Shown piece after piece: positions 1 through 64,000 of a DNA stretch of 64,000 nt. The stretch comes from Acidiferrobacterales bacterium. Its GTDB lineage: Bacteria; Pseudomonadota; Gammaproteobacteria; Arenicellales; JAJDZL01. The stretch covers positions 1 through 64,000 of the forward strand of contig JAPPIB010000035.1 in assembly GCA_028820695.1 (NCBI GenBank), written 5' to 3'. Made by a program: the position numbers and the translations under genes. The notes beneath the pieces were generated by a model, which saw only the letters and a program-made list of their open reading frames with translations, did no database searches and was not told the DNA's origin. How positions within the stretch are numbered: position 1 is the stretch's first letter; each line of letters begins with the position of its first letter.

Positions 1-102
1 CATGCAGAACGCCGACAGGCAGAAATATTCCAGGAAATCGAAAAAATCGGATTGATTTTACACCTGTCAACTATAAACGATTATTCCCAAAGTAAAAGCG
101 AA
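1..102. other. Window edge upstream of sucC
   Basis: These bases precede the likely sucC start. The sucC frame is open back to the window edge, so the reading frame alone does not define the sucC start. Either of the other two forward frames could hold the last codons of an upstream gene: one stops at about 55, the other at about 95. Nothing identifiable can be read from this short stretch. Confidence 0.4.
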
Positions 103-1269
103 GTGAAGGTACACGAATATCAAGCAAAGGAGATCCTGCGCAAGTTCGGCGTGGCGACACCGCGCAACGTCGTCTGCCGGAGTCCCGACGAGGTTCCCGA
201 CGCAATGGCGCAACTTGGCGGAAAGGTCTGGGTCGTCAAGGCACAGATTCATGCGGGTGGACGCGGAAAGGGCGGTGGTGTGCGTGTGGTGCACTCGGAG
301 CACGACGCAGTTCAGGCTGCCCGTGACATCATGCAACGGCCTTTGGTCACGCCTCAGACGGGTCCCCAAGGACAGCCGGTCCGGCGTCTGTTGGTTGAGG
401 AAGGAGTTCCGATTCAATCTGAGATCTATGCCGGACTCGTTGTTGATCGGACAACCCAGCGCGTTGTCCTGATGGTCAGTCCTGAAGGTGGCATGGAGAT
501 CGAGGAGGTTGCGGCACGGTCTCCGGAAAGGATACATAAGACGTTCATCGATCCACAAGTTGGTCTGACCGACACCGATGCACAATCCGCGGCGCGTTTT
601 TGCTCGGTTCCCGAAGAGCTTGTCGCCAGCGCGGCTGAGTTTCTCATCTCATTGTATTCGGCGTTTTGGGACAGCGATGCCTCACTGGCTGAAATCAATC
701 CGCTGGTTGTGACCACGGATGGCAGGGTCATCGCACTTGATGCGAAAATGACTTTTGATGACAGTGCGATATACCGAAATTCGCAACTGTCCCAATATCG
801 GGACCTGGATGAGGAGTCACCGGAAGAGATCGAGGCGTCTGACGCCGGGCTGACCTATATCTCATTGGATGGCAACATCGGTTGCCTCGTCAACGGTGCC
901 GGACTTGCGATGGCAACCATGGACATCATCAAGCTGTACGGCGAGGAACCTGCGAACTTTCTGGATGTTGGCGGCGGAGCTACGACGGAACAGGTCATAT
1001 CAGCGTTCAAAATCATGCTCGGCAACGACCAAATCCGCGCGGTACTGGTCAATATCTTCGGTGGCATCATGCGATGTGACGTGATCGCCGAAGGACTGGT
1101 CACCGCATTCAGCCAGATTGAGCTTAATGTACCGGTCGTGGTTCGGCTTGAGGGTACCAATGTCGAAAGAGGCAAGCAGATCCTGAGTGATTCGGGATTG
1201 ACGCTCATTCTCGCCGATACGATGGACGATGCGGCGGCAAAAGTCGTCCGCGCAGTGAGAGGAGACTAA
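103..1269 (+). CDS. sucC: Succinate-CoA ligase, beta subunit (ATP-grasp)
   Basis: Beta subunit of succinyl-CoA synthetase, which interconverts succinyl-CoA and succinate with substrate-level phosphorylation in the TCA cycle. I place the start at the GTG at 103 because the conserved opening [10 protein letters not shown] follows directly and gives 388 residues, the usual family length; the frame is open further upstream. An N-terminal ATP-grasp domain is followed by the CoA-ligase domain with the blocks [20 protein letters not shown] and [10 protein letters not shown]. Malate-CoA ligase (mtkA) is a close relative, but NIFGGI with RCD is the sucC form. The stop lies three bases before sucD, so the two are co-transcribed. 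An upstream malyl-CoA lyase gene, which would favour mtkA, cannot be excluded because it would lie outside the window. Confidence 0.92.
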
Positions 1270-1272
1270 GAC

Positions 1273-2154
1273 ATGTCGATCCTGATCAATCGCGATTCGC
1301 GTGTCATGACCCAGGGAATGACGGGAAAAACAGGCTTGTTTCATACTCGAAACTGTGTGAATTATGCCGATGGAAAGCGTACATTTGTTGCCGGAGTCAC
1401 ACCCGGCAAGGGCGGTCAGGTTATCGATGACATCCCTGTCTACGATACGGTTGTGGAAGCGAAGAATCAGACCGGCGCGACGGTATCGGTCATCTACGTT
1501 CCCCCGCCTTTTGCTGCTGCCGCCATAGACGAGGCTGTCGAGGCGGAACTGGATCTCGTGATCTGCATCACAGAAGGCATTCCCGTCAAGGACATGGTCA
1601 TGACGCGCGAAAAGATGAAGGGCTCAAAGACGATTCTGGTCGGGCCGAATTGTCCCGGAGTGATCACGCCCGAGGAGATCAAGATCGGGATCATGCCGGG
1701 GTACATTCACAGGAAAGGGCCGATCGGGGTGGTGTCCAGGTCCGGAACGTTGACCTACGAGGTCGTGGATCAGCTGACCAAGCTGGGCCTGGGTCAGTCC
1801 ACCTGCGTCGGTATCGGCGGTGACCCGGTCAACGGTACGAAGCATGTCGACGTCCTTCGATGGTTCAATGACGATCCGGATACCGAAGCCGTAGTCATGT
1901 GCGGTGAGATCGGCGGTACGGATGAAGAGGATTGCGGGCGATGGATCAAGGAAAATTCAACCAAGCCGGTTGCAGCGTTCATTGCCGGGGTGACCGCCCC
2001 TGCTGGGAAACGGATGGGGCATGCAGGTGCGATCATTGCCGGAGGCAAGGGGACTGCGGCAGAAAAAATCTCGGTGTTGCGTGAATGCGGCGTTCAGGTC
2101 ACCGAAAACCCTGCCGGAATCGGAGACTTGGTTGTGGAGATGCTTCGTGCCTGA
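1273..2154 (+). CDS. sucD: Succinate-CoA ligase, alpha subunit
   Basis: Alpha subunit of succinyl-CoA synthetase. It binds CoA and carries the histidine that is phosphorylated during catalysis. The 293-residue product has an N-terminal CoA-binding Rossmann domain (VAGVTPGKGG at about 41-50) and a ligase domain with GPNCPGVITP, SRSGTLTYE and GIGGDPVNGT. The active-site histidine lies in GHAGAIIAGGKGT near residue 246. The ATG start has an AGGAG-type ribosome site in the last codons of sucC. It pairs with sucC as a two-gene operon. No intrinsic terminator is obvious before the convergent MttB-family gene at 2305. Confidence 0.94.
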   Translation: MSILINRDSRVMTQGMTGKTGLFHTRNCVNYADGKRTFVAGVTPGKGGQVIDDIPVYDTVVEAKNQTGATVSVIYVPPPFAAAAIDEAVEAELDLVICITEGIPVKDMVMTREKMKGSKTILVGPNCPGVITPEEIKIGIMPGYIHRKGPIGVVSRSGTLTYEVVDQLTKLGLGQSTCVGIGGDPVNGTKHVDVLRWFNDDPDTEAVVMCGEIGGTDEEDCGRWIKENSTKPVAAFIAGVTAPAGKRMGHAGAIIAGGKGTAAEKISVLRECGVQVTENPAGIGDLVVEMLRA

Positions 2155-2304
2155 TTGATTCTCGCCGCCCTCGAATTGAAATTGAGTCAAGCACCCGCCG
2201 GGAGAGCAAAAACCGGTCACAGCTGATCGTCGGCCGCTTGTGTTCAAGGCTCAGTATTCGCGTTGCTGCTGACGGCGCGAAACCGGGGGTTGGATCGTCT
2301 CAAT

Positions 2305-3852
2305 CTAATGCCAGATATCCGGCATTTCGCTCTTTCTTCGCTGAATGAATGCCTGCAGTTCCTCATCCACGCCCGGGTCAAGTTCAGGTTTTTGGTAATC
2401 CTTGAGCATTTGCTTCCACTTCAGATTTGCGCGTTGTGCGATATCAAGACTTCCTTCCTCTTCCCATTGCTCGTATGGCAGAGTGCTGAACAATTCCGAT
2501 TCATAGAAGGCGTTTTCGTAGTTCGCAAGTGTATGCGTGCTGCCGAAAAAGTGATTTCCCGGTCCGACTTCTGCGAAGGCGCCGCCGGCGAACTGTTCAT
2601 CCTCCAAAGATACGCCCTTGACGAACTTGTGCAGCGCTCCCAGGAAGTCCGCATCGATCACGAATTTCTCATAACTGACCGTCAAGGCACTCTCCATCCA
2701 TCCTGCTGCGTGCAGTACAAAATGCGATCCGCACAAGACTGCGGCAATGAGTGAATTGACACTTTCGTTGGTCGACTGGGCATCGACACATTGAGAGCTT
2801 GTAAATCCCCCGCTGCAGCGCAGCGGGACATCAAACCTTCTGGCGATCTGGCCGACAACGTAGGATGCGGCGGCTGATTCGGCGGTTCCGAACGACGGTG
2901 ATCCGGCCCTGAGATTGACGGTTGTCGTGAAATTTCCGAATATTGCCGGAGAACCGGGTCGAACCAGTTGTCCCAGAGCGACTCCGACCATGACTTCAGC
3001 CAGTCCCTGGGCAATTGAGCCGGCAATGGTTACCGGTCCGGTTGCGCCGCTGAGTACAAAAGGCACCACGACCGGACATTGATTCGCTTGCGCGTAGGCG
3101 CGCAAGGCACCGGACATCGCTTCGTCATAGACCAGGGGTGAGTTCATGTTGATATTGCCTGAGATGACGCAGTTTTCGTCGGTATACTTCTGTCCGAACA
3201 GGATTTTCGCCATCTCAATGGAATCCAGAGCCCGATCGCGCGTTGTCACAGAACCCATGAATGGCATGTCGGAGTAGTTGATATGCGCATACACCATGTC
3301 GAGATGCCGCTTGTTCACGGGTTGGTCGACGGGTTCGCACACGGTACCGCCGGAATGATGGATCCAAGGTGACGAATACGCGAGCTTGACCAGATTGTCA
3401 AAGTCCTTGATGGTACCGTAGCGTCGGCCCTGATCCAGGTCTGAAACAAACGGCGATCCGTATGCGGGGACGAACACGAGGTGATTTCGTCCAATTCGTG
3501 CCGATTTTGCAGGATTGCGTCCATGCATGACGAATGAACTTGGAACAGTCTTCAGGAGGCTGCGAACGAGTCCTTTGTCGAATCGGACCCGTTGACCTTT
3601 GACGTCAGCGCCAGCCTGTTTCCAGATTTCGAGTGCGACATCATCACCACGGAATTCAACCCCGACTTCCTGCAGGATCTCGTCGGTCCTGTGCTCAATG
3701 ATATCGAGGCCTTCCTCGCTGACAATGTCGTACGTTGGAATCTCTCGCTTGAGTCCCGCAATAATGATCGGTGCGGTTGACTGCGTTCGCGAGCGGCGAC
3801 GGATCCGACCTCTTTCTGGAACCGTGTTCCCACCTACAGTTGCTTGAGCCAT
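2305..3852 (-). CDS. MttB-family corrinoid methyltransferase, non-pyrrolysine type
   Basis: A 515-residue member of the trimethylamine methyltransferase (MttB, PF06253) family. Archaeal MttB moves a methyl group from trimethylamine to a corrinoid protein using pyrrolysine encoded by an in-frame UAG. Here the whole barrel is read without an internal UAG, so it belongs to the non-pyrrolysine branch. The characterised members of that branch include glycine-betaine methyltransferases. Family landmarks are the N-terminal EEGLDIIEHRTDEILQEVG helix, HSGGTVCEP, the glycine-rich VLSGATGPVTIAGS and GNFTTTVNL. No corrinoid protein or reactivase gene is adjacent, so the substrate is inferred only from the family (betaine or another quaternary amine). 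The B12 import operon elsewhere in the window fits a corrinoid need. Confidence 0.88.
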   Translation of the reverse strand: MAQATVGGNTVPERGRIRRRSRTQSTAPIIIAGLKREIPTYDIVSEEGLDIIEHRTDEILQEVGVEFRGDDVALEIWKQAGADVKGQRVRFDKGLVRSLLKTVPSSFVMHGRNPAKSARIGRNHLVFVPAYGSPFVSDLDQGRRYGTIKDFDNLVKLAYSSPWIHHSGGTVCEPVDQPVNKRHLDMVYAHINYSDMPFMGSVTTRDRALDSIEMAKILFGQKYTDENCVISGNINMNSPLVYDEAMSGALRAYAQANQCPVVVPFVLSGATGPVTIAGSIAQGLAEVMVGVALGQLVRPGSPAIFGNFTTTVNLRAGSPSFGTAESAAASYVVGQIARRFDVPLRCSGGFTSSQCVDAQSTNESVNSLIAAVLCGSHFVLHAAGWMESALTVSYEKFVIDADFLGALHKFVKGVSLEDEQFAGGAFAEVGPGNHFFGSTHTLANYENAFYESELFSTLPYEQWEEEGSLDIAQRANLKWKQMLKDYQKPELDPGVDEELQAFIQRRKSEMPDIWH

Positions 3853-4057
3853 TTGCCAATCTCCTTATCGTCATGTGGAAATCCGCGGTTATTTTACATG
3901 GAGCAAGGCAACGTCGGAGACATAAGGGCAGACCATCCAGCGGCTGCCGGCTTGTGTCCATTGTCAGGGCTGGCAATCGTTGTGTTATCATGCCCGAGGA
4001 AGACATAGTCCTTCAACACTCCATTCACTCAACGTCGTAACGAACAACTTGGTCATC

Positions 4058-4504
4058 GTGACAATAAGGTTGTTTTCCAAGTTTCCCCCATACATTGCAG
4101 GTATCACGGTTGCAAAGTCGGTGACTTTCTGCATGGGATTGGCGATGTTTTTCCTTATGTCAGATTCGGGTGTTGACTTGATGGGCCGATGGGCGACTGT
4201 GTTCTGGTATACGACTCTTGGAGCAATTGTAGCGATGTCAAATGTGATCGTACGATTGCCGATTACCGACTGGCGAATCCCGTGGTGGATTCGAAGTCCG
4301 GCCGTAAGCGCATGGATGTGCCTGATGCTGGTACTGATTGCAGGGGACAGGGTGCAGCAGATGATGTGGATGATGCATGTCTCGAGAGGCGCACTGACTT
4401 CGCCCTATTGGTTTGTGATTGACGGCCTGCTCATTGGTTTCATTGCGGGAATATCGTCTGCCTGGATCGAGAAAAAGCAATTGATGGCCAACGCACAAGC
4501 GTGA
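4058..4504 (+). CDS. Small integral membrane protein of unknown function
   Basis: I do not recognise the family. The frame encodes three or four hydrophobic spans (about residues 12-32, 40-60, 72-92 and 110-130 from the GTG at 4058) joined by short loops, and a charged C-terminal tail with EKKQ. The start is uncertain. The frame is open back to a TTG at 3980, and an ATG at 4133 would remove the first span. No good Shine-Dalgarno sequence precedes any candidate. It lies just upstream of ygfB on the same strand with a gap of about 107 bases, and may or may not be transcribed with it. Confidence 0.55.
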   Translation: MTIRLFSKFPPYIAGITVAKSVTFCMGLAMFFLMSDSGVDLMGRWATVFWYTTLGAIVAMSNVIVRLPITDWRIPWWIRSPAVSAWMCLMLVLIAGDRVQQMMWMMHVSRGALTSPYWFVIDGLLIGFIAGISSAWIEKKQLMANAQA

Positions 4505-4611
4505 TGACATTGCCCGATCTCGGGTGAGTTGGCAGTTTTATCTGCCGAAATTGAAATATCATACAAAGTCGGGTTTCACAATCCAGGCATCGGGAGTTGG
4601 AAGTACCTGCA

Positions 4612-5187
4612 ATGATTCTGACGATAGTTGAAGTTGAGGAATTCCTGGAAGGGTTTCAAATGAATACCACCGCGTCGGGATTGCACGGAATGATCGCAGG
4701 GCTGACCTGTGCCGGGGTGGGCGAGAATGATATCGACAACTGGTTGCCTGTACTTTGTTTTGAGAGTCAGTATGTGTCGGAAGACGAATACCGAATGCTG
4801 GAGCAGGACGTTCGCGGGCTTTATCGGGAGGTGCTGGCACAGTTGGACGAGTTCGGCGTGGAATTCAGTATCCTGCTGCCCCACGAGGGGTGTTCGCCCA
4901 CAGATCGAATCGTCGCGCTGACATCGTGGTGTACGGAATATCTCAGGGCATTGATGGATTACGGTGAAATATCGCTCGGGCAACTGTCAGAGGATGGCAT
5001 GGATTTCATTTCCGATGTCCAGGAGATGACAGAACTTGATCCGGAATCGGATCCGACCGACGAGGATTTCGAATCTTCATTTATGATATTGGACGAGCAC
5101 CTTCGAATCGGCGTTCAACTGATCTATGAGCAATTGAATATGCATTCGCTTTCAGGCCAGAGTACAGGTGCGGGAGGCTTGATGTGA
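4612..5187 (+). CDS. ygfB: YgfB/YecA family protein (UPF0149)
   Basis: A 191-residue, strongly acidic, helical protein of the UPF0149 family. Family features visible are the opening segment LHGMIAGLTCAG, the central WCTEYLRAL helix and the acidic FISDVQEMTELD stretch. I chose the ATG at 4612, preceded by GGAAG, over the in-frame TTG at 4597. In gammaproteobacteria ygfB heads the ygfB-pepP-ubiH-ubiI operon, and the same order is present here. Its stop overlaps the pepP GTG start. The molecular role is poorly defined; reports in pseudomonads link the family to antitermination control, which I cannot judge from this sequence. The operon position makes the assignment firm. Confidence 0.88.
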   Translation: MILTIVEVEEFLEGFQMNTTASGLHGMIAGLTCAGVGENDIDNWLPVLCFESQYVSEDEYRMLEQDVRGLYREVLAQLDEFGVEFSILLPHEGCSPTDRIVALTSWCTEYLRALMDYGEISLGQLSEDGMDFISDVQEMTELDPESDPTDEDFESSFMILDEHLRIGVQLIYEQLNMHSLSGQSTGAGGLM

Positions 5188-6473
5188 ATCAGGCAGAGCG
5201 TCGTCGACAGGTTATGGACCGTATTGGAAATGGCATTGCCATCATTCCCAATGCGACACAGCAGCGCCGGAATTCAGACGTTTACTACACGTATCGTCCG
5301 GACAGCGATTTTTACTACCTGACAAGATTTCCGGAACCCGAGTCAGTCGCGATCCTGACGCCAGGCGGCGACGAAGGGGATTACATACTTTTCTGTCGGG
5401 CAAAGGACCCGGATTCAGAACTCTGGGAGGGCCGGCGTCACGGACCACAGGGCGCGGTCGAAACCTTTGGTGCGGACGCTGCATTCGGTTATGACGAGCT
5501 GGATGAAAAACTGCCATCGCTGTTGGAAAATCGTGACTCGATCCACTACTGCCTCGGTCGGTATCCGGAATTTGATCAGCGCGTGATCGGGTGGCTGAAT
5601 CAGGTGCGCCGCATGGTGCGGACCGGTACCAAGGCACCTGGTGGAATACTCGACCTCGGCTCGATACTCCACGAAATGCGTCTTTTCAAGACGGAAAGGG
5701 AAATTGAATTCATGGCTACGGCCTCAACGGTCTCCGCTGAAGCACACCGACGCGCCATGCAGGTCTGCCAACCGGGCATGGCGGAATATGAGATACAGGC
5801 TGAGATCGAATACTGGTTTCAGAAAAACAATTGCAGGACCGCCTATCCGAGCATTGTCGCAGCGGGTGAAAACGCATGTATTCTGCACTACACCGACAAT
5901 TCGAGTGACATGAAAGATGGTGATCTGTTGCTGATTGATGCGGGTGCTGAATATGACTGCTATGCTGCTGATATCACGCGTACGTTCCCGGTAAACGGAA
6001 AATATACCGCTCATCAGAAAGCTGTTTACGATGTGGTGCTTGAGGCGCAAAGGGTGGCGATCGAGGCAGTTCGACCGGGCAAGCGTTACAGTGATGTCGA
6101 TGATGCGGCGAGACTGACGATCGCGGATGGTCTGATTGATCTCGGGATTCTCACCGGCAGCGCTGAAGAGGCCATCGAAAACAATCTGGTCAAGAAGTAT
6201 TACATGCACAAAGTGGGGCACTGGCTGGGTATAGATGTCCACGACGTCGGGGAATACAGGGATTACGACGGAATGCGTCGGCTCGAGCCAGGCATGTACA
6301 TGACGGTGGAGCCGGGCATCTATCTTTCGGCTTCCGACGAATTGGATGAACATTGGCACGGTATTGGCATTCGAATTGAGGATGATGTTTTGGTGACTGA
6401 GGATGGACATCGAGTGATGACCGGTGACGTGCCCAAATCAACCGTTGAGATCGAAGCGTTGATGTCCGGCTAG
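5184..6473 (+). CDS. pepP: Xaa-Pro aminopeptidase (aminopeptidase P)
   Basis: Cytosolic metallopeptidase of family M24B that removes an N-terminal residue preceding proline. The 429-residue product has the AMP_N domain (about 1-135) and a C-terminal pita-bread catalytic domain. Metal ligands can be seen in DAGAEYDCYAADITRTF (two Asp), HKVGHWLGIDVHD (His), VEPGIYL (Glu) and IEDDVLVT (Glu). The GTG start overlaps the ygfB stop, indicating translational coupling. It sits in the conserved ygfB-pepP-ubiH-ubiI order and all key residues are intact. Confidence 0.95.
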   Translation: MNQAERRRQVMDRIGNGIAIIPNATQQRRNSDVYYTYRPDSDFYYLTRFPEPESVAILTPGGDEGDYILFCRAKDPDSELWEGRRHGPQGAVETFGADAAFGYDELDEKLPSLLENRDSIHYCLGRYPEFDQRVIGWLNQVRRMVRTGTKAPGGILDLGSILHEMRLFKTEREIEFMATASTVSAEAHRRAMQVCQPGMAEYEIQAEIEYWFQKNNCRTAYPSIVAAGENACILHYTDNSSDMKDGDLLLIDAGAEYDCYAADITRTFPVNGKYTAHQKAVYDVVLEAQRVAIEAVRPGKRYSDVDDAARLTIADGLIDLGILTGSAEEAIENNLVKKYYMHKVGHWLGIDVHDVGEYRDYDGMRRLEPGMYMTVEPGIYLSASDELDEHWHGIGIRIEDDVLVTEDGHRVMTGDVPKSTVEIEALMSG

Positions 6474-6504
6474 ATCGACACTTGCGGTCAAAGCTGGAGT
6501 ATTT

Positions 6505-7758
6505 GTGCAGACCAAGCTTGAATTCGATCTGATCATCAATGGTGGTGGACTGGCAGGTGCCAGTCTGGCTTTGGACCTGGCATCATCCGGCTTTCGCGTC
6601 GCATTGGTCGATATCCGATCAGTTCAGCCTGCGCAGCAGCGAGATGTGGACACCAGATCAATCGCATTGACCTACAGCAGCGGCGTCATTTTCCGCAGAC
6701 TTGGGTTGTGGGACCAGTTACCGTCAGGCTCAGTCACCGCAATCCGGACGACGGAAGTGACCGACTGCGGCATGCGGGGTCAGGTGCAGTTGAAAGCCTC
6801 GGATGTCGGTTGCGATGTGATGGGCTGGAACGTCGAAGCGCAGACACTGCTCACACATTTGTTTCGCCTCATCGGTGGATTTGAATCGATCTCAACATTC
6901 AGTCCGGCTGAACTGTCTGATCTTAGAATCGATCATGATCAAGTCCGGTGCGATGTCCGATCAATATCTGATGAATCCACACAAACCGTGAAAGCGAAAG
7001 TCCTGGTGATTGCAGATGGCGGTCAATCCGGAATCAGCGATCAACTTCGCTTTTGCACACGCGGGAAGCAGTATGGACGCAATGCCCTGGTGTGCAGGGT
7101 GGAAACGGACAGGCCTAACAGGTACAAGGCGTACGAACATTTCATCCGGACCGGTCCACTTGCTCTACTGCCGTCAGGTAATCGCGGCTATACGGTGATA
7201 TGGACGCTGGAACCGAAGGAGTCTGAACGGTTGATCGGGGTGCCGGTCAGTCAGTTCCTGGATGAGATTCAGGAAGTCTTCCGTGGCAGGGCGGGAAACT
7301 TTACAGAACTTACGGGTGAACGCCGCGCCTATCCACTCAGCTACAGCATGCTGAAGAGATTTGTGCGGCCGAGAGTTGCCGTTGTCGGCAATGCCATGCA
7401 TACATTTCATCCGGTTGCGGGTCAGGGATTCAATCTCGCGTTGCGCGACACGGCCGAACTCGTGAGGATTCTGGCACAATACCGCGACCGAGGCTGGGAT
7501 ATCGGTTGCTATGACGCGCTTGAGGAGTACCAGATTCGACGGGAAAGTGAAAGTCAGGTCGTCGGGAGTTTTACTGACGGCCTGATCCGGATTTTTGCAA
7601 ATGACAGCCCAAACCAACTGCGGCTGAGAAATGTCGGCCTGGATGTCGTTCAGGCTGTTGCACCGCTAAGACAGATGCTGCTTCGGCGCACTATGGGAGT
7701 ACATCGTCTGTCGGTGTCGAATATGGGACAGGAAGTAGATTATGGGGAATCCGCGTGA
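6505..7758 (+). CDS. ubiH: 2-octaprenyl-6-methoxyphenol hydroxylase (UbiH-type FAD monooxygenase)
   Basis: FAD-dependent monooxygenase of ubiquinone synthesis. UbiH hydroxylates the C1 position of the ring. Three motifs of the UbiH/UbiF/UbiI family are in order. The FAD dinucleotide site GGGLAGASLALDL is near residue 13. The DTRSIALTYSS segment comes at about 50. The second FAD motif GNAMHTFHPVAGQGFNLALRD is near residue 297. The start is the GTG at 6505 after a GGAG about 8 bases upstream. The last codons overlap ubiI by 4 bases. The call as UbiH rather than a paralogue rests on the HPVAGQGFNLALRD form and on its place directly after pepP. Confidence 0.9.
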   Translation: MQTKLEFDLIINGGGLAGASLALDLASSGFRVALVDIRSVQPAQQRDVDTRSIALTYSSGVIFRRLGLWDQLPSGSVTAIRTTEVTDCGMRGQVQLKASDVGCDVMGWNVEAQTLLTHLFRLIGGFESISTFSPAELSDLRIDHDQVRCDVRSISDESTQTVKAKVLVIADGGQSGISDQLRFCTRGKQYGRNALVCRVETDRPNRYKAYEHFIRTGPLALLPSGNRGYTVIWTLEPKESERLIGVPVSQFLDEIQEVFRGRAGNFTELTGERRAYPLSYSMLKRFVRPRVAVVGNAMHTFHPVAGQGFNLALRDTAELVRILAQYRDRGWDIGCYDALEEYQIRRESESQVVGSFTDGLIRIFANDSPNQLRLRNVGLDVVQAVAPLRQMLLRRTMGVHRLSVSNMGQEVDYGESA

Positions 7759-8966
7759 ACGGTCCTGATTATGACATCGTTGTTGTGGGTGGGGGAATCG
7801 CCGGTCTCGCATTTGCATGCGTCATGAGGGATTCGGGTTTACGGATACTTGTTCTGGAAGCGGGCGAGATACCGGCATTCAATCCTGACGAATACGATCT
7901 TCGAGTCAACTCCATCAACCTGGGGTCGCAGGCATTTCTAGATGCTCTGGATGTGTGGGAGCCGATTGCGGCGAAGCGTGCGATGCCGTTTTCCGAGATC
8001 AAGGTTTGGGATTCCAGCGGCAGCCACGTTGACTTTAGCGCTGAGGATGTCGGCGAGAGTGAGCTTGGATACATTGTCGAGAACAATGTACTGACAACTT
8101 CGTTGCTGGAGGTGCTGAAGCGATCGCCCAATTGCCAATTGAAAACAGGAATGAAATTGAGTCTGGTGGAAAGTGACTCCGATATCGTCTGGATTGGTAC
8201 AGGGCAAACTGACCGAATCAGTTGCCGTCTGGTTGTCGGTGCGGACGGTGCGGATTCCATGGTCAGGCAATTGGCCGGAATTCAGATTGCTGAGCAGAAA
8301 AGTTACGACCAGCGTGGAATCGTCGCCCAGGTCCGGGCAACTAAACCCACCAAAGGGATATCGTACCAGAAATTTCTGCCCACTGGACCCTTGGCATTTC
8401 TTCCGCTGTCTGATGGAAGTCTGTCCATCGTCTGGAGTTGCATCACAGCACGCGCGCTTGAGCTCGAATCGATGCCGGTGCAGGAATTTGAACAGGAACT
8501 GGCGCAGGCATTTGACTATCGGCTGGGCGAGTTTCGACTGCTAAGTCGCCGGGTTTCGTTCGAGTTGAGAAAATTACGCACGGAGACTTATTTCAAGAGC
8601 CGAGCGGTTCTGATTGGTGATGCCGCCCATGTCATACATCCGCTGGCGGGCATGGGTGCAAATCTGGGACTCATGGACGCGGCGGCATTGTTTGAAGTGA
8701 TGAATCCATTGGTCACCAAAGGCGGCGACCCATGGAACTATCAAGGTCTCAGGCGATATGAACGTTGGAGAAAGTCCGTGAATTCACCGACGATCAGTCT
8801 TATGGACGGATTTGATCGGGGTTTTAGAAGTTCCTCGGAAAAGGTGAGATCGTTGCTTGGTTTGGGTTTCAGTCTGACCAACCAGACCAGAATCGCGAAA
8901 CAGGCCATCATCAGATTGGCTTGCGGATTGGCGGGCGATATTCCGGAAATAACGAAGCGAGCGTGA
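7755..8966 (+). CDS. ubiI: UbiI/VisC-type FAD monooxygenase of ubiquinone synthesis
   Basis: Second FAD monooxygenase of the ubiquinone pathway; UbiI hydroxylates the ring at C5. The 403-residue product has the N-terminal GGGIAGLAFACVM site, the family block DLRVNSINLGSQ near residue 48 and the second FAD motif GDAAHVIHPLAGMGANLGLMD near residue 290. GMGANLGLMD is the form typical of UbiI/VisC, in contrast to GQGFNLALRD in the preceding gene, so the two are separate specialised copies. The start overlaps the ubiH stop (GTGA). It is the last gene of the operon and converges with a desaturase gene 88 bases away. Confidence 0.9.
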   Translation: MNGPDYDIVVVGGGIAGLAFACVMRDSGLRILVLEAGEIPAFNPDEYDLRVNSINLGSQAFLDALDVWEPIAAKRAMPFSEIKVWDSSGSHVDFSAEDVGESELGYIVENNVLTTSLLEVLKRSPNCQLKTGMKLSLVESDSDIVWIGTGQTDRISCRLVVGADGADSMVRQLAGIQIAEQKSYDQRGIVAQVRATKPTKGISYQKFLPTGPLAFLPLSDGSLSIVWSCITARALELESMPVQEFEQELAQAFDYRLGEFRLLSRRVSFELRKLRTETYFKSRAVLIGDAAHVIHPLAGMGANLGLMDAAALFEVMNPLVTKGGDPWNYQGLRRYERWRKSVNSPTISLMDGFDRGFRSSSEKVRSLLGLGFSLTNQTRIAKQAIIRLACGLAGDIPEITKRA

Positions 8967-9054
8967 ATTTGTCAACTATCCGAAATTGATGCCAAAACGA
9001 TCAGCCACGGTTTTGTTGGTGAACTTAAGGCTGGCAATGATGACGGGTCCGTCA

Positions 9055-10020
9055 TCATTGCGGCACAACTTTTTCAATATAGTAACTCGGATCTTTTCGC
9101 TGACGCATCACACCGGCGAAAATTTCCCGATATACGCCCCACAACCCCTTGCAAGGCTCCGGCAGCTGACTTGACAATGCTGCACTTAACTTCGGTAAAT
9201 TGTAAAAAGGCACCATCGGAAACATATGATGTTCAATATGATGGTTCATATTGAAATAGAAAAAGCGTGTGATCGGGCCTGCCGTAAAACTTCGGGTTGA
9301 ATAGCGGTGATCTTTGACATTCATCTGAAGACAGGTATGCTGAGTCAAATGCAAAATCCCGGTTACAGGACCACCGATAAATCGCGGTGCGAATACAAGC
9401 ACAATCGGAAGCCACGACTGAATCGCCGCCGCCCATACGATCACCAGGGCATAAGCACCGATCATAATGCGCGCATTCTGGATTGCTTTTTTGCCTTTCT
9501 TTGGCGGGATAACAGCCAGCATCTCCTGTGTAATTCGCCCGCATGACTGGGCGAGAAGCGACTTCCAGTAAAACAGATTGCCGTCAATCCCGGAACCGAC
9601 GCGCAGCAGTATTGCCCAGGTAACCGGGTTAGGCTCGGACAGTTCGGTATCGCCCTCATCGAAGTGTGTGAAACTATGATGTCCCAGGTGTCCCCATCGC
9701 GTCGAGATCGGCTCCATCTGCACCATCGCCCCGAATGTCCACAACGTCAGTTCATTGAAAAAGCGCGTGCGAAACGGTGTCTTGTGGCAGGTTTCATGCA
9801 CAGCCGACGCAGCGCAACCCCAAAGCGCGCTGTACACGATAATCATCGCCACGACCCACCAACTCCCCCACGTCATTGCCACTGCAAAGCCAAAAGCGAC
9901 CAGCAGCGCGAAGTAACTGCCAAACCAAATCATCGGCGGTCCGTCTCTGCGCTCAGAAAACAATCGGAGAAGCCGCTTGTCTATCTCACACAAATACCAA
10001 TCGTTCTTCATTACGGACAT
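9055..10020 (-). CDS. Membrane fatty-acid desaturase
   Basis: A 321-residue integral membrane di-iron desaturase/hydroxylase. The three histidine boxes are complete: HETCHKT at about residue 75, HLGHHSFTH at about 110, and HHIEHHMFP at about 265. Hydrophobic spans flank the boxes in the usual pattern (about 32-60 and 175-210). Enzymes of this family introduce double bonds or hydroxyl groups into lipid acyl chains or carotenoids at the cytosolic membrane face; the substrate cannot be set from sequence. It lies 38 bases downstream of the AruI-like decarboxylase gene on the same strand, so they may share a transcript. A second, divergent desaturase lies at 38591-39490. Confidence 0.85.
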   Translation of the reverse strand: MSVMKNDWYLCEIDKRLLRLFSERRDGPPMIWFGSYFALLVAFGFAVAMTWGSWWVVAMIIVYSALWGCAASAVHETCHKTPFRTRFFNELTLWTFGAMVQMEPISTRWGHLGHHSFTHFDEGDTELSEPNPVTWAILLRVGSGIDGNLFYWKSLLAQSCGRITQEMLAVIPPKKGKKAIQNARIMIGAYALVIVWAAAIQSWLPIVLVFAPRFIGGPVTGILHLTQHTCLQMNVKDHRYSTRSFTAGPITRFFYFNMNHHIEHHMFPMVPFYNLPKLSAALSSQLPEPCKGLWGVYREIFAGVMRQRKDPSYYIEKVVPQ

Positions 10021-10058
10021 GTTTGCGCCCTTGTCAACTTGAAATTCTTGTTATCGCC

Positions 10059-11672
10059 TTAATCATCAAAACCGCGCTTTAACCAATCGTCGTCTTCCAT
10101 TACGACGATGATCGAAGGGCCTTCGAATTCCAATGCAGCGGACAGTGACTTTACAAACGATGCGCGGTCTCGCACCGTGATGCCCGGGCAGCCGAACGCT
10201 TGTGCCAGTATCTCAAAATCCGGCGCTTTCGGGGTGACGCCGGTCGGCGGAATATCTCTTTTCACCATGCCGTCCCGAATCATCGCATAGCTGTGATTGT
10301 GCCAGATGACAATTGGGATGCTCAAGCACTCTTCGACAGCTGTGGCAACTTCGTTAACGGTAAACATAAAACCGCCGTCACCCACCAAAGCAACTACATT
10401 TGTATCCGGCCTGGCCAGTTTCGCTCCTATGGCACCGGGTAGCGCACAGCCCAGGGTGCCAAATCCCGCTGGATAAAACCAAGTGCGAGGGAGCTGTGTT
10501 TTCATAGCCGCCGTTCCCGTGTACACAAGCTGTGCAATGTCGCCCATAACAATCGCGTCATCGGGCAAAACTGAACGCAGAGCATCGAGCAAAACCACAT
10601 GCTGGCGTTCTACGTCGGTGAATTCTTCTCGCTGGTTTTTGCGAACCGCATCGAGTTCGGCTGTAATTTCGGTATTGCCGGGTGAGAGGTTTCTCTCGCC
10701 CCAATGACGAACAATCATCTCACACGCCGCCTTTGCGTCTCCATGCACCGCTACAGTCGCGGGAAACGCATCGTTGAACCGGTTCTGATCGATATCTATT
10801 CGAATGACCTGACCGTTGACAGGAAGATCGAAGATAAAACTGTCGGCTTCAGCCAATTCGGTCGCGATTGCCACCACCACATCACAGTGCCCGAGATATC
10901 GCTGGACCGCCGGGCTGATTACGCCTCCGCCCAAGCTCAACGGGCTGCTGTCGGCCACAATTCCCTTACCCGCGTTCGAGGCAATCACTGCGGCGTTTAT
11001 TGCTTCTGCCAGCATCGTGACCTGCCTGGACGCATGCTGTGCGCCACCGCCAACGATGATGACCGGTTTTTTCGCAGTCGCCAGCAGGTCAACTGCAGAT
11101 CGTATCGAATCCATAGCAGGCTGCGGGCGAAACGACGGTGCACACACACTCCACTTACCGTCAACAGGCATATCAAGAACATCGATGGGTATGGCGATAT
11201 GTACCGGACGCGGTCTGGCGCAGTTAAATACCGTAAAGGCCCGGGCAATGGCTTCGGGAATTTCTTCCGGGTGATGAATCATCACACTGAACGCAGTCAT
11301 GGGTCGGGTGATGGCGCAAAGGTCAGTGGTTTCGTGGAGTCTGCCCCATCCTTTGCCCAAGGATGCACTGTCGTTCGCGCTTGAGATAACCAGCAGCGGA
11401 ATTGAATCCGCGTAGGCCTGTCCGATTCCGGTCGACGCATTGGTTACGCCAGGACCCGTGATTATCGTGCACACCCCGGGTTGACCCGTCACTCTGGCAT
11501 AACCGTCAGCCATAAAACTGGCACCCTGTTCATTTCGGGGTGTAACGGTACGAATCTTTGCGCTTTGAATTCCGCGATATAACTCAAGGGTATGTTCACC
11601 TGGAATTCCAAATACGACTGAAACGCCATATTGCTTTAGAAGCTCCATGAGTGCTTCACCGCATGTTTTCAT
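10059..11672 (-). CDS. ThDP-dependent 2-oxo-acid decarboxylase, AruI-like (copy 1)
   Basis: A 537-residue enzyme of the acetolactate synthase/benzoylformate decarboxylase superfamily. Residues 1-170 form the PYR domain, with the catalytic Glu in TPRNEQGASFMADGYAR. The middle domain carries VIIVGGGAQHAS. The PP domain (about 370-537) has the ThDP motif GDGGFMFTVNEVATAVE and the N ligand in WHNHSYAMI. The closest family I recognise is 5-guanidino-2-oxopentanoate decarboxylase (AruI), which acts in arginine transamination. The divergent neighbour is a HisC-like aminotransferase, which would supply a 2-oxo acid. A paralogue of equal length lies at 61608-63221. Substrate identity is an inference; acetolactate synthase is unlikely because no regulatory subunit is adjacent. 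Confidence 0.8.
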   Translation of the reverse strand: MKTCGEALMELLKQYGVSVVFGIPGEHTLELYRGIQSAKIRTVTPRNEQGASFMADGYARVTGQPGVCTIITGPGVTNASTGIGQAYADSIPLLVISSANDSASLGKGWGRLHETTDLCAITRPMTAFSVMIHHPEEIPEAIARAFTVFNCARPRPVHIAIPIDVLDMPVDGKWSVCAPSFRPQPAMDSIRSAVDLLATAKKPVIIVGGGAQHASRQVTMLAEAINAAVIASNAGKGIVADSSPLSLGGGVISPAVQRYLGHCDVVVAIATELAEADSFIFDLPVNGQVIRIDIDQNRFNDAFPATVAVHGDAKAACEMIVRHWGERNLSPGNTEITAELDAVRKNQREEFTDVERQHVVLLDALRSVLPDDAIVMGDIAQLVYTGTAAMKTQLPRTWFYPAGFGTLGCALPGAIGAKLARPDTNVVALVGDGGFMFTVNEVATAVEECLSIPIVIWHNHSYAMIRDGMVKRDIPPTGVTPKAPDFEILAQAFGCPGITVRDRASFVKSLSAALEFEGPSIIVVMEDDDWLKRGFDD

Positions 11673-11970
11673 CTTAAAAACTCACCTCAAATCTTCAGGC
11701 ATGAATTCAAAAGGAGTAAAACCTCAATGAGCGGAAAAGACAATCCATCTGAACACATGTGAAACACCATCACAACTGACCGCAGCGTGTTTTACCTAAA
11801 TGTCAAAGCCCCGTATGCCGCACTGGTACAGGAACATAACCGACATTGCTGTAAGGTATGTCCGAACATCACGTATTATCGTCAACATTCACGGTGTTGT
11901 GGAACTGGGTCTTTCACAAATTCTCTTACACCGATGAGCAAAACAGTCAGATACCATAAAAGGCCAGTCA

Positions 11971-13077
11971 ATGAACAATAAAACGCGTAGCATCGCAGTA
12001 AAGCCCGCACTCGAATCGATCGACTATTACATGGTTGGGATCTCCAGGCTTGCAGGCTTCAGCAATCCAATCAAACTGTCTTCAAATGAATCCGCTCTCG
12101 GCATGAGTCCGCTGGCTTTGGAAGCCTGTAAAAAATCTGCCGGTCAATGTCACCTGTATCCGGAAGTCGATACAGAAAAACTCGCGCAAGCCATCGCTTC
12201 CCGTCACCGGCTCAACCCTGAAAGGATGGCCTTTGGACCCGGTTCTGACGAATTGCTTCAGAGAATCGTCAACGCATTCACAGGTCCGGGACAACAGCTT
12301 GTTCACAGTAAAAACGCCTACATGCAATTTCCGATCTACGCCAAACTCGCCGGCGCAACGGCGGTTGCTGCCGAAGATGTCGATTTGCGCTACAGTATTG
12401 ATTCAATCCTGGGACAGGTAACCGAAAAAACCCGCTGCGTACTGCTGGCCAACCCCGATAACCCGTCAGGAACATACCTAGGCGGTGACGAAATCCGCCG
12501 ACTGCACCGCTCTTTGCCGGCTAATGTGCTTGTGATCATAGATGCCGCCTACGACGAATATGCCCTGGCTGATGATTACGAGAGTGGGACAAATCTGGTG
12601 CATGAATTCGAAAATATCATTGTGACGCGCACATTCTCCAAAGTCCATGGAATGGCCGGGCTGCGACTTGGGTGGTGTTACGGCCCGAAATGGGTCATCG
12701 AACTTTTAACCCGTATTGGGCCTTCTTTTCCGGTAAATACAATCGCGAATGCCGCTGGAATCGCCAGTATGCAAGACTTGCAGCACACTGCAAAAGTACT
12801 GGATCACAACAGCAGGTGGATTCACACCCTGGGCGACGAATTTGCCAAATTGGGACTTAAAGTCTACCCGAGTCAAACCAACTTCATACTGGTTCAGTTT
12901 CCGCCTGATTGCGGCGCAAGTGCGAGTCAGACCAATCGGCACTTAAATGCAAATGGCATCATTCCCAGACAGTTCGCATTGGAGGACTTTTCCGATAAAT
13001 TGCGCTTTACAGTTGGCACTGGAGATGAAATGGAAAAAACCATCGATGTCATGCAACGATTCTTCCATTCGCGTTAA
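11971..13077 (+). CDS. HisC-like class I/II PLP aminotransferase
   Basis: A 368-residue fold-type I aminotransferase of the histidinol-phosphate aminotransferase (HisC) group. Landmarks are the substrate-loop segment KLSSNESALGMSP near residue 36, ANPDNPSGTYL at about 150, DAAYDEYA at about 180 and the PLP lysine in TRTFSKVHGMAGLRLGW near residue 214. No other histidine gene is nearby. It is transcribed divergently from an AruI-like 2-oxo-acid decarboxylase and lies beside a peptide transporter, so a catabolic amino-acid transaminase, possibly for arginine as in AruH-AruI, fits better than histidine synthesis. A true HisC role cannot be excluded from sequence alone. Confidence 0.8.
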   Translation: MNNKTRSIAVKPALESIDYYMVGISRLAGFSNPIKLSSNESALGMSPLALEACKKSAGQCHLYPEVDTEKLAQAIASRHRLNPERMAFGPGSDELLQRIVNAFTGPGQQLVHSKNAYMQFPIYAKLAGATAVAAEDVDLRYSIDSILGQVTEKTRCVLLANPDNPSGTYLGGDEIRRLHRSLPANVLVIIDAAYDEYALADDYESGTNLVHEFENIIVTRTFSKVHGMAGLRLGWCYGPKWVIELLTRIGPSFPVNTIANAAGIASMQDLQHTAKVLDHNSRWIHTLGDEFAKLGLKVYPSQTNFILVQFPPDCGASASQTNRHLNANGIIPRQFALEDFSDKLRFTVGTGDEMEKTIDVMQRFFHSR

Positions 13078-13115
13078 GCAAGCTTTGCTTTGCCGAAACA
13101 AAACCTGACCGCTTG

Positions 13116-13140
13116 CAGCTGCACTTGGCGCAGCTGTTTT
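13116..13140 (+). terminator. Possible weak intrinsic terminator after the aminotransferase gene
   Basis: A 7-bp inverted repeat, CAGCTGC and GCAGCTG with a 7-base loop, is followed by four T. It lies 39 bases past the aminotransferase stop, between convergent genes. The T run is short, so efficiency is uncertain. Confidence 0.35.
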
Positions 13141-13157
13141 GACGATAAACTATGCGA

Positions 13158-14046
13158 CTAATTCAGTGCGCTGGAGTTGTGGCCATTGAAATCATTGTAA
13201 TAAGGCCGGTCACCGACAATCGTTACCCGATTCATGATCCTGTGAGCCGCTCCGTAGTTGTGCGAGGCATAATGCTGCGTGCAGCGATTGTCCCAAAACG
13301 CGACATCTCCCACTTCCCAGTGGTGACGGATTTGAAAATCAGGCAGCTGCGAATGCTGAAAAAGAATTTTCAGCAGTCCTGCACTTTCGGGTTCCGACAG
13401 CTCATTGATTCGGCAGGTGTAATATTCATTGACATAAAGTGCCGTGCGTCCGGTCTCCGGATGGGTTCGCAAAACGGGGGTGAGTTTGCAGCGGAAACGC
13501 GTCCATAAGTTTTCTCACCTCCTGTTCTCCGTCCGGCTTCATTCTTAATGAAGTTCCCCAGCCTCTTTCAATTGAGTGCTGCGCGGTTAATGATTCGAGC
13601 AAATTTTTTATCGGTTCGGACAAAGTGTCGTAGGCGGCATACATGCTCGAAAACAGCGTGTCTCCTCCAGATTCAGGGATTTTTCTGGCAAGCAGAATCG
13701 ATCCCATAGATGGCGCCACCTGATAGGTGACGTCCGTATGCCAGTAATGTTCGGCATCGGCCGCGCGGCCTTTTGATTCGATGATGGTCAGACGCGGGTC
13801 GTCCTGGTTGCAGTCAAACACCGGGTGCGGCTCGTCAAGTTCTCCGAATTGCGCACCCAGACGAATGTGCTGAGATTCGGACAGGCTTTGATTTTTAAAG
13901 AACAATACCCCGAACTCCAGCAGCGCAGATCTGATTTCAGCGACAGTTTGTTCTCCTAAGTCTGTGCTGAGATCGACACGGTCTACAAATGCCCCCAGAT
14001 GCGGGGAGCGGCGTGTGCATTGAATATTCTGGTAACTCATAATCAT
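13158..14046 (-). pseudogene. TauD/TfdA-family Fe(II)/2-oxoglutarate dioxygenase, frameshifted
   Basis: Two frames together encode one complete TauD-like dioxygenase of about 295 residues. The first part (14046 to about 13480) carries the iron ligands HTDVTYQ and the GGDTLF segment. The second (from about 13475 to 13158) carries the distal histidine in RCTQHYASH and the 2-oxoglutarate arginine region HRIMNRVTI. The switch is at a run of five G on the plus strand (13476-13480). With four, the reading would run QTHPVLRTHPETGR, the usual family sequence. So the gene is broken by one extra base in a homopolymer, by real mutation or by sequencing error. Family members oxidise taurine, sulfonates or other small acids with 2-oxoglutarate and O2. 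It converges on the aminotransferase gene. Confidence 0.85.
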
Positions 14047-14218
14047 ACCCCTATCGTTATTGGTTAAACTATAAGGTCACCAAACGCGGGCGAAAGTCTT
14101 AATGCCCGCAGGAGCATTGCATCAATACAAATACGCACTTTCACATCATGTTGACTCATACCTGCAAGCGCGTTCGCAGCAGCTGAAGTCAATACCCGTT
14201 TTGATCGAGGATTTGTCT

Positions 14219-14809
14219 ATGTCGAATCAGGAACGACCGTGCTGGATTGAAACAATCGATCCGCAAGATGCTGATCCCCATCTGCATAAGGTCTATCAGA
14301 AACTTAAAACTACCCACAACAAACTTCACAATCTCTACCGCGCGGCTTCTTTACAGCCCAAAGCGATTTTATCGGCAGATCAGCATTTTCGCGACGTCCT
14401 GCATAACGAATCAAACCATTCGGATTTGTGGTTTCTGGAACTTCTGGCAACCCAGGTGGCGATCGCAGCCGACTGTCACTATGCGTTGACCCATCACGGA
14501 GCAAACTTTAAAACACTTTTAGGTGATGATGAACTCGCAGAATCGATGATCGAAGCGATTCGCTGCCAAAATTTTCACGACCCATCATTCAACTCCCGTC
14601 AGGCGGCGCTGCTCGCATTCGGATCGAAGCTGACGCGCGACCCCCAAAGCATGTCTGAAGACGACATCGTAACGCTGCGCAATGCAGGGATTTCGGACAC
14701 GGAAATTCTTGAAGCCGTACAGGTCATCGCCTCGTTTGCTTACTGGGTCAGATTCATCAATGCCCTTGGCATCAGTCTGGGTGACGAAAAAATCGGCATG
14801 TACCGGTAA
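14219..14809 (+). CDS. Carboxymuconolactone decarboxylase (AhpD-like) family protein
   Basis: A 196-residue, all-helical protein of the CMD/AhpD superfamily, closest to the 'peroxidase-related' subgroup. The frame is open from 14102, but the ATG at 14219 follows a GAGG and is the likely start. The family active region is ELLATQVAIAADCHYALTHHG. One Cys is kept, but the second Cys of the AhpD CxxC pair is replaced by Ala-Leu, so the classical disulfide reductase mechanism looks lost. The C-terminal ILEAVQVIASFAYWVRFINALG helix is typical. It is divergent from the TauD-like gene and convergent on the peptide ABC operon. Its role here is unknown. Confidence 0.72.
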   Translation: MSNQERPCWIETIDPQDADPHLHKVYQKLKTTHNKLHNLYRAASLQPKAILSADQHFRDVLHNESNHSDLWFLELLATQVAIAADCHYALTHHGANFKTLLGDDELAESMIEAIRCQNFHDPSFNSRQAALLAFGSKLTRDPQSMSEDDIVTLRNAGISDTEILEAVQVIASFAYWVRFINALGISLGDEKIGMYR

Positions 14810-14834
14810 ATCAACCGGAACTCGTCATTCCCTG

Positions 14835-16490
14835 TCAGTTCCCGGCCGCCTGCATACCGCTTTGCGCGGCGCGCTGCGCCATGATTTCGTCCATCCAGTC
14901 TGGATTCATTTGCGGCACCGACGACAGCAGCAACTCGGTATAGGCAGGGTGCGGTGGGGTAAGAACCTCGGCTTTTGGACCTTGTTCCACAATCTTCCCC
15001 TGATACATGACCACAATGCGATCAGCGACAGCACGTACGGTCGCTAAATCGTGTGTGATGAACATGTAGGCAAGCCCCAGTTCCTGCTGCAGACGGTCGA
15101 GCAGCCGTAATATGCCTTCGGCAACAAGCTGGTCAAGCGCGGATGTGATTTCGTCGCAAATGATAAAACTTGGATCTGCCGCAAGTGCGCGGGCGATGGA
15201 AACCCGCTGCTTTTGTCCGCCCGACAATTCTTCGGGAAGCCGGTCGAGGTATTGATTCGGTTCCATTTCAATCATTTCCATCAGTTCGTTGAGACGACGC
15301 TGTTTTTCCGCGCCTTCCAATCCGAGGTAAAACCCAAGCGGACGGCCGATAATCTTGCGGATTTTATGCCTCGGATTCAGTGCAGTGTCAGCCATCTGAT
15401 AAATCATCTGGATTTCCTTAAGCTGTTTATAGCTTCGGGCATGAAGCGCAGGCGGCAGCGCCTGTCCTTTAAACTCAACCCGGCCCTGCTGAGGCGGCAA
15501 AAGTCCAGTGATGACCCGGGCGGCTGTGCTTTTTCCACTGCCTGACTCACCGACAATCGCTACGGTTTCACCGCGATGGATATCAAAACCGACATCACTG
15601 AGAACAGTTTCGGCTGCCCGCGGATATCTGGCCGTGACATTGACAACGCGCACCAGCGGCTGCGCTTTTTCCGTATTCGCAATGCAAGTCTTTTTGAACG
15701 AACGAACCGCCCACAGCGACTTGGTGTAGTCTTGTTCGGGCTGCGCGAGCATGGTGCGGGTTTGTGCTTCCTCAACCAGCTCACCGTAACGCAAAACGAT
15801 AATCCTGTCAGCCATCTGCGCAACTACAGCAAGATCATGGGAGATGTAAATTGCGGCGGTGTTGAAATACTCAACAATATTGCGAATCGTAGCCAGCACT
15901 TCAATCTGCGTGGTGACATCCAGTGCAGTAGTGGGTTCATCAAAAATGATTAAATCCGGCCGGCACGAAAGCGCCATGGCAGTCATCGCTCTTTGCAGCT
16001 GCCCGCCGGAAACCTGATGAGGATAGCGAAAACCGATGTTGTCGGGGTCTGGCATTTTTATTTTTTCATACAAATCCCTGGCATCAGCATAAGCCTCGTC
16101 TTTGGTGCCGACCCGGTGGTAAATCACAGTTTCAGAGAACTGATCGATGAGTTTGTGCGCCGGGTTGAAAGAAGCCGCTGCGCTTTGGGCAACGTAAGCA
16201 ATGCGCGATCCGCGCAGACCGCGCTTGTGTTCTTCACTGGCCTGCGTCAATTCAACCCCTTCGAACTGTATGCTCCCTGACTTAATCCTGCAGCCGGCCT
16301 TGCAATACCCCATCGAAGCGATGCCGATGGTCGATTTTCCAGCACCTGACTCACCAATGAGACCCAACACTTCTCCGCGGCGCAGGCTTGCGGTGAACCC
16401 CTTTACGATGGGGTGCCAGCGCTCTTCACTGTAACCGTCAATGTACAGGTCTTTAATTTGCAGCAAAGGTGTATCAGAATCACAGGTCAT
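14835..16490 (-). CDS. Peptide/opine ABC transporter, fused double ATPase (DppD-DppF type)
   Basis: One 551-residue polypeptide holds two complete ABC ATPases, equal to DppD and DppF in tandem. Domain 1 (about 8-265) has Walker A GESGAGKST, signature VSGGQLQR and Walker B LIIFDEP. Domain 2 (about 290-535) has GESGSGKST, LSGGQKQR and FIICDEI. Fusion of the two subunits is common in this transporter subfamily. The start overlaps the preceding permease stop by 11 bases. It would power uptake of peptides, nickel complexes or opine-like compounds through the two permeases. The nearby aminotransferase and decarboxylase suggest an amino-acid-derived substrate. Confidence 0.9.
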   Translation of the reverse strand: MTCDSDTPLLQIKDLYIDGYSEERWHPIVKGFTASLRRGEVLGLIGESGAGKSTIGIASMGYCKAGCRIKSGSIQFEGVELTQASEEHKRGLRGSRIAYVAQSAAASFNPAHKLIDQFSETVIYHRVGTKDEAYADARDLYEKIKMPDPDNIGFRYPHQVSGGQLQRAMTAMALSCRPDLIIFDEPTTALDVTTQIEVLATIRNIVEYFNTAAIYISHDLAVVAQMADRIIVLRYGELVEEAQTRTMLAQPEQDYTKSLWAVRSFKKTCIANTEKAQPLVRVVNVTARYPRAAETVLSDVGFDIHRGETVAIVGESGSGKSTAARVITGLLPPQQGRVEFKGQALPPALHARSYKQLKEIQMIYQMADTALNPRHKIRKIIGRPLGFYLGLEGAEKQRRLNELMEMIEMEPNQYLDRLPEELSGGQKQRVSIARALAADPSFIICDEITSALDQLVAEGILRLLDRLQQELGLAYMFITHDLATVRAVADRIVVMYQGKIVEQGPKAEVLTPPHPAYTELLLSSVPQMNPDWMDEIMAQRAAQSGMQAAGN

Positions 16491-17358
16491 CTTTCAGTCC
16501 CGAAGTCTTATGCAAAAACCAGTCAATTACAAAATTTACGGCAATGGTCAAAAGTGCAATCGCCGCCGCAGGGATCAGTGGCGTGTAGTCGTCAAAAGTG
16601 ATCAGTACAGCCGTTTGTCTGACCATGGATCCCCAGTCTGCAATGGGTGGCTGAATACCAATCCCCAAAAAACTCAAAGCGCTGATGGTCAGGAAGACGA
16701 AACAGAATCTCAACCCGAATTCCGCTGCCAGCGGTGATGAAATATTCGGCAGGATTTCCTGAATCGTAATCCACGGCAGTTTTTCGCCGCGCAGTTTCGC
16801 GGCCTCTATAAAATCCATGACCGCGACATTCATACTCACCGCCCGCGTGATGCGAAATATCCGGGTAGCGTCAATTACACTCATAATCACAATCAGATTG
16901 ATAATTGAGGTGCCAAATATAGACAGCAGCAGCATCGCAAATATCAATGCTGGAATGGCCATGAAAATATCACAAATACGACTCATCAGCTGATCCAGCC
17001 AGCCACCGAGAACAGCGGCCAGGATGCCCGATACAGCACCCAGTACAAACGCCAGAATCGTAGTCAAAAGAGCAATTCCTACGGTATTGCGTGCGCCGAA
17101 AATCACGCGGGTGAGCATATCGCGTCCCAAGTGGTCCGTACCCAGAAGGAACCGGTCATCCCAGGGTTGGAATTTCTTGCCGACAATTTCGGATTCTCCA
17201 AACGGAGCGACCCACGGAGCGAATAATGCCAAAAAGATATACGCAGCGATGATGAAAAGCCCCAGCTTTGCACTTAAAGGCGCGCGTCGCAGCTCACTGA
17301 GTGCGCGCTTTGCCTTTAGCGACCCGTCAAAGCCTGCTGCAAAACGGCCAGTCACCAT
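16480..17358 (-). CDS. Peptide ABC transporter permease, DppC type
   Basis: A 292-residue inner-membrane permease with the N-terminal DppC/OppC extension, the first span at about 32-52 (LFIIAAYIFLALFAPWV) and the family segment LLGTDHLGRDMLTRVIFGAR near residue 72. Five further spans follow. The ATPase-contact loop includes EAAKLRGEKLPWITIQEILPN near residue 185. The coding region begins 4 bases after the DppB-type gene and overlaps the ATPase gene. It pairs with the DppB-type permease to form the transmembrane channel. Confidence 0.9.
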   Translation of the reverse strand: MVTGRFAAGFDGSLKAKRALSELRRAPLSAKLGLFIIAAYIFLALFAPWVAPFGESEIVGKKFQPWDDRFLLGTDHLGRDMLTRVIFGARNTVGIALLTTILAFVLGAVSGILAAVLGGWLDQLMSRICDIFMAIPALIFAMLLLSIFGTSIINLIVIMSVIDATRIFRITRAVSMNVAVMDFIEAAKLRGEKLPWITIQEILPNISSPLAAEFGLRFCFVFLTISALSFLGIGIQPPIADWGSMVRQTAVLITFDDYTPLIPAAAIALLTIAVNFVIDWFLHKTSGLKDDL

Positions 17359-17362
17359 GGTT

Positions 17363-18319
17363 CTACTTCGGATGCAGCAAACGTGGATTGGTCACAATCG
17401 ACAAAATGTCAGCAACCAGGTTTAATAATACATAGGTTGCCGCAAATATCAGACAGCACGCCTGCACAACCGGCATATCGCGACGGGCCACTGCGTCTAC
17501 CAGGAACTGACCAAGACCCGGATAGACAAACACAACTTCAATTACGACGACTCCAACAGTGAGGTAGGCCAGGTTCAGCACGATTACATTGACAATAGGC
17601 GCCCAGGCGTTGGGCAGTGCATGATGAAAAATCACCCGGAAACGCTTTAACCCCTTCAGCGCGGCCATCTCGATATAGGCACTTGAAAGAAGGTTGATGA
17701 TCGCGGCACGGGTCATGCGCATCATATGCGCCATGGATACCAATGTAAGAACAATCGCAGGCAGCAGAGTCTTTTCCAGGTGCCCGAAAAAGGTAACGCC
17801 AGCTTGAATATTCGACAGGCTTGGCAGCCATCCGGCTTTAACCGAGACTACGAGTATCAGGACGTAACCGACGAAAAACTCAGGCGTTGAAATCGACGAC
17901 AAGGTCACAATGTTGACTGTTCGGTCATACAGGGTGTTGCGATAAAGCGCTGCCAGAATTCCGAGAATTACAGCAAGCGGCACCGCGATACAAGCTGCAA
18001 AAGTAGCCAGAAATAATGTGTTGTAAAACCGGGTGCCTATCACTTCGCTGATTTCCCGTCCGTTACCCAAAGACACACCGAAATCACCCTGCACGATGTT
18101 TCCCAGCCAATTGAGGTATCGCAAGTGGGCGGGCATATCCAGTCCCAGCTGAGTGCGCAGGGCGGCGACAGTTTCCGGTGTTGCTGCCTGACCCAGTATT
18201 GCGTCGGCAGCGTCTCCTGGCAACATCGATACAGCCAAAAATATGATGAGCGAAATTACAAACAGCGTCAGTACGCCCAGCAAGATACGCTGCATCAGCA
18301 ATATTGCAATTTGTTTCAT
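17363..18319 (-). CDS. Peptide ABC transporter permease, DppB type
   Basis: A 318-residue permease. The DppB hallmarks are the N-terminal span at about 10-30, the periplasmic LGLDMPAHLRYLNWLGNIVQGDFGVSL segment near residue 57 and the cytosolic EMAALKGLKRFRVIFHHALPNA loop near residue 200, which docks with the ATPase. Six membrane spans are evident. It is the first permease gene of the operon. A terminator-like hairpin stands between it and the upstream binding-protein gene, which should lower permease expression relative to the binding protein. Confidence 0.9.
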   Translation of the reverse strand: MKQIAILLMQRILLGVLTLFVISLIIFLAVSMLPGDAADAILGQAATPETVAALRTQLGLDMPAHLRYLNWLGNIVQGDFGVSLGNGREISEVIGTRFYNTLFLATFAACIAVPLAVILGILAALYRNTLYDRTVNIVTLSSISTPEFFVGYVLILVVSVKAGWLPSLSNIQAGVTFFGHLEKTLLPAIVLTLVSMAHMMRMTRAAIINLLSSAYIEMAALKGLKRFRVIFHHALPNAWAPIVNVIVLNLAYLTVGVVVIEVVFVYPGLGQFLVDAVARRDMPVVQACCLIFAATYVLLNLVADILSIVTNPRLLHPK

Positions 18320-18886
18320 AACTGTAAAACGCCTTGCGTTAAAACTCGGTCAGCACTGCCAGTGATGCTGCAACCCCTTGTCGAACGTTTCTTTATGAAC
18401 AGCACTGCCGGATTCTGTGTGGGCAACTGTGTCTGAACGTTCCAGGAGCGCTGAATCGCAGTTTTCAGACAGCGGTTGTGCTTGGATAAATGTTGGTTGG
18501 AAAATTCCGATTGCAAGCGGACCGACCCGATCGGACCGCTTGACAGGGCAGTCGTCGTCACCTTCAACACTGTAGCGAATTGGATTGAGTTTCGGCGCGC
18601 AGGCGAATGTTCGAAAATAGCACTCAAATTGCAGAGGACAGTTTTTGCCTCGCCGCGCGATTGCTCTGCAGCCCTGTTGTCGATGCGTTGCGGCGATACA
18701 GACTGAACAATACGGGGCTGCGTCGGTACGATTGCATCTGTGCCCCGACTTTCTTATTTTGCGCAGTTGTGTGTTGATGCTGACCGGCGGACATAAAAAA
18801 ACCGGAGGAATATTGAGTCCGGCGAACCTCGTGTGCGCCGGGCTCAATATTCAATGTCCAATGCACTTTGGCACGTAACAAAGTGA
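18320..18886. other. Long gap inside the peptide ABC operon
   Basis: This 567-base gap separates the binding-protein gene from the permease genes, all on the minus strand. Apart from the terminator-like hairpin at 18795-18851 I see no convincing gene. The open frames on both strands lack family features or good starts. Confidence 0.5.
18795..18851 (-). terminator. Intrinsic terminator/attenuator after the binding-protein gene
   Basis: Read on the minus strand, a 16-bp stem (arms 18836-18851 and 18809-18824, one G-T wobble, 11-base loop) begins 36 bases after the binding-protein stop. A spacer of 7 bases and then seven T follow. The form suits partial termination, so that the binding protein is made in excess over the permeases and ATPase. 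No separate promoter for the permeases was identified. Confidence 0.75.
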
Positions 18887-20479
18887 CTATCCTTTCATCC
18901 ACCACCGCAGGAAAATCTTATAACCATCGAGTTTCCAATTACCTGCGACTTTATCGGGTGCTCCGACCCTGTTGTTATATGCAGAAACGTGATCAGCGAA
19001 CGCGTTAATGACCGCTCCACCGTCATCGCGAACGATTGCCTGCATCTCCCAGTACATCTGTCGACGCTTATCTTCGTCCAGCTCCGCCCGGGCAGCCACC
19101 AAAAGCTCATTGAAGCGGTCGTTTTTCCAGAACGTTTCATTCCAGTTGGACTCTCCGCCGTAGGCTTGAGTGAACATCCAGTCTTCAGTCGGTCGTCCGC
19201 TCCAGAAACTTGCACACCACGGGTGCTTAAGCCAGACATCTTTCCAGTATCCGTCGTCCGGAGCCTGTTTTGGCACAATTTCAATGCCCGATGCCTTGGC
19301 ATGCTCACTGAACAGGACGCCGGTATCGACACAGCCGGCATACAGACTGTTCGACAAACTCAACTCGACTTTTAAGTTTTCCATTCCTGCCTGCTTCAGA
19401 TGCCATTTTGCTTTTTCCGGATCATATACCCGCTGCTCAAGTTCGGTGTTGTAGTAGCGATTGGCAGGAGAAATCGGCTGGTCATTACCCAAACTGCCAT
19501 AACCGCTGAGCACCGTATCTAACACGGCTTCCCGATCAAGCGACAGTTTCAGCGCCATGCGCACGTCATAGTTGTCGAAAGGTGCCAAATCCGTACGCAT
19601 CGGGAACGTGTAATGCAAGGTGCTGGTAACGTTGAGAATATTGAGATTCTCATTGCGGGCGAGAAGATTCGCGGTTGTTGCGTCAACATCTCCCATTACA
19701 TCGATCACGTCTGTGACCAAAGCGTTCTGTCGCGCTGCGGTATCTGCGATCGTAAGAAGTTCACAAGTGTCAACAAACCCCCTGTCTGTCATAAACGAAT
19801 CTTCATACCGTTTGAAGTGCGAATACTGACCTGGCTCGAACGCTTCCAAGGTATACGCTCCGCAGCCCGCATCAAAGGCTTCGACTTTTCCGTCTTTTGA
19901 AGGCAGAATTGACAGCACTGAATCGCTGAGAATGACCGGAAAGTCAACACTTGCCGTTTTCAACTTGAACTTGACAACTAAATCACCGTCTTTGGTGATC
20001 GATTCAACCCCATCGATAAACGCCTTCATCGAAGAAGCGGAATCTTCACCGCGGTGGCGGTTAATCGACGCAATCACATCATCTGCAGTGAGAGACTTGC
20101 CGTTGTGAAACGTGACGTCCGGGCGAAGCTTGAAAACCCATTCGCTTGGATCAGCCCCTGCCTCATACGACTCCGCAAGCAACGGGACCAAATCACCGTC
20201 GCTGGTGATTTCCGTCAATGTGCCGTGTATGGTGTAGAAAATCAGTTGTGCGTGCGCGCTGATAAGACGAATCGGATCCAGGGAATCGGTGGACGATCCG
20301 GCTGCGATTCCCAAGCGAAGATGACCGCCCCTCGAAGGGGTAGCTGCCTGGACTGCGGGTGCGAAAAACACCCCCGGGGCCGCTCCCGCCATGCCAAGAG
20401 CCCCCGACGCCTGAATGAACTTTCGTCTGCTTAGTTTATGACCGTTGAGGTCGATTAAATGTTTCTTTGACATACTCAT
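18887..20479 (-). CDS. Peptide/opine ABC transporter substrate-binding protein (family 5), Tat-exported
   Basis: A 530-residue solute-binding protein of family 5 (DppA/OppA). The start is the ATG at 20479, because the strong AGGAGG lies just upstream. The longer reading from a TTG at 20497 would put that site inside the coding region. The N-terminus has a twin-arginine signal (LSRRKFIQASGALGMAGAAPG) and a likely cleavage after AVQAA, so the protein is folded before export. The body carries the family segments GNDQPISPANRYY and YDPEKAKWHLKQAG. It is the first gene of the transporter operon. The ligand is not predictable, but the adjoining amino-acid genes suggest a peptide or amino-acid derivative. 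Confidence 0.9.
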   Translation of the reverse strand: MSMSKKHLIDLNGHKLSRRKFIQASGALGMAGAAPGVFFAPAVQAATPSRGGHLRLGIAAGSSTDSLDPIRLISAHAQLIFYTIHGTLTEITSDGDLVPLLAESYEAGADPSEWVFKLRPDVTFHNGKSLTADDVIASINRHRGEDSASSMKAFIDGVESITKDGDLVVKFKLKTASVDFPVILSDSVLSILPSKDGKVEAFDAGCGAYTLEAFEPGQYSHFKRYEDSFMTDRGFVDTCELLTIADTAARQNALVTDVIDVMGDVDATTANLLARNENLNILNVTSTLHYTFPMRTDLAPFDNYDVRMALKLSLDREAVLDTVLSGYGSLGNDQPISPANRYYNTELEQRVYDPEKAKWHLKQAGMENLKVELSLSNSLYAGCVDTGVLFSEHAKASGIEIVPKQAPDDGYWKDVWLKHPWCASFWSGRPTEDWMFTQAYGGESNWNETFWKNDRFNELLVAARAELDEDKRRQMYWEMQAIVRDDGGAVINAFADHVSAYNNRVGAPDKVAGNWKLDGYKIFLRWWMKG

Positions 20480-20673
20480 TTTTTTCCTCCTGCCCAAAAT
20501 CGCGCATGCCCGGTTTCAAACGGTACGCTTAATGGGCCTTCAATGAATGCAACCGATGTGCTTACACCAATTCTAATACTTTCAATATTGCATGGGGCAA
20601 TTTTTGTGTTTGCGACGCGTTGCCAGTGCAATTGAAAAGCCGTCAGCGAGACGCCAGCGCGTGTTCGCGCGAG

Positions 20674-21291
20674 TCATCCGGCAATTCCCAGATCGTCAAG
20701 AATGCTGGCGGGGATTGGGCGAATTGACGCTTTTCGGCTTAACACCAATCCGCGCAATTCTTCGAAGGCAAGTTCGAAATCATCGTTAAGAACCAGATGA
20801 TCGAATCTGACGCATTGCGCCAGGTCCTCACGTGCCGCAGCAAATCGCTGTTCGATGACACTGCCCTTGTCGCGGCCTCTGCGCACCAGTCGCTGCTTGA
20901 GCGTCTGCAAAGAAGGAGGCAGCAAAAATACCAGCACAGCTTCGCTGAACTTTTTCGACACCTGCATTGCCCCTTGCCAGTCGATGTCCAGTACGACATT
21001 CACTCCGGCATCGATTGAAGCGCGAATGGTCTCGATCGAAGTTCCATAATAATGCCCATAAACACAGGCGTGTTCGGCAAACTGGTCATCCCCGATCATC
21101 TGAGCGAATCGGTCTTGCGATACAAAATAGCAGTCCTTCCCGTCAATCTCGCCGCTGCGTCTGTCCCGGGTTGTATGTGAAACAGAAACGATTGTGTCTT
21201 CACAACGTTGTGCCAGAGCGCGGCTCAGACTCGACTTGCCTGTTCCGGACGCGGCGGAAACGATCAGAATTACCGGAGACTCATCGACCAT
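20674..21291 (-). CDS. gmk: Guanylate kinase
   Basis: Phosphorylates GMP to GDP with ATP. The 205-residue product is of normal length. The P-loop SAASGTGKSSLSRAL is near residue 13. The GMP-binding region has SHTTRDRRSGEIDGKDCYF. The lid region includes RLVRRGRDKGSVIEQRF. It begins 5 bases after the yicC stop, the usual gammaproteobacterial pairing. All key residues are intact. Confidence 0.95.
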   Translation of the reverse strand: MVDESPVILIVSAASGTGKSSLSRALAQRCEDTIVSVSHTTRDRRSGEIDGKDCYFVSQDRFAQMIGDDQFAEHACVYGHYYGTSIETIRASIDAGVNVVLDIDWQGAMQVSKKFSEAVLVFLLPPSLQTLKQRLVRRGRDKGSVIEQRFAAAREDLAQCVRFDHLVLNDDFELAFEELRGLVLSRKASIRPIPASILDDLGIAG

Positions 21292-21296
21292 CGTGT

Positions 21297-22241
21297 TCAG
21301 GCAATGTTGTGCAGTTGTTCCCGAATTTGCTCGATCACAACTTTTGCATCGACCATAAGCGTATTCATCGGGTAGTAACCGGTCTTTGACGACAGCGTGT
21401 TGACCTCGCGCCCGATTTCCTGTGCGATAAAACCCAGTCGCTTTCCGCCGTGTTCATCCTGTGTCAGAACACGCTGGAATTCTTCGACATGAAGGACGAA
21501 ACGTTCGATTTCCTCACTGACGTCGGCTTTTGCCAGAATTAATGCAAGCTCCTGTTCAAACCGCGCGGGGTCAGCATCAACCTGAAGCCCGTGAATTTTT
21601 TCTCGCAGATTCTCCTCGACTGCCTTTTGCACCTGGTTGGTGAGTTGTGAAACATTTTTTGAAATTTCATCCAAGTGCCTGACTTTTTCGGTCAGGATTT
21701 CGCGGATTGCGTCGCCTTCCCTGCGGCGGTCAGCAACCAGATCGTCCAGTGCTGAAGAAAATTCAGCAACAATCATTTCAGGCAAGCTGATCTCACCGGT
21801 ATCGGGTGGCGCAATGACTCCGGGCCACTTGAGCACATCGAACACCGACATGCCTGAGAGCTGCGGATTGGTTTCACACAGTCGCTGCGACAGTTGCAGT
21901 AAGGAAGTGACGACATTCATATCGAGCTGGCGCAACGCCAGGTTGTCTTCCAATGCCGACACCTTTAAATATGCATCAATTCTTCCGCGGCTGATTCTCG
22001 CTGAAATCTGTTTGCGACATGTGCTTTCAATATGGCGGAACATTTCCGGCAACTGGATGTTCATATCCAGGGCGCGGTGATTCAGCGATTTGACTTCCCA
22101 CACAATTAATGAGACGTCAACAGACAGGGCAATTTGATATTGCGTTCGCTGGAGTACCGGTGGATGATGGAATTGAGGTTTTCGAATACGCAGCTGCTCT
22201 TGAACACAGAATTCGACGCATGACAGTGGATGAATTCCCAC
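21297..22241 (-). CDS. yicC: YicC family endoribonuclease, atypical N-terminus
   Basis: Member of the YicC/YloC family; the E. coli protein is reported to be an endoribonuclease. The body is canonical: VWEVKSLNHRALDMNIQLPE, ISRGRIDAYLKV, the DUF1732 C-terminal domain with EEIERFVLHVEEF and GKRLGFIAQEIGREVNTLSSK. The N-terminus is not. The usual SMTGFA opening is missing, and the frame runs about 50 residues upstream to a GTG at 22241 through sequence unlike the family. A one-base shift near 22150 would place an SSTG-type opening in another frame with an ATG near 22219. So the true start is unresolved; a lesion or divergence at the 5' end is possible. Confidence 0.8.
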   Translation of the reverse strand: MGIHPLSCVEFCVQEQLRIRKPQFHHPPVLQRTQYQIALSVDVSLIVWEVKSLNHRALDMNIQLPEMFRHIESTCRKQISARISRGRIDAYLKVSALEDNLALRQLDMNVVTSLLQLSQRLCETNPQLSGMSVFDVLKWPGVIAPPDTGEISLPEMIVAEFSSALDDLVADRRREGDAIREILTEKVRHLDEISKNVSQLTNQVQKAVEENLREKIHGLQVDADPARFEQELALILAKADVSEEIERFVLHVEEFQRVLTQDEHGGKRLGFIAQEIGREVNTLSSKTGYYPMNTLMVDAKVVIEQIREQLHNIA

Positions 22242-22390
22242 TGTGCAATCGTCTTATCCGCGAGATGACTCAAAAATTATTGTCTTCCGGCTGACGGAGT
22301 AATAATCTACCTGGTGTATTCCGACAGACTAGGAATTGGCTGGGAAGGACTCGCCGGGAACAGAGGTGCCTTGGTTTTTTGGTTCCGAGA

Positions 22391-22813
22391 TTATGACAGA
22401 TTAAACGGATTCACAATCGTAAGTTTTTCGACAATTTGACCGTCTTGCAAGTCTTCGCTGAACAGGGTCTTGCACCTGGCTTCAAGCGCAGCGGCAACTA
22501 TCAGACTATCGTAAAACGAAAATCTGTATCGCCGCATGATATCAAGCCCACAGCGATACAGTCGATTAGTCGGATTTACGGACCATAAAGGAACCAACAC
22601 GTCTTCAAGAAATTGATGTGCTTGTATTGCTGTCGCACTCAATTTTCCCGTGATCACATTGATTGTTTCCTGAACAACCTGATAACTGATGCAGCCAGTT
22701 CCTTCTCTCACGGCTGACTGAATCAAATCCTCGGATCGCGTACGTTTGTCAGAATCAGTTTCGTCAAACACGTAAATGAGCACACTTGAATCAATAAAGT
22801 ATTTACCGTTCAT
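22391..22813 (-). CDS. PIN-domain toxin (VapC-like ribonuclease)
   Basis: A 140-residue PIN-domain protein. The acidic residues expected to bind Mg2+ are at YFIDSSVLIYVFD (Asp 8), VVQETINV (Glu about 49), FSFYDSLIVAAAL (Asp about 98) and SEDLQDG (Asp about 117). VapC-type PIN proteins are toxins that cut specific RNAs. The gene starts inside the last codons of an antitoxin-like gene (11-base overlap), as in type II toxin-antitoxin operons. It lies in the accessory stretch between yicC and fur. Confidence 0.85.
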   Translation of the reverse strand: MNGKYFIDSSVLIYVFDETDSDKRTRSEDLIQSAVREGTGCISYQVVQETINVITGKLSATAIQAHQFLEDVLVPLWSVNPTNRLYRCGLDIMRRYRFSFYDSLIVAAALEARCKTLFSEDLQDGQIVEKLTIVNPFNLS

Positions 22814-23027
22814 TCATTTCCTCGCGAGAGAATTTCCGACCGTTGGAAAAAATACTGGCTTGTAGTTCCCGGATCGTTTCAATGGTCCTGTCACTTTTTT
22901 GCTCGCGTTGGACATAATTTTCCAACCACATTCGGAATTGTGCATTTAATGTCGTATGCTCGGCAGCTGCACGATCCCGCGCTTTTTCAATCAAATCAGC
23001 ATCTGCACTGAGTGTTATGTTTTTCAT
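22803..23027 (-). CDS. Antitoxin partner of the PIN toxin (ribbon-helix-helix-like)
   Basis: A 74-residue protein. Its N-terminal strand MKNITLSADADLIEKARDRAAA suits a ribbon-helix-helix DNA-binding fold, and the C-terminal half (RELQASIFSNGRKFSREEMNER) is charged, as expected for the toxin-binding tail. The ATG is preceded by a strong GAGAGGAA. The last codons overlap the PIN gene, so translation is coupled. The family name cannot be given from sequence alone; the antitoxin role follows from size, order and overlap. Confidence 0.75.
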   Translation of the reverse strand: MKNITLSADADLIEKARDRAAAEHTTLNAQFRMWLENYVQREQKSDRTIETIRELQASIFSNGRKFSREEMNER

Positions 23028-23036
23028 CAGTTCCTC

Positions 23037-23090
23037 TCGTTAAAATACACGAAAATATTATACACTGCAACTGTGTTGTTTCTTACGCGC
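23037..23090 (-). promoter_or_regulatory. Promoter region of the toxin-antitoxin operon
   Basis: On the minus strand a perfect TATAAT (23057-23062) lies about 30 bases before the antitoxin ATG, followed by the GAGAGGAA ribosome site. Two GTGTAT/GTGTAT-like direct repeats around the -10 could be operator half-sites for autoregulation. The -35 box is weak. Confidence 0.5.
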
Positions 23091-23331
23091 TGCGATACCC
23101 AAATCGGCGAGAAAAAGACAAAAAAACGACGCCAGGCGGTCAAATTTGCTATTTGACACTCTCTCACTCTGCCGATTCGAATCTTGCGGGAAATCCACGA
23201 AATTGAATTGAATTTACATCTGACAACCAAAATACATAAGTTCCCATTTGTAAATTCCTATCAGAGCAACTCAGGGCTTACGATAGTCTACAATACCAAA
23301 TGCAAGTGTCTTCCATACAAGGAGAGGAACT
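23091..23331. other. Intergenic region between the antitoxin and fur
   Basis: Divergent spacer carrying the 5' regions of both genes. A strong ribosome site, AAGGAGAGGAA, precedes the fur GTG. No clear Fur box or other structure was seen here. Confidence 0.4.
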
Positions 23332-23814
23332 GTGAAAAACCCTAATGAAACAAGTCTGGCAAAAACAGGGTTGCGTACTACACATCCTAGGTTACGGATA
23401 CTTGAAGTATTGGAAAAATCCCAGACCCGTCATATGGGAGCGGAAGAGATCTACGATTCATTACGAGAATCCAACGAAGAGGTTGGGATCGCTACAGTTT
23501 ATCGGGTTCTCACGCAATTCGAACAGAACGGCCTTGTGCTGAAGCATCGGTTCGGCGAGGACAGCAAGGCATACTATGAGTTGAACAATGAGCAGCACCA
23601 TGATCATATGGTTTGTGTCGAGTGTGGGGATGTCTACGAGTTTATCGACGAGGAGATCGAACGCCGGCAGGATTTGGTTGCAGGTTCACTTGGTTTTGTG
23701 CTTCACGACCATTCACTTCATCTATACGGTGTTTGTTCCGGGATGCAGGAGAAAGGTGAGTGTTCGATGAAAAACAGAAAGTCTGAGACTATCCATCAGG
23801 TTTCAAGCAGCTGA
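23332..23814 (+). CDS. fur: Ferric uptake regulator Fur
   Basis: Iron-responsive repressor; with Fe2+ it binds Fur boxes at iron genes. The 160-residue product has the winged helix (about 10-85; recognition helix in GIATVYRVLTQFEQNGLV) and the dimerisation domain with the metal site HHDHMVCVECGDVYEF. C-terminal ligands HDHSLHLYGVC follow. The GTG start has an excellent AAGGAGAGGAA 5-15 bases upstream. Two strong Fur boxes in this window (39901-39919 and 45718-45736) are plausible targets. The tail CSGMQEKGEC replaces the common CxxC pair, but the main regulatory and structural sites are kept. Confidence 0.93.
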   Translation: MKNPNETSLAKTGLRTTHPRLRILEVLEKSQTRHMGAEEIYDSLRESNEEVGIATVYRVLTQFEQNGLVLKHRFGEDSKAYYELNNEQHHDHMVCVECGDVYEFIDEEIERRQDLVAGSLGFVLHDHSLHLYGVCSGMQEKGECSMKNRKSETIHQVSSS

Positions 23815-24038
23815 TACCGCTGTTTTGTGAGGCGCAGGCCTTCAGCTCGGCAGTCAGTCGTCGCTTTGCCGAACGAGATTTGAGTATAGATTGCGAAGTG
23901 CCCCATAATTCTGCAGCATTCGTCGCATATTAGCGTTGTCCAGCAGCCTCAATTCCGAGTGACGAATGTATTTCAATCTGTATCGGTCGGAAGTACCGAC
24001 TAACCTCTGAGATTGGGTTTCCATTGAAGTTCTGAATC

Positions 24039-25514
24039 ATGAACAAACGAGCTTTGATGATTCAAGGCACCGGATCCGATGTGGGGAAGTCCATCATTGT
24101 CGCAGGATTATGCCGGGTGATCAGGCGTCGAGGCATCTCAGTGGCGCCATTCAAACCACAGAATATGTCCAATAATGCCGCCGCATGTCCCACTGGTGGT
24201 GAGATCGGAAGAGCGCAGGCACTGCAGGCAAGAGCCGCAGGCATCATTCCTACTGTCGATATGAATCCGGTTTTACTGAAGCCGCAGTCGGATCGTACTT
24301 CACAGGTCGTTGTCCACGGTCAGGTGACGTCGACACTGGAAGCAGTGAAATACATGTCAACTCGGGATTCGCTTTTAGCGCCGGTCATGCAAAGTTTTGA
24401 GAAGTTGACAGAATTGTACGACTGCGTGATTGTGGAAGGTGCCGGCAGTGCCGCAGAAACAAATCTTCGAGAGCGGGATATCGCGAACATGGGATTTGCG
24501 CGTCACGCAGGAGTTCCAGTTTCGTTGCTTGCGGACATCGATCGCGGCGGTGTGATCGCTTCGGTAGTCGGCACAAAAACAGTCCTGGACCCGAAAGATT
24601 CAGCCATGATACAGAGTTTCATCATCAATCGTTTTCGAGGTGATGTGAGTCTGTTTGATGATGGCGTAAGAGAAATCGAAAAGCGTACCGGTTGGCCATG
24701 TAGAGGTGTCGTGCCTTGGCTTGACGACGCTCGCCGGTTACCGCAGGAAGACGCGATTGTTATGGATTCATTTGATGCACACGATGAATCCAAGCAACGA
24801 AAGCCACTAAAGATTGTCGTACCGATGCTGTCCAGAATCGCCAATTCGGATGATTTTGATCCCCTTAGATTGGAACCGAACGTTCAATTCGAGTTTATTC
24901 CGCCCGGCACGCCACTACCGCTCGATGCGGATGTCATGATTCTCCCAGGATCGAAGTCGACAGTCGGGGATCTTGAGTTTTTGCGTTCGCAAGGCTGGGA
25001 TCATGACGTCATTGCCCATGCCCGCAATGGTGGATGGGTGCTGGGGTTGTGCGGCGGGTATCAGATGATGGGTCGGTACGTGCGCGATCCACAGGGACTC
25101 GATGGCGCGCCGGGTGAGTCGTTGGGTTTAGGGTTGTTGGATATTGAGACAGACATGCGAGGAAATAAGTCAGTACGACCGGTGAAGGGTGTTTGCACGG
25201 TTACCGATACACCGATTGAAGGTTATGAGATCCATATCGGGAAAACACATGGCTCGGATACGGTGCGCCCGTTTGCCCGGATCGGCGACATCGCTGATGG
25301 AGCAGTCAGCATTGACGGCAGAATCGCCGGATGCTATCTGCATGGAATATTTTCGACTGATGAGTTCAGAAAGACATGGCTGGATCGAATTCGAAAGGGG
25401 TCGGCGTCAGAACTTCGCTACGATACGAAAGTTGAGCAATATCTTGACGGCGTTGCGGATGGACTTGAAGATGCGCTTGAAATCGATTGTCTGCTCGCCG
25501 ATGCCGAGGTGTGA
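24039..25514 (+). CDS. cobQ: Adenosylcobyric acid synthase (glutamine-hydrolysing)
   Basis: Amidates side chains b, d, e and g of adenosylcobyrinic acid a,c-diamide using glutamine and ATP. The 491-residue product has the N-terminal P-loop-like dethiobiotin-synthase domain (MIQGTGSDVGKSIIVAGLCR; KPQNMSNNA near residue 40; EGAGSAAETNLRERDIANMG). The C-terminal class I glutamine amidotransferase domain has nucleophile Cys in VLGLCGGYQMMG and His in GCYLHGIF. It is the only corrin-biosynthesis gene in the window and has no cobalamin riboswitch upstream, unlike the btu operon. It converges on that operon, with a transposon between the two. Confidence 0.95.
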   Translation: MNKRALMIQGTGSDVGKSIIVAGLCRVIRRRGISVAPFKPQNMSNNAAACPTGGEIGRAQALQARAAGIIPTVDMNPVLLKPQSDRTSQVVVHGQVTSTLEAVKYMSTRDSLLAPVMQSFEKLTELYDCVIVEGAGSAAETNLRERDIANMGFARHAGVPVSLLADIDRGGVIASVVGTKTVLDPKDSAMIQSFIINRFRGDVSLFDDGVREIEKRTGWPCRGVVPWLDDARRLPQEDAIVMDSFDAHDESKQRKPLKIVVPMLSRIANSDDFDPLRLEPNVQFEFIPPGTPLPLDADVMILPGSKSTVGDLEFLRSQGWDHDVIAHARNGGWVLGLCGGYQMMGRYVRDPQGLDGAPGESLGLGLLDIETDMRGNKSVRPVKGVCTVTDTPIEGYEIHIGKTHGSDTVRPFARIGDIADGAVSIDGRIAGCYLHGIFSTDEFRKTWLDRIRKGSASELRYDTKVEQYLDGVADGLEDALEIDCLLADAEV

Positions 25515-25671
25515 TTGTCGGATCATGTGAAATTTACACGGCGATCCTGCACGGCTTTTGATATGGCGAAGAGACCTGCGGACTTGAAATTCAACCGAAT
25601 GGTGGTTGTGGGGCTGAGAGTTCTCGAAGGGCAGTACCTACGCGTTTATCTCTAGCCCGAAACTGACGATC

Positions 25672-25679
25672 GAAATTAA
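25672..25679. repeat. Left target-site duplication (8 bp)
   Basis: GAAATTAA directly precedes the left inverted repeat and is repeated exactly at 28636-28643 outside the right one. Eight bases is the duplication length made by IS1595-family elements. The direct repeat can be read as 10 bases (CGAAATTAAG), so the exact ends are ambiguous by one base. Confidence 0.85.
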
Positions 25680-25703
25680 GGAAATTATAAATAAAGGTTG
25701 ACA
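25680..25703 (+). repeat. Left terminal inverted repeat of the IS1595-type element
   Basis: A 24-bp end beginning GGAAATTATAAATAAAGG. It matches the reverse complement of 28612-28635 at 22 of 24 positions, with mismatches at positions 3 and 5. Confidence 0.88.
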
Positions 25704-25733
25704 CAAAGTGACGGGGGCGTGTAAAATGCGCGC

Positions 25734-26060
25734 ATGCGTGTACCTGTGCAAATTCAAATTCTATGGCATTTTGGTGCGGTAATTGGTGCTGGAATGGGAT
25801 GGACTACGGATACAATCCCGCAAATTGCCGTTTACATTCTGATCGCGTTGTGGCTTATTACATTAGGCTGGACACTATGTTCATATAAATCCGGTATTTA
25901 TTCGTATTGGCGCAGAATGCGAGGCAAAAATGAAGGCGAATTAGATTTACACAATGCTCATCAAGTTTTGCAATACTGGGATGAGCCTGAAAGCGAGTTG
26001 GAAAAAATTTTTTCCGCAAAACAATATTACGGCATTGGCATAAAAATCAACCCAAACTGA
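25734..26060 (+). CDS. Passenger small membrane protein of unknown function
   Basis: A 108-residue product that I do not recognise. Residues 8-25 and 29-50 form two hydrophobic spans. The rest (YWRRMRGKNEGELDLHNAHQ onward) is polar and probably cytosolic. It is the first gene inside the transposon, 31 bases past the left inverted repeat, and points toward the methyltransferase gene, so both may share a promoter near the element end. The ATG lacks a strong Shine-Dalgarno sequence. The stretch is visibly more A+T-rich than the flanking cob/btu genes, as expected for imported DNA. Confidence 0.6.
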   Translation: MRVPVQIQILWHFGAVIGAGMGWTTDTIPQIAVYILIALWLITLGWTLCSYKSGIYSYWRRMRGKNEGELDLHNAHQVLQYWDEPESELEKIFSAKQYYGIGIKINPN

Positions 26061-26086
26061 TAAAAATAGTCGCGACTGGAGAGCTT

Positions 26087-26143
26087 ATGGAAATCAAGCA
26101 CCCAAACGGGAATCACTGGTCGAATAAATCTGCTGTTAAATGA
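26087..26143 (+). CDS. Possible 18-residue peptide coupled to the methyltransferase gene
   Basis: An ATG preceded by GGAGAG opens an 18-codon frame (MEIKHPNGNHWSNKSAVK) whose TGA overlaps the methyltransferase ATG as ATGA. The methyltransferase start itself lacks a good ribosome site, so this short frame could deliver ribosomes to it by translational coupling. A separate function for the peptide is not implied. Confidence 0.45.
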   Translation: MEIKHPNGNHWSNKSAVK

Positions 26144-27516
26144 CCGATCCAAAACGAGAAGCACCAACCCGCAAACCAGCGAATTTTGCCAGCGGCACAA
26201 TCTGGACTGGCGACAATCTGCCGATCATGCGGGGGATGAATTCTGAATCGGTTGACTTGATTTATCTTGACCCGCCTTTTAACAGCAACAAAAACTATTC
26301 CGCTCCAATCGGATCTGAAGCTGCAGGTGCAGCGTTCAAAGATACCTGGACACTTTCTGATATAGATGTCCATGAACACGGTGAATTGGCTGATCGAAAT
26401 CCAGCCGCTTATTCCGTTATCGAAGCGTCGCGACAGGCACATGGCAAAGGTATGATGTCATATCTTATTTTCATGGCAGTGCGATTGTTGGAAATGAAGC
26501 GGATCTTGAAGCCGACTGGCTCAATTTATTTGCACTGCGACCCGACTGCTTCGCACTATCTGAAACTTTTGTTAGATGGAATATTTGAACGTGCGAATTT
26601 TAGAAATGAAATTGTCTGGAAGCGTACATCTGGCCACAGCGATTCCAAAACTATGGGATCAGTGCATGACGTAATCCTTCATCAATCAATATCGGATGCA
26701 CTTACATACAATGTGCAATACGTTGCTTATAGCAAGGAATATGTGAAACGACGATATAGGCACCAAGACCCTGACGGCAGGCGTTTTATGGATGGAGACT
26801 TAACCGCAAAAGGATTGCAAAGTGGGGGGTATGTGTATGAATATCGAGGCACTACAGCAGAATGGCGTGTGCCTTTTGAAAAAATGAAGGAATTAGATCG
26901 GGAAAACAGACTGTATTTCACTAATCGTGGTGGGATTAGAATAAAACGATATTTGGATGAAATGAAGGGTGTCCCAATCAATGATGTTTGGACCGATATT
27001 GATCCAATAAACTCACGCGCGCGCGAGAGAATTGGCTATCCCACTCAAAAACCTCTTGCTCTTCTTGAAAGAATAATCAGGGCATCCAGCAACATCGGCG
27101 ATATGGTATTCGATCCATTCTGCGGGTGCGCAACGACGCTGGTTGCGGCAGACAGACTGCAGCGTCAATGGGCGGGCATTGATCTCTCGCCTCTGGCGAT
27201 CAAACTGGTAAACGAGCGCATCAGTGAAGACCGCGGCTTGTTTGGCGGCGCAACTTCGCTTAATACGGCACCAGTGCGAACAGATTTGGGCAAACTGCCG
27301 AACTATCGAACGCACCGCCATCGCCTTTATGGCGAACAGGAAGGAGTGTGCACCGGCTGCGAAACACACTTTCCGTTTCGGGTGATGGATGTAGACCACA
27401 TTCTGCCAAAATCTCGAGGTGGAACGGATCATCCAGACAATCTTCAACTGCTTTGTTCCGGTTGTAATCGGAGCAAGGGCGGGAAAACTATGGCTGAATG
27501 GAGAAGTGTGCAATGA
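26140..27516 (+). CDS. Site-specific DNA methyltransferase (beta class) fused to an HNH nuclease domain
   Basis: A 458-residue two-domain protein. Residues 1-385 form an N6-adenine/N4-cytosine methyltransferase of the beta order: the catalytic motif IV DPPFNSN (44-50) comes first, and the SAM-binding motif I FDPFCGCATTLVAADRLQRQWAGID (about 325-350) comes near the end. Residues about 400-450 form a zinc-type HNH domain with CTGCETHF, DVDHILPKSRGG, DNLQLLC and CNRSKGG. HNH domains cut or bind DNA, so the protein joins methylation and a nuclease fold in one chain. Recognition site and nuclease activity are unknown. It is passenger cargo of the surrounding IS1595-type element; the starts and stops overlap small ORFs on both sides. 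Confidence 0.88.
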   Translation: MTDPKREAPTRKPANFASGTIWTGDNLPIMRGMNSESVDLIYLDPPFNSNKNYSAPIGSEAAGAAFKDTWTLSDIDVHEHGELADRNPAAYSVIEASRQAHGKGMMSYLIFMAVRLLEMKRILKPTGSIYLHCDPTASHYLKLLLDGIFERANFRNEIVWKRTSGHSDSKTMGSVHDVILHQSISDALTYNVQYVAYSKEYVKRRYRHQDPDGRRFMDGDLTAKGLQSGGYVYEYRGTTAEWRVPFEKMKELDRENRLYFTNRGGIRIKRYLDEMKGVPINDVWTDIDPINSRARERIGYPTQKPLALLERIIRASSNIGDMVFDPFCGCATTLVAADRLQRQWAGIDLSPLAIKLVNERISEDRGLFGGATSLNTAPVRTDLGKLPNYRTHRHRLYGEQEGVCTGCETHFPFRVMDVDHILPKSRGGTDHPDNLQLLCSGCNRSKGGKTMAEWRSVQ

Positions 27517-27701
27517 AAAAATATCGACCAAAATTGGATCCACAGGTTGACCTCAAAGGCGCAACACCTGAAACACTGGCAAAAGCGTTATTAACCCCGC
27601 GCGTGCGAGGAAAGCCCGTTGTTCGCCGTGAGTCTTCTGTGGAGAAGGTTGCGACCGACAAGCCGGGCGACAGTATCACGCATCTGGGCAAGAGTGTCTA
27701 A
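27513..27701 (+). CDS. Small passenger ORF overlapping the transposase 3' end
   Basis: A 62-codon frame whose ATG overlaps the methyltransferase stop (ATGA). Residues 1-26 (KKYRPKLDPQVDLKGATPETLAKALL) precede the transposase and look like a genuine small-protein start. The rest is antisense to the transposase C-terminus (27591-27701) and could be fortuitous. I do not recognise a family. Coupling to the methyltransferase stop supports translation, and convergent overlap with the transposase could affect expression of both. Confidence 0.45.
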   Translation: MKKYRPKLDPQVDLKGATPETLAKALLTPRVRGKPVVRRESSVEKVATDKPGDSITHLGKSV

Positions 27702-28553
27702 GTTACGGATATTGTGCTTACCGGCAAACTCATGAACATAGCGGTCAAGATGCTTCGGGCTAATCTTGTGGAATGTGCCTTTGTGCGCTCGATTGAGCAT
27801 GGCCCAGAATGACTCAACGCCGTTAATATGAGCCTGTTTTTTTACATACTCACCAACAGAATGCTTGACCGATTCATGATCAAATGGCAGATTGGAGTAA
27901 GATGTCGAATCATCGGTGTAGACAGTGGCATCGTCACTCACATTGTCAGCAATGAAGCCTTGCAGGAATTCGGCGGTTGTATTCTTAACAACTTCTGCTC
28001 GAACTTCATTCGTTTCGCGGTCTTTGATTCCTGCAACCGCAGTCTTACCAGTTGCGCCGCGACCGGCATGAAGTTTCTTGTCAGCATGCTTGTTCTTTTC
28101 AAGACCGCCAAAATACGCCTAATCAACCTCAACCGGACCGTTAAAGTCATCATCTGAATCATGCATCCAGGCTTCACGAATTCTATGCAGCATGAACCAC
28201 GCGGTTGGCTGAGACACTTTTATATCCCTATGCAATTTCATGCTGGAGATGCTTTTGAGATTTGTAAGGCAAAGGTAGATAGCTATGCACCATTTCTGCA
28301 TAGGTACTTTGGAATTGGCGATAGGTGTATTGGTCTTGACACTGAAGTAGCTGCGGCAGTCAGTGCACCAATAAGGCATTTTCTTGTGACTTGCTTTACT
28401 GGTGCGGGTAGAACCGCAATGCGGGCAATAACGACCATCCAGCCAGACAACACTTTCAAACCACTTGGTTGCAATTTCGTTGTCCGGGAACATGGCAAAC
28501 AGGTCAATAAGAGATATACCGATTCTGTGGGATTTACCTGGTGCTTGCTGCAT
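27591..28553 (-). pseudogene. IS1595-family (ISXO2-like) transposase, interrupted by an amber codon
   Basis: One frame of 320 codons encodes a full ISXO2-like transposase, split by a single TAG at 28119-28121. The upstream part has an N-terminal zinc ribbon (CPHCGS and CTDC), the KWCIAIYL helix and ends at PVEVD. The next codon, usually Glu in the family pattern VDExYFGG, is TAG. The downstream part resumes with AYFGG and runs through HAGRGATGKT, VYTDDSTSY, HINGVESFWAML and the C-terminal helix. A single G-to-T change in GAG explains the stop. TAG serves as a normal stop elsewhere here (for example pepP), so read-through is not expected. The ATG follows a GAGG ribosome site. Confidence 0.9.
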
Positions 28554-28611
28554 AACTTGACCTCGTTTCGTATTTCTAACTCGATATAAGTTATAACGAT
28601 TTTCAAAGTTT

Positions 28612-28635
28612 TGTCAACCTTTATTTATAAATCCC
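28612..28635 (-). repeat. Right terminal inverted repeat of the IS1595-type element
   Basis: A 24-bp end matching the left repeat in inverse orientation at 22 of 24 positions. It lies about 60 bases upstream of the transposase ATG and may contain its promoter. Confidence 0.88.
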
Positions 28636-28643
28636 GAAATTAA
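28636..28643. repeat. Right target-site duplication (8 bp)
   Basis: GAAATTAA, identical to 25672-25679 beyond the other end of the element. Confidence 0.85.
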
Positions 28644-28655
28644 GTTTCCCCGCTT

Positions 28656-30551
28656 TCAGTTTGTCAGCACAAAAGAAACCGGAACCATCGCAATTCCATC
28701 CGACATCACACCGTTATTGCGCGCTGGCAGGAATTTCCACTTTCGAACCGCTCTTTTCGCAGCTTTATCCAATCGCGGAAAGCCACTAGATGTATGCGTC
28801 TCGATTTTCTGTGCGTTGCCGCGCGAATCAACGTGAACGCGCAGAACCACCCGACCTTCTTCATTGTTGGCTCTTGCCAGATATGGGTATTTTGGGGCTG
28901 GATTGGATAAGCCGGGAACACCGAATTGAGGTGCCATTTCAGTGCTCTGTGCCAAACCTTCCGTCTCGACGTCTGACTGAACTGATGCGACTCGATCTGT
29001 TCTTGAACTTGATGTGGTGTCGACTATCGAGGCTTTGTCCGCATCCCGGGCACGTTCGAGAGGCAGTGGCTCGTTCAGTTGTGAATTGAATGTATCTGTT
29101 TTGTCAGCATAAACTTTTGCAAACTTCGGTTGCCGGTCTTTGTGTTCTGTCCTGTTCGAAATGTCGTCCTGAGAGTTGACCTGTTCAGAGAGCAACATTC
29201 TTGTGGTTCTGTCTGGATGCTCATCAACTATCGGCAGTGATGGCATTTCAGGGATGGATGCAGCGTTCGATTCGGTTTCGTGTGATAGTTCAATCGTTTC
29301 AGCAGAGTCGACTAAGAGATTCCGCTCGTCAAGTTCAGCAAAAGCAATTCTGACTTCGACTTTGTCTGCTGCGTCCAGCACTGTCCTCGATATATTCGCT
29401 TTCGCGACGACCGGACCTGATTGCTGTGGATTTTCTTCAACGGATGGAGTTTTTGGCAAGTTGACAGTTTTGTCAACTTGTCTTGGAGTGGAGCGGTCAT
29501 CGATCACATCCAAAATGGAATCCGGGAACCCCATCGCAAACAGTTCTTGCTCAATGTCCAAGGCAGATTGTGAGGATTTGGACTTGTTCATCCGCGCCGA
29601 ATTTTCTGACTGATTGATTGCCAATTCACTTTCAGTCAATCGTAACTTTTCAATTGGAGCCGACTTTTCGGATCCATCCACTGATACAGGAAATCTTGAC
29701 ACGGAAATATGCTCATCGATCACGTCTTGAATCGCGTCAGGATATTCTCTCGCGATCAATTCGAACTCCAAATCGGTAGGGTGTCGTTGGGTTGCTGTTG
29801 TCTGATTTTCCTCGACGTCTACAATCGGTATCGTAGCTGCGGGTGGGACAGGGACACCCCGCTCCACTTCCGTATTTTGCACTCCTGGCGGGATGGATAG
29901 GCTATCAGCTGTGTCTAATATGGCATCGGGGAGAACCTTGGCAGTCATTTCATGTTCGCTATCGATTGCGGTCGGTTCAAACAGGATCTGGTCTTGATGG
30001 GTAACCAGAGCAGTTCGAAAATCCGACGGCTCTTCATCGCTAGCGAAGATCTTCGAAACATTGGGGGTTGTGTCCTCAGAGTCTGACGAGTCCAAATTAA
30101 TTTCGGTACCGCCAACAAACTCCATTGATCTGTAATTTTCAACGTCCCATACAGTCTTGGTCCATTCCTTCGACGAATCCAGCGGTTCCTCAACTCCTGC
30201 AATTCGATCAGCATCGGACTGGTGCCCGGATTCAATTGGGGCTTGAATTGGGTTTACGCTGTCTTCGATCCTGTTGTGGGCCTCCACGACTTCAGTCGTC
30301 TTTTGTGCCGGAGAGGTTGATGTCGCGACGTTCAACTGGATGTCCGTTCCCGTCTCGTTGGTTTTCTCTTGCAGTTGCATGCCGGCTCCCGGAATGCTGG
30401 ATTCCGGAACAAGAGTGACGCTGATGGGAACAATCGGATTGGGCGGTACAAATTCAGGCACAGTCATCAGCATGGCAAAAGCTGCAACGATGTGAACGAA
30501 AAACGAACCGACCATCGAAAATGCGAACCTGAACGGGTGTTTTCGGATCAT
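28656..30551 (-). CDS. tonB: TonB-like energy transducer of the B12 operon, with an internal 20-residue repeat
   Basis: A 631-residue TonB-type protein, more than twice the usual length. Residues 10-32 form the inner-membrane anchor with the S/H pair seen in TonB (SFFVHIVAAF). The C-terminal 90 residues form the TonB domain, with the YP motif in APKYPYLARANNEEGRVVLR and the end KWKFLPARNNG. Between them lies a 500-residue acidic linker instead of the usual Pro-Lys/Glu stretch. It holds three copies of a 20-residue repeat (197-216, 260-279, 332-351) with pattern DxExE..A...PD-A/S-I.D. It is the last gene of the btu operon, one base after btuD, so it probably energises BtuB. The transposon sits 5 bases beyond the TSD-flanked end past its stop region. 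Confidence 0.82.
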   Translation of the reverse strand: MIRKHPFRFAFSMVGSFFVHIVAAFAMLMTVPEFVPPNPIVPISVTLVPESSIPGAGMQLQEKTNETGTDIQLNVATSTSPAQKTTEVVEAHNRIEDSVNPIQAPIESGHQSDADRIAGVEEPLDSSKEWTKTVWDVENYRSMEFVGGTEINLDSSDSEDTTPNVSKIFASDEEPSDFRTALVTHQDQILFEPTAIDSEHEMTAKVLPDAILDTADSLSIPPGVQNTEVERGVPVPPAATIPIVDVEENQTTATQRHPTDLEFELIAREYPDAIQDVIDEHISVSRFPVSVDGSEKSAPIEKLRLTESELAINQSENSARMNKSKSSQSALDIEQELFAMGFPDSILDVIDDRSTPRQVDKTVNLPKTPSVEENPQQSGPVVAKANISRTVLDAADKVEVRIAFAELDERNLLVDSAETIELSHETESNAASIPEMPSLPIVDEHPDRTTRMLLSEQVNSQDDISNRTEHKDRQPKFAKVYADKTDTFNSQLNEPLPLERARDADKASIVDTTSSSRTDRVASVQSDVETEGLAQSTEMAPQFGVPGLSNPAPKYPYLARANNEEGRVVLRVHVDSRGNAQKIETHTSSGFPRLDKAAKRAVRKWKFLPARNNGVMSDGIAMVPVSFVLTN

Positions 30552-30552
30552 C

Positions 30553-31332
30553 TTATTTCTTCAATCGTCGGACGGGTATGACAATGTTTCCATGGACGGA
30601 CTCGTGGTACAGAGCCTCAATGCCATAAGCTGTCGCGAGATGTTCCTCAGAAAGTACATTCTGTGGTACTCCATCGGCGACTATGTGTCCGTCGAACAGC
30701 AATGTCATCCGATCGCAATACCTGGATGCCAGCGTGAGGTCATGCATTACGACAACAATCCCAGCACCGCCATCGGCCAGATTGCGCAATTTCTCCATCA
30801 CATCCAGTTGATGCGCGGGATCAAGGCCTGCAACCGGCTCGTCAGCGAGCAAGAAATGTGGATTGGTCGCCAGCGTTCTGGCCAGCATCACTCTGGCCTG
30901 CTCACCACCGGACAGTGTCGTGACTGCCCTGTCAGCGAATTGCAGGACGTCACAGACTTCCATCGCCTTCCTGACAGATTGGTGATCCACAGCCGACGGC
31001 CTCCTCCATCTTCCAAGGTGTGGGAGTCTTCCCAGCATCACAACACTTTCAACGCTCAGTGCCCAGTAGCTCTTGCTATTCTGCTCGAGGTAGGAGATAA
31101 ACTTAGCGAATTGGAATTGCTGATTGAACCTGATCTGCACACCGTCGTAGTCGATATCGCCACTCTCGACCCTGATCAGACCCATCATCGCCTTGAGTAA
31201 AGTTGTCTTGCCAGCTCCGTTCGGTCCGATCAAGGCGACTACCTCACCGCTGTTCACCGAAAACCACGCGTCAGAAACAATTTTGTTTCCGGAAATCGAT
31301 ATGTTCAATCGCTGTGTTCTGAGAATGCTCAT
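30553..31332 (-). CDS. btuD: Vitamin B12 ABC transporter ATPase
   Basis: A 259-residue ATPase of the iron-siderophore/B12 importer group. The start is the ATG at 31332, which overlaps the btuC stop (ATGA); the frame is open upstream to 31365 but that part lies in btuC. Motifs: Walker A GPNGAGKTTL, Q-loop region YLEQNS, signature LSGGEQARVMLARTL, Walker B FLLADEP and switch His in VVVMHD. It energises BtuC. Family members also serve haem and siderophores; the B12 call rests on the riboswitch and btuB in the same operon. Confidence 0.9.
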   Translation of the reverse strand: MSILRTQRLNISISGNKIVSDAWFSVNSGEVVALIGPNGAGKTTLLKAMMGLIRVESGDIDYDGVQIRFNQQFQFAKFISYLEQNSKSYWALSVESVVMLGRLPHLGRWRRPSAVDHQSVRKAMEVCDVLQFADRAVTTLSGGEQARVMLARTLATNPHFLLADEPVAGLDPAHQLDVMEKLRNLADGGAGIVVVMHDLTLASRYCDRMTLLFDGHIVADGVPQNVLSEEHLATAYGIEALYHESVHGNIVIPVRRLKK

Positions 31333-32324
31333 ATAAACTGACTTCTCATTTTGAGAACGAGCCAAAGAAAGAATGGTGAACCGACCAGCGCGGTAAAAAC
31401 ACCCAGTTTGAGTTCAGGACCGAAGGAGAGCATTCTGACAGCCACATCGGAAAAAAGTAACAGGATCGCACCACCTAGAGCGCTAGCCGGCAATAGAATT
31501 CCAGGCCGGTGTCCAACAAGCGGACGCAGGAGATGTGGAACGACCAGTCCGACAAATCCGATGGCGCCGGCGACGGCAGTGGCAGCTCCGACAGACACTG
31601 TCACACCGACAATGATCTGCATGCGAACCCGCCGAACATTGACACCGAGCGTGGATGCCGTGTCCTCTCCAAGTGACAATGCGTCAAGCGACTTTCCAAC
31701 AGTCAGCAGAAGTGCGATTCCGATCAGCATGAACGGTCCGGCCAGCCAGACGTGCTCCATACTTCGATTGGCCAGCGATCCGAGCAACCAGAAAATTATT
31801 TCCACTGCCGCAAAGGGGTTGGGAGCAAGATTCAGTGCCAGCGAAGTAAGCGCGCCCGCCAGCGTTGATACTGCAACACCGGCCAAGATAAGCGTCAGGG
31901 TTGAGCTTCCCCGCCCAGCGATGATCACCATGATCATAACTCCGACCGAAGCTCCAATCATTCCGCCCAAAGGCAATGTCCAAACATATAAGGTGGAAAG
32001 ACCGAAGTAAATTGTAAGCACGGCACCCAGAGCAGCGGACGCGGACACTCCAATCAATCCAGGTTCAGCGAGTGGATTGCGGACATATCCCTGCATTGCA
32101 GCACCGCAGATTCCCAAGGTTGCACCGATCGCCGCGCCCAGTAATGCTCTTGGCAGACGAATCTCCTGGGCGATAATCACAGCGATATCGGAACCATCGG
32201 AAAATATCGAGGAAAGGACTGCCCATGTTCCGATTCCAACCGGTCCCACTGACAACGATGCGAGAAAACCAATCATCACGGCCAAAGAAAGGCATATCAG
32301 CAATGTATTGGTTTTGGTGTTCAT
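31329..32324 (-). CDS. btuC: Vitamin B12 ABC transporter permease
   Basis: A 331-residue permease of the FecCD/BtuC family with about ten membrane spans. I start at the ATG at 32324. The frame is open to 32510, but the extra residues overlap btuF and lack a membrane start. Landmarks: PRALLGAAIGATLGICGAAMQGYVRNPLAEPGLIGVS near residue 55, LILAGVAVSTLAGALTSL near 130, and GAIGFVGLVVPHLLRPLVGHRP near 240, the ATPase-contact segment. It lies 22 bases after btuF. Confidence 0.92.
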   Translation of the reverse strand: MNTKTNTLLICLSLAVMIGFLASLSVGPVGIGTWAVLSSIFSDGSDIAVIIAQEIRLPRALLGAAIGATLGICGAAMQGYVRNPLAEPGLIGVSASAALGAVLTIYFGLSTLYVWTLPLGGMIGASVGVMIMVIIAGRGSSTLTLILAGVAVSTLAGALTSLALNLAPNPFAAVEIIFWLLGSLANRSMEHVWLAGPFMLIGIALLLTVGKSLDALSLGEDTASTLGVNVRRVRMQIIVGVTVSVGAATAVAGAIGFVGLVVPHLLRPLVGHRPGILLPASALGGAILLLFSDVAVRMLSFGPELKLGVFTALVGSPFFLWLVLKMRSQFI

Positions 32325-32346
32325 GGGAAACAAGTGTGTTCGTATA

Positions 32347-33234
32347 TCACTGTGCGAGCTTGACTCTCTCGGCTGTAAAGTAGTCGAGCGCTTCAGCGAC
32401 AAATGGCGTACCGCAGATCCATAGATGGCTTTTCGTATTGATTCTTGGAACGTCCGCGTATTTGCGACGGATTGAGGGATGGTTTGGAAGTTCGTTTGCC
32501 ATTGCGGCATATCTGTTGCGATCGCCCAACATCAGAACATCCGGCTGGTGGGTAAGCAGATACTCCAATGGCAGATGCTGTGCGGTTCCGAGTCCGAGTT
32601 CTGCTCCGAGGTTGCGAAAGCCCGCCAATTCGACAAGTCGCGTGATGAGTGCGTCCTGACCGAAAGTAAAGCCGTTCTGGTTGTAAATGGCAAGCAGTGG
32701 TCGATCGCTGACTTTCTGCCGTCGAACTGCGTCGATCCGGTTTGCGAATTCCGACGCCATCGTATCACCGAGGACTGGATCGCCGATCGCCTCGGCAACC
32801 AGACGGATGTTGGCAGCGATGTCATCAAGACTGTCCGCCACCGGTATGGTCCTGACTTGATAGCCCAGTTTTTCAAGTAGCAGGATGCTTGAATGTCCGA
32901 AAGTACTGGTAAGAATCAGGTCTGGGTCAAGTGCGACTATCTCCTCGGCAAAGCCGTGATTGACTGGAAAGTTCCTAGCTGTCTCAGACATTGCAGACAT
33001 GCTCGGGTTATGCGAGAAAAAGCTCAACGATGCGATTCTGTCATGGTCCGACAACAGCAGGAGCAGTTGATCCGTGCAAAGATGGGTCGATACGATCCTA
33101 CTTGGTTTTTCGATAACCTGCTGATCCGACAGACTGATGTCCGCGAATAGCGTCAACATGATGATCGCTGCCAACCCTGTGCGCGACAGGATCAGGATAA
33201 ATGACCGATGGCAATACATGAGCTGACTCATCAT
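32347..33234 (-). CDS. btuF: Periplasmic vitamin B12-binding protein
   Basis: A 295-residue cluster A-III periplasmic binding protein. The start chosen is the ATG at 33234, 7 bases after the btuB stop. A signal peptide spans about residues 8-33 (SFILILSRTGLAAIIMLTLF), ending near DISLS. The body has two lobes with KPSRIVSTHLCTDQLLLLL, ALDPDLILTSTFG and HQPDVLMLGDR, all typical of BtuF/FepB proteins. It hands cobalamin from BtuB to BtuCD. Related proteins bind siderophores or haem; the riboswitch upstream of the operon favours cobalamin. Confidence 0.88.
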   Translation of the reverse strand: MMSQLMYCHRSFILILSRTGLAAIIMLTLFADISLSDQQVIEKPSRIVSTHLCTDQLLLLLSDHDRIASLSFFSHNPSMSAMSETARNFPVNHGFAEEIVALDPDLILTSTFGHSSILLLEKLGYQVRTIPVADSLDDIAANIRLVAEAIGDPVLGDTMASEFANRIDAVRRQKVSDRPLLAIYNQNGFTFGQDALITRLVELAGFRNLGAELGLGTAQHLPLEYLLTHQPDVLMLGDRNRYAAMANELPNHPSIRRKYADVPRINTKSHLWICGTPFVAEALDYFTAERVKLAQ

Positions 33235-33241
33235 GTTCTGA

Positions 33242-35197
33242 TCAGAAGGTGTATCGGATTCCAACCTGCCAGGTTCGACCGGGCTTGTTGTAACCGCGAA
33301 GTTCGGAGTACTTCTCGTCGAACAGGTTTTCGATCTTGCCGGTCAGTTCGAGCTTTGAATTCAGATTCATGGTTGCGCCCAGGTTCACCAGCGTATATTC
33401 GGGCAAGTCCGCCACATTTGGCCAACTTGTATAATCGAGCTGTTTCCCCACATGTCGCATGTTCAGATTTATTGATCCGGACTTTCCTGAATGTGTGAAC
33501 TTTCGGCTGATATTAAGAGTCAGGGATTTGGACGGTCTTCTGATCAGTTCCTTTTGCTCCGAATTGAATCCCTGGAGGAACGTCGCACTCGCGGTCACGT
33601 CATACTTGTCTGCGAGAGTGCCGAGCATCGAGAGCTCCCAACCCTTGATGGTGCTCACTCCGGGTTTATTGACAGATTTGCCTATGCCGGATTGGTTGTT
33701 GCTAATACAGTTCTCAACTTGTTCGCTCTCAATCAAATCAGTAACCTTGTTTTCGAAGTATGTGACGTCGAACGTCAAATTGCCAGGCACTGGCCGAAAT
33801 TCTGCCCCAAAGTCCCAACTCTTGCTTGTTTCAGGTCTGAGGTCAGGATTTGCACACCAATCGGCACCCGATCCGTACAATTCCGAGACTTGGGGATTTT
33901 TTACGCCGGTACCGGCACTGCTGTGAATTCTCAAGTCATCGTTGGCAATCCAAGCCAAAGTGCCGCGATAGGTCTTGTAGTCTTTGAATCCATCATTGGC
34001 GTTGTCGTCGTAGCGTCCGCTTAGTGAAGCGAATACATCGTTTCCGAAATCCACTCGTTGCTCGATAATGACACTCTTGGTGTCGAACGTGCCTCCCTTC
34101 CCACGAGCGACGTATTGACCGATCGCTCTGTTTTTCTCCTTGTTTAACGCGACAATAGTTGTCTGATTGGTCTCGCGGGCTTCCCAGTTGATGACCGCCT
34201 GATATTCGACTTTGGACTTTTTCCCTAGTGTCGGAATTTGCCAAACACCCTTGGCGACCTCATTTCGCTTATGGCGGGTGTCGAAAAGTTTGATGGAATG
34301 GACGAAACCGCCATCAGGTTGTTCGTAGCTTATGCCGATTGATGAAGCTCTTTTCTTGTCCTCACCGCGGCAGTTGTTTGAAGAGGGCCAGGAACAGCCA
34401 TCGTAGTCACCGTCCGAATTTACCAATAGAGTTGAAGCGGTTATTTCCATTTCATTCGAGATCTGAGTGCCAACCTTGAGGTGTGCGCTCGTTTGTCGCA
34501 AACCATCGGCTTCGGTATTGTCAGATTTTGCCGAAATCCCCCTGGACTGTGTCTGACTCATCGCGACCGACCCGTAACTTCCCCCGCTAGCGAAGGCAAC
34601 ATAGGAATTCAGTTTGGTTGTACGCAAAGAACCTTGTTCCACACTTACTATGGCAGTTGTACCTTCATCTGGAATTGGACTTGTGATGTCGATTACGCCA
34701 CCGATCGCCTCACTTCCATAGATTGAGCTTTGCGGTCCTCGCAGCACTTCAATTCTGTCAGCTGCAAAAGCGGGTAAGTGTTGAAAATAGACTCCGTCAT
34801 AGAAAGCCGGATCGGATAATTCAATCCCATCAAAAAGGACCAATGTGTGATTGCTTTCCGACCCGCGTATCCGAACGTCTGTCAGCCCGGAAGGGGAATA
34901 TTGGCTGACTGCCAGACCGGGCACTTCTCGGAGCATTTCGTGAACATGTGTAACGTTTCGTTTGGAAATGTCCTTCTTGTCGAAGACAGTGACACTGCTT
35001 CCGACATGCTTAGCTGGAACTGAAACACGACTTGCCGAGACCACGACTTCTTCGCCTGTCGATTCGGCTTTATCGTTCTCGTCGGTATTCGTTTGAGCTA
35101 TTGCAGATATCGGCAAGACAGCGAATAAGAGTACAGAAAGTAAAATCAGATATTGATAAGTTTTACCGATATTGATTAACTGGGTGATTATGTGCAT
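33242..35197 (-). CDS. btuB: TonB-dependent outer-membrane cobalamin receptor
   Basis: A 651-residue outer-membrane receptor. The start is taken as the ATG at 35197, which gives a clean signal peptide (YLILLSVLLFAVLPISAIAQ); the frame is open to 35236. The TonB box is EEVVVSASR. The plug domain follows (HVGSSVTVFDKKDISKRN, GLTDVRIRGSESNHTLVLFDGIEL, VLRGPQSSIYGSEAIGGVIDI). The 22-strand barrel ends in the expected aromatic residue (WQVGIRYTF). It is the first gene after a cobalamin riboswitch, which sets its substrate with good confidence. It is followed by btuF, btuC, btuD and a TonB gene. Confidence 0.93.
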   Translation of the reverse strand: MHIITQLINIGKTYQYLILLSVLLFAVLPISAIAQTNTDENDKAESTGEEVVVSASRVSVPAKHVGSSVTVFDKKDISKRNVTHVHEMLREVPGLAVSQYSPSGLTDVRIRGSESNHTLVLFDGIELSDPAFYDGVYFQHLPAFAADRIEVLRGPQSSIYGSEAIGGVIDITSPIPDEGTTAIVSVEQGSLRTTKLNSYVAFASGGSYGSVAMSQTQSRGISAKSDNTEADGLRQTSAHLKVGTQISNEMEITASTLLVNSDGDYDGCSWPSSNNCRGEDKKRASSIGISYEQPDGGFVHSIKLFDTRHKRNEVAKGVWQIPTLGKKSKVEYQAVINWEARETNQTTIVALNKEKNRAIGQYVARGKGGTFDTKSVIIEQRVDFGNDVFASLSGRYDDNANDGFKDYKTYRGTLAWIANDDLRIHSSAGTGVKNPQVSELYGSGADWCANPDLRPETSKSWDFGAEFRPVPGNLTFDVTYFENKVTDLIESEQVENCISNNQSGIGKSVNKPGVSTIKGWELSMLGTLADKYDVTASATFLQGFNSEQKELIRRPSKSLTLNISRKFTHSGKSGSINLNMRHVGKQLDYTSWPNVADLPEYTLVNLGATMNLNSKLELTGKIENLFDEKYSELRGYNKPGRTWQVGIRYTF

Positions 35198-35409
35198 ATT
35201 GTGACGACCCCACTGTGTATAGAAAGCTATCGGCATGAATTCTTGTACACACGGGTAGAACCGCCTCGAAACCCACGTTCGTGTCAGGATGACCGAACAT
35301 TGTTCCGGTAGTTCTGTCTGAATGGATTTTTCCCATAACTGTGGTGAACCTATGCCGTTTTACAATAGGCGCGTCACCACCAACGGGTGTCCGTTCCGCA
35401 AGCACACCC

Positions 35410-35612
35410 CGTACTGCGGTTGGGTAACGCTGGCAACGGCAGGTTTCCTGGCTCGCGGGTCAAGCACTCTTGCTTTGCCTTCCCAGTTTCCCAGTGGCTT
35501 CATCAAGCAATCGCTAACCGCATACAGTTGCGAGGGCAGCCAAGGCTTCAGATATTTATGTAATCCTGACCTTGTTCCTTATTGCTTCCCTTGAATAAGG
35601 GAACCATTGCTA
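35410..35612 (-). promoter_or_regulatory. Cobalamin riboswitch upstream of btuB
   Basis: On the minus strand the conserved blocks appear in order: GGCTGCCCTCGCAACTGTA (35523-35541), GCCACTG (35492-35498), GGGAAGGC just after, and the B12 box GCCAGGAAACCTGCC (35438-35452). A P2/P3-like hairpin made of GGTTCCCTTA and its partner lies near 35575-35608. The region between the aptamer and the btuB start (35198-35409) would hold the expression platform. No T-rich terminator is obvious, so translational control is likely. Adenosylcobalamin binding should lower expression of the whole btuBFCD-tonB operon. Exact aptamer ends are approximate. Confidence 0.93.
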
Positions 35613-35999
35613 GGGTAGAGTATACGAAATTTTTCGATGATCAAAAGGCTTTGTGCCGGTTCACTGCATATAACGACATCTGGGCGTAGATTCGTATGGG
35701 CGCGGCATGCCTGCATTGGCCCAGTTGCTGGTCGAGTTTTGCAGGACGGAGGTAGACCCCACTGATGAGTTGCCGCCTGTTTCAGATTCCGCAGAGTCTG
35801 ACCTCGACTATCGTCCTGGCGCGATTCGGAAAAACAGTGAGTTGGTGGATTGGCAGTCGTGATGACACAACTTCTAAAAAAATGTGGATAGCTGAGGCAA
35901 GACATGGCCTTGTCCGGTAATTGGACCATGGTAGTACTAATTGCTTGCAAGGGTATGGATGCACAAATTCTCCACCCTGATCGAAATTGGAGAAAAGAA
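35613..35999. other. Region upstream of the riboswitch; possible 51-residue ORF
   Basis: This 387-base region must hold the btu promoter. On the plus strand an ATG at 35707 opens 51 codons ending at 35862 (a polar peptide with DPTDELPPVSDSAESDLDY). It has no good ribosome site and no family I know, so I do not list it as a gene. Confidence 0.3.
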
Positions 36000-37109
36000 T
36001 TATTCAATCTGATTGCGTAATCTGTAACTTGTGCTGCGTCCTCCCCCGGAGTTCTGAATCAAGATGCCACGCTCTTTCAGGTCCTGAATATCCCTGAGAG
36101 CAGTGTCATTGGAGCACTTTGCAAGCTTCGCATATTTGGATGTGTTCATATATCCGGTAAAGTCATGCTCAAGCATGCGATTGATGATCAGCCGCTGACG
36201 TTCACCAACGGGCCGTTGATTAATCAACTGCCAAAGTTGTGCTTTGTACAAAACGTTACCAGCGGTAGTTTCTGCATTCGATATGGCTCGTCCCAGACAA
36301 TCCAAGAACCATTCCAGCCAGCCTGTGATTTCCAGTGTGCTTCGCTGTTGTTTTTCAAGTTGGTCGTAATAATCCTCGCGTTCGGATGCAATCTGGGCAG
36401 ATAAGCTGTAGAATCGCTCCGCTACGCCATCCGCGCGTGCCAGAGCCATGTCACCGATAGCCCTGGCGACCCGACCATTCCCGTCTTCAAAGGGATGGAC
36501 AGTCACAAACCAAAAATGAGCAATGCCAGCCTTGAGCACAGGGTCTATGTCATGACTGTTGTTAAACCAGTCCATAAACATTTGCATTTCGTTTTCCAGT
36601 TGATTTGCGTCCGGCGCTTCAAAGTGAACGTTCATACGACCTAAAGGACCGGAGACTACCTGCATCGGTCCTGAAGCCATTGTGCGCCATTCGCCGACAA
36701 CGATAGGACTGAAGCCGCTGTTCCCAGTCGGAAACAGCACAGCTTGCCAGTGACACAACCGTTTCTTCGTCAGAGGTCTGGAAAAATGCTGTGTTGCATC
36801 CAGCAAGATATCCACAATGCCTTCCACATTACGGTCGGTTGGCGCAAGTCCGGCAACCCCAATCCCTAGTTTTCGTGCAATAGATGAGCGAACATCTTTC
36901 GGGTCGAGTTTCATACCCTCAATCGCCGAGGACTGGACAGCATCGTAATTTAAGGTATTAAGATTGGCCTCTTGCCTGAGCTCAAGTCCAAGACCTTCCA
37001 TTCGGCCTAGAAGACGACCCTGGCGATAGCGTATGTCAGCCAGCTTCGGGGTAATGGTTTCGACATCCCAAACGAAATTTGGCCAATCGTGATGTTCGTG
37101 TATCCACAT
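36000..37109 (-). CDS. Fic-family AMPylase/regulator with winged-helix C-terminus
   Basis: A 369-residue Fic protein. Order: a DUF4172-type N-terminal domain with an inhibitory motif SSAIEG ([S/T]xxxE[G/N]), the Fic core with the complete motif HPFEDGNGRVAR near residue 202, and a C-terminal winged helix (TSKYAKLAKCSNDTALRDIQDLKERGIL). Fic enzymes transfer AMP from ATP to hydroxyl side chains; the N-terminal Glu keeps them inactive. I start at the ATG at 37109. The frame is open to 37163, but that part is a palindromic operator-like region. The winged helix suggests binding to its own promoter. The target protein is unknown. Confidence 0.85.
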   Translation of the reverse strand: MWIHEHHDWPNFVWDVETITPKLADIRYRQGRLLGRMEGLGLELRQEANLNTLNYDAVQSSAIEGMKLDPKDVRSSIARKLGIGVAGLAPTDRNVEGIVDILLDATQHFSRPLTKKRLCHWQAVLFPTGNSGFSPIVVGEWRTMASGPMQVVSGPLGRMNVHFEAPDANQLENEMQMFMDWFNNSHDIDPVLKAGIAHFWFVTVHPFEDGNGRVARAIGDMALARADGVAERFYSLSAQIASEREDYYDQLEKQQRSTLEITGWLEWFLDCLGRAISNAETTAGNVLYKAQLWQLINQRPVGERQRLIINRMLEHDFTGYMNTSKYAKLAKCSNDTALRDIQDLKERGILIQNSGGGRSTSYRLRNQIE

Positions 37110-37141
37110 TTTTATCACCGCATAATATGCGGCGATAAAAA
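37109..37141. promoter_or_regulatory. 33-bp palindromic operator candidate at the Fic start
   Basis: The 33 bases centred at 37125 form a near-perfect palindrome: a CCGCATA-A-TATGCGG core extended by ATC/GAT and T/A runs, with one mismatched pair. It abuts the Fic ATG and covers the ribosome-site region. A bound repressor would therefore block translation start or transcription. Confidence 0.6.
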
Positions 37142-37163
37142 TGGTTATTCGCCGCAAAGTCAA

Positions 37164-37295
37164 GAATTATCACCGCAAAATTAGCAGTGATAAGTCATGC
37201 CATTGACCGCAACCGATCAGATTCTCTCTGAACTAGAGGATGTCAGTTGAAGTAACTTCCAAAGTCTGTCAGGACACGGAGAAGGAGTGAAGCAT
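37164..37295. other. Intergenic region with a second operator-like palindrome
   Basis: TTATCAC (37167-37173) and GTGATAA (37187-37193) form a gapped palindrome sharing the TTATCAC/GTGATAA half-sites with the palindrome at 37109-37141. The two centres are about 55 bases apart. No gene is seen until the Cys-rich ORF at 37296. Confidence 0.45.
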
Positions 37296-37589
37296 ATGAG
37301 TTGGAGACACCCGCGCAGCAGAGTATCGATCAGGGTATCACGTGTTCGGAAACGTCCAAGTGAGATTTTTGCGGTCAATCTGACTTGTCCGATGAAGTTG
37401 TGTCCCGACAGTTGTGCTCGGTGCAAGCATGAGACACAAGTCCGAAACCGTGCCGACCTTAAATTTTCTCTGACTCTTGACAAATGCACAAGATTGGGTG
37501 TAGATTTATCAGGACTCACAGACGGCTTCAATTATTATGACAAAAAGAAGTCAAAAAGTCAGGAATTTCATTCTCCAAAATGTAGATAA
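37296..37589 (+). CDS. Possible small Cys-rich protein upstream of the HTH-ATPase gene
   Basis: A 97-codon frame with an AAGGAG ribosome site 8 bases before its ATG. The middle carries Cys pairs (CPMKLCPDSCARC), which could bind zinc. The ends are unremarkable, and the last 53 bases overlap the next gene in another frame. I do not recognise a family. The good ribosome site is the main support; it may instead be a leader for the downstream gene. Confidence 0.35.
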   Translation: MSWRHPRSRVSIRVSRVRKRPSEIFAVNLTCPMKLCPDSCARCKHETQVRNRADLKFSLTLDKCTRLGVDLSGLTDGFNYYDKKKSKSQEFHSPKCR

Positions 37590-38553
37590 GTATCCGCGTG
37601 ATATTGCGGAAAAAGCTTCATCTTACTATTCCATTTCCAGGCAGTCAGTCAACCGACACCTGAATCAGTTGATGGACAAGCAGGTATTGGATGCAGAATG
37701 GACGATCAAGAATCGCTCGTACCAACTTCGTATTCTTGAGAGTTGGAATAAGCATTATCAGATCAACGAGCAATTGGCAGAGGATGTTGCCTGGCGTGAA
37801 GACATAGAAAGTCTCCTGCCGGCAGTGCCAGATAATGTCTTGAGTATGTGGCACTATGGCGTTACTGAAATCTTCAACAATGCCATTGACCATTCAGGCG
37901 GCAGTGAAATCCGTGCACAGATCAAGAAGACTGCAACCAGTGTTGAGTGTATTGTGACTGACGACGGTGTTGGGATTTTCGACAAGATCAAGAACGAATA
38001 TAAGTTGTTGGATGAAAGACATGCAGTCCTTGAGTTATCGAAGGGTAAACTTACGACGGATCCCCAAAAGCATCCAGGTCAGGGAATCTTCTTTACTTCA
38101 AGAATGTTTGATGAGTTCACGATTTTGTCAGGCGAGACGTTCTTTGGTCACAAACACGGCGAACCGGAGGATTGGATAGTCGAAAGCGGTAGTCTCCAAA
38201 GTGGCACCATGGTTTCCATGAAGCTCAAAAATGACGAATCGCGAACGATGAATGAGGTTTTCAAACAGTATTCCAACGGAGGAGATCACGCCTTTTCGAA
38301 GACGGTGGTTCCAGTCAGGCTGGCGCAGTACGAGCACGAGAGTCTGATCTCACGTTCGCAAGCAAAACGGCTGATGAAGCGAGTTGACGAATTCGACAAG
38401 GTTATCTTGGATTTCGACCGGGTCAGATCAGTGGGGCAGGCATTTGCAGACGAGATTTTTCGCGTGTTTTGCACCGAGCATCCGAAAGTCGAGGTAACCG
38501 CCATCAACGAAAATGAAGCCGTACGGCAGATGATATCCAGAGCCCAATCCTGA
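37537..38553 (+). CDS. HTH - GHKL ATPase - DUF4325 (STAS-like) regulatory protein
   Basis: A 338-residue protein with three parts. Residues about 1-65 form a winged helix-turn-helix (SRQSVNRHLNQLMDKQVL). Residues about 95-235 form a GHKL ATPase with N box EIFNNAIDHSGG, G1 box DDGVGIF and G2 GQGIFFTSRM. Residues about 265-335 match DUF4325, a STAS-like domain (VILDFDRVRSVGQAFADEIFRVF). Histidine-kinase dimerisation and phospho-acceptor segments are absent. The layout resembles a partner-switching anti-sigma kinase and its antagonist fused in one chain, with a DNA-binding head. The role is not established. It lies beside the Fic gene in an accessory stretch. Confidence 0.75.
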   Translation: MTKRSQKVRNFILQNVDKYPRDIAEKASSYYSISRQSVNRHLNQLMDKQVLDAEWTIKNRSYQLRILESWNKHYQINEQLAEDVAWREDIESLLPAVPDNVLSMWHYGVTEIFNNAIDHSGGSEIRAQIKKTATSVECIVTDDGVGIFDKIKNEYKLLDERHAVLELSKGKLTTDPQKHPGQGIFFTSRMFDEFTILSGETFFGHKHGEPEDWIVESGSLQSGTMVSMKLKNDESRTMNEVFKQYSNGGDHAFSKTVVPVRLAQYEHESLISRSQAKRLMKRVDEFDKVILDFDRVRSVGQAFADEIFRVFCTEHPKVEVTAINENEAVRQMISRAQS

Positions 38554-38590
38554 CTGTTGACCAGCCACCCCTGACCGGATGTCAGGGATA

Positions 38591-39490
38591 TCACATGGAG
38601 CGCAAGTACTCCCTGTGAAATTCCAGATAACCGGATGAGACCGTTCCCAGATGCTTGCGCACCTTGTCATGCAAGATAGGCAGGCGGTGAAATGGGACCG
38701 ATGGATACAGATGGTGCTCACAATGAAACGACATGTTCCAGGTGATCAGTCTCAAAAGCGGATTGGTCAGTGTGGTTCGGGTGTTGACCAGCATATTGGG
38801 CGACAACTCACAGTCCCCGTGCTCTGCGAGCAGAAACAACCTCAGGGAAACCATTCCAATCAGAATCGGAACAACCCAGAAAGTGGCGATCAAGGCACTT
38901 TGAAGATAGATCGAAACTGCGCCGATCGCGACATATAGCGCCAGGTGGATCCGTGCTTCTCGCTGGATGGCTCGATGTGCAGATTTCGGAATGAACTTTG
39001 AATTGACATTGCCTGATGCGTGGTGCAATAGAAGGCGGATCTGAGGCAGCCAGTAGGACGTCAGCCCGGTCATCGTCCACATATACCCTGGAAAAGTCCG
39101 GGGTTTTTCTGTCAGTAGTTCCGGGTCGCGCGCCGGATCATTCGTATGCCGGTGGTGCTCGAAATGAAAGTGGCGGAAATAATTGGCCGGAAGAATGAGT
39201 ATGAACCCCGCCACGGCAGCGACGATGTTGTTCCACCCTCTCGAGCGGAAGGCGGTGCGATGGATGCATTCATGAAGCGGCGCAAACAGAAAAACGACAA
39301 TAGTTCCATAAGCGAACCATGCTGGAAGAATCCACCAGCTAGATTGCGCTGACCAGACCCACAAACCGGACCCGCCGACCAGAAGAAGGTGTACAGCAAG
39401 CCGAGTCAATCCAACTGAATCTGACTTCTCACTGAGTTGCAGAAGGTCGCGGGACTTGACAAGGTCGCGCCGAAAGACGTAATTTTCCAT
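38591..39490 (-). CDS. Membrane fatty-acid desaturase/hydroxylase (second copy)
   Basis: A 299-residue di-iron membrane enzyme. The start is the ATG at 39490; the frame is open to 39568. The histidine boxes are HECIHRT (about 75), HFEHHRHTN (about 113) and HCEHHLYP (about 258). Four or more hydrophobic spans surround them. It differs clearly from the desaturase at 9055-10020 (box 3 HHIEHHMFP), so it is not a recent duplicate. Desaturation of acyl chains or hydroxylation of a carotenoid are both possible. It stands alone on its strand, with an intrinsic terminator of the upstream small unit at 39620-39659. Confidence 0.82.
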   Translation of the reverse strand: MENYVFRRDLVKSRDLLQLSEKSDSVGLTRLAVHLLLVGGSGLWVWSAQSSWWILPAWFAYGTIVVFLFAPLHECIHRTAFRSRGWNNIVAAVAGFILILPANYFRHFHFEHHRHTNDPARDPELLTEKPRTFPGYMWTMTGLTSYWLPQIRLLLHHASGNVNSKFIPKSAHRAIQREARIHLALYVAIGAVSIYLQSALIATFWVVPILIGMVSLRLFLLAEHGDCELSPNMLVNTRTTLTNPLLRLITWNMSFHCEHHLYPSVPFHRLPILHDKVRKHLGTVSSGYLEFHREYLRSM

Positions 39491-39619
39491 TGTGAAAAAT
39501 GAAGTGCCAACCAGATGAGTCCATGGCTGTATTATCGCGAAATATTGCACATGAGAAGAGGTATTCAAGAGGCGGGGTAGACGGAAGCGTCTGGCTCGGG
39601 TCTATCTAGCCGTTAGTAG

Positions 39620-39659
39620 AAAAAAATTGGCAATATCATGACCCATGCATGATATTGCC
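39620..39659 (-). terminator. Intrinsic terminator of the small Fur-box unit
   Basis: Minus-strand reading: a perfect 12-bp stem (arms 39648-39659 and 39629-39640, 7-base loop) followed by AA and seven T. It lies 22 bases after the stop of the small ORF at 39682-39867, a textbook rho-independent terminator. Confidence 0.85.
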
Positions 39660-39681
39660 ATAGCTACAAGAGGAGAGAAGC

Positions 39682-39867
39682 TTAGAATTTAAAATCTTGA
39701 GAATATGGTTCGGTGCGGGGTTTCAGATCAGTTTTATCCGGTGAATATGTGACGTCACTTACGCCAGACAGCTTAGGTTCATGACCGACGCCGTATGCGT
39801 AGACTGAATATGGCGCAAAATCTTGAAGAATTCTTTGCCCCAACCGTCTGAATCCTGCCTTTGCCAT
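39682..39867 (-). CDS. Small Fur-box-controlled ORF (61 residues) or small RNA
   Basis: A 61-codon frame rich in Tyr, Lys and Asp at its C-terminus (YSPDKTDLKPRTEPYSQDFKF), with no family I recognise. The transcription unit is well defined: a TTGACA/GATAAT promoter with a near-perfect Fur box over the -10, and an intrinsic terminator 22 bases after the stop. The predicted transcript is about 285 bases. The ATG has no Shine-Dalgarno sequence, and an alternative 43-codon frame starts at 39890. So the product could be a small protein or an iron-responsive regulatory RNA. De-repression under iron limitation is predicted either way. Confidence 0.5.
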   Translation of the reverse strand: MAKAGFRRLGQRILQDFAPYSVYAYGVGHEPKLSGVSDVTYSPDKTDLKPRTEPYSQDFKF

Positions 39868-39900
39868 CGTTTTGAATCAGTAAATTTCATATTTAGGAAT

Positions 39901-39941
39901 GATAATGATTATCATTATCTACAATTTTTCACAGTTGTCAA
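39901..39941 (-). promoter_or_regulatory. Sigma-70 promoter with overlapping Fur box
   Basis: GATAATGATTATCATTATC (39901-39919) matches the classical 19-bp Fur box at 18 of 19 positions. On the minus strand TTGACA (39936-39941) and GATAAT (39914-39919) are separated by 16 bases, so the Fur box covers the -10 and the start point. This should be tightly iron-repressed. The box is close to symmetrical and could also affect a plus-strand start. Confidence 0.85.
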
Positions 39942-40076
39942 GCCGATCAGTAAAAAATTTTGCAATGAATCTCACTGCGGCACAAGCCCTGCGACAGCTC
40001 ACACGGACGGCGGTCTGTTTGGCGTATTGGGGGTATCAGGGGCGATCGCTGCGATCTGACGTCACAGCGGAACTGG

Positions 40077-40511
40077 CTAGTCAGTATCGATTTCCCGAAA
40101 TTTGACGTCGTACGTCCGCGACTGTGACGATTGACTGCGCTGGTTTACGTGAACAATCAGACGACTCAGCAAAATCGAAGCAAACGCTCTTCGAATTGGC
40201 GATGTCAGACATATGAATCCGATCGCATCGGTCACGAAGCCGGGCGTAATCAGCAATGCGCCGGCAACGAGCAGGAAAAGTCCCTCCACCAATTCCAGGG
40301 CCGGCACCTCTCCACTTTTTACGCTCCCGACTGCCCGATGCAGCGTGAGAATTCCCTGCAACCTCACCAGCCACGCGCCGATCAGTGCTGTCGCGACCAC
40401 TCCGACAATCGTCCATCCAGCCCCGATCACCTGTCCAATCTGGATCAGCAGATAAATCTCCGCGATCGGAATGATCAGGAAACACAGAAACAGGATTGTA
40501 ACGACTCTCAT
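40077..40511 (-). CDS. fxsA: FxsA family membrane protein
   Basis: A 144-residue cytoplasmic-membrane protein of the FxsA family. Spans at about 4-24, 28-48 and 78-100 surround the conserved stretch LLLVAGALLITPGFVTDAIGFICLTSPIRR. The C-terminal tail is charged. In E. coli, FxsA overexpression relieves F-plasmid exclusion of phage T7; its normal role is unclear. It lies 26 bases downstream of the hydrolase gene and may be co-transcribed. Confidence 0.88.
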   Translation of the reverse strand: MRVVTILFLCFLIIPIAEIYLLIQIGQVIGAGWTIVGVVATALIGAWLVRLQGILTLHRAVGSVKSGEVPALELVEGLFLLVAGALLITPGFVTDAIGFICLTSPIRRAFASILLSRLIVHVNQRSQSSQSRTYDVKFREIDTD

Positions 40512-40537
40512 AAGACCGTATCAGAAGATGAAGTGCG

Positions 40538-41287
40538 TCAGTCCGGCCAAATCTTGTCGACAGCCCACTCAATCATGTCAACATGATCGGTCAGCCGGTG
40601 ATCACCATCGGGGAAAATGGTGACTTCGATGTCGGAATCCGCATGGTCCCTGAATTCAAGACTTTGACCAGACGGCACCACATCATCAAGCGCACCGTGC
40701 AGTATCTTCACCGGATGGTTGTAACTTAACGGAGTCGAAAACGCATCGTATTGCAATGAGTCAAGCACCGCGGCATATGCAATTGTGTAACTGCAGTCCG
40801 GACCTGTGTCGTCGAATGTCCGATAGCCCGACTTTCGCCATTGTTCTTGCACCTCGGGTGAGGCACTGAGATAAATTCCGTTCATGAAATTGAATGCTGG
40901 TGCGATCAGTACCTGTCCGCAAACATTCACTTCGGCATCCAGGGCAACCTGTGACGCAACCCAGCCTCCCATACTGGAGCCGACCAGAACCTTTGGACGC
41001 CCTCCAAACAAAGACAGCGCCAGTTTGGTGTCCTCAATCGCACGGGATATGCTGAACTCCTCGAAATCACCATCGGACTTTCCGTGGGCGCGCATGTCAA
41101 ACCGAATCCACGAACGGTCGAGTCGCTCGGCCTGACTCCACAGTCGCATCGATTTGGTGCCTTCTGCGTCGGAGGACAACCCGTGCAGAAACATGCCCAC
41201 TGGTCCCTCGTAGGTATCGCGGTACACACCTCTGATAATCTGGCCATCCCTCGCAGGTATGGAAAATGCATACTCGTTCGGCTTCAT
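40538..41287 (-). CDS. Alpha/beta hydrolase (ABHD10-like serine hydrolase)
   Basis: A 249-residue single-domain alpha/beta hydrolase. The nucleophile elbow is VGSSMGGW (Ser about 104), the oxyanion region is MFLHGLSSD, and the acid and histidine are in GALDDVVPSGQS and DGDHRL. The SSMGGW form is shared with ABHD10-type thioesterases/esterases. The substrate cannot be set. No signal peptide is present, so it is cytosolic. It lies upstream of fxsA on the same strand. Confidence 0.8.
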   Translation of the reverse strand: MKPNEYAFSIPARDGQIIRGVYRDTYEGPVGMFLHGLSSDAEGTKSMRLWSQAERLDRSWIRFDMRAHGKSDGDFEEFSISRAIEDTKLALSLFGGRPKVLVGSSMGGWVASQVALDAEVNVCGQVLIAPAFNFMNGIYLSASPEVQEQWRKSGYRTFDDTGPDCSYTIAYAAVLDSLQYDAFSTPLSYNHPVKILHGALDDVVPSGQSLEFRDHADSDIEVTIFPDGDHRLTDHVDMIEWAVDKIWPD

Positions 41288-41577
41288 TGGTCTTTTCCCA
41301 TACGTCTATTTGGGGCTATTTCATGACTTGTCAATGACACACCTGCGTCTTCAATCAATAAAAGTCCGACAACGGTTACGCTAACAGTTTAACGGATTGT
41401 AGAGATTGTCTCATTACTATCGACTGAAAAACGGAATGATCACAAATCCGACACAAGCCGTCATGTACAGCTGGCGGTGTGTTAGCCGGTCGTCCAGCCA
41501 TCAACCGCTGCAGTGAATGATTGCGAATCGGCAGCCTTGCGAAAGTGCTTGTGTTTCCGACCCGACAGTTCAGGCAG

Positions 41578-42723
41578 TTATTCAGGCGAAGTCGGTGATG
41601 ACGCCTGTGGTGCGATAGTACGAGTCATAGCGTGCTCCTGCCCTTTTTCGAAAATTACGATATGTTCGATATTCAATCTCAAACCGATGTGCTCACCAAG
41701 CTGATGATTGTGATGGGAGTCAGCCAGACAGTAAATCGACTGGCCATCTTCCAGTCTGACGGTGTAGAGAAAATGGGAGCCGCGGAACGACTTTCGGATC
41801 ACCTTGCCTGTGAGTTCACTGGCATCATCGTGCAGGATGTCATCGGGCCGAAGTAGTATTTCAACCTGCGCATCCCTTTTCAAGCCATAGTCGTTTTGAA
41901 ACGCATGCAGTCCAAAAGCGGATCTCAGCATCTGGTCGCTGATGACGTCGGCACTTATGAATTCGCCCTCGCCGACAAACCGCGCGGTAAAACGATTCAG
42001 TGGATGGTGGTACACGTTGAACGGGACGTCCCATTGGTGCACGTATCCTTTTTCCATGATGCCGATCTTGTCAGCCATTGAGAACGCAATTTCGTGATTA
42101 TGGGTGACCATGATGGTCGAGATGTTTTCCTGGGTGAGAATACGCTTGACTTCAGGTATCAGCGTATTGCGGATTTCGACGTCAAGACTGGAAAACGGCT
42201 CATCCATCAGCAAAAGTTCAGGCTTTGGAGCGATTGCACGGGCGAGAGCGATTCGCTGCTGCTCACCACCCGACAGCGAGTAAGGGTCGCGGTCTCCAAA
42301 ACCTTCCAGGTCGATCAGCATCAGCAGACTGCGAACCCGATTGTCCCGGTCCGCAGCTTTCCACTTCCTCAGTCCGAATGAAATATTCTGTGAGACACTC
42401 AAATGCGGAAATAAGGCATAGTCCTGGAACATCAAGCCGATATTGCGCTTTTCCGGAGCAACCGAATTGCCTGGTGACGAAAGAGTCGCAGAGTTCATGG
42501 TGATTGACCCGGCATGCAGAGGTTCGAATCCCGCGATGCCTCTCAGCAGTGTTGACTTGCCACAGCCACTAGGTCCGAGTATTGATCCCATCTCACCGGG
42601 CTGGAGTTCGAAACTGACTGCGTTCACAGCACGACGTCCATTTCCGTAACTCAGGGAAACGTCGCACACCGCCAGAAGCGGCTGGGTCCCGGTGCGGTCT
42701 ATTGCTGAGTTGCTGTCATTCAT
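41578..42723 (-). CDS. fbpC: Ferric iron ABC transporter ATPase
   Basis: A 381-residue ATPase of the FbpC/PotA group. Motifs: Walker A GPSGCGKSTLL near residue 53, Q-loop FQDYALF, signature LSGGEQQR, Walker B LLLMDEP and switch His VTHNHE. The C-terminal third (about 250-360) is a TOBE-type regulatory domain. The tail after AMTRTIAPQ is unlike the family. The gene lies 11 bases after the fbpB-type permease, completing an iron-uptake operon headed by a Fur box. Confidence 0.88.
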   Translation of the reverse strand: MNDSNSAIDRTGTQPLLAVCDVSLSYGNGRRAVNAVSFELQPGEMGSILGPSGCGKSTLLRGIAGFEPLHAGSITMNSATLSSPGNSVAPEKRNIGLMFQDYALFPHLSVSQNISFGLRKWKAADRDNRVRSLLMLIDLEGFGDRDPYSLSGGEQQRIALARAIAPKPELLLMDEPFSSLDVEIRNTLIPEVKRILTQENISTIMVTHNHEIAFSMADKIGIMEKGYVHQWDVPFNVYHHPLNRFTARFVGEGEFISADVISDQMLRSAFGLHAFQNDYGLKRDAQVEILLRPDDILHDDASELTGKVIRKSFRGSHFLYTVRLEDGQSIYCLADSHHNHQLGEHIGLRLNIEHIVIFEKGQEHAMTRTIAPQASSPTSPE

Positions 42724-42734
42724 CTTGACCGTTC

Positions 42735-44372
42735 CTATCGTCTTTCACGGGTCATCGTCTTGCTCAGGATAATCACTGGAACAATTCCAGTCAACACGAT
42801 TGTCAGCGAGGGCAGGGCGGCGTCAATGAGTCGTTCGTCTGACGCCAGTTCATACGCGCGGACAGCGAGCGTGTTGAAATTGAAAGGGCGCAGAATCAAT
42901 GTGGCGGGCAATTCTTTCAGCACATCGACAAAAACAATCAGGAATGCCGTAATCAGCGACGCGCGCATCACTGGCAGGTGGACGCGTTTTAACACTTCCC
43001 AAGGTCGGCATCCCAATACGCGAGCCGAATAGTCCATGCTGGGTCTGATCCGTTGCAATCCGGTTTGTACAGCATTCAGCGAAATGGCAAGAAACCTCAC
43101 AGTATATGCGAACAGAAGCGCAAAGATCGAACCGGACAGGATCAGTCCGACTTCGATGTCCAGAGCAGATCGGAATAAATCTATCAGTCGAAGGTCAAGC
43201 CAGACCAGAGGGGTGATGACCCCGACCGCGATAATTGCGCCGGGTATGGCATACCCCAGACCCGAAACGGCAACCATGCTCGCGACAACGCGAGTCGAAA
43301 CTGTGCGTTTGGCATAACCCAGGACGACCGAAAGAATTACCGCGATCGCGGCAGCGGTGGCACCGAGCCGAACCGTGTTCCATACAAGCACGGCGAATCG
43401 CGAAAGATCGTACTCAGCATCAAACAGTGTCCACTTCAGCAAAATCAGGGCCGGTAGCAGAAATCCAAGAAGTACCGGTAAGAAGCACGCAAGCCACGCC
43501 AGCAAGGCTTTTTTGCCGACCAGACGGATTTTGGACTGATGGATGGTTTTCCCCTTTGCTGAATGGTACTGTACCTTTCGGCGCGAGAACCACTCACAGA
43601 ACATCAGCAAACCGACGAATCCGAGCAGCATGATGGACAGCTGTGCGGCGACAGAGGCATCGCCGTAACTACCGAAAGCGCGGATGATTCCAGTGGTGAA
43701 CGTGTCGATACCGAAAAACTGCACGGTACCGTAGTCCGCAAGTGTTTCCATCAAGGCGAGCGAGACACCGGCGACAATCGCCGGCCTGGTGAGGGGGACC
43801 GCAACCTTGAAGAAACTCTCCCCCATGCTGTAACCGAGCGTTCGGCTCAGTTCGATAAATCCCGACGATTGCTCAAGAAATGAGATTCTCGACAGCAGAT
43901 AGACATAAGGATAGAGCACCAGGGCGAACAGGACTATGGCACCGGGTAGCGACCGGATCGAAACATATAGATCGGCAAACCGCTCCTCACCGACTATGTG
44001 ACGCACCAAGGTGTAAACCGGCCCAAAGTAATCCAGTAATCCGGTGTAGGTGTAAGCGATGATGTAGGCCGGAAATGCCAAAGGCAGCAATAACGCCCAG
44101 ACAAACACCTTGCGTCCGGGAAATTCACAGATGCTGGTCAGCCAGGCTGTTGGTACACCGATGATCAACGTCAGCGAGCCGACACCGAGCATCAGCAATA
44201 GGGAATTCGTGACATAGGTCCCGATCACTGTATCGACCAGATGTTTCAGCAATGCAATACTTTCTGTGGTGACAGCTGATCCGAAAATTGCAATCAGCGG
44301 GGAGACCACGACCAGAGTGATCACGGGAGTTGACAGGGCAAGCGGACTGAAGTTTGAGGAGCGCATATGCAA
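42735..44372 (-). CDS. fbpB: Ferric iron ABC transporter permease (fused, two halves)
   Basis: A 545-residue FbpB-type permease with about twelve membrane spans in two homologous halves, so one chain forms the whole channel. The ATPase-docking loops are ELSRTLGYSMGESFFKVAVPLTRPA near residue 178 and YSARVLGCRPWEVLKRVHLPVMRAS near residue 450. It sits between the binding protein and the ATPase in the usual fbpABC order. Confidence 0.9.
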   Translation of the reverse strand: MHMRSSNFSPLALSTPVITLVVVSPLIAIFGSAVTTESIALLKHLVDTVIGTYVTNSLLLMLGVGSLTLIIGVPTAWLTSICEFPGRKVFVWALLLPLAFPAYIIAYTYTGLLDYFGPVYTLVRHIVGEERFADLYVSIRSLPGAIVLFALVLYPYVYLLSRISFLEQSSGFIELSRTLGYSMGESFFKVAVPLTRPAIVAGVSLALMETLADYGTVQFFGIDTFTTGIIRAFGSYGDASVAAQLSIMLLGFVGLLMFCEWFSRRKVQYHSAKGKTIHQSKIRLVGKKALLAWLACFLPVLLGFLLPALILLKWTLFDAEYDLSRFAVLVWNTVRLGATAAAIAVILSVVLGYAKRTVSTRVVASMVAVSGLGYAIPGAIIAVGVITPLVWLDLRLIDLFRSALDIEVGLILSGSIFALLFAYTVRFLAISLNAVQTGLQRIRPSMDYSARVLGCRPWEVLKRVHLPVMRASLITAFLIVFVDVLKELPATLILRPFNFNTLAVRAYELASDERLIDAALPSLTIVLTGIVPVIILSKTMTRERR

Positions 44373-44458
44373 TCAAGCGAGATTGAATCGAAAAAGGAAA
44401 TCTGTCTTCGAAACCCGACCCGAGGGTGAGACGTTAACTCGTGAGATATCGCAATTGT

Positions 44459-45682
44459 CTATCGCCAACCTGCGCGGTCCATGATCTTTACCGCTTCAGA
44501 GTTCAGTTCCCCAAGCTTTCCCATTTCCAGATCATCTGCGGCGAATGTACCGAACTCTGTAAGAAGATCGGCCCATGGAATTTCGGGTAGAACCGGATAC
44601 TCATAGTTGACCCGTGCGTACCATTCCTGCGATTCGGGTTTGAGCATATAGTCCAGCAGACATTGTGCGTTTGCCGGATGCTTGGCATGTAAAGTGATTC
44701 CAGCACCACTGACGTTGACATGTGCTCCGCGGTCATTCTGGTTCGGCCAGATGATTCCGACATCATCGGCGATGGCAACGTCTTTTGCGACCAACCGCCC
44801 GAAATAATAACTGTTGGCGAGGGAAAAATCGCATTGTCCGGCTGCCACGGCTAGTATCTGGTCAGTGTCACCGCCCGTTGGCGGGCGGGCAAAATTCCCA
44901 ACCAGTTGTTTTGCCCACGCGAGAACATAAACCTTCGCCTCGGCGTAAGGGTCTGTTTGCTCACTTTTTGAATCCAGTTGTCCCCGCGCCCACTCCAATG
45001 TTTCCTCATTGAGCCATCCGGGCGAACCGGACCGTTCAAGATGGCCCGGCATTGCGGCGATCATTGCCGCAACCAAGGACTGGTTGTAGATACTTCCGGA
45101 AGATCTGATGCACAGTTTACCCGCATTGTCGGGATGCGCGAGCATTTCATATGAACTTGCCGCGGACTGATCAGCGCGTTTACGAGAGTAGTAAATCGGT
45201 CTCGCCCGTTGCGACAGACCAATCCAGTATCCATCGCCATTGTCAACACCTTGATCTCGAAGATGGCTCGGTACTTTGTCGGCTATCGGCTTCGGAATCG
45301 CCCGCAGCACATTTTTGCTTTTCGCACGGTGCAGGCGACCCGCGTCAACAGTAATGAAAACATCCGCTGGCGTTGCCTTTCCCTCCAACTCGATTCTCTT
45401 GAGCAGTCCATCCGCCTTTCCGGTCACCAGATTGATCTGAATTTCCGATGAGTGATGATTGCTGAATGCTTCCTGGAAGTTTTGCAGCAGTGGAAGAATC
45501 AACGCCTCCTTTCTCGCGGAGTAGACGTTGATCACCGCATTTTTCTCGAGTGCATCTGCGGCGACTGTCGGACAGGGATCCTGCGCACTCGAAGCCTGAC
45601 TGAATACCGAGATTGCGGCCAGCGCACAGGTACACAGCACCCTGATCTTACTTTTCGAGAAATCCAATAATTTGTTGTTCAT
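44459..45682 (-). CDS. fbpA: Periplasmic ferric iron-binding protein
   Basis: A 407-residue iron-binding protein of the transferrin-like FbpA family. The start is the ATG at 45682, preceded by a GGAGG-like site; the frame runs open to 45790 through the Fur box. The signal peptide covers about residues 12-32 (IRVLCTCALAAISVFSQASSA). Family landmarks are VINVYSARKEAL near residue 50, FITVDAGRLHRAK and the paired iron-ligand tyrosines in NSYYFGRLV. It captures Fe3+ in the periplasm for FbpBC and is expected to be Fur-repressed. Confidence 0.92.
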   Translation of the reverse strand: MNNKLLDFSKSKIRVLCTCALAAISVFSQASSAQDPCPTVAADALEKNAVINVYSARKEALILPLLQNFQEAFSNHHSSEIQINLVTGKADGLLKRIELEGKATPADVFITVDAGRLHRAKSKNVLRAIPKPIADKVPSHLRDQGVDNGDGYWIGLSQRARPIYYSRKRADQSAASSYEMLAHPDNAGKLCIRSSGSIYNQSLVAAMIAAMPGHLERSGSPGWLNEETLEWARGQLDSKSEQTDPYAEAKVYVLAWAKQLVGNFARPPTGGDTDQILAVAAGQCDFSLANSYYFGRLVAKDVAIADDVGIIWPNQNDRGAHVNVSGAGITLHAKHPANAQCLLDYMLKPESQEWYARVNYEYPVLPEIPWADLLTEFGTFAADDLEMGKLGELNSEAVKIMDRAGWR

Positions 45683-45717
45683 CTGAATAACCTCCATGCA
45701 ATCTAGAAAACAACAAT

Positions 45718-45736
45718 AGTAATGATAAACATTATT
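45718..45736 (-). promoter_or_regulatory. Fur box upstream of fbpA
   Basis: AGTAATGATAAACATTATT matches the 19-bp Fur consensus at 15 positions and lies 36 bases upstream of the fbpA ATG. The surrounding A+T-rich run (45711-45745) is a likely promoter. It places the fbpABC operon under iron control. Confidence 0.8.
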
Positions 45737-45976
45737 ATTACTATGTATCAACAAAATTGTTGCAAGGATGCTGGCCCGGGATGCTCTCAATTATTCGTCT
45801 CTTAACCGGAAATCCGACATTTCAGGTTTACAATAGCGACATTGACCAGATCGGACAGGCGAACACGGATTCCGGTCGGGCTATCAGAATTTTTCGAATA
45901 TCACTGAAATCATCACGAGTGCCTCAATAAATACAAACCCAATCGCCGTGAACCTCACTGCGATTTCATCGCGTCA

Positions 45977-47887
45977 ATGTCCGCTGAGATGATTGCCAGA
46001 ATTACTTTCGGTTTACTGATTTTCGTGCTTGCCGCCGCGTCGTTCGGGCAGGATGATGAAGAATTGCTTCCACCGGAGGAAGCGTTCGCGTTCAGCAGCG
46101 AAATCGACGGCGATGAACTGGTTGCGAGTTGGAATATCGCAGATGGGTACTATATGTACCAAGACAAGTTTGCTGCCGTATCCCTGACAGACGGAGTTGA
46201 GGTTCGTGATCTGATTCTACCGGCAGGCGAGACGAAAGATGACCCGCTGTTCGGTGAGGTCACTGTCCATACCGAACGGGTTGAAGTCCGTATCCCCATT
46301 CACGCAGACGATTCGGTCCGAACCGCAAAACTCGAGGTATGGTCGCAGGGTTGCAATGAGCCGATTGGCGTTTGCTACCCACCGAACAGGAACGAAGTGA
46401 CCAAACTGCTATCGTTCATTTCTCCCGCTTCCGCAGATACCGCTGCAAACGAAGCATTCGAGGCCGCCCAGTCTTTCGGTGAGTCCGAACCCAATGCCTT
46501 GGAAAACCTGTTTTCCAACATGCCGGTGGTGACAGCCGATAATCTGCTTGATGTTGACGAGGCGTTTGTTCTCAACGTCTGGCAGGTGGATGGAGAGAGT
46601 CTTGTAGCCGCATTTGATGTGACGCCAGGCTATTACCTGTACCGTGACAAATTGGTATTCGACATCACCGGTGATGCGATGGGCCAGCGGCCCGAACTGC
46701 CTGCAAGCGTTCTCATGGATGACAAGTTTTTCGGTCCGACCTCAATCTATCCGGAAAACTTCGATGTCAGGATACCGCTGACCCGTGCCAGCCCGAACCC
46801 CGGCAAACTGCTTCTTACCGCAACCTACCAGGGATGCGCCAAGGACCTGATCTGCTATCCCCCGGTCACAAAGACATTCGATATCCGACTGCCGTCACTG
46901 GTCCAATCCGCATTTGCCGATAGCACATCGCCGCCCGACAGCGGATCCGGTGCCGGCGATGCCCGGGACGGCTCGGCCTGGTGGCTTCTTCTCACAGCAC
47001 TCGGAACTGGCATTCTGCTGACATTCACGCCGTGTGTGCTGCCACTGATTCCCATCCTGTCTTCGATTGTGGTTGGCAGCGATGCGTCGAACGCCGGGTT
47101 GCGCGGTGGAGTCCTGTCGATTATCTATGTATCGGGCACAATCGTCGCCTATGCGGCGGTCGGTGCGGTCGCCGGCGCTACAGGAGATCAGTTGCAGGCT
47201 TATTTTCAGAATGCCTGGGCGATCAGCATCATGAGCGCGGTATTCGTGCTGATGTCATTGTCGCTGTTTGGCTTTTATGAGATCCGATTGCCAAGCGCGT
47301 TCGAATCTCGGGTACAGGAAAGCACAATGAGAATCGGTGGCGGCAAGGCCGGTGCCGTGTTTGTGCTTGGCTTGCTGTCGGCACTTGTCGTCAGCGCCTG
47401 CGTATCACCCTTGCTGATTTCAGTCCTAGGGGTTGCGATTGCCAAGGCTGATCCCTACCTCGGGGCGTCCATGATGGCATCCATGGCACTTGGAATGGGC
47501 GCGATCCTGATTGCAATCGGTTTCGGTTTTGGTGTTGTGCTGCCCAAGGCAGGACCTTGGATGGACCGGCTCAAACAGGCCATGGGTGTGTTGATCCTCG
47601 CGGTTGCGATCTATCTTCTTGGCAACATCCCGCAGGTGCCGGTATTGGCACTGTGGGCAGTGCTGTTCATCATTACGGGCGTGTTTCTCGGCGCAACCCA
47701 GCCACTGCCCGAAAATCCGAGTGGCTGGAAGCTGCTCTATAAGGGACTCGGTCTGGTTCTCGTATTCTGGGGCGCGCTTTCGCTGATCGGTGCGGTGATG
47801 GGCAACCGCGACGTAATGCAACCGCTTTCGCAGTTCGCGACAAGTTCTCAGGGTGTCATCGCTGAATCAGATAGAAGATGGGTTTGA
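45977..47887 (+). CDS. dsbD: Thiol-disulfide interchange protein DsbD with two alpha domains and no C-terminal thioredoxin domain
   Basis: DsbD carries electrons from cytosolic thioredoxin across the inner membrane to periplasmic partners. Here the 636-residue product has a signal peptide (about 6-24), then two tandem DsbD-alpha domains. Each has a Cys pair: GCNEPIGVCYPP near 125-135 and GCAKDLICYPP near 285-295. The eight-span beta domain follows (about 330-610), with its two Cys in FTPCVLPLIP and SACVSPLL. The protein stops after the last span, so the gamma thioredoxin-like domain with CxxC is absent. The next gene, overlapping by 10 bases, encodes a membrane-anchored thioredoxin-like protein that may take that role. 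Confidence 0.88.
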   Translation: MSAEMIARITFGLLIFVLAAASFGQDDEELLPPEEAFAFSSEIDGDELVASWNIADGYYMYQDKFAAVSLTDGVEVRDLILPAGETKDDPLFGEVTVHTERVEVRIPIHADDSVRTAKLEVWSQGCNEPIGVCYPPNRNEVTKLLSFISPASADTAANEAFEAAQSFGESEPNALENLFSNMPVVTADNLLDVDEAFVLNVWQVDGESLVAAFDVTPGYYLYRDKLVFDITGDAMGQRPELPASVLMDDKFFGPTSIYPENFDVRIPLTRASPNPGKLLLTATYQGCAKDLICYPPVTKTFDIRLPSLVQSAFADSTSPPDSGSGAGDARDGSAWWLLLTALGTGILLTFTPCVLPLIPILSSIVVGSDASNAGLRGGVLSIIYVSGTIVAYAAVGAVAGATGDQLQAYFQNAWAISIMSAVFVLMSLSLFGFYEIRLPSAFESRVQESTMRIGGGKAGAVFVLGLLSALVVSACVSPLLISVLGVAIAKADPYLGASMMASMALGMGAILIAIGFGFGVVLPKAGPWMDRLKQAMGVLILAVAIYLLGNIPQVPVLALWAVLFIITGVFLGATQPLPENPSGWKLLYKGLGLVLVFWGALSLIGAVMGNRDVMQPLSQFATSSQGVIAESDRRWV

Positions 47888-48426
47888 CTGATACCAGAAA
47901 GCTCGTTGTTGTGACAACGATGCTCGCAGTCGCCGTGACCGCACTTGTCGCAGGCGTGATGTGGCAACGCCATAGTTCGTCAACCACCATATCCTCCATC
48001 GGAGCAATTGACGATCTTCGCGAATATGAGAGCAGCTGGCGGGTAATCAACGGCGAATCTTCGATTCTGGTGGACGATCTGAAAAATAAGACGGTCGTTC
48101 TGAATTTCTGGGGGAGCTGGTGCCCACCTTGCATTTCGGAGATGCCGCTTCTGGATCGGTTCAATACGGAACACAGCGAACAGGGTGTTCAGGTTGTGGG
48201 CGTGGTCATTGACCGGGAACAGGCCGCGAAGGATTTTCTTCAATCCAATCAAATCCGGTTTCCCTCGCTCATCGCAGAAATGCACGTCACCGATGAATTG
48301 ATGGAGTTGCTGGGCAACGATGACGGTGTGTTGCCTTATACAGTGGCATTCGGCCGCACCGGTGAACGAGTGTATACACATGAGGGCCCGCTGAAGGAGG
48401 AGGATCTGCTAAAGTTGATCCAGTGA
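47878..48426 (+). CDS. TlpA/ResA-like membrane-anchored thioredoxin
   Basis: A 182-residue protein with an N-terminal uncleaved anchor (about 8-28, LVVVTTMLAVAVTALVAGVMW) and a periplasmic thioredoxin fold with the active site FWGSWCPPCISEMP near residue 80. VLPYTVAFGRTGE carries the cis-Pro. The WCPPC site and anchor are typical of TlpA/ResA/CcmG proteins, which reduce periplasmic disulfides. Its ATG overlaps the dsbD stop, so the two are co-translated. It could accept electrons from the truncated DsbD. Confidence 0.87.
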   Translation: MGLTDTRKLVVVTTMLAVAVTALVAGVMWQRHSSSTTISSIGAIDDLREYESSWRVINGESSILVDDLKNKTVVLNFWGSWCPPCISEMPLLDRFNTEHSEQGVQVVGVVIDREQAAKDFLQSNQIRFPSLIAEMHVTDELMELLGNDDGVLPYTVAFGRTGERVYTHEGPLKEEDLLKLIQ

Positions 48427-48551
48427 GAGCGGGTCTTTCCCCTGGCTTGTATTTTGGGGAAAATGTAGTTAAAATCACCGAAAACATCTCTAAATGCCAC
48501 TAAATTGAATATAATTGAACTGGTAACCAAATACCAAATCAGCGTTTTCCA

Positions 48552-49007
48552 ATGTCGAATATTCTAGTATTGCATGGTCCGAATCTGAATCTCCTGGGTA
48601 CCCGGGAGCCTGAACATTACGGGCGGGTCACGCTTGAGGAGATCAATGAACGGGCTGCGCGGATTGCAAAGGACGCGGGATTCGGGGTCATCGCGAGACA
48701 AAGCAATGCCGAACACGAGATTGTAAATGTGTTGCAGGATGCTGTCGCCAGCGATGTGAGGTTTGTCGTATTCAATCCCGCCGCCTACACTCATACAAGT
48801 GTTGCGATCCGGGATGCGATGATTGCATCGGACATTCCTTTTGTCGAGGTTCACCTGTCCAACGTTTTCAGTCGCGAGGAGTTTCGCCATCATTCCTACC
48901 TTGCCGATATCGCGCAAGGAGTGATTTGCGGATTTGGTGTGCAAGGTTACGAATTCGCCATGCAGGTGGCCGTCAACCATCTGCGAATGGAACAGGAAGG
49001 AGATTAG
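48552..49007 (+). CDS. aroQ: 3-dehydroquinate dehydratase, type II
   Basis: Third step of the shikimate pathway. The 151-residue product has LHGPNLNLLGTREPEHYG near residue 5 (the active-site Tyr follows in EHYG), RQSNAEHEIV, FNPAAYTHTSVAIRDA with its catalytic His, and EVHLSNVFSREEFRHHSYLADIAQGVICGFG. It begins 125 bases after the tlpA-like gene and precedes accB by 3 bases, the usual aroQ-accB-accC order. Confidence 0.95.
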   Translation: MSNILVLHGPNLNLLGTREPEHYGRVTLEEINERAARIAKDAGFGVIARQSNAEHEIVNVLQDAVASDVRFVVFNPAAYTHTSVAIRDAMIASDIPFVEVHLSNVFSREEFRHHSYLADIAQGVICGFGVQGYEFAMQVAVNHLRMEQEGD

Positions 49008-49010
49008 GAA

Positions 49011-49451
49011 ATGGATCTGCGGAAGGTTCGCAAGCTGATTGAGATCTTCAACACTTCCAAGCTCAGCGAGATCGAGATTCGTGAAGGCGAGGAGTCGATC
49101 CGGCTTACGAGAACCCCAACCATCACACAGGCGCCGTACGCTGTGCCTGAAGTCCAGCCGGCGGTTTCGCCGGCCCCCGGAGGCAGCCAGTTTGATGAGC
49201 AGGAGGACAGCGATACATTTGCGGTCGAGTCGCCAATGGTTGGTACATTTTTTGCTTCCGCCTCCCCGGACGACTCACCTTTTGTGAGTGTGGGAGACAG
49301 TGTCAGTGTCGGAGACCCCTTGTGTCTGATCGAGGCGATGAAAATCTTCAACCAGATCGAAGCGGAGCAAAGTGGTACGATCGTCAGGATTCTGAAACAA
49401 GACCACGATCCTGTTGAATTCGGTGAACCGATTTTTCTCCTCAGGGAATGA
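49011..49451 (+). CDS. accB: Biotin carboxyl carrier protein of acetyl-CoA carboxylase
   Basis: A 146-residue BCCP. An N-terminal helix-rich section ([31 protein letters not shown]), a Pro/Ala linker at about 45-65 and the biotinyl domain with the EAMKIFNQI lysine near residue 112 are all in order. It carries CO2 on biotin for fatty-acid synthesis. The stop overlaps accC by 4 bases (ATGA). Confidence 0.95.
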
Positions 49452-50800
49452 TTAGCAAGGTCGTCATCGCCAACCGGGGCGAGATCGCGCTGAGAATTCT
49501 TCGTGCCTGTCGTGATCTTGGCATATCTACAGTGGCGTTGCACTCCGACATAGATGGCGAGGCCAAGTATGTCAAACTAGCCGATGAGTCAGTGTGTATC
49601 GGTCCGGCCCCGGCTCCCCGAAGCTATCTGAATATTCCCGCTGTGATTGCCGCAGCTGAGGTGACGAACGCCAATGCCATACACCCCGGCTACGGATTCC
49701 TTGCGGAAAATGCGGATTTTGCGGAAAGAGTGGAACAAAGCGGTTTCACCTTCATCGGACCGTCCCCCCAGGCGATCCGCACCATGGGGAACAAGATCGA
49801 AGCGATCCGTACGATGAAGAAGGCCGGGTTGCAATGCGTCCCGGGATCGGGCGGCGCGCTTGGGAGTGATATTGACGAGATCAAGGTTGAGGCAGCGAGG
49901 ATTGGATATCCGGTGCTGATCAAGGCAGCTGCCGGCGGTGGCGGAAAAGGGTTGCGACTCGTGGAAAACGAGTCTCAGCTTCAGTCTGCATTGGCTCTGT
50001 CCGTCAACGAATCAGCAATGGGGTTCGGGGATTCAACCCTTTATCTGGAAAAATTTCTGCACAACCCCCGCCACATAGAGATTCAGATTCTGTCAGACCA
50101 ATATGGAAATGCTGTACATCTAGGTGACCGCGACTGCTCGATCCAGCGGCGCAGACAGAAACTGATCGAAGAGGCACCTGCATTTGACATCAATGAGGAG
50201 TTGCGCAACCGACTCGGGCAGCAGTGTGTCACGGCCTGCAAGGAACTTGGCTATACCGGTGCCGGCACTTTCGAGTTCCTGTTCGATGGCAGGGAGTTTT
50301 ACTTTATCGAGATGAACACGCGGGTGCAGGTGGAGCATACGGTTACCGAAATGGTGACGGGGATCGACATCGTCAAGGAACAGATCAAGATAGCCGGTGG
50401 TGCGAAACTATCGTTCAGGCAGGAGGAGATTCGGATCGACGGCCATGCGATCGAGTGCAGAATCAATGCCGAACACCCGCAGACGCTGATGCCTTCACCT
50501 GGCAGGATAGTTCGCTATCACCCGCCTGGAGGCCCAGGCGTCCGGGTCGACTCGCACATATATAGCAACTACGAAATCACACCCCACTACGACTCGCTCA
50601 TCGCCAAGGTCGTCGCCCACGGTCAGGATCGCAGCGAAGCGATTGCCCGGATGAGAGGCGCACTGGAGGAATTGGTCGTCGATGGCGTCGCGACAACGAT
50701 AGAGTTGCACCAGGACATTCTGATGAGAAAGAAATTTCAACGTGGCGCGATTGACATCAATTATCTTGAGCGCATTTTTGAAAAACAGATCAGTTCGTGA
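49448..50800 (+). CDS. accC: Biotin carboxylase subunit of acetyl-CoA carboxylase
   Basis: ATP-dependent biotin carboxylase of 450 residues. It begins [25 protein letters not shown], followed by the ATP-grasp glycine loop [16 protein letters not shown] near residue 159, [13 protein letters not shown] and [20 protein letters not shown]. It pairs with accB (4-base overlap) and is followed by prmA with a GTGA overlap. All catalytic motifs are intact. Confidence 0.96.
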
Positions 50801-51660
50801 GTGGCTCAGACTACACCAGTGTCGCAATCTGCTGCGGCTACGACATGTCGGGCAGCGTAACAGAGATCCTGGAAATTTTCGCGACTTGCTCTGTTTCCAT
50901 TCTGGCACCGGATAACGACAATCGCACCACTGTCACCGCGCTCTATGAGCCGGGCAGCCTGGATCTGGAGTTGCTGTTCAGCGAACTCGAACCACTCGCA
51001 CAGGAAGATGATCAGTTTCGTATCAAGCAGGAAATTGTTCGCGATCGGGACTGGGTGAGGGATTCCCAGAACGGATTCAAGCCGATACTGATCAGCGGCC
51101 GGTTGCGAATTTGCGCACCATGGCATGAAACTGACGCTTCTTCAACCAACAGTTTGATCATCAATCCTGGCCTGTCATTCGGGACCGGACATCATGCCAC
51201 CACCAGAATGTGTATCGAGTTCCTAACCGAGCGTGTGTTGTACGACTGTGAAATTGTCGATTTCGGTTGTGGCAGTGGAATTCTCGCACTGTCAGCACTG
51301 AAACTGGGCAGTCGATTCGCATGGGGTATCGACACCGATTGTGTTGCGCTTGATGAAAGTACCGACAACGCCGACCTAAACAATCTGGGATTCAAATTCA
51401 TCGCCGTGCATCCAGATGATTTTCTGTCGGATGTCCAGCCCGATGTCGTTTTGGCGAATCTTCATCTTGACGCATTGCTGGAGCTGTCCGAAACCCTGAA
51501 GTCATTGGTTTATGATGACGGCTGGCTGGCCATGTCCGGTGTTTTACGATCACAGGTGAAACCGGTCGTGCACGAATACGAGGATACCTTTGATCTGAAC
51601 GTCAGACACGATGACGACTGGGCGCTGATTTCCGGCAGGAAAAAGACTCAGACGACCTGA
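50797..51660 (+). CDS. prmA: Ribosomal protein L11 methyltransferase
   Basis: SAM-dependent methyltransferase that trimethylates L11. The 287-residue product has an N-terminal substrate-recognition domain, then [21 protein letters not shown] near residue 120, SAM motif [18 protein letters not shown] and [14 protein letters not shown] (the NLH variant of the NPP/NIL motif). The GTG start overlaps the accC stop. The accBC-prmA order is standard in gammaproteobacteria. Confidence 0.93.
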
Positions 51661-51775
51661 TCCCATGCGAAGGTGGTTCGTCTGGTTGCGAGCGGAAATG
51701 CTTGCACACGCATGGTGTTCGTTATAATCCGACTGGTAAAATGCATTTGGCACTTCAAGCACGATTTGAGAGTTC

Positions 51776-52978
51776 ATGAACTACGATAAGGTGCTGGCAG
51801 ATTCCCTCGAGCGGTTGAAGGTAGCGGGTAACTATCGCGAGTTTACCGATCTCGAGCGGCATGCCGGACGATATCCGCACGCAACAGATCATTCGATTGG
51901 TCGTGAGATCACGATCTGGTGCAACAATGACTATCTTGGGATGGGTCAGCATCCCGATGTGGCTGATGCCATCTGCAAGACCGTAAAGGAAGTCGGAGCC
52001 GGAGCTGGCGGTACTCGCAACATTGCGGGCACCAGTCATCCGCTTGTAGAGCTAGAAGCCGAACTGTGCGGCCTGCACGGTAAGGAAGCCGCTTTGGTGT
52101 TCACTTCCGGATACGTCACGAATTCCACTGCGCTGAGCACGCTCGGGAGACTTCCCGGTATGGTGCTTTTTTCTGACTCCCTGAATCATGCGTCGATGAT
52201 CGAGGGTGTCCGCTTCGGCAAGTGTGAGCGACATATATTCCGCCACAATGACCTGGATCATCTCGAGGAGCTGCTGCAATGTGTCGATGCGGATCGTCCC
52301 AAACTGATTGCTTTCGAGTCAGTGTACTCGATGGACGGCGACATCGGTCCAATCGAGGAGGTCTGCGATCTGGCGGACAAATACAACGCACTGACCTACC
52401 TGGATGAGGTTCATGCTGTCGGCCTGTATGGTGAGTCAGGTGGCGGAGTTGCGCAAAGAGATGGTGTTTCCGATCGAATTGATATCATTCAGGGAACGTT
52501 GGGCAAGGCTTTTGGTCTGATTGGAGGATATATCGCCTCAACCTCATTGCTGGTTGACTATGTCCGAAGTTTCGGCAGCGGGTTCATCTTCACCACGGCG
52601 ATGACGCCTGCGAACGCCGCCGGCGCTCTGGTGAGCATTCGGCATGTCAGGCAGAACGTGCACCTTCGAATCAAACTCCATAGCAATGTCAACACACTCA
52701 AGTCGAGGTTGCGGGAGGAAGGCCTTCCATTGCTGGAAACTCCTACCCATATCATTCCGGTCATGGTGCGGGATGCCAATCTGTGTCGCACGGCCAGTCA
52801 CAAATTGTTGCACGAACACGGTATTTTTGTTCAGCACATCAATCACCCGACAGTCCCGGTCGGAACGGAACGACTGAGAATTACACCGACACCCCTGCAC
52901 ACCAGCGAGATGATCGAGGACTTGGTGGTTGCCTTGGTTGACGTATTCGACTCGCTCGGGATCAAGACAGACAAATAG
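51776..52978 (+). CDS. hemA: 5-aminolevulinate synthase (C4 pathway)
   Basis: Condenses glycine and succinyl-CoA to 5-aminolevulinate, the first step of haem and corrin synthesis. The 400-residue PLP enzyme has [15 protein letters not shown] near residue 43, [51 protein letters not shown], and the PLP lysine in [13 protein letters not shown] near residue 242. The RNIAGT, NHASMI and TLGKAFG forms fit ALAS better than 2-amino-3-ketobutyrate ligase or KAPA synthase. ALAS is usual in alphaproteobacteria but rare in gammaproteobacteria, which mostly use glutamyl-tRNA reductase. It lies 115 bases after prmA. Confidence 0.88.
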
Positions 52979-53090
52979 AGTCTTGACTTTTGGTTGCCTG
53001 ATGTTCAGCCATCCGCTGCCGGCGAAGCTCAGGCTATGATCAAAGACGCGACCAGATCGGCGACAGCAACTGGCCGAGAGGACTGAACGG

Positions 53091-54116
53091 ATGGATTTCT
53101 GTATTCAGTTGTCGGCCGACTATCCGGATAAGTCATACGGTGGTAATCGGGTTTATCGGGATATGATCGAGCAGGCGGAACTGGCGGATCGGCTGGGATT
53201 CGAGTCAGTTGCCATTACCGAGCATCATCTGATCAACTGCCTGATGATGCCGGCACCGTTGCAGTTTGCGGTGAAGATTGCAGCACACACCCAGCGCATC
53301 AATGTCATTACCGCGGTGGTTGTTCTCCCATTGCATGACATGCGCGTGTTCGCAGGGGAAGTTGTGGCGGCAGATATTTTCACTGAGCAAAGGTTGCTGC
53401 TGGGTGTCGGGCGCGGCGCCTATAAGTTCGAGATGGAACGACTGGGTGTGCCGATTGTGGAAACCCAAGCGCGGTTTGATGAGTCTCTCGAGGTGCTTCA
53501 GACCCTGCTTTCGGATGAAGAGGTATCGTGGAAAGGGCAGTACTATAATTTTGAGCCGCTGACGATCATGCCGCGTCCGTTGAGTCCGGGCGGGCCACCG
53601 ATGATGATCGCTGTCGTCAATCCCGCGAATGTCTACATTTACGCAAGGAAGGGCATGCATATCCAGACAACGCCTCTTTCAGGCAGTCAGGAATTGCTGG
53701 AAAGGCAGGTGGAGAGTTTCCGGCAGGCGAAGAGCGAGCTCGACGACGCGGCGGACGACATCACGCTGACTCTTTCCAGAGTCGCTTTCATCTCGCGAAA
53801 CGAACGCGACCGTCGACGACACGTGGAAGCCGCTCATGCCTACTACCGTCGGTTTGACAATGTGTTTACCGGACCCGGTATCGTTGATGCCGGTATGATT
53901 CGGGCGCTTGAGCGAAATCAGACCATGGAAGAGTTGGCGGAGAATGTCCTCATCTGTTCGCCGGCCGAGATGGTTGACAGGGTTGCACCTTATGCGGAAC
54001 TCGGTATTGACCGGATGGTATTTAATATTAATTTCGGGGTCGGGCAGCAAGAGCAGCTTGAATGTGTTCAAGCGCTGGGAGAGGAAGTCATGCCACACTT
54101 TGCCAATCAATCCTGA
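53091..54116 (+). CDS. Luciferase-like (LLM class) flavin monooxygenase
   Basis: A 341-residue bacterial-luciferase-like TIM barrel. The family segments are LADRLGFESVAITEHHL near residue 32, INVITAVVVLPLHDMRVFAGEVVAADIFTEQRLLLGVGRG near 70-110, and DESLEVLQTLLSDEEVSWKGQYYNFEPLTIMPRP near 130-165. These enzymes use FMNH2 from a separate reductase to oxidise small organic compounds. The gene lies 23 bases before an alpha/beta hydrolase, so an oxidation-then-hydrolysis pair is plausible. The substrate is unknown. The ribosome site is poor. Confidence 0.85.
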   Translation: MDFCIQLSADYPDKSYGGNRVYRDMIEQAELADRLGFESVAITEHHLINCLMMPAPLQFAVKIAAHTQRINVITAVVVLPLHDMRVFAGEVVAADIFTEQRLLLGVGRGAYKFEMERLGVPIVETQARFDESLEVLQTLLSDEEVSWKGQYYNFEPLTIMPRPLSPGGPPMMIAVVNPANVYIYARKGMHIQTTPLSGSQELLERQVESFRQAKSELDDAADDITLTLSRVAFISRNERDRRRHVEAAHAYYRRFDNVFTGPGIVDAGMIRALERNQTMEELAENVLICSPAEMVDRVAPYAELGIDRMVFNINFGVGQQEQLECVQALGEEVMPHFANQS

Positions 54117-54139
54117 CTCCTGGATGGGCTGCAGTAACG

Positions 54140-54910
54140 ATGAGCAATGGAGAATTCAGTATTGAGGGACGGGGACCGCCTCTTTTTCTGATTCACGGAA
54201 TCGGCTCCGCGCGAAGTGCCTGGCGGTTGCTGCTCCCGGTTCTGGCACAGCAGTTCACGGTCGTGACTTACGATCTCAGGGGGCACGGCAGTTCAGCCCG
54301 GCCGGACGGCGAGTTTGGATTGGATGATCTGGTTGAAGATCTGGAACAGATTCGAAAGATGACGGGAATCGATCAGGCTCATTTTGCCGGACACTCTTTG
54401 GGCGGCATGATCGGACCGGCCTATGCCAGGAAGTATCCCGATCGGGTGTTGTCACTGGGACTGCTGTCCACCGCTGCCGGCCGAACCGAGGATGACCGCA
54501 GCAAAGTCTGGAGTGTTGTTCATGAGATGGAACGCAAGGGTATTGGAAATGTCTTGCAGACGATGACCGAGAGATGGTTTACAGCCCGGTTCATTGAGCA
54601 GCATCCGGAAGTGGTCAGGGCACGATTGAAACAGGTTATGGATACCGATGCGGAGGTCTTTCTCAACGCCTTCAGAATTTACGCGGGGACGGAAATGCTT
54701 GCGTGGTTGCATGAGATTGTACAGCCGACGCTGATTCTGACCGGTGAGAATGACGGTGGATGCAGCCCTCGTCTCAATCGCAAGATCGCGGACAAGATTC
54801 CAAATTCCAAGCTGGTGATATTGCCGGACTACAAGCATTCCATTCTTCTTGAAGCCGGTGAGGAAGTTGCAGTTCACATAGTCAGATTCATTCAGGACTT
54901 GAATTTGTGA
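54140..54910 (+). CDS. Alpha/beta hydrolase
   Basis: A 256-residue hydrolase. The start is the ATG at 54140, since the frame upstream overlaps the LLM gene. The oxyanion region is FLIHGIGSARSAW, the nucleophile elbow GHSLGGM (Ser about 94), and the acid and base lie in ILTGENDGGCSP and PDYKHSILLE. It resembles 3-oxoadipate enol-lactonase-like hydrolases. It is co-transcribed with the LLM monooxygenase and may hydrolyse its product. Confidence 0.82.
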   Translation: MSNGEFSIEGRGPPLFLIHGIGSARSAWRLLLPVLAQQFTVVTYDLRGHGSSARPDGEFGLDDLVEDLEQIRKMTGIDQAHFAGHSLGGMIGPAYARKYPDRVLSLGLLSTAAGRTEDDRSKVWSVVHEMERKGIGNVLQTMTERWFTARFIEQHPEVVRARLKQVMDTDAEVFLNAFRIYAGTEMLAWLHEIVQPTLILTGENDGGCSPRLNRKIADKIPNSKLVILPDYKHSILLEAGEEVAVHIVRFIQDLNL

Positions 54911-55084
54911 GTTGGCATGAAGTCAAAATTTCAGCCTGACGAGCAACCGATCTGTGATTTGCCCAACTTGGTTTCGACAGCAATTTTGTCATAGGTAATT
55001 TCCTGTCTCAACCCTGCGCGAGTTGTTGCGTTCAGCAAGAATCGGATTGTCTTGATGCCTTTTGATTGGTAAAACTGCCCGATC

Positions 55085-56018
55085 ATGCCCGCGCCGATTT
55101 CAATCCGAATGTCAACTCGCACATGGTTCATGTTGATCGTGCTGTCGGTCTTGTGGGGTGGCTCGTTCTTCTTCAATGAAATTGCGCTGGAGGAAATTCC
55201 ACCGTTGACGCTTTCGATGTTACGTGTCAGTGGTGCAGCGATTGTGTTTTGGATTTATGTACTGGTAACGAACCGTCATATGCCTCGCAATCTGCGTTTA
55301 TGGCGGGCATTTTTGATTATGGGTGCATTGAACAATGCCATTCCCCTTTTCACTGATCGCATTCGCTCAAACGGAAATTTCCTCATCTTTGGCGTCCATC
55401 ATCATTTCTGCGACTCCTCTTTTTGTTGTGGTCATTGCGGCTGTCGCGTTATCGGATGAACGGTTGACCGTGCAGCGTCTGATCAGCGTCACAATCGGAC
55501 TGACCGGTGTTGTAATCATGATCGGACCATCGGCTCTTCGCGGAATCGGATCTGACGTGATCGCACAGTTGGCGATGTTGGGGGCGGCATTGTGTTACGC
55601 ATCATCGACAGTTTACGCAAGAAGGTTCAAGGAGGAAGGGTTGACACCAAGCGTACTGGTTACAGGTCAGGTAACGATGTCTTCGTTGCTATTGATACCG
55701 ACGGCACTGTATTTTGATCAACCACTTTCGATCGGCATTCCTGGCGGTGATGTGGTCGCCGCTGTATTGGGTGTCACATTGCTCTCCACAGTGTTGGCTT
55801 ACATTCTGTATTTCAGGATATTGTCAGCGTCGGGAGCCACCAATGTCGCATTGGTTGCATTCCTGATTCCGGTATCTGCCATTCTTCTCGGAGTTGGGAT
55901 TCTCGGTGAGTCCATAACTGCGATTCAGGTGCTTGGAATGGCTTCGATTGCGCTGGGGCTTGCAATTATGGACGGTCGCTTGATTCAGGTTCACAGACTC
56001 AGGCGTTCTGGTCTTTGA
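55085..56018 (+). pseudogene. EamA/DMT-family transporter, frameshifted
   Basis: Two frames together make one ten-span EamA permease of about 310 residues. The first (55085 to about 55346) has four spans and ends NNAIPL. The second (from about 55337) continues PFSLIAFAQTEISSSLAS and runs through the second EamA repeat to FLIPVSAILLGVGILGES and the end. The shift is in a run of four C (55343-55346). With three, the reading would be NNAIPFSLIAF, the family form. So one extra C breaks the gene. Such proteins export or import amino acids and similar metabolites. It follows the LLM/hydrolase pair on the same strand. Confidence 0.85.
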
Positions 56019-56387
56019 TCAGTGGGAATTTTGAATCTGCCTTGGCCGTGCTGGAAGATTCTATTGGCCTTTCATCTGTTTCAGCATTGTGTTCCTGACT
56101 GCGAATTCTGACTGATATGAGCGCAAATCCGGCAGATAGTCATACTGGATTGAAATGACCCTCGGTGGATTTCTCGGCTTGGGGAAGCGCCTGCAATCAA
56201 TTGACGAGACAATCAGCTTCAGATGGCGATGTGGTCAATCTTGTACAATCGAATCCTCCGATGACCGATAGACGATACAATCCTTGCAATCCAGGGAAAT
56301 TTTCAATTGACTTGTCGATTGCCCGGCTGGCGGTCAGATCTTGACCAACAAGTTCATATTGGTCCATTAACTTAATTTTGACGAAAG
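56019..56387. other. Intergenic region before the Rieske oxygenase
   Basis: 369 bases without a gene I can support. It likely holds the promoter of the Rieske gene; no strong hairpin or operator was recognised. Confidence 0.4.
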
Positions 56388-57422
56388 ATGATCACCGAGA
56401 CCTTATCTGCCGATTGGTATGTCAATTCGGATGTTTACCAAAAAGAGCGGGAGCGAATCTTTGCTCCTGCTTGGTGGCTGATCGCTCCTTTGCGGCAGCT
56501 CACAAATCCCGGCGACTATGTCAGCGACAGAATCTGCGGCTGGCCGGTATTTGCCATCCGGTCTGCAGATGGGCAGTTGCGTGCCTTTATCAACATATGC
56601 CGTCATCGCGGAGCAAGTGTATTGCCTGAAGGTGCGGGAACAGCCGAATCGATTCGCTGTCCCTATCATGGTTGGCTGTACGACGATCGCGGTCAATTGC
56701 TGAAGGCACCGAAATTCGGTGCGGATCCGAAAACTGACTGCAACACGCTATCGTTGCGGGAGATTGGACTGCATCTCTGGAACGATCTCGTTTTTGTCAA
56801 GATCAAGCCCGAACTTGGAGTGGATTTCACGGAATGGATCGGTGAGGTCGATTCATTATGCCAATCGTTCGCGAGTCCTTCTGATCTGGACTACCACGGT
56901 GAATTTACTGTTCGCGGTGATCTCAACTGGAAGACGTATTGCGATAACACTGTCGAGGGTTATCACCTGAATCTGGTTCACCCCAGACTCGGTCGAGCAC
57001 TTGCACAAGGAGGAGTGGAACTATTTTCCGTTAACGAAGGTCGTTCAGTTGCTTTTGACGTCACACATGGAAGCGATGGTGGCGGTGAGTTTCTTCGCGG
57101 GCGCAAAGGGATGTGGATCTATCACTTCCCCGGATTGCAATTGGTTCTGGGACAGAATATTTTCAAGGCCGAACGGGTCGAATCCACGAGTCCGACAACG
57201 GTCGTCTCAAGAAATTGGGCCTGGTATTCGGGACTGAGCGCGGCCGAAAAAGACGATTCGTTCCAGTGGGCGAAACAGATTGTCGAGGAAGACTTCAGCA
57301 TTTGCAGTCAGGTGACCCGGAATATGCAGTCGGGGGCATATCTACCCGGGCCGTTGTCCGGTGCGATGGAAGTCCATGTCGCGCGATTTCAACAGATAGT
57401 CCGAGAAGCCCTGACTGACTGA
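56388..57422 (+). CDS. Rieske non-haem iron oxygenase, alpha-subunit type
   Basis: A 344-residue Rieske oxygenase. The [2Fe-2S] ligands are CRHRGASV near residue 72 and CPYHGW near residue 92. The catalytic iron site has NWKTYCDNTVEGYHLNLVHPRLG near 180-200, with Asp/Glu and two His. The family includes aromatic ring-hydroxylating oxygenases, choline monooxygenase and carnitine or betaine demethylases. No small subunit or reductase is adjacent, which fits the single-subunit quaternary-amine group. The nearby choline-sulfatase (58435) makes an amine substrate attractive but not proven. The ATG lacks a strong ribosome site. Confidence 0.85.
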   Translation: MITETLSADWYVNSDVYQKERERIFAPAWWLIAPLRQLTNPGDYVSDRICGWPVFAIRSADGQLRAFINICRHRGASVLPEGAGTAESIRCPYHGWLYDDRGQLLKAPKFGADPKTDCNTLSLREIGLHLWNDLVFVKIKPELGVDFTEWIGEVDSLCQSFASPSDLDYHGEFTVRGDLNWKTYCDNTVEGYHLNLVHPRLGRALAQGGVELFSVNEGRSVAFDVTHGSDGGGEFLRGRKGMWIYHFPGLQLVLGQNIFKAERVESTSPTTVVSRNWAWYSGLSAAEKDDSFQWAKQIVEEDFSICSQVTRNMQSGAYLPGPLSGAMEVHVARFQQIVREALTD

Positions 57423-57652
57423 TCGTAGCGATATGAGCTGCCGGGTGACCGCGAAAGCCGTTGAAACCTGACAGGACCGAATCAACAGACTTGACGGATT
57501 GCTTGTGTGATTTATTCGTCGAGAGACGAGCGAGTAAAATAGTTCATTTGAAGCAGACGGTTTCTCACAGGTGTCGCGGAGTCAAATCACTTCCGAAAGC
57601 TTGAAAAATAGGCAATAATGCCGCAACAATTGCCGTTGCTGGATTGCGTGGG

Positions 57653-58414
57653 CTAACGGCCTCCCGTAATGTCCAATATCGTACCAGTGCTATAGGATGC
57701 TTTTTCGGAAAGCAGCCAGATGATACCCGCGGCGACTTCTTCCGCGCTGCCCACCCGGGACAGCGGGATCATGTGCCTTATCTGTTCAAATCTCTTTGAA
57801 CCTCCGACACTGTCATGCATGTCGGTATCGATGAATCCAGGTCGTACGGCATTGACTCTGATGCCCTCACCGGCAACCTCCTTCGCGAGACCGATTGTAA
57901 AAGTGTCAATCGCAGCTTTTGAGGCCGCATAGTCGACATAGTCATTGGCGGCTCCCAATCTCGCGGCTCCGGATGAGATGTTGATGATCGACCCGCCATT
58001 CCCACCGCGGTTCGTGGACATTCTTCGGACGGCTTCACGGGAACATAGGAAGGTACCGACAACGTTCACATCGAAAATACGCCTGATTCTTACTGAGTCG
58101 AGATGTTCGACGCGGCTCAATGGGGCGAGAATCCCAGCATTGTTGACAAGTGCTGCGATCTGACCGACTGTGTCATCCAATTTCCTGAACATGTCGACCA
58201 CCTGCGTTTCCTGCGAGACATCACACTGGAGTGCGTGCGCCCTTCCGCCTGAATTCTCGATTTGGCTGACGACCCGCCTTGCTGCGTCCTCCCGTTCTGC
58301 GTAATTGATGACGACGGTGTAGTTGTGTTGAGCCGCCGCAATTGCAGTGGCTGCTCCGATGCCCCTGCTGCCGCCGGTGATCAGGATGACTTGATCAATC
58401 TCTTTGCTAGTCAA
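57653..58414 (-). CDS. Short-chain dehydrogenase/reductase (SDR)
   Basis: A 253-residue classical SDR. The NAD(P) site is ITGGSRGIGAATA near residue 12, with NNAG at about 93. The catalytic Ser, Tyr and Lys are in IINISSGAARLG and YVDYAASKAAIDTF. The end TGTILDITGGR is typical. The arginine-glycine loop is compatible with NAD(P) use; substrate unknown. It lies 20 bases downstream of the choline-sulfatase gene on the same strand, so both are probably one operon. Confidence 0.9.
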   Translation of the reverse strand: MTSKEIDQVILITGGSRGIGAATAIAAAQHNYTVVINYAEREDAARRVVSQIENSGGRAHALQCDVSQETQVVDMFRKLDDTVGQIAALVNNAGILAPLSRVEHLDSVRIRRIFDVNVVGTFLCSREAVRRMSTNRGGNGGSIINISSGAARLGAANDYVDYAASKAAIDTFTIGLAKEVAGEGIRVNAVRPGFIDTDMHDSVGGSKRFEQIRHMIPLSRVGSAEEVAAGIIWLLSEKASYSTGTILDITGGR

Positions 58415-58434
58415 ATCGGCTGAATTCCCGCATG

Positions 58435-59976
58435 TCAGAGCGTAGTTCTCGGGAACCTTCGCTTGTCGCCGATTTCGTCAAGTTCTTTGTGAGACCGGAT
58501 GTAATCGTCTGTAGCATTTCGGAATGGTTGGAAGTCCCATGAACTTGTTCGGCTTTTGCTTTCGATCTCCTGAATGAGCAGTCGAGACTGTTGATTGGCA
58601 ATGACCTGTTCGCGAATCTCGTTCAAGTTCCACCTGCTCCGGATTTGTTGTGTGAACGAATCGACGGTGACTCGATAGTCATCTTTCTCGGACAGATTAT
58701 CGAGTTCATGTGGATCGTCTTCCAGGTTGAACAGCATCGGAGGTTCTGACTCACTGAATATGAACTTGAAGTTTCCTTCGCGGATCATGACCATCGGTTC
58801 AATCGCACACTCGGCAGCGTATTGGGAAATCACGCAGTCGTCACCTCTTGCTCCGCTTTCAGTCATCAGCGGGTAAAGACTGGTACCGTCGATTGAATCC
58901 ACACCCTCACCCCCGCTATCCTTGCCTTCGGTTGCGATATCGATCAACGTTGGCACAAGATCAATTAATGAACAGGCACTGTCAATTTCATTCCGGATGA
59001 TCCCGGGACCCGCGGCAATCAATGGTACTCTTGCCGCGTGCTCATAAAAGTGCATTTTGTACCAAAGTCCTCTTTCACCCAACATGTCGCCATGGTCCGC
59101 AGTCACCAAGATGACTGTGTTTTCAATGAGCCCGGTGACTTTCAGTGCGTCAAGAAATTGCCCTATCTGGTCATCGATATACGAAACGTTGGCATAGTAT
59201 GCGTGTCGGGCATTTCGCATGGACTGTTCGTCTGCAGCATGCACGTCAGCCTGGATGCCGCGAAGGATTCGTGTGCTGTGAGGGTCCGCGCTGACTTCCG
59301 ATGGAGAAAGAGCTGGCAAGTCAATCTGATCGTGCTCATACAGGTCCCAGTACTTGCTTCGTGCGACATATGGATCATGCGGATGTGTGAACGAGACAAC
59401 CATGGCAAACGGTTGCTGTTCAGGTTCGCGGGCATAGTCAAACAACTTTCTCATTGCATGAAAACCCACCTCGTCGTCGTATTCAAGCTGATAGGTAATC
59501 TCGGCCGTTCCAGCCTCATGTACACTGCTCATGTTGTGGTACCAGACATCGATTCTCTCATCCGGCTTGAGCCAATTCGGAGTCCAGGAATAGTCTGCCG
59601 GATAGATATCGGTGGTCAGGCGCTGCGAAAAACCATGCAACTGATCCGGACCTACGAAATGCATCTTCCCGGACAGGCAGGAATGATAGCCAAGCCGTCG
59701 AAGATAATGGCAAAACGTCGGCACCGATGACGAGAACTCTGCAGCATTGTCGTACGCTTGGATCCCGAACGGCAACTTCCCGGACATAAATGAGAATCGG
59801 GCCGGTGCACACAGAGGCGAAGGTGTGTATGCGGCGTTGAAGATACATCCGGATTCAGCGAGGCGGTCCATGTTCGGCGTTTTGACCAGTTCATGGCCAT
59901 ACGCGCCGGTAAAGTGCGGAGCTAGCTGATCCGCCATCAATATCAGGATATTTTGAGCTTTTCGCGCAGGTGCCAT
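58435..59976 (-). CDS. betC: Choline-sulfatase
   Basis: Type I sulfatase that cleaves choline-O-sulfate to choline and sulfate. The start is the ATG at 59976 (513 residues); the frame is open to 60072. The formylglycine motif is PLCAPARFSF near residue 52. BetC landmarks follow closely: SGKMHFVGPDQLHGF, RLTTDIYPADYSWTP, WYHNMSSV, and VTADHGDMLGERGLWYKMHFYE. These match the choline-sulfatase subgroup rather than aryl-sulfatases. No signal peptide is seen, so it acts in the cytosol on imported choline sulfate. It heads an operon with the SDR, beside a divergent Rieske oxygenase. Confidence 0.9.
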   Translation of the reverse strand: MAPARKAQNILILMADQLAPHFTGAYGHELVKTPNMDRLAESGCIFNAAYTPSPLCAPARFSFMSGKLPFGIQAYDNAAEFSSSVPTFCHYLRRLGYHSCLSGKMHFVGPDQLHGFSQRLTTDIYPADYSWTPNWLKPDERIDVWYHNMSSVHEAGTAEITYQLEYDDEVGFHAMRKLFDYAREPEQQPFAMVVSFTHPHDPYVARSKYWDLYEHDQIDLPALSPSEVSADPHSTRILRGIQADVHAADEQSMRNARHAYYANVSYIDDQIGQFLDALKVTGLIENTVILVTADHGDMLGERGLWYKMHFYEHAARVPLIAAGPGIIRNEIDSACSLIDLVPTLIDIATEGKDSGGEGVDSIDGTSLYPLMTESGARGDDCVISQYAAECAIEPMVMIREGNFKFIFSESEPPMLFNLEDDPHELDNLSEKDDYRVTVDSFTQQIRSRWNLNEIREQVIANQQSRLLIQEIESKSRTSSWDFQPFRNATDDYIRSHKELDEIGDKRRFPRTTL

Positions 59977-60296
59977 CAGATCAGTTTCACCATCGACGTT
60001 CGAAGGTCCTCGACCATAAACCGAAAATGGCCAATTGTGCAGGTGGTACCCGCGGTAGCGAAGCGCCACCAATTTGTATTGCGTACGACTGGAGGACGAT
60101 TATGTCTCATTGTGTCAACACCTTGGACCACATTTGCCATTTCGGTGATTTCGGTAATAAATCGCTGACCGTATTATAGGCTGACGCGAAGCCTCTCGAC
60201 GCGCACGAAGTAATCCACCGCCTGCGGGTGTGAACCGGCAGACCTTGTCGGTCATCGCACCGTGATCGACACGCAGATTCTCGGATCCATGTCGGC

Positions 60297-61397
60297 TCAT
60301 TGTCCACAATGCATGCGGGACAGGTATTTTTCCGACTGCATTTCGTGCAGTCGACTGGCGGTACGTTCGTATTCGTGTACCAGTCGTGTTCCCGTGTAAA
60401 GCTGATCGATCGACTCCGAAGCGGAAATGATCAGGTGAACGCCTCGGTCATAGAACTCATCGACAAGCTCTATAAATCGACGTGCCTGATTTTCGAACTC
60501 CCAGGTCAGGAGGGGGATTCCTGTCACCATGACGGTGCGGTAGAGATTGGCAATCTCGATGTAATCCGCCTTCGAGCGCGGACCATCGCAAATTTCGGAA
60601 AATTCAAACCAGATCACATGGTCGGCGTGTCCGAATGTTCGTATCTGCCGCCCCAGAACTTCCAGCTTGCCCTGTGCTCTGGGCGATCCTCCACTCACCC
60701 GTCTGTAGTCGGCATCAAGCGCCGCGTCGGTCTCGGCTCCCAAGGTGCTGTAGTACAGAGTCTGTCCACTGAGCGCGTCAAGTCTATGGTCGATTCCATC
60801 CTCAATCCTGATCACATTCATTTTTTCGTTGATCAACTTAATGGCAGGAACGAACCGATCCCGTTGAATGCCGCCCGGGTACAGGTCATCGGGTCGGGTA
60901 TTTGATGTTGTGACGATGATTACACCATTGTCGATCAGGGATCTGAGCAACCCCGAGAGAATGACGGCGTCGCCGATGTCCAGCACAAAGAATTCGTCCA
61001 GACAGAGCAGACGATGTTTGGCGGAAAAATCCTTGGCGATTTTCTCCAACGGGTTGCGCATGTCTCGCATATGTTTGAGAGAACCGTGAATTCCCTGCAT
61101 GAATCGGTGGAAATGCACGCGCTTCTTTGAGGAGAGTGGTACTGTTTCGTAAAAGAGATCCATCAGAAAAGTCTTGCCCCGACCAACACCGCCCCAGATA
61201 TAGATTCCTCGAGGCTGCATCGATTTTTTCCCGACCAACTTCCGGATGAGACTGCTACCGAATGTTCCCTTTTTTGCCGCGAGCTGGTCGGACAGCTGCT
61301 GGAACTGCGCAAGTACATTCATTTGCGCAGGATCAACAGACGATTCCATGCGTTGCATCTCGCTGCGATATCTTTGCAACAAATCCTGATCGGACAT
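60297..61397 (-). CDS. zapE: Cell-division ATPase ZapE (AFG1 family)
   Basis: A 366-residue AFG1-like AAA+ ATPase. Walker A is GGVGRGKTFLMDLF near residue 70. Walker B is CLDEFFVLDIGDA near residue 137, and the sensor region is IIVTTSNTRPDDLY. The C-terminal part has WFEFSEICDGPRSKADYIEIA. In E. coli ZapE binds FtsZ under stress. It stands alone on its strand, and its length is close to the E. coli protein. Confidence 0.93.
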   Translation of the reverse strand: MSDQDLLQRYRSEMQRMESSVDPAQMNVLAQFQQLSDQLAAKKGTFGSSLIRKLVGKKSMQPRGIYIWGGVGRGKTFLMDLFYETVPLSSKKRVHFHRFMQGIHGSLKHMRDMRNPLEKIAKDFSAKHRLLCLDEFFVLDIGDAVILSGLLRSLIDNGVIIVTTSNTRPDDLYPGGIQRDRFVPAIKLINEKMNVIRIEDGIDHRLDALSGQTLYYSTLGAETDAALDADYRRVSGGSPRAQGKLEVLGRQIRTFGHADHVIWFEFSEICDGPRSKADYIEIANLYRTVMVTGIPLLTWEFENQARRFIELVDEFYDRGVHLIISASESIDQLYTGTRLVHEYERTASRLHEMQSEKYLSRMHCGQ

Positions 61398-61607
61398 CAG
61401 CGAACTACCTTGGAATCAAAAGTGAATACAGAAATTTCACGCATGATGGTACGCAATTTCAATCGATCATCGAATCAATCTCAGAGCACCCTGCGCTCTG
61501 GCGGGCATTGAGCTGTTGCGAGGAACGGATCGCACAGCAGTGACAGTCCTGAAAATTGGATTGCGCTGGAATTCTCCACAGGCATCAATCAGACCTTGAC
61601 GGAGAAT

Positions 61608-63221
61608 CTACTGGGAAGTCAACCAGTCGTCGTCTTCCAGCACAACGATGATGGAAGGACCCTGATGCCTGAGGGCTTCGTCCAGAGCACAAACGAAAGA
61701 GTCGCGGCTGTGCACTGTCTTTCCCGGGCAGCCGAATGCTTCGGCCAGCTTGATGAAGTCGGGCGCTTTGGGATTGACGCCGATTTCGGGTATGCCCCGT
61801 TTCACCATGCCGTCTCGAATCATGGCGTAGCTGTGGTTGTGCCAGATAATGATCGGAATGCAAAGTGATTCTTCTACCGCAGTGGCGACCTCATTGACCG
61901 TAAACATAAAACCACCGTCACCGACCAGCGCTACAACAGGTTGATTGGGGACCGCGAGTTTCGCACCGATAGCACCGGGAACTGCGCAACCCAGAGTTCC
62001 AAATCCTGCCGGGTAAAACCAGCTACGCGGCTGCTCTACTTTCATTGCGGCCGTTCCGGTGTAGACGATTTGGGCAATGTCTCCCATGATGACCGAGTCG
62101 TCAGGCAGCACTGATCGCATTGCGCTGAGCAGTTTGACGTGCTGTTGCTCCACTTCGGTGTATTCGCGGTGCTGCTCGGCGCGCACTTGTTCAAGCTCTG
62201 CGAGAATGTCCCGACTACTGCCAGTGAAACTGTTTTCTTGCAAGTCGGCAATCAACATCTGACAGGCTGCCTTGGAATCACCGTGAACCGCGACAGATGC
62301 AGGGAAGGCGTCATTGAATCGAGAAGAGTCAATGTCAATCCGTATGACTTTTCCGTTTACGGGCAAGTCGTAAATGAAGCTGTCAGCTTCGGCCAGTTCG
62401 GTACCGATCGCCAGCACCACGTCTGCCGTTCCCAGGTAGCGCTGTACGGCAGGGCTGATTATTCCACCACCCAGACTCAGCTGATTGGAATCTGGAACGA
62501 TGCCCTTGCCGGCGTTGGATGCAATGACTCCTGCACCCAGCAGACTGGACAGGGAAGTGACTTCTTCCGAAGCATGCTGAGCACCGCCTCCAACCACAAT
62601 GATCGGACGAACCGCAGTCGTCAGCAACGCGGCCGCCGACTGAACTGCCTGTGCGGTCGGTACCGGTCTGTCTGAACGCACACAGACCTGCCAATCGTCT
62701 TCGACTGGCATTTCCATCACGTCGATTGGGATCGCAATATGTACAGGGCGCGGTCTTTCAGAGTCAAAAACCGTGAAAGCCCTGGCGATCAGGTCCGGTA
62801 ACTCATCGGGGTTATGCACCATCGCGCTGAATGCCGTCAAAGGACGGGTAATGGCGCACAGATCCGTCGTTTCGTGCAGTCGTCCCCAACCCTTGCCCAG
62901 CGATGGGCTGTCATTCGCGCTGGAAATGACAAGCATCGGGATTGAGTCCGCGAAAGCCTGGCCGATTCCGGTGGCTGCATTGGTGACACCCGGACCGGTG
63001 ATCAGAGTGCATACTCCGGGCCTTCCGGTCACCCGCGCATACCCGTCTGCCATAAAACTTGCGCCTTGTTCATTGCGTGGAGTTACCGAACGAATACCAC
63101 TGCCTTGAATACCGCGGTACAACTCCAGTGTGTGTTCACCTGGGATTCCGAACACCACCGAGATGCCGTAGCGGGCAAGCAATCGCATCAATTCCTGTCC
63201 ACAGGTCCTGGCCATTGTCAT
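61608..63221 (-). CDS. ThDP-dependent 2-oxo-acid decarboxylase, AruI-like (copy 2)
   Basis: Paralogue of the gene at 10059-11672 with the same length (537 residues) and roughly 70% identity by eye. The same motifs are kept: TPRNEQGASFMADGYAR with the catalytic Glu, VVGGGAQHAS, and the ThDP site GDGGFMFTVNEVATAVEE. The N-termini differ in a few residues, and the ATG has a GGAGG ribosome site. It lies downstream of a PhyH-type oxygenase on the same strand, whereas copy 1 lies near an aminotransferase and a TauD-like enzyme. The two probably act on related 2-oxo acids; specificity is inferred. Confidence 0.82.
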   Translation of the reverse strand: MTMARTCGQELMRLLARYGISVVFGIPGEHTLELYRGIQGSGIRSVTPRNEQGASFMADGYARVTGRPGVCTLITGPGVTNAATGIGQAFADSIPMLVISSANDSPSLGKGWGRLHETTDLCAITRPLTAFSAMVHNPDELPDLIARAFTVFDSERPRPVHIAIPIDVMEMPVEDDWQVCVRSDRPVPTAQAVQSAAALLTTAVRPIIVVGGGAQHASEEVTSLSSLLGAGVIASNAGKGIVPDSNQLSLGGGIISPAVQRYLGTADVVLAIGTELAEADSFIYDLPVNGKVIRIDIDSSRFNDAFPASVAVHGDSKAACQMLIADLQENSFTGSSRDILAELEQVRAEQHREYTEVEQQHVKLLSAMRSVLPDDSVIMGDIAQIVYTGTAAMKVEQPRSWFYPAGFGTLGCAVPGAIGAKLAVPNQPVVALVGDGGFMFTVNEVATAVEESLCIPIIIWHNHSYAMIRDGMVKRGIPEIGVNPKAPDFIKLAEAFGCPGKTVHSRDSFVCALDEALRHQGPSIIVVLEDDDWLTSQ

Positions 63222-63602
63222 GTGTGCCTCCGTTTCCGAGTCAAGCGGAGTTCTTACGTATTTGCTGAGAAACCATACCGAACGCTGTCGAGCAAGTCGC
63301 TTTGTTCAATTACAACATATATTCCTAAAGCGTTCCAAAATCAATCGCTTAAGTAACCAAAAAGGCAAGCACCTGTGTGAATCCCGAGAATCTTCTGCCG
63401 AATGAGTGCTCTTTCAGGTACTGCAAACTCATGAATCATTGTGGTTGCAATCGTGTTCAAGGTGTCAGGTTGTCCGTCATCTTCCTTCGCGAACTTGATA
63501 GAGAGTATGAACGTGCCGCGCACCTTGTATTGTCCTATTGATGGGAGTCGCGCATGTCGAACTTGAGGCCGGCCCTGACAGCAGTCAATCGCCAAGTGGC
63601 GC
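63222..63602. other. Gap between the PhyH gene and decarboxylase copy 2
   Basis: 381 bases. A minus-strand frame of 84 codons (63341-63595) starts only at TTG and has no recognisable features. The end near 63222 holds the GGAGG ribosome site of copy 2. Nothing else is supported. Confidence 0.4.
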
Positions 63603-64000
63603 TCAAGCGCGGAAATGCACTGCTGGATATTGTTCGCTGTCTAACAGTTGCCCGTCTTCAAGATGAGGATTGACAATGATCTGATTGACTTCCTTATCCG
63701 AATGGTAAGTCATACCGTCTCCGGTGTAGCGCACCGCATAGCCCCTGCGCATGCCGGTTGAGGTGTTCGCTTTGGCGCCGTGAACCGTCATTCCATCAAA
63801 CAAGATCACGTCACCCGGTTCCATTTCCCAGCTGATGACGTTGTAGTTGGCTCGTTCCGCCTCAAAATCCGGCAACGGCTCGAATTGAGTTTCAGTAGCT
63901 TTGTAAAAGTCATCTTGACTGCCGTCCTTCTTCACAGTGAACGGTTGATACCACTTCTCCCACAAGTGTGAACCGGCAATGAACTCAAGCGGTCCGGCAT
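63603..64000 (-). CDS. PhyH-family Fe(II)/2-oxoglutarate dioxygenase (C-terminal part, truncated by the window)
   Basis: The C-terminal 130 residues of a phytanoyl-CoA dioxygenase-like (PhyH) enzyme; the frame is open to the window end, so the 5' part lies outside. Visible are AGPLEFIAGSH, WEMEPGDVILFDGMTVHGA (distal His) and RRGYAVRYTGDG with the 2-oxoglutarate Arg. The HxD pair should be upstream, beyond 64000. It precedes decarboxylase copy 2 on the same strand with a 381-base gap. Substrate unknown. Confidence 0.85.
   Translation of the reverse strand, partial: AGPLEFIAGSHLWEKWYQPFTVKKDGSQDDFYKATETQFEPLPDFEAERANYNVISWEMEPGDVILFDGMTVHGAKANTSTGMRRGYAVRYTGDGMTYHSDKEVNQIIVNPHLEDGQLLDSEQYPAVHFRA

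Follow-up and report, generated by a model that had tools for sequence, protein, structure and literature searches.

The 3-kb stretch at positions 25672-28643 of the window (the whole 64,000-nucleotide stretch of Acidiferrobacterales DNA analyzed here) constitutes one mobile element, an insertion sequence of the IS1595 type, which carries as its cargo a beta-class N6-adenine methyltransferase joined to an HNH nuclease. Inverted ends, target duplication, transposase family and cargo domains agree, bearing out an initial annotation of this DNA as an IS1595-type transporter IS with a methyltransferase-HNH passenger. Transporter ISs are a known kind of element; the interesting part is a lineage with exchangeable defence cargo. 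We think it likely that the element is a transporter IS of the IS1595 family whose cargo is a single-polypeptide restriction-modification (RM) enzyme, and that it comes from a lineage that refills its cargo slot with defence or addiction cassettes. The backbone of such elements would comprise the two ends, the transposase and probably a 62-aa ORF, and the slot between them would have been filled repeatedly with type II RM pairs, with methylase-HNH, methylase-GIY-YIG or methylase-Mrr fusions, or with BstA, SocA-like or IrrE-like genes. The cargo would probably aid the element's persistence, either because the host is protected or because loss is penalized.

Ends, insertion site and transposase

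The left (IRL, 25680-25703, plus strand, GGAAATTATAAATAAAGGTTGACA) and right (IRR, 28612-28635, minus strand, reverse complement GGGATTTATAAATAAAGGTTGACA) inverted ends are 24 bp long, match at 22 of 24 positions and are flanked directly by exact copies of the 8-bp target duplication GAAATTAA at 25672-25679 and 28636-28643, all as first described, except that a 10-bp repeat claimed at the same place, CGAAATTAAG, is this 8-bp duplication with one chance-matching base on each side. Shuffling of the flanks in two-base blocks (200 shuffles) gave, together with an exact 8-bp repeat, a best end match of only 15/24, which excludes chance as the source of the element's ends and duplication. The element thus has the short inverted ends and 8-bp target duplication of the IS1595 family. 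It sits where cobQ (24039-25514) converges on a tonB-like gene (28656-30551), between the 3' ends of the two. In a congener whose CobQ is 89% identical (G004), cobQ and tonB are adjacent with no insert between them. This locus is empty, but it is not the base-exact empty site proposed as a check: the DNA between the two genes has diverged, and the 8-bp target has no alignable counterpart there. Downstream of cobQ, three other congeners have different DNA. A second copy of the exact element was sought in the source genome without success, and the IRL sequence has no other occurrence there.

The gene at 27591-28553 on the minus strand, identified from Pfam, NCBIfam and an alignment with relatives, encodes the ISXO2-like transposase that the initial annotation had placed inside the element (PF12762, 9e-35; PF12760, 9e-6, over its cut-off; NCBIfam transpos_IS1595, NF033547). 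Its zinc-ribbon cysteines and acidic residues align with those of eight relatives, giving it both the zinc ribbon and the ISXO2-like DDE domain of IS1595-family transposases. The frame is interrupted by an in-frame TAG (28119-28121, minus strand) directly after the first catalytic Asp. Reading of TAG as a sense codon was ruled out, as TAG terminates 9 of the 41 open frames of at least 250 codons in the window. The earlier description of the element as complete accordingly holds for its structure but not for its autonomy, because the TAG cuts the transposase frame. An intact relative of this transposase exists in a congener, and the rest of the window's protein is so well preserved that the break looks recent; the TAG could be a recent break or a sequencing error. 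If the interruption is real, this copy would now be fixed unless mobilized in trans.

A probable restriction-modification fusion as cargo

The cargo is described here starting from the left end. A promoter-like site (TTGACA-18-TAAAAT, 25698-25727, plus strand), whose first hexamer forms the inner edge of that end, matches at 11 of 12 positions, in a region where the number of such sites is not above that in shuffles, and is suggestive of a promoter that would drive the cargo. The small membrane-protein passenger noted at the outset corresponds to a 108-aa protein (25734-26060, plus strand) with one predicted membrane segment and, in domain searches, no known family. The methyltransferase-HNH gene (26140-27516, plus strand), a passenger unrelated to transposition and enclosed by the same end pair, is coupled on both sides to tiny ORFs through ATGA overlaps, as had been claimed: the stop of an 18-aa ORF (26087-26143, plus strand, read from the sequence) overlaps its start, and the start of the 62-aa ORF (27513-27701, plus strand), whose 3' part is antisense to the end of the transposase gene, overlaps its stop.

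The 458-aa product has a methylase domain at residues 38-358 (PF01555, 1.2e-41) and an HNH domain at residues 404-452 (PF01844, 9e-12), confirming the fusion. A fold search with its predicted structure (pLDDT 85.7) placed it nearest to EcoP15I Mod and M.BceJIV, both beta-class adenine methylases. Compared with the window's protein, its seven nearest relatives (L110, L124, L125, L126, L128, L130 and L132) are 75-84% identical in the methylase cores and 87-91% identical in the HNH domain, and 20-34% identical in the target-recognition region. The HNH domain is under strong purifying selection (dN 0.11-0.19, with dS near 3 or saturated), and the methylase motifs DPPF and DPFCG, the HNH Cys4 and residues D419-H420, N434 and N443 are invariant in 42 proteins. 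The catalytic residues of methylase and nuclease are therefore intact on one chain, next to a variable target-recognition region, and a constant HNH domain combined with a replaced target-recognition region is the pattern expected of a single-chain RM enzyme. These features fit a working enzyme of that kind, which would methylate adenines at a site chosen by the replaceable target-recognition region and, through the fused HNH domain, would cut unmodified DNA with the same specificity.

We consider it unlikely, as a competing interpretation, that the cargo is an orphan methyltransferase serving as an epigenetic regulator or as a shield against restriction by the host or by other elements, with the HNH acting as something other than a restriction nuclease, for example as a zinc domain that binds DNA or as a helper that nicks it. 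The element contains no separate restriction enzyme gene, and many members of the same methylase lineage (a group of 19 of the 83 tree rows) lack an HNH match, as this interpretation would predict, but it does not explain why no other part of the protein is as well conserved as the HNH, or why the catalytic residues of the HNH do not vary. Nor does it account for the occupation of the same position in sister proteins by unrelated nuclease folds: other members of the lineage have a T5orf172/GIY-YIG domain instead of HNH, and Mrr-type nuclease domains follow related methylases in L277, where the Pfam match is weak and falls below the cut-off, and in the window's own genome on contig C37, where the domain was recognized only from its motif. 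Such replacement of one nuclease fold by another suggests that nuclease activity itself is selected, and it brings to light a lineage of methylases in which HNH, GIY-YIG and Mrr nucleases can stand in for one another.

Judged from its sequence, the fusion would thus methylate DNA and probably cut it as a one-protein defence enzyme, in keeping with the modification or defence module that had been suspected as cargo. What we infer is that the fusion cuts, that cutting depends on methylation, that it acts against phages and why it is associated with the element; for phage defence, the suggestion comes from family resemblance to the PADLOC MTase models, the fusion having been matched, among the 25 families listed, as MTase_II/MTase_III and not as type IIG. 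Like type IIG/IIC enzymes, the fusion has methylase and nuclease on one chain, presumably with one target-recognition region shared by the two activities. Most classical type IIG enzymes combine an N-terminal PD-(D/E)XK nuclease with a methylase of the gamma class, whereas here a C-terminal HNH (GIY-YIG or Mrr in its kin) stands behind a beta-class methylase. The fusion also resembles type III methylases, EcoP15I Mod being its best fold match (E 1.4e-19, 18% identity), but unlike type III systems the window's element has no Res subunit, and HNH takes the place of the separate helicase-nuclease. A true type III system adjoins another IS1595 transposase on contig C21 of the window's genome.

Exchange of cargo in related elements

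Evidence that cargo can be replaced comes from a sister element in the congener G005 (L244, 7912-11182). It shares the ends of the window's element, its own two being identical to each other (24/24), its transposase gene has 80% DNA identity to that of the window and no stop, and a 61-aa ORF in it is a clear homologue of the 62-aa ORF in the window. Homology between the two elements ends at the start of this small ORF, beyond which the sister element carries a methyltransferase other than the window's together with a type II restriction enzyme (PADLOC REase_II, 1.5e-88). Its contig ends exactly at the right terminus, and the duplication there lies outside the visible sequence. The same backbone with a different cargo indicates that the backbone was kept while the cargo was exchanged.

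We also ran a transposase-alignment search of the window's genome and 100 related genomes, in which elements were delimited by ends matching at 19 or more of 24 positions and an exact 8-bp duplication. This gave 16 delimited elements of 2.4-7.4 kb, including that of the window, with no bare IS among them. Eleven contain methyltransferases and five do not. Methyltransferase-HNH cargo occurs in the window's element, L109, L120 and L245; a decayed methyltransferase-GIY-YIG in L267; a methyltransferase with an Mrr-like tail in L277; and a methyltransferase with a separate restriction enzyme in L246, L247 (whose enzyme is ThaI-like), L251 and, with a weak methylase call, L249. An element in the window's own genome (L025) carries two methyltransferases and a GHKL-type protein matching restriction enzyme models. 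BstA is found in L271, a SocA/Panacea gene in L272 and an IrrE-like gene in L279, while L252 has cargo with no assigned family and L254 is mixed, containing other mobile genes as well. The methyltransferase led to further loci, namely L128, L144 and L176, as well as L138 at a contig edge. Elements with paired ends, 8-bp duplication, IS1595 transposase and methyltransferase-HNH thus recur in other genomes at six loci (L109, L120, L128, L144, L176 and L245), in keeping with the initial annotation, which had looked to other copies for confirmation. IS1595 transposases also adjoin methyltransferases, with both ends not in view, at L248, L250, L255, L256, L257, L262 and L263 and on contigs C21 (type III) and C6 of the window's genome.

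A small protein accompanies these elements. Proteins of 50-70 aa with the motif YQPxKAE...TPExhAxAhhxP, to which the window's 62-aa protein belongs, are encoded in elements with very different cargo, either at the transposase end of the element or behind the last cargo gene, and no tested member gave a convincing Pfam family. Because the window's copy is partly antisense to the end of the transposase gene, that part would be conserved passively; the part with the YQP motif lies outside the overlap. This roughly 60-aa YQP family tracks the elements: of 59 relatives, 11 have this transposase clade, and the family occurs in 8 of these 11 and in 0 of the remaining 48.

These data bear on whether IS1595 transposases and defence genes are mere neighbours in variable genome regions, the cargo having been captured at random, which we regard as highly improbable. 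The other or unassigned cargo of L252 and L254 is what random capture would produce, and the scattering of IS-borne members over the methylase tree (at least 12 label changes) agrees with it. The cargo is, however, enclosed by paired ends and duplications rather than simply nearby, the delimited elements include no bare IS, the YQP family follows the transposase clade, and sister elements exchange one defence cassette for another. A set of methyltransferase queries matched inside 9 of 14 elements and nowhere in the 153 kb of DNA around them, a contrast that is biased upward since the set was mostly drawn from the elements themselves.

Equally improbable, in our estimation, is that the HNH serves the element, nicking or cutting target or donor DNA for transposition or homing, with the methylase shielding the element. 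HNH nucleases are a usual feature of homing genes, and the fusion recurs inside elements with paired ends. Against such a role, ordinary restriction pairs or BstA stand in for the fusion in other elements of the same lineage, no two elements share a target site or duplication, with no homing to one site seen, and most homologues of the fusion lie outside elements. Our preferred interpretation remains an RM cargo in a slot that is refilled: with other restriction or anti-phage genes occupying the same slot in neighboring species, the lineage looks like a defence-gene shuttle, a pattern that the window by itself does not reveal. More tentatively, and with somewhat less than even confidence, we propose that it is a dedicated shuttle: a constant backbone of ends, transposase and YQP protein would take up and exchange compact immune or addiction cassettes singly and carry them between distant phyla living in a shared habitat, and the YQP protein would act in cargo exchange or cargo control.

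Relation to known systems and distribution

The IS1595 family and the term transporter IS (tIS) are those of Siguier, Gagnevin and Chandler (2009), as relayed in PMC11891212, PMC3129680 and PMC7986276. Measured against the tIS portrayed in these secondary accounts, the window's element is alike in its DDE_Tnp_IS1595 domain and zinc ribbon, ends beginning with GG, 8-bp duplication and passengers within one end pair. It differs from them, as far as the same accounts extend, in that its lineage mostly carries RM cassettes or defence cassettes of other kinds, which are exchanged while the backbone stays nearly identical and have a small protein alongside, and in that the transposase of the window's copy is interrupted. 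Passengers on record include a regulator in ISNha5 of the IS1595 family and, in another family, a methyltransferase in IS220 of the IS1380 family (PMC11891212). Movement of RM systems with ISs has been shown experimentally (Takahashi et al., 2011, PMC3031569), and RM genes travelling with an IS are common to that work and ours; the cases there involve IS copies at or flanking the system, cointegrates and composites, whereas here one transposase and one end pair enclose the cassette as a unit. In the literature searched, mostly titles and abstracts, with subscription papers and ISfinder outside its scope, we came across no account of an IS1595 lineage whose elements carry mainly defence cassettes and exchange them.

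RM genes move constantly between bacteria, but the route has mostly been deduced from gene neighborhoods. Here the vehicle is very small, one transposase and two 24-bp ends, and its cargo is swapped between congeneric species while the backbone is unchanged. Transport of immune genes by a single IS thereby becomes directly testable, and the content between such ends offers a route to finding uncharacterized defence genes.

The fusion itself is spread over several phyla. Its nearest supported clade in the tree spans Gamma- and Alphaproteobacteria, Cyanobacteria and Chloroflexota, and the scatter of IS-borne members over that tree implies that the association with IS1595 was gained or lost repeatedly. 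Many close homologues (L124-L126, L130 and L132) stand alone, with neither transposase nor paired ends, which indicates that IS1595 is not the sole way for the fusion to move. Almost no transposase-free homologues had paired ends around them that might mark non-autonomous copies; one, in Poribacteria (L169), had paired ends of another type. Homologues of the methylase are also present in viral and plasmid collections; of the viral loci inspected, no more than two included an IS1595-type transposase within the stretch, and both of these are distant. Many of the homologue matches come from genomes of uncultured symbionts, one record naming a sponge, and many bin names among these genomes presumably belong to marine-sponge projects.

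IS1595 elements with other cargo

A BstA abortive-infection homologue (PADLOC, 3.6e-110) lies inside an IS1595 element at locus L271 (399-3105) with inverted ends matching at 23/24 positions and an exact 8-bp target duplication; two small ORFs also fall within this element. The window's own genome holds a second delimited IS1595 element, of 7.4 kb (L025, contig C29, 318-7695), whose cargo comprises two methyltransferases and a protein of GHKL type that restriction enzyme models match, together with two further genes without family.

Methyltransferases at other loci

The closest element in another genus lies on a contig (L110) that switches after about 2560, within the methyltransferase, to unrelated GC-rich sequence, probably through misassembly of that draft genome; its transposase, too, carries a frameshift. 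A Poribacterium methyltransferase-HNH gene sits between paired ends (CGCAATAAGTAGTTTTGGG) that differ in type and have an exact 8-bp duplication (L169, 7941-11168). We saw no IS1595 transposase at this locus, and the paired-end unit is possibly another vehicle. From the lineage of the window's methylase, the window's genome encodes one more member (L027, contig C37, 3-1343), with a C-terminal domain assigned by motif as Mrr-like and a YQP small protein following; the contig begins inside this gene, where there is a proline-repeat artefact.

Small proteins and DUF2513 proteins

The motif YQPxKAE...TPE..A.A defines a family of 50-70 aa proteins, without known family, that accompany IS1595 elements with otherwise unrelated cargo, SocA-like in one element (window, 27513-27701; L128, 9306-9521; L247, 141-383; L248, 892-1191; L256, 4170-4385; L244, 8847-9032; L258, 6886-7068). 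Small membrane proteins also recur in the elements (window, 25734-26060; L024, 1486-1848; L258, 7065-7256; L244, 10499-11128), with no clear sequence similarity among them. Two methyltransferase-HNH elements contain DUF2513 (PF10711) proteins (L109, 8518-8775; L128, 7723-7986), which may regulate the cassette.
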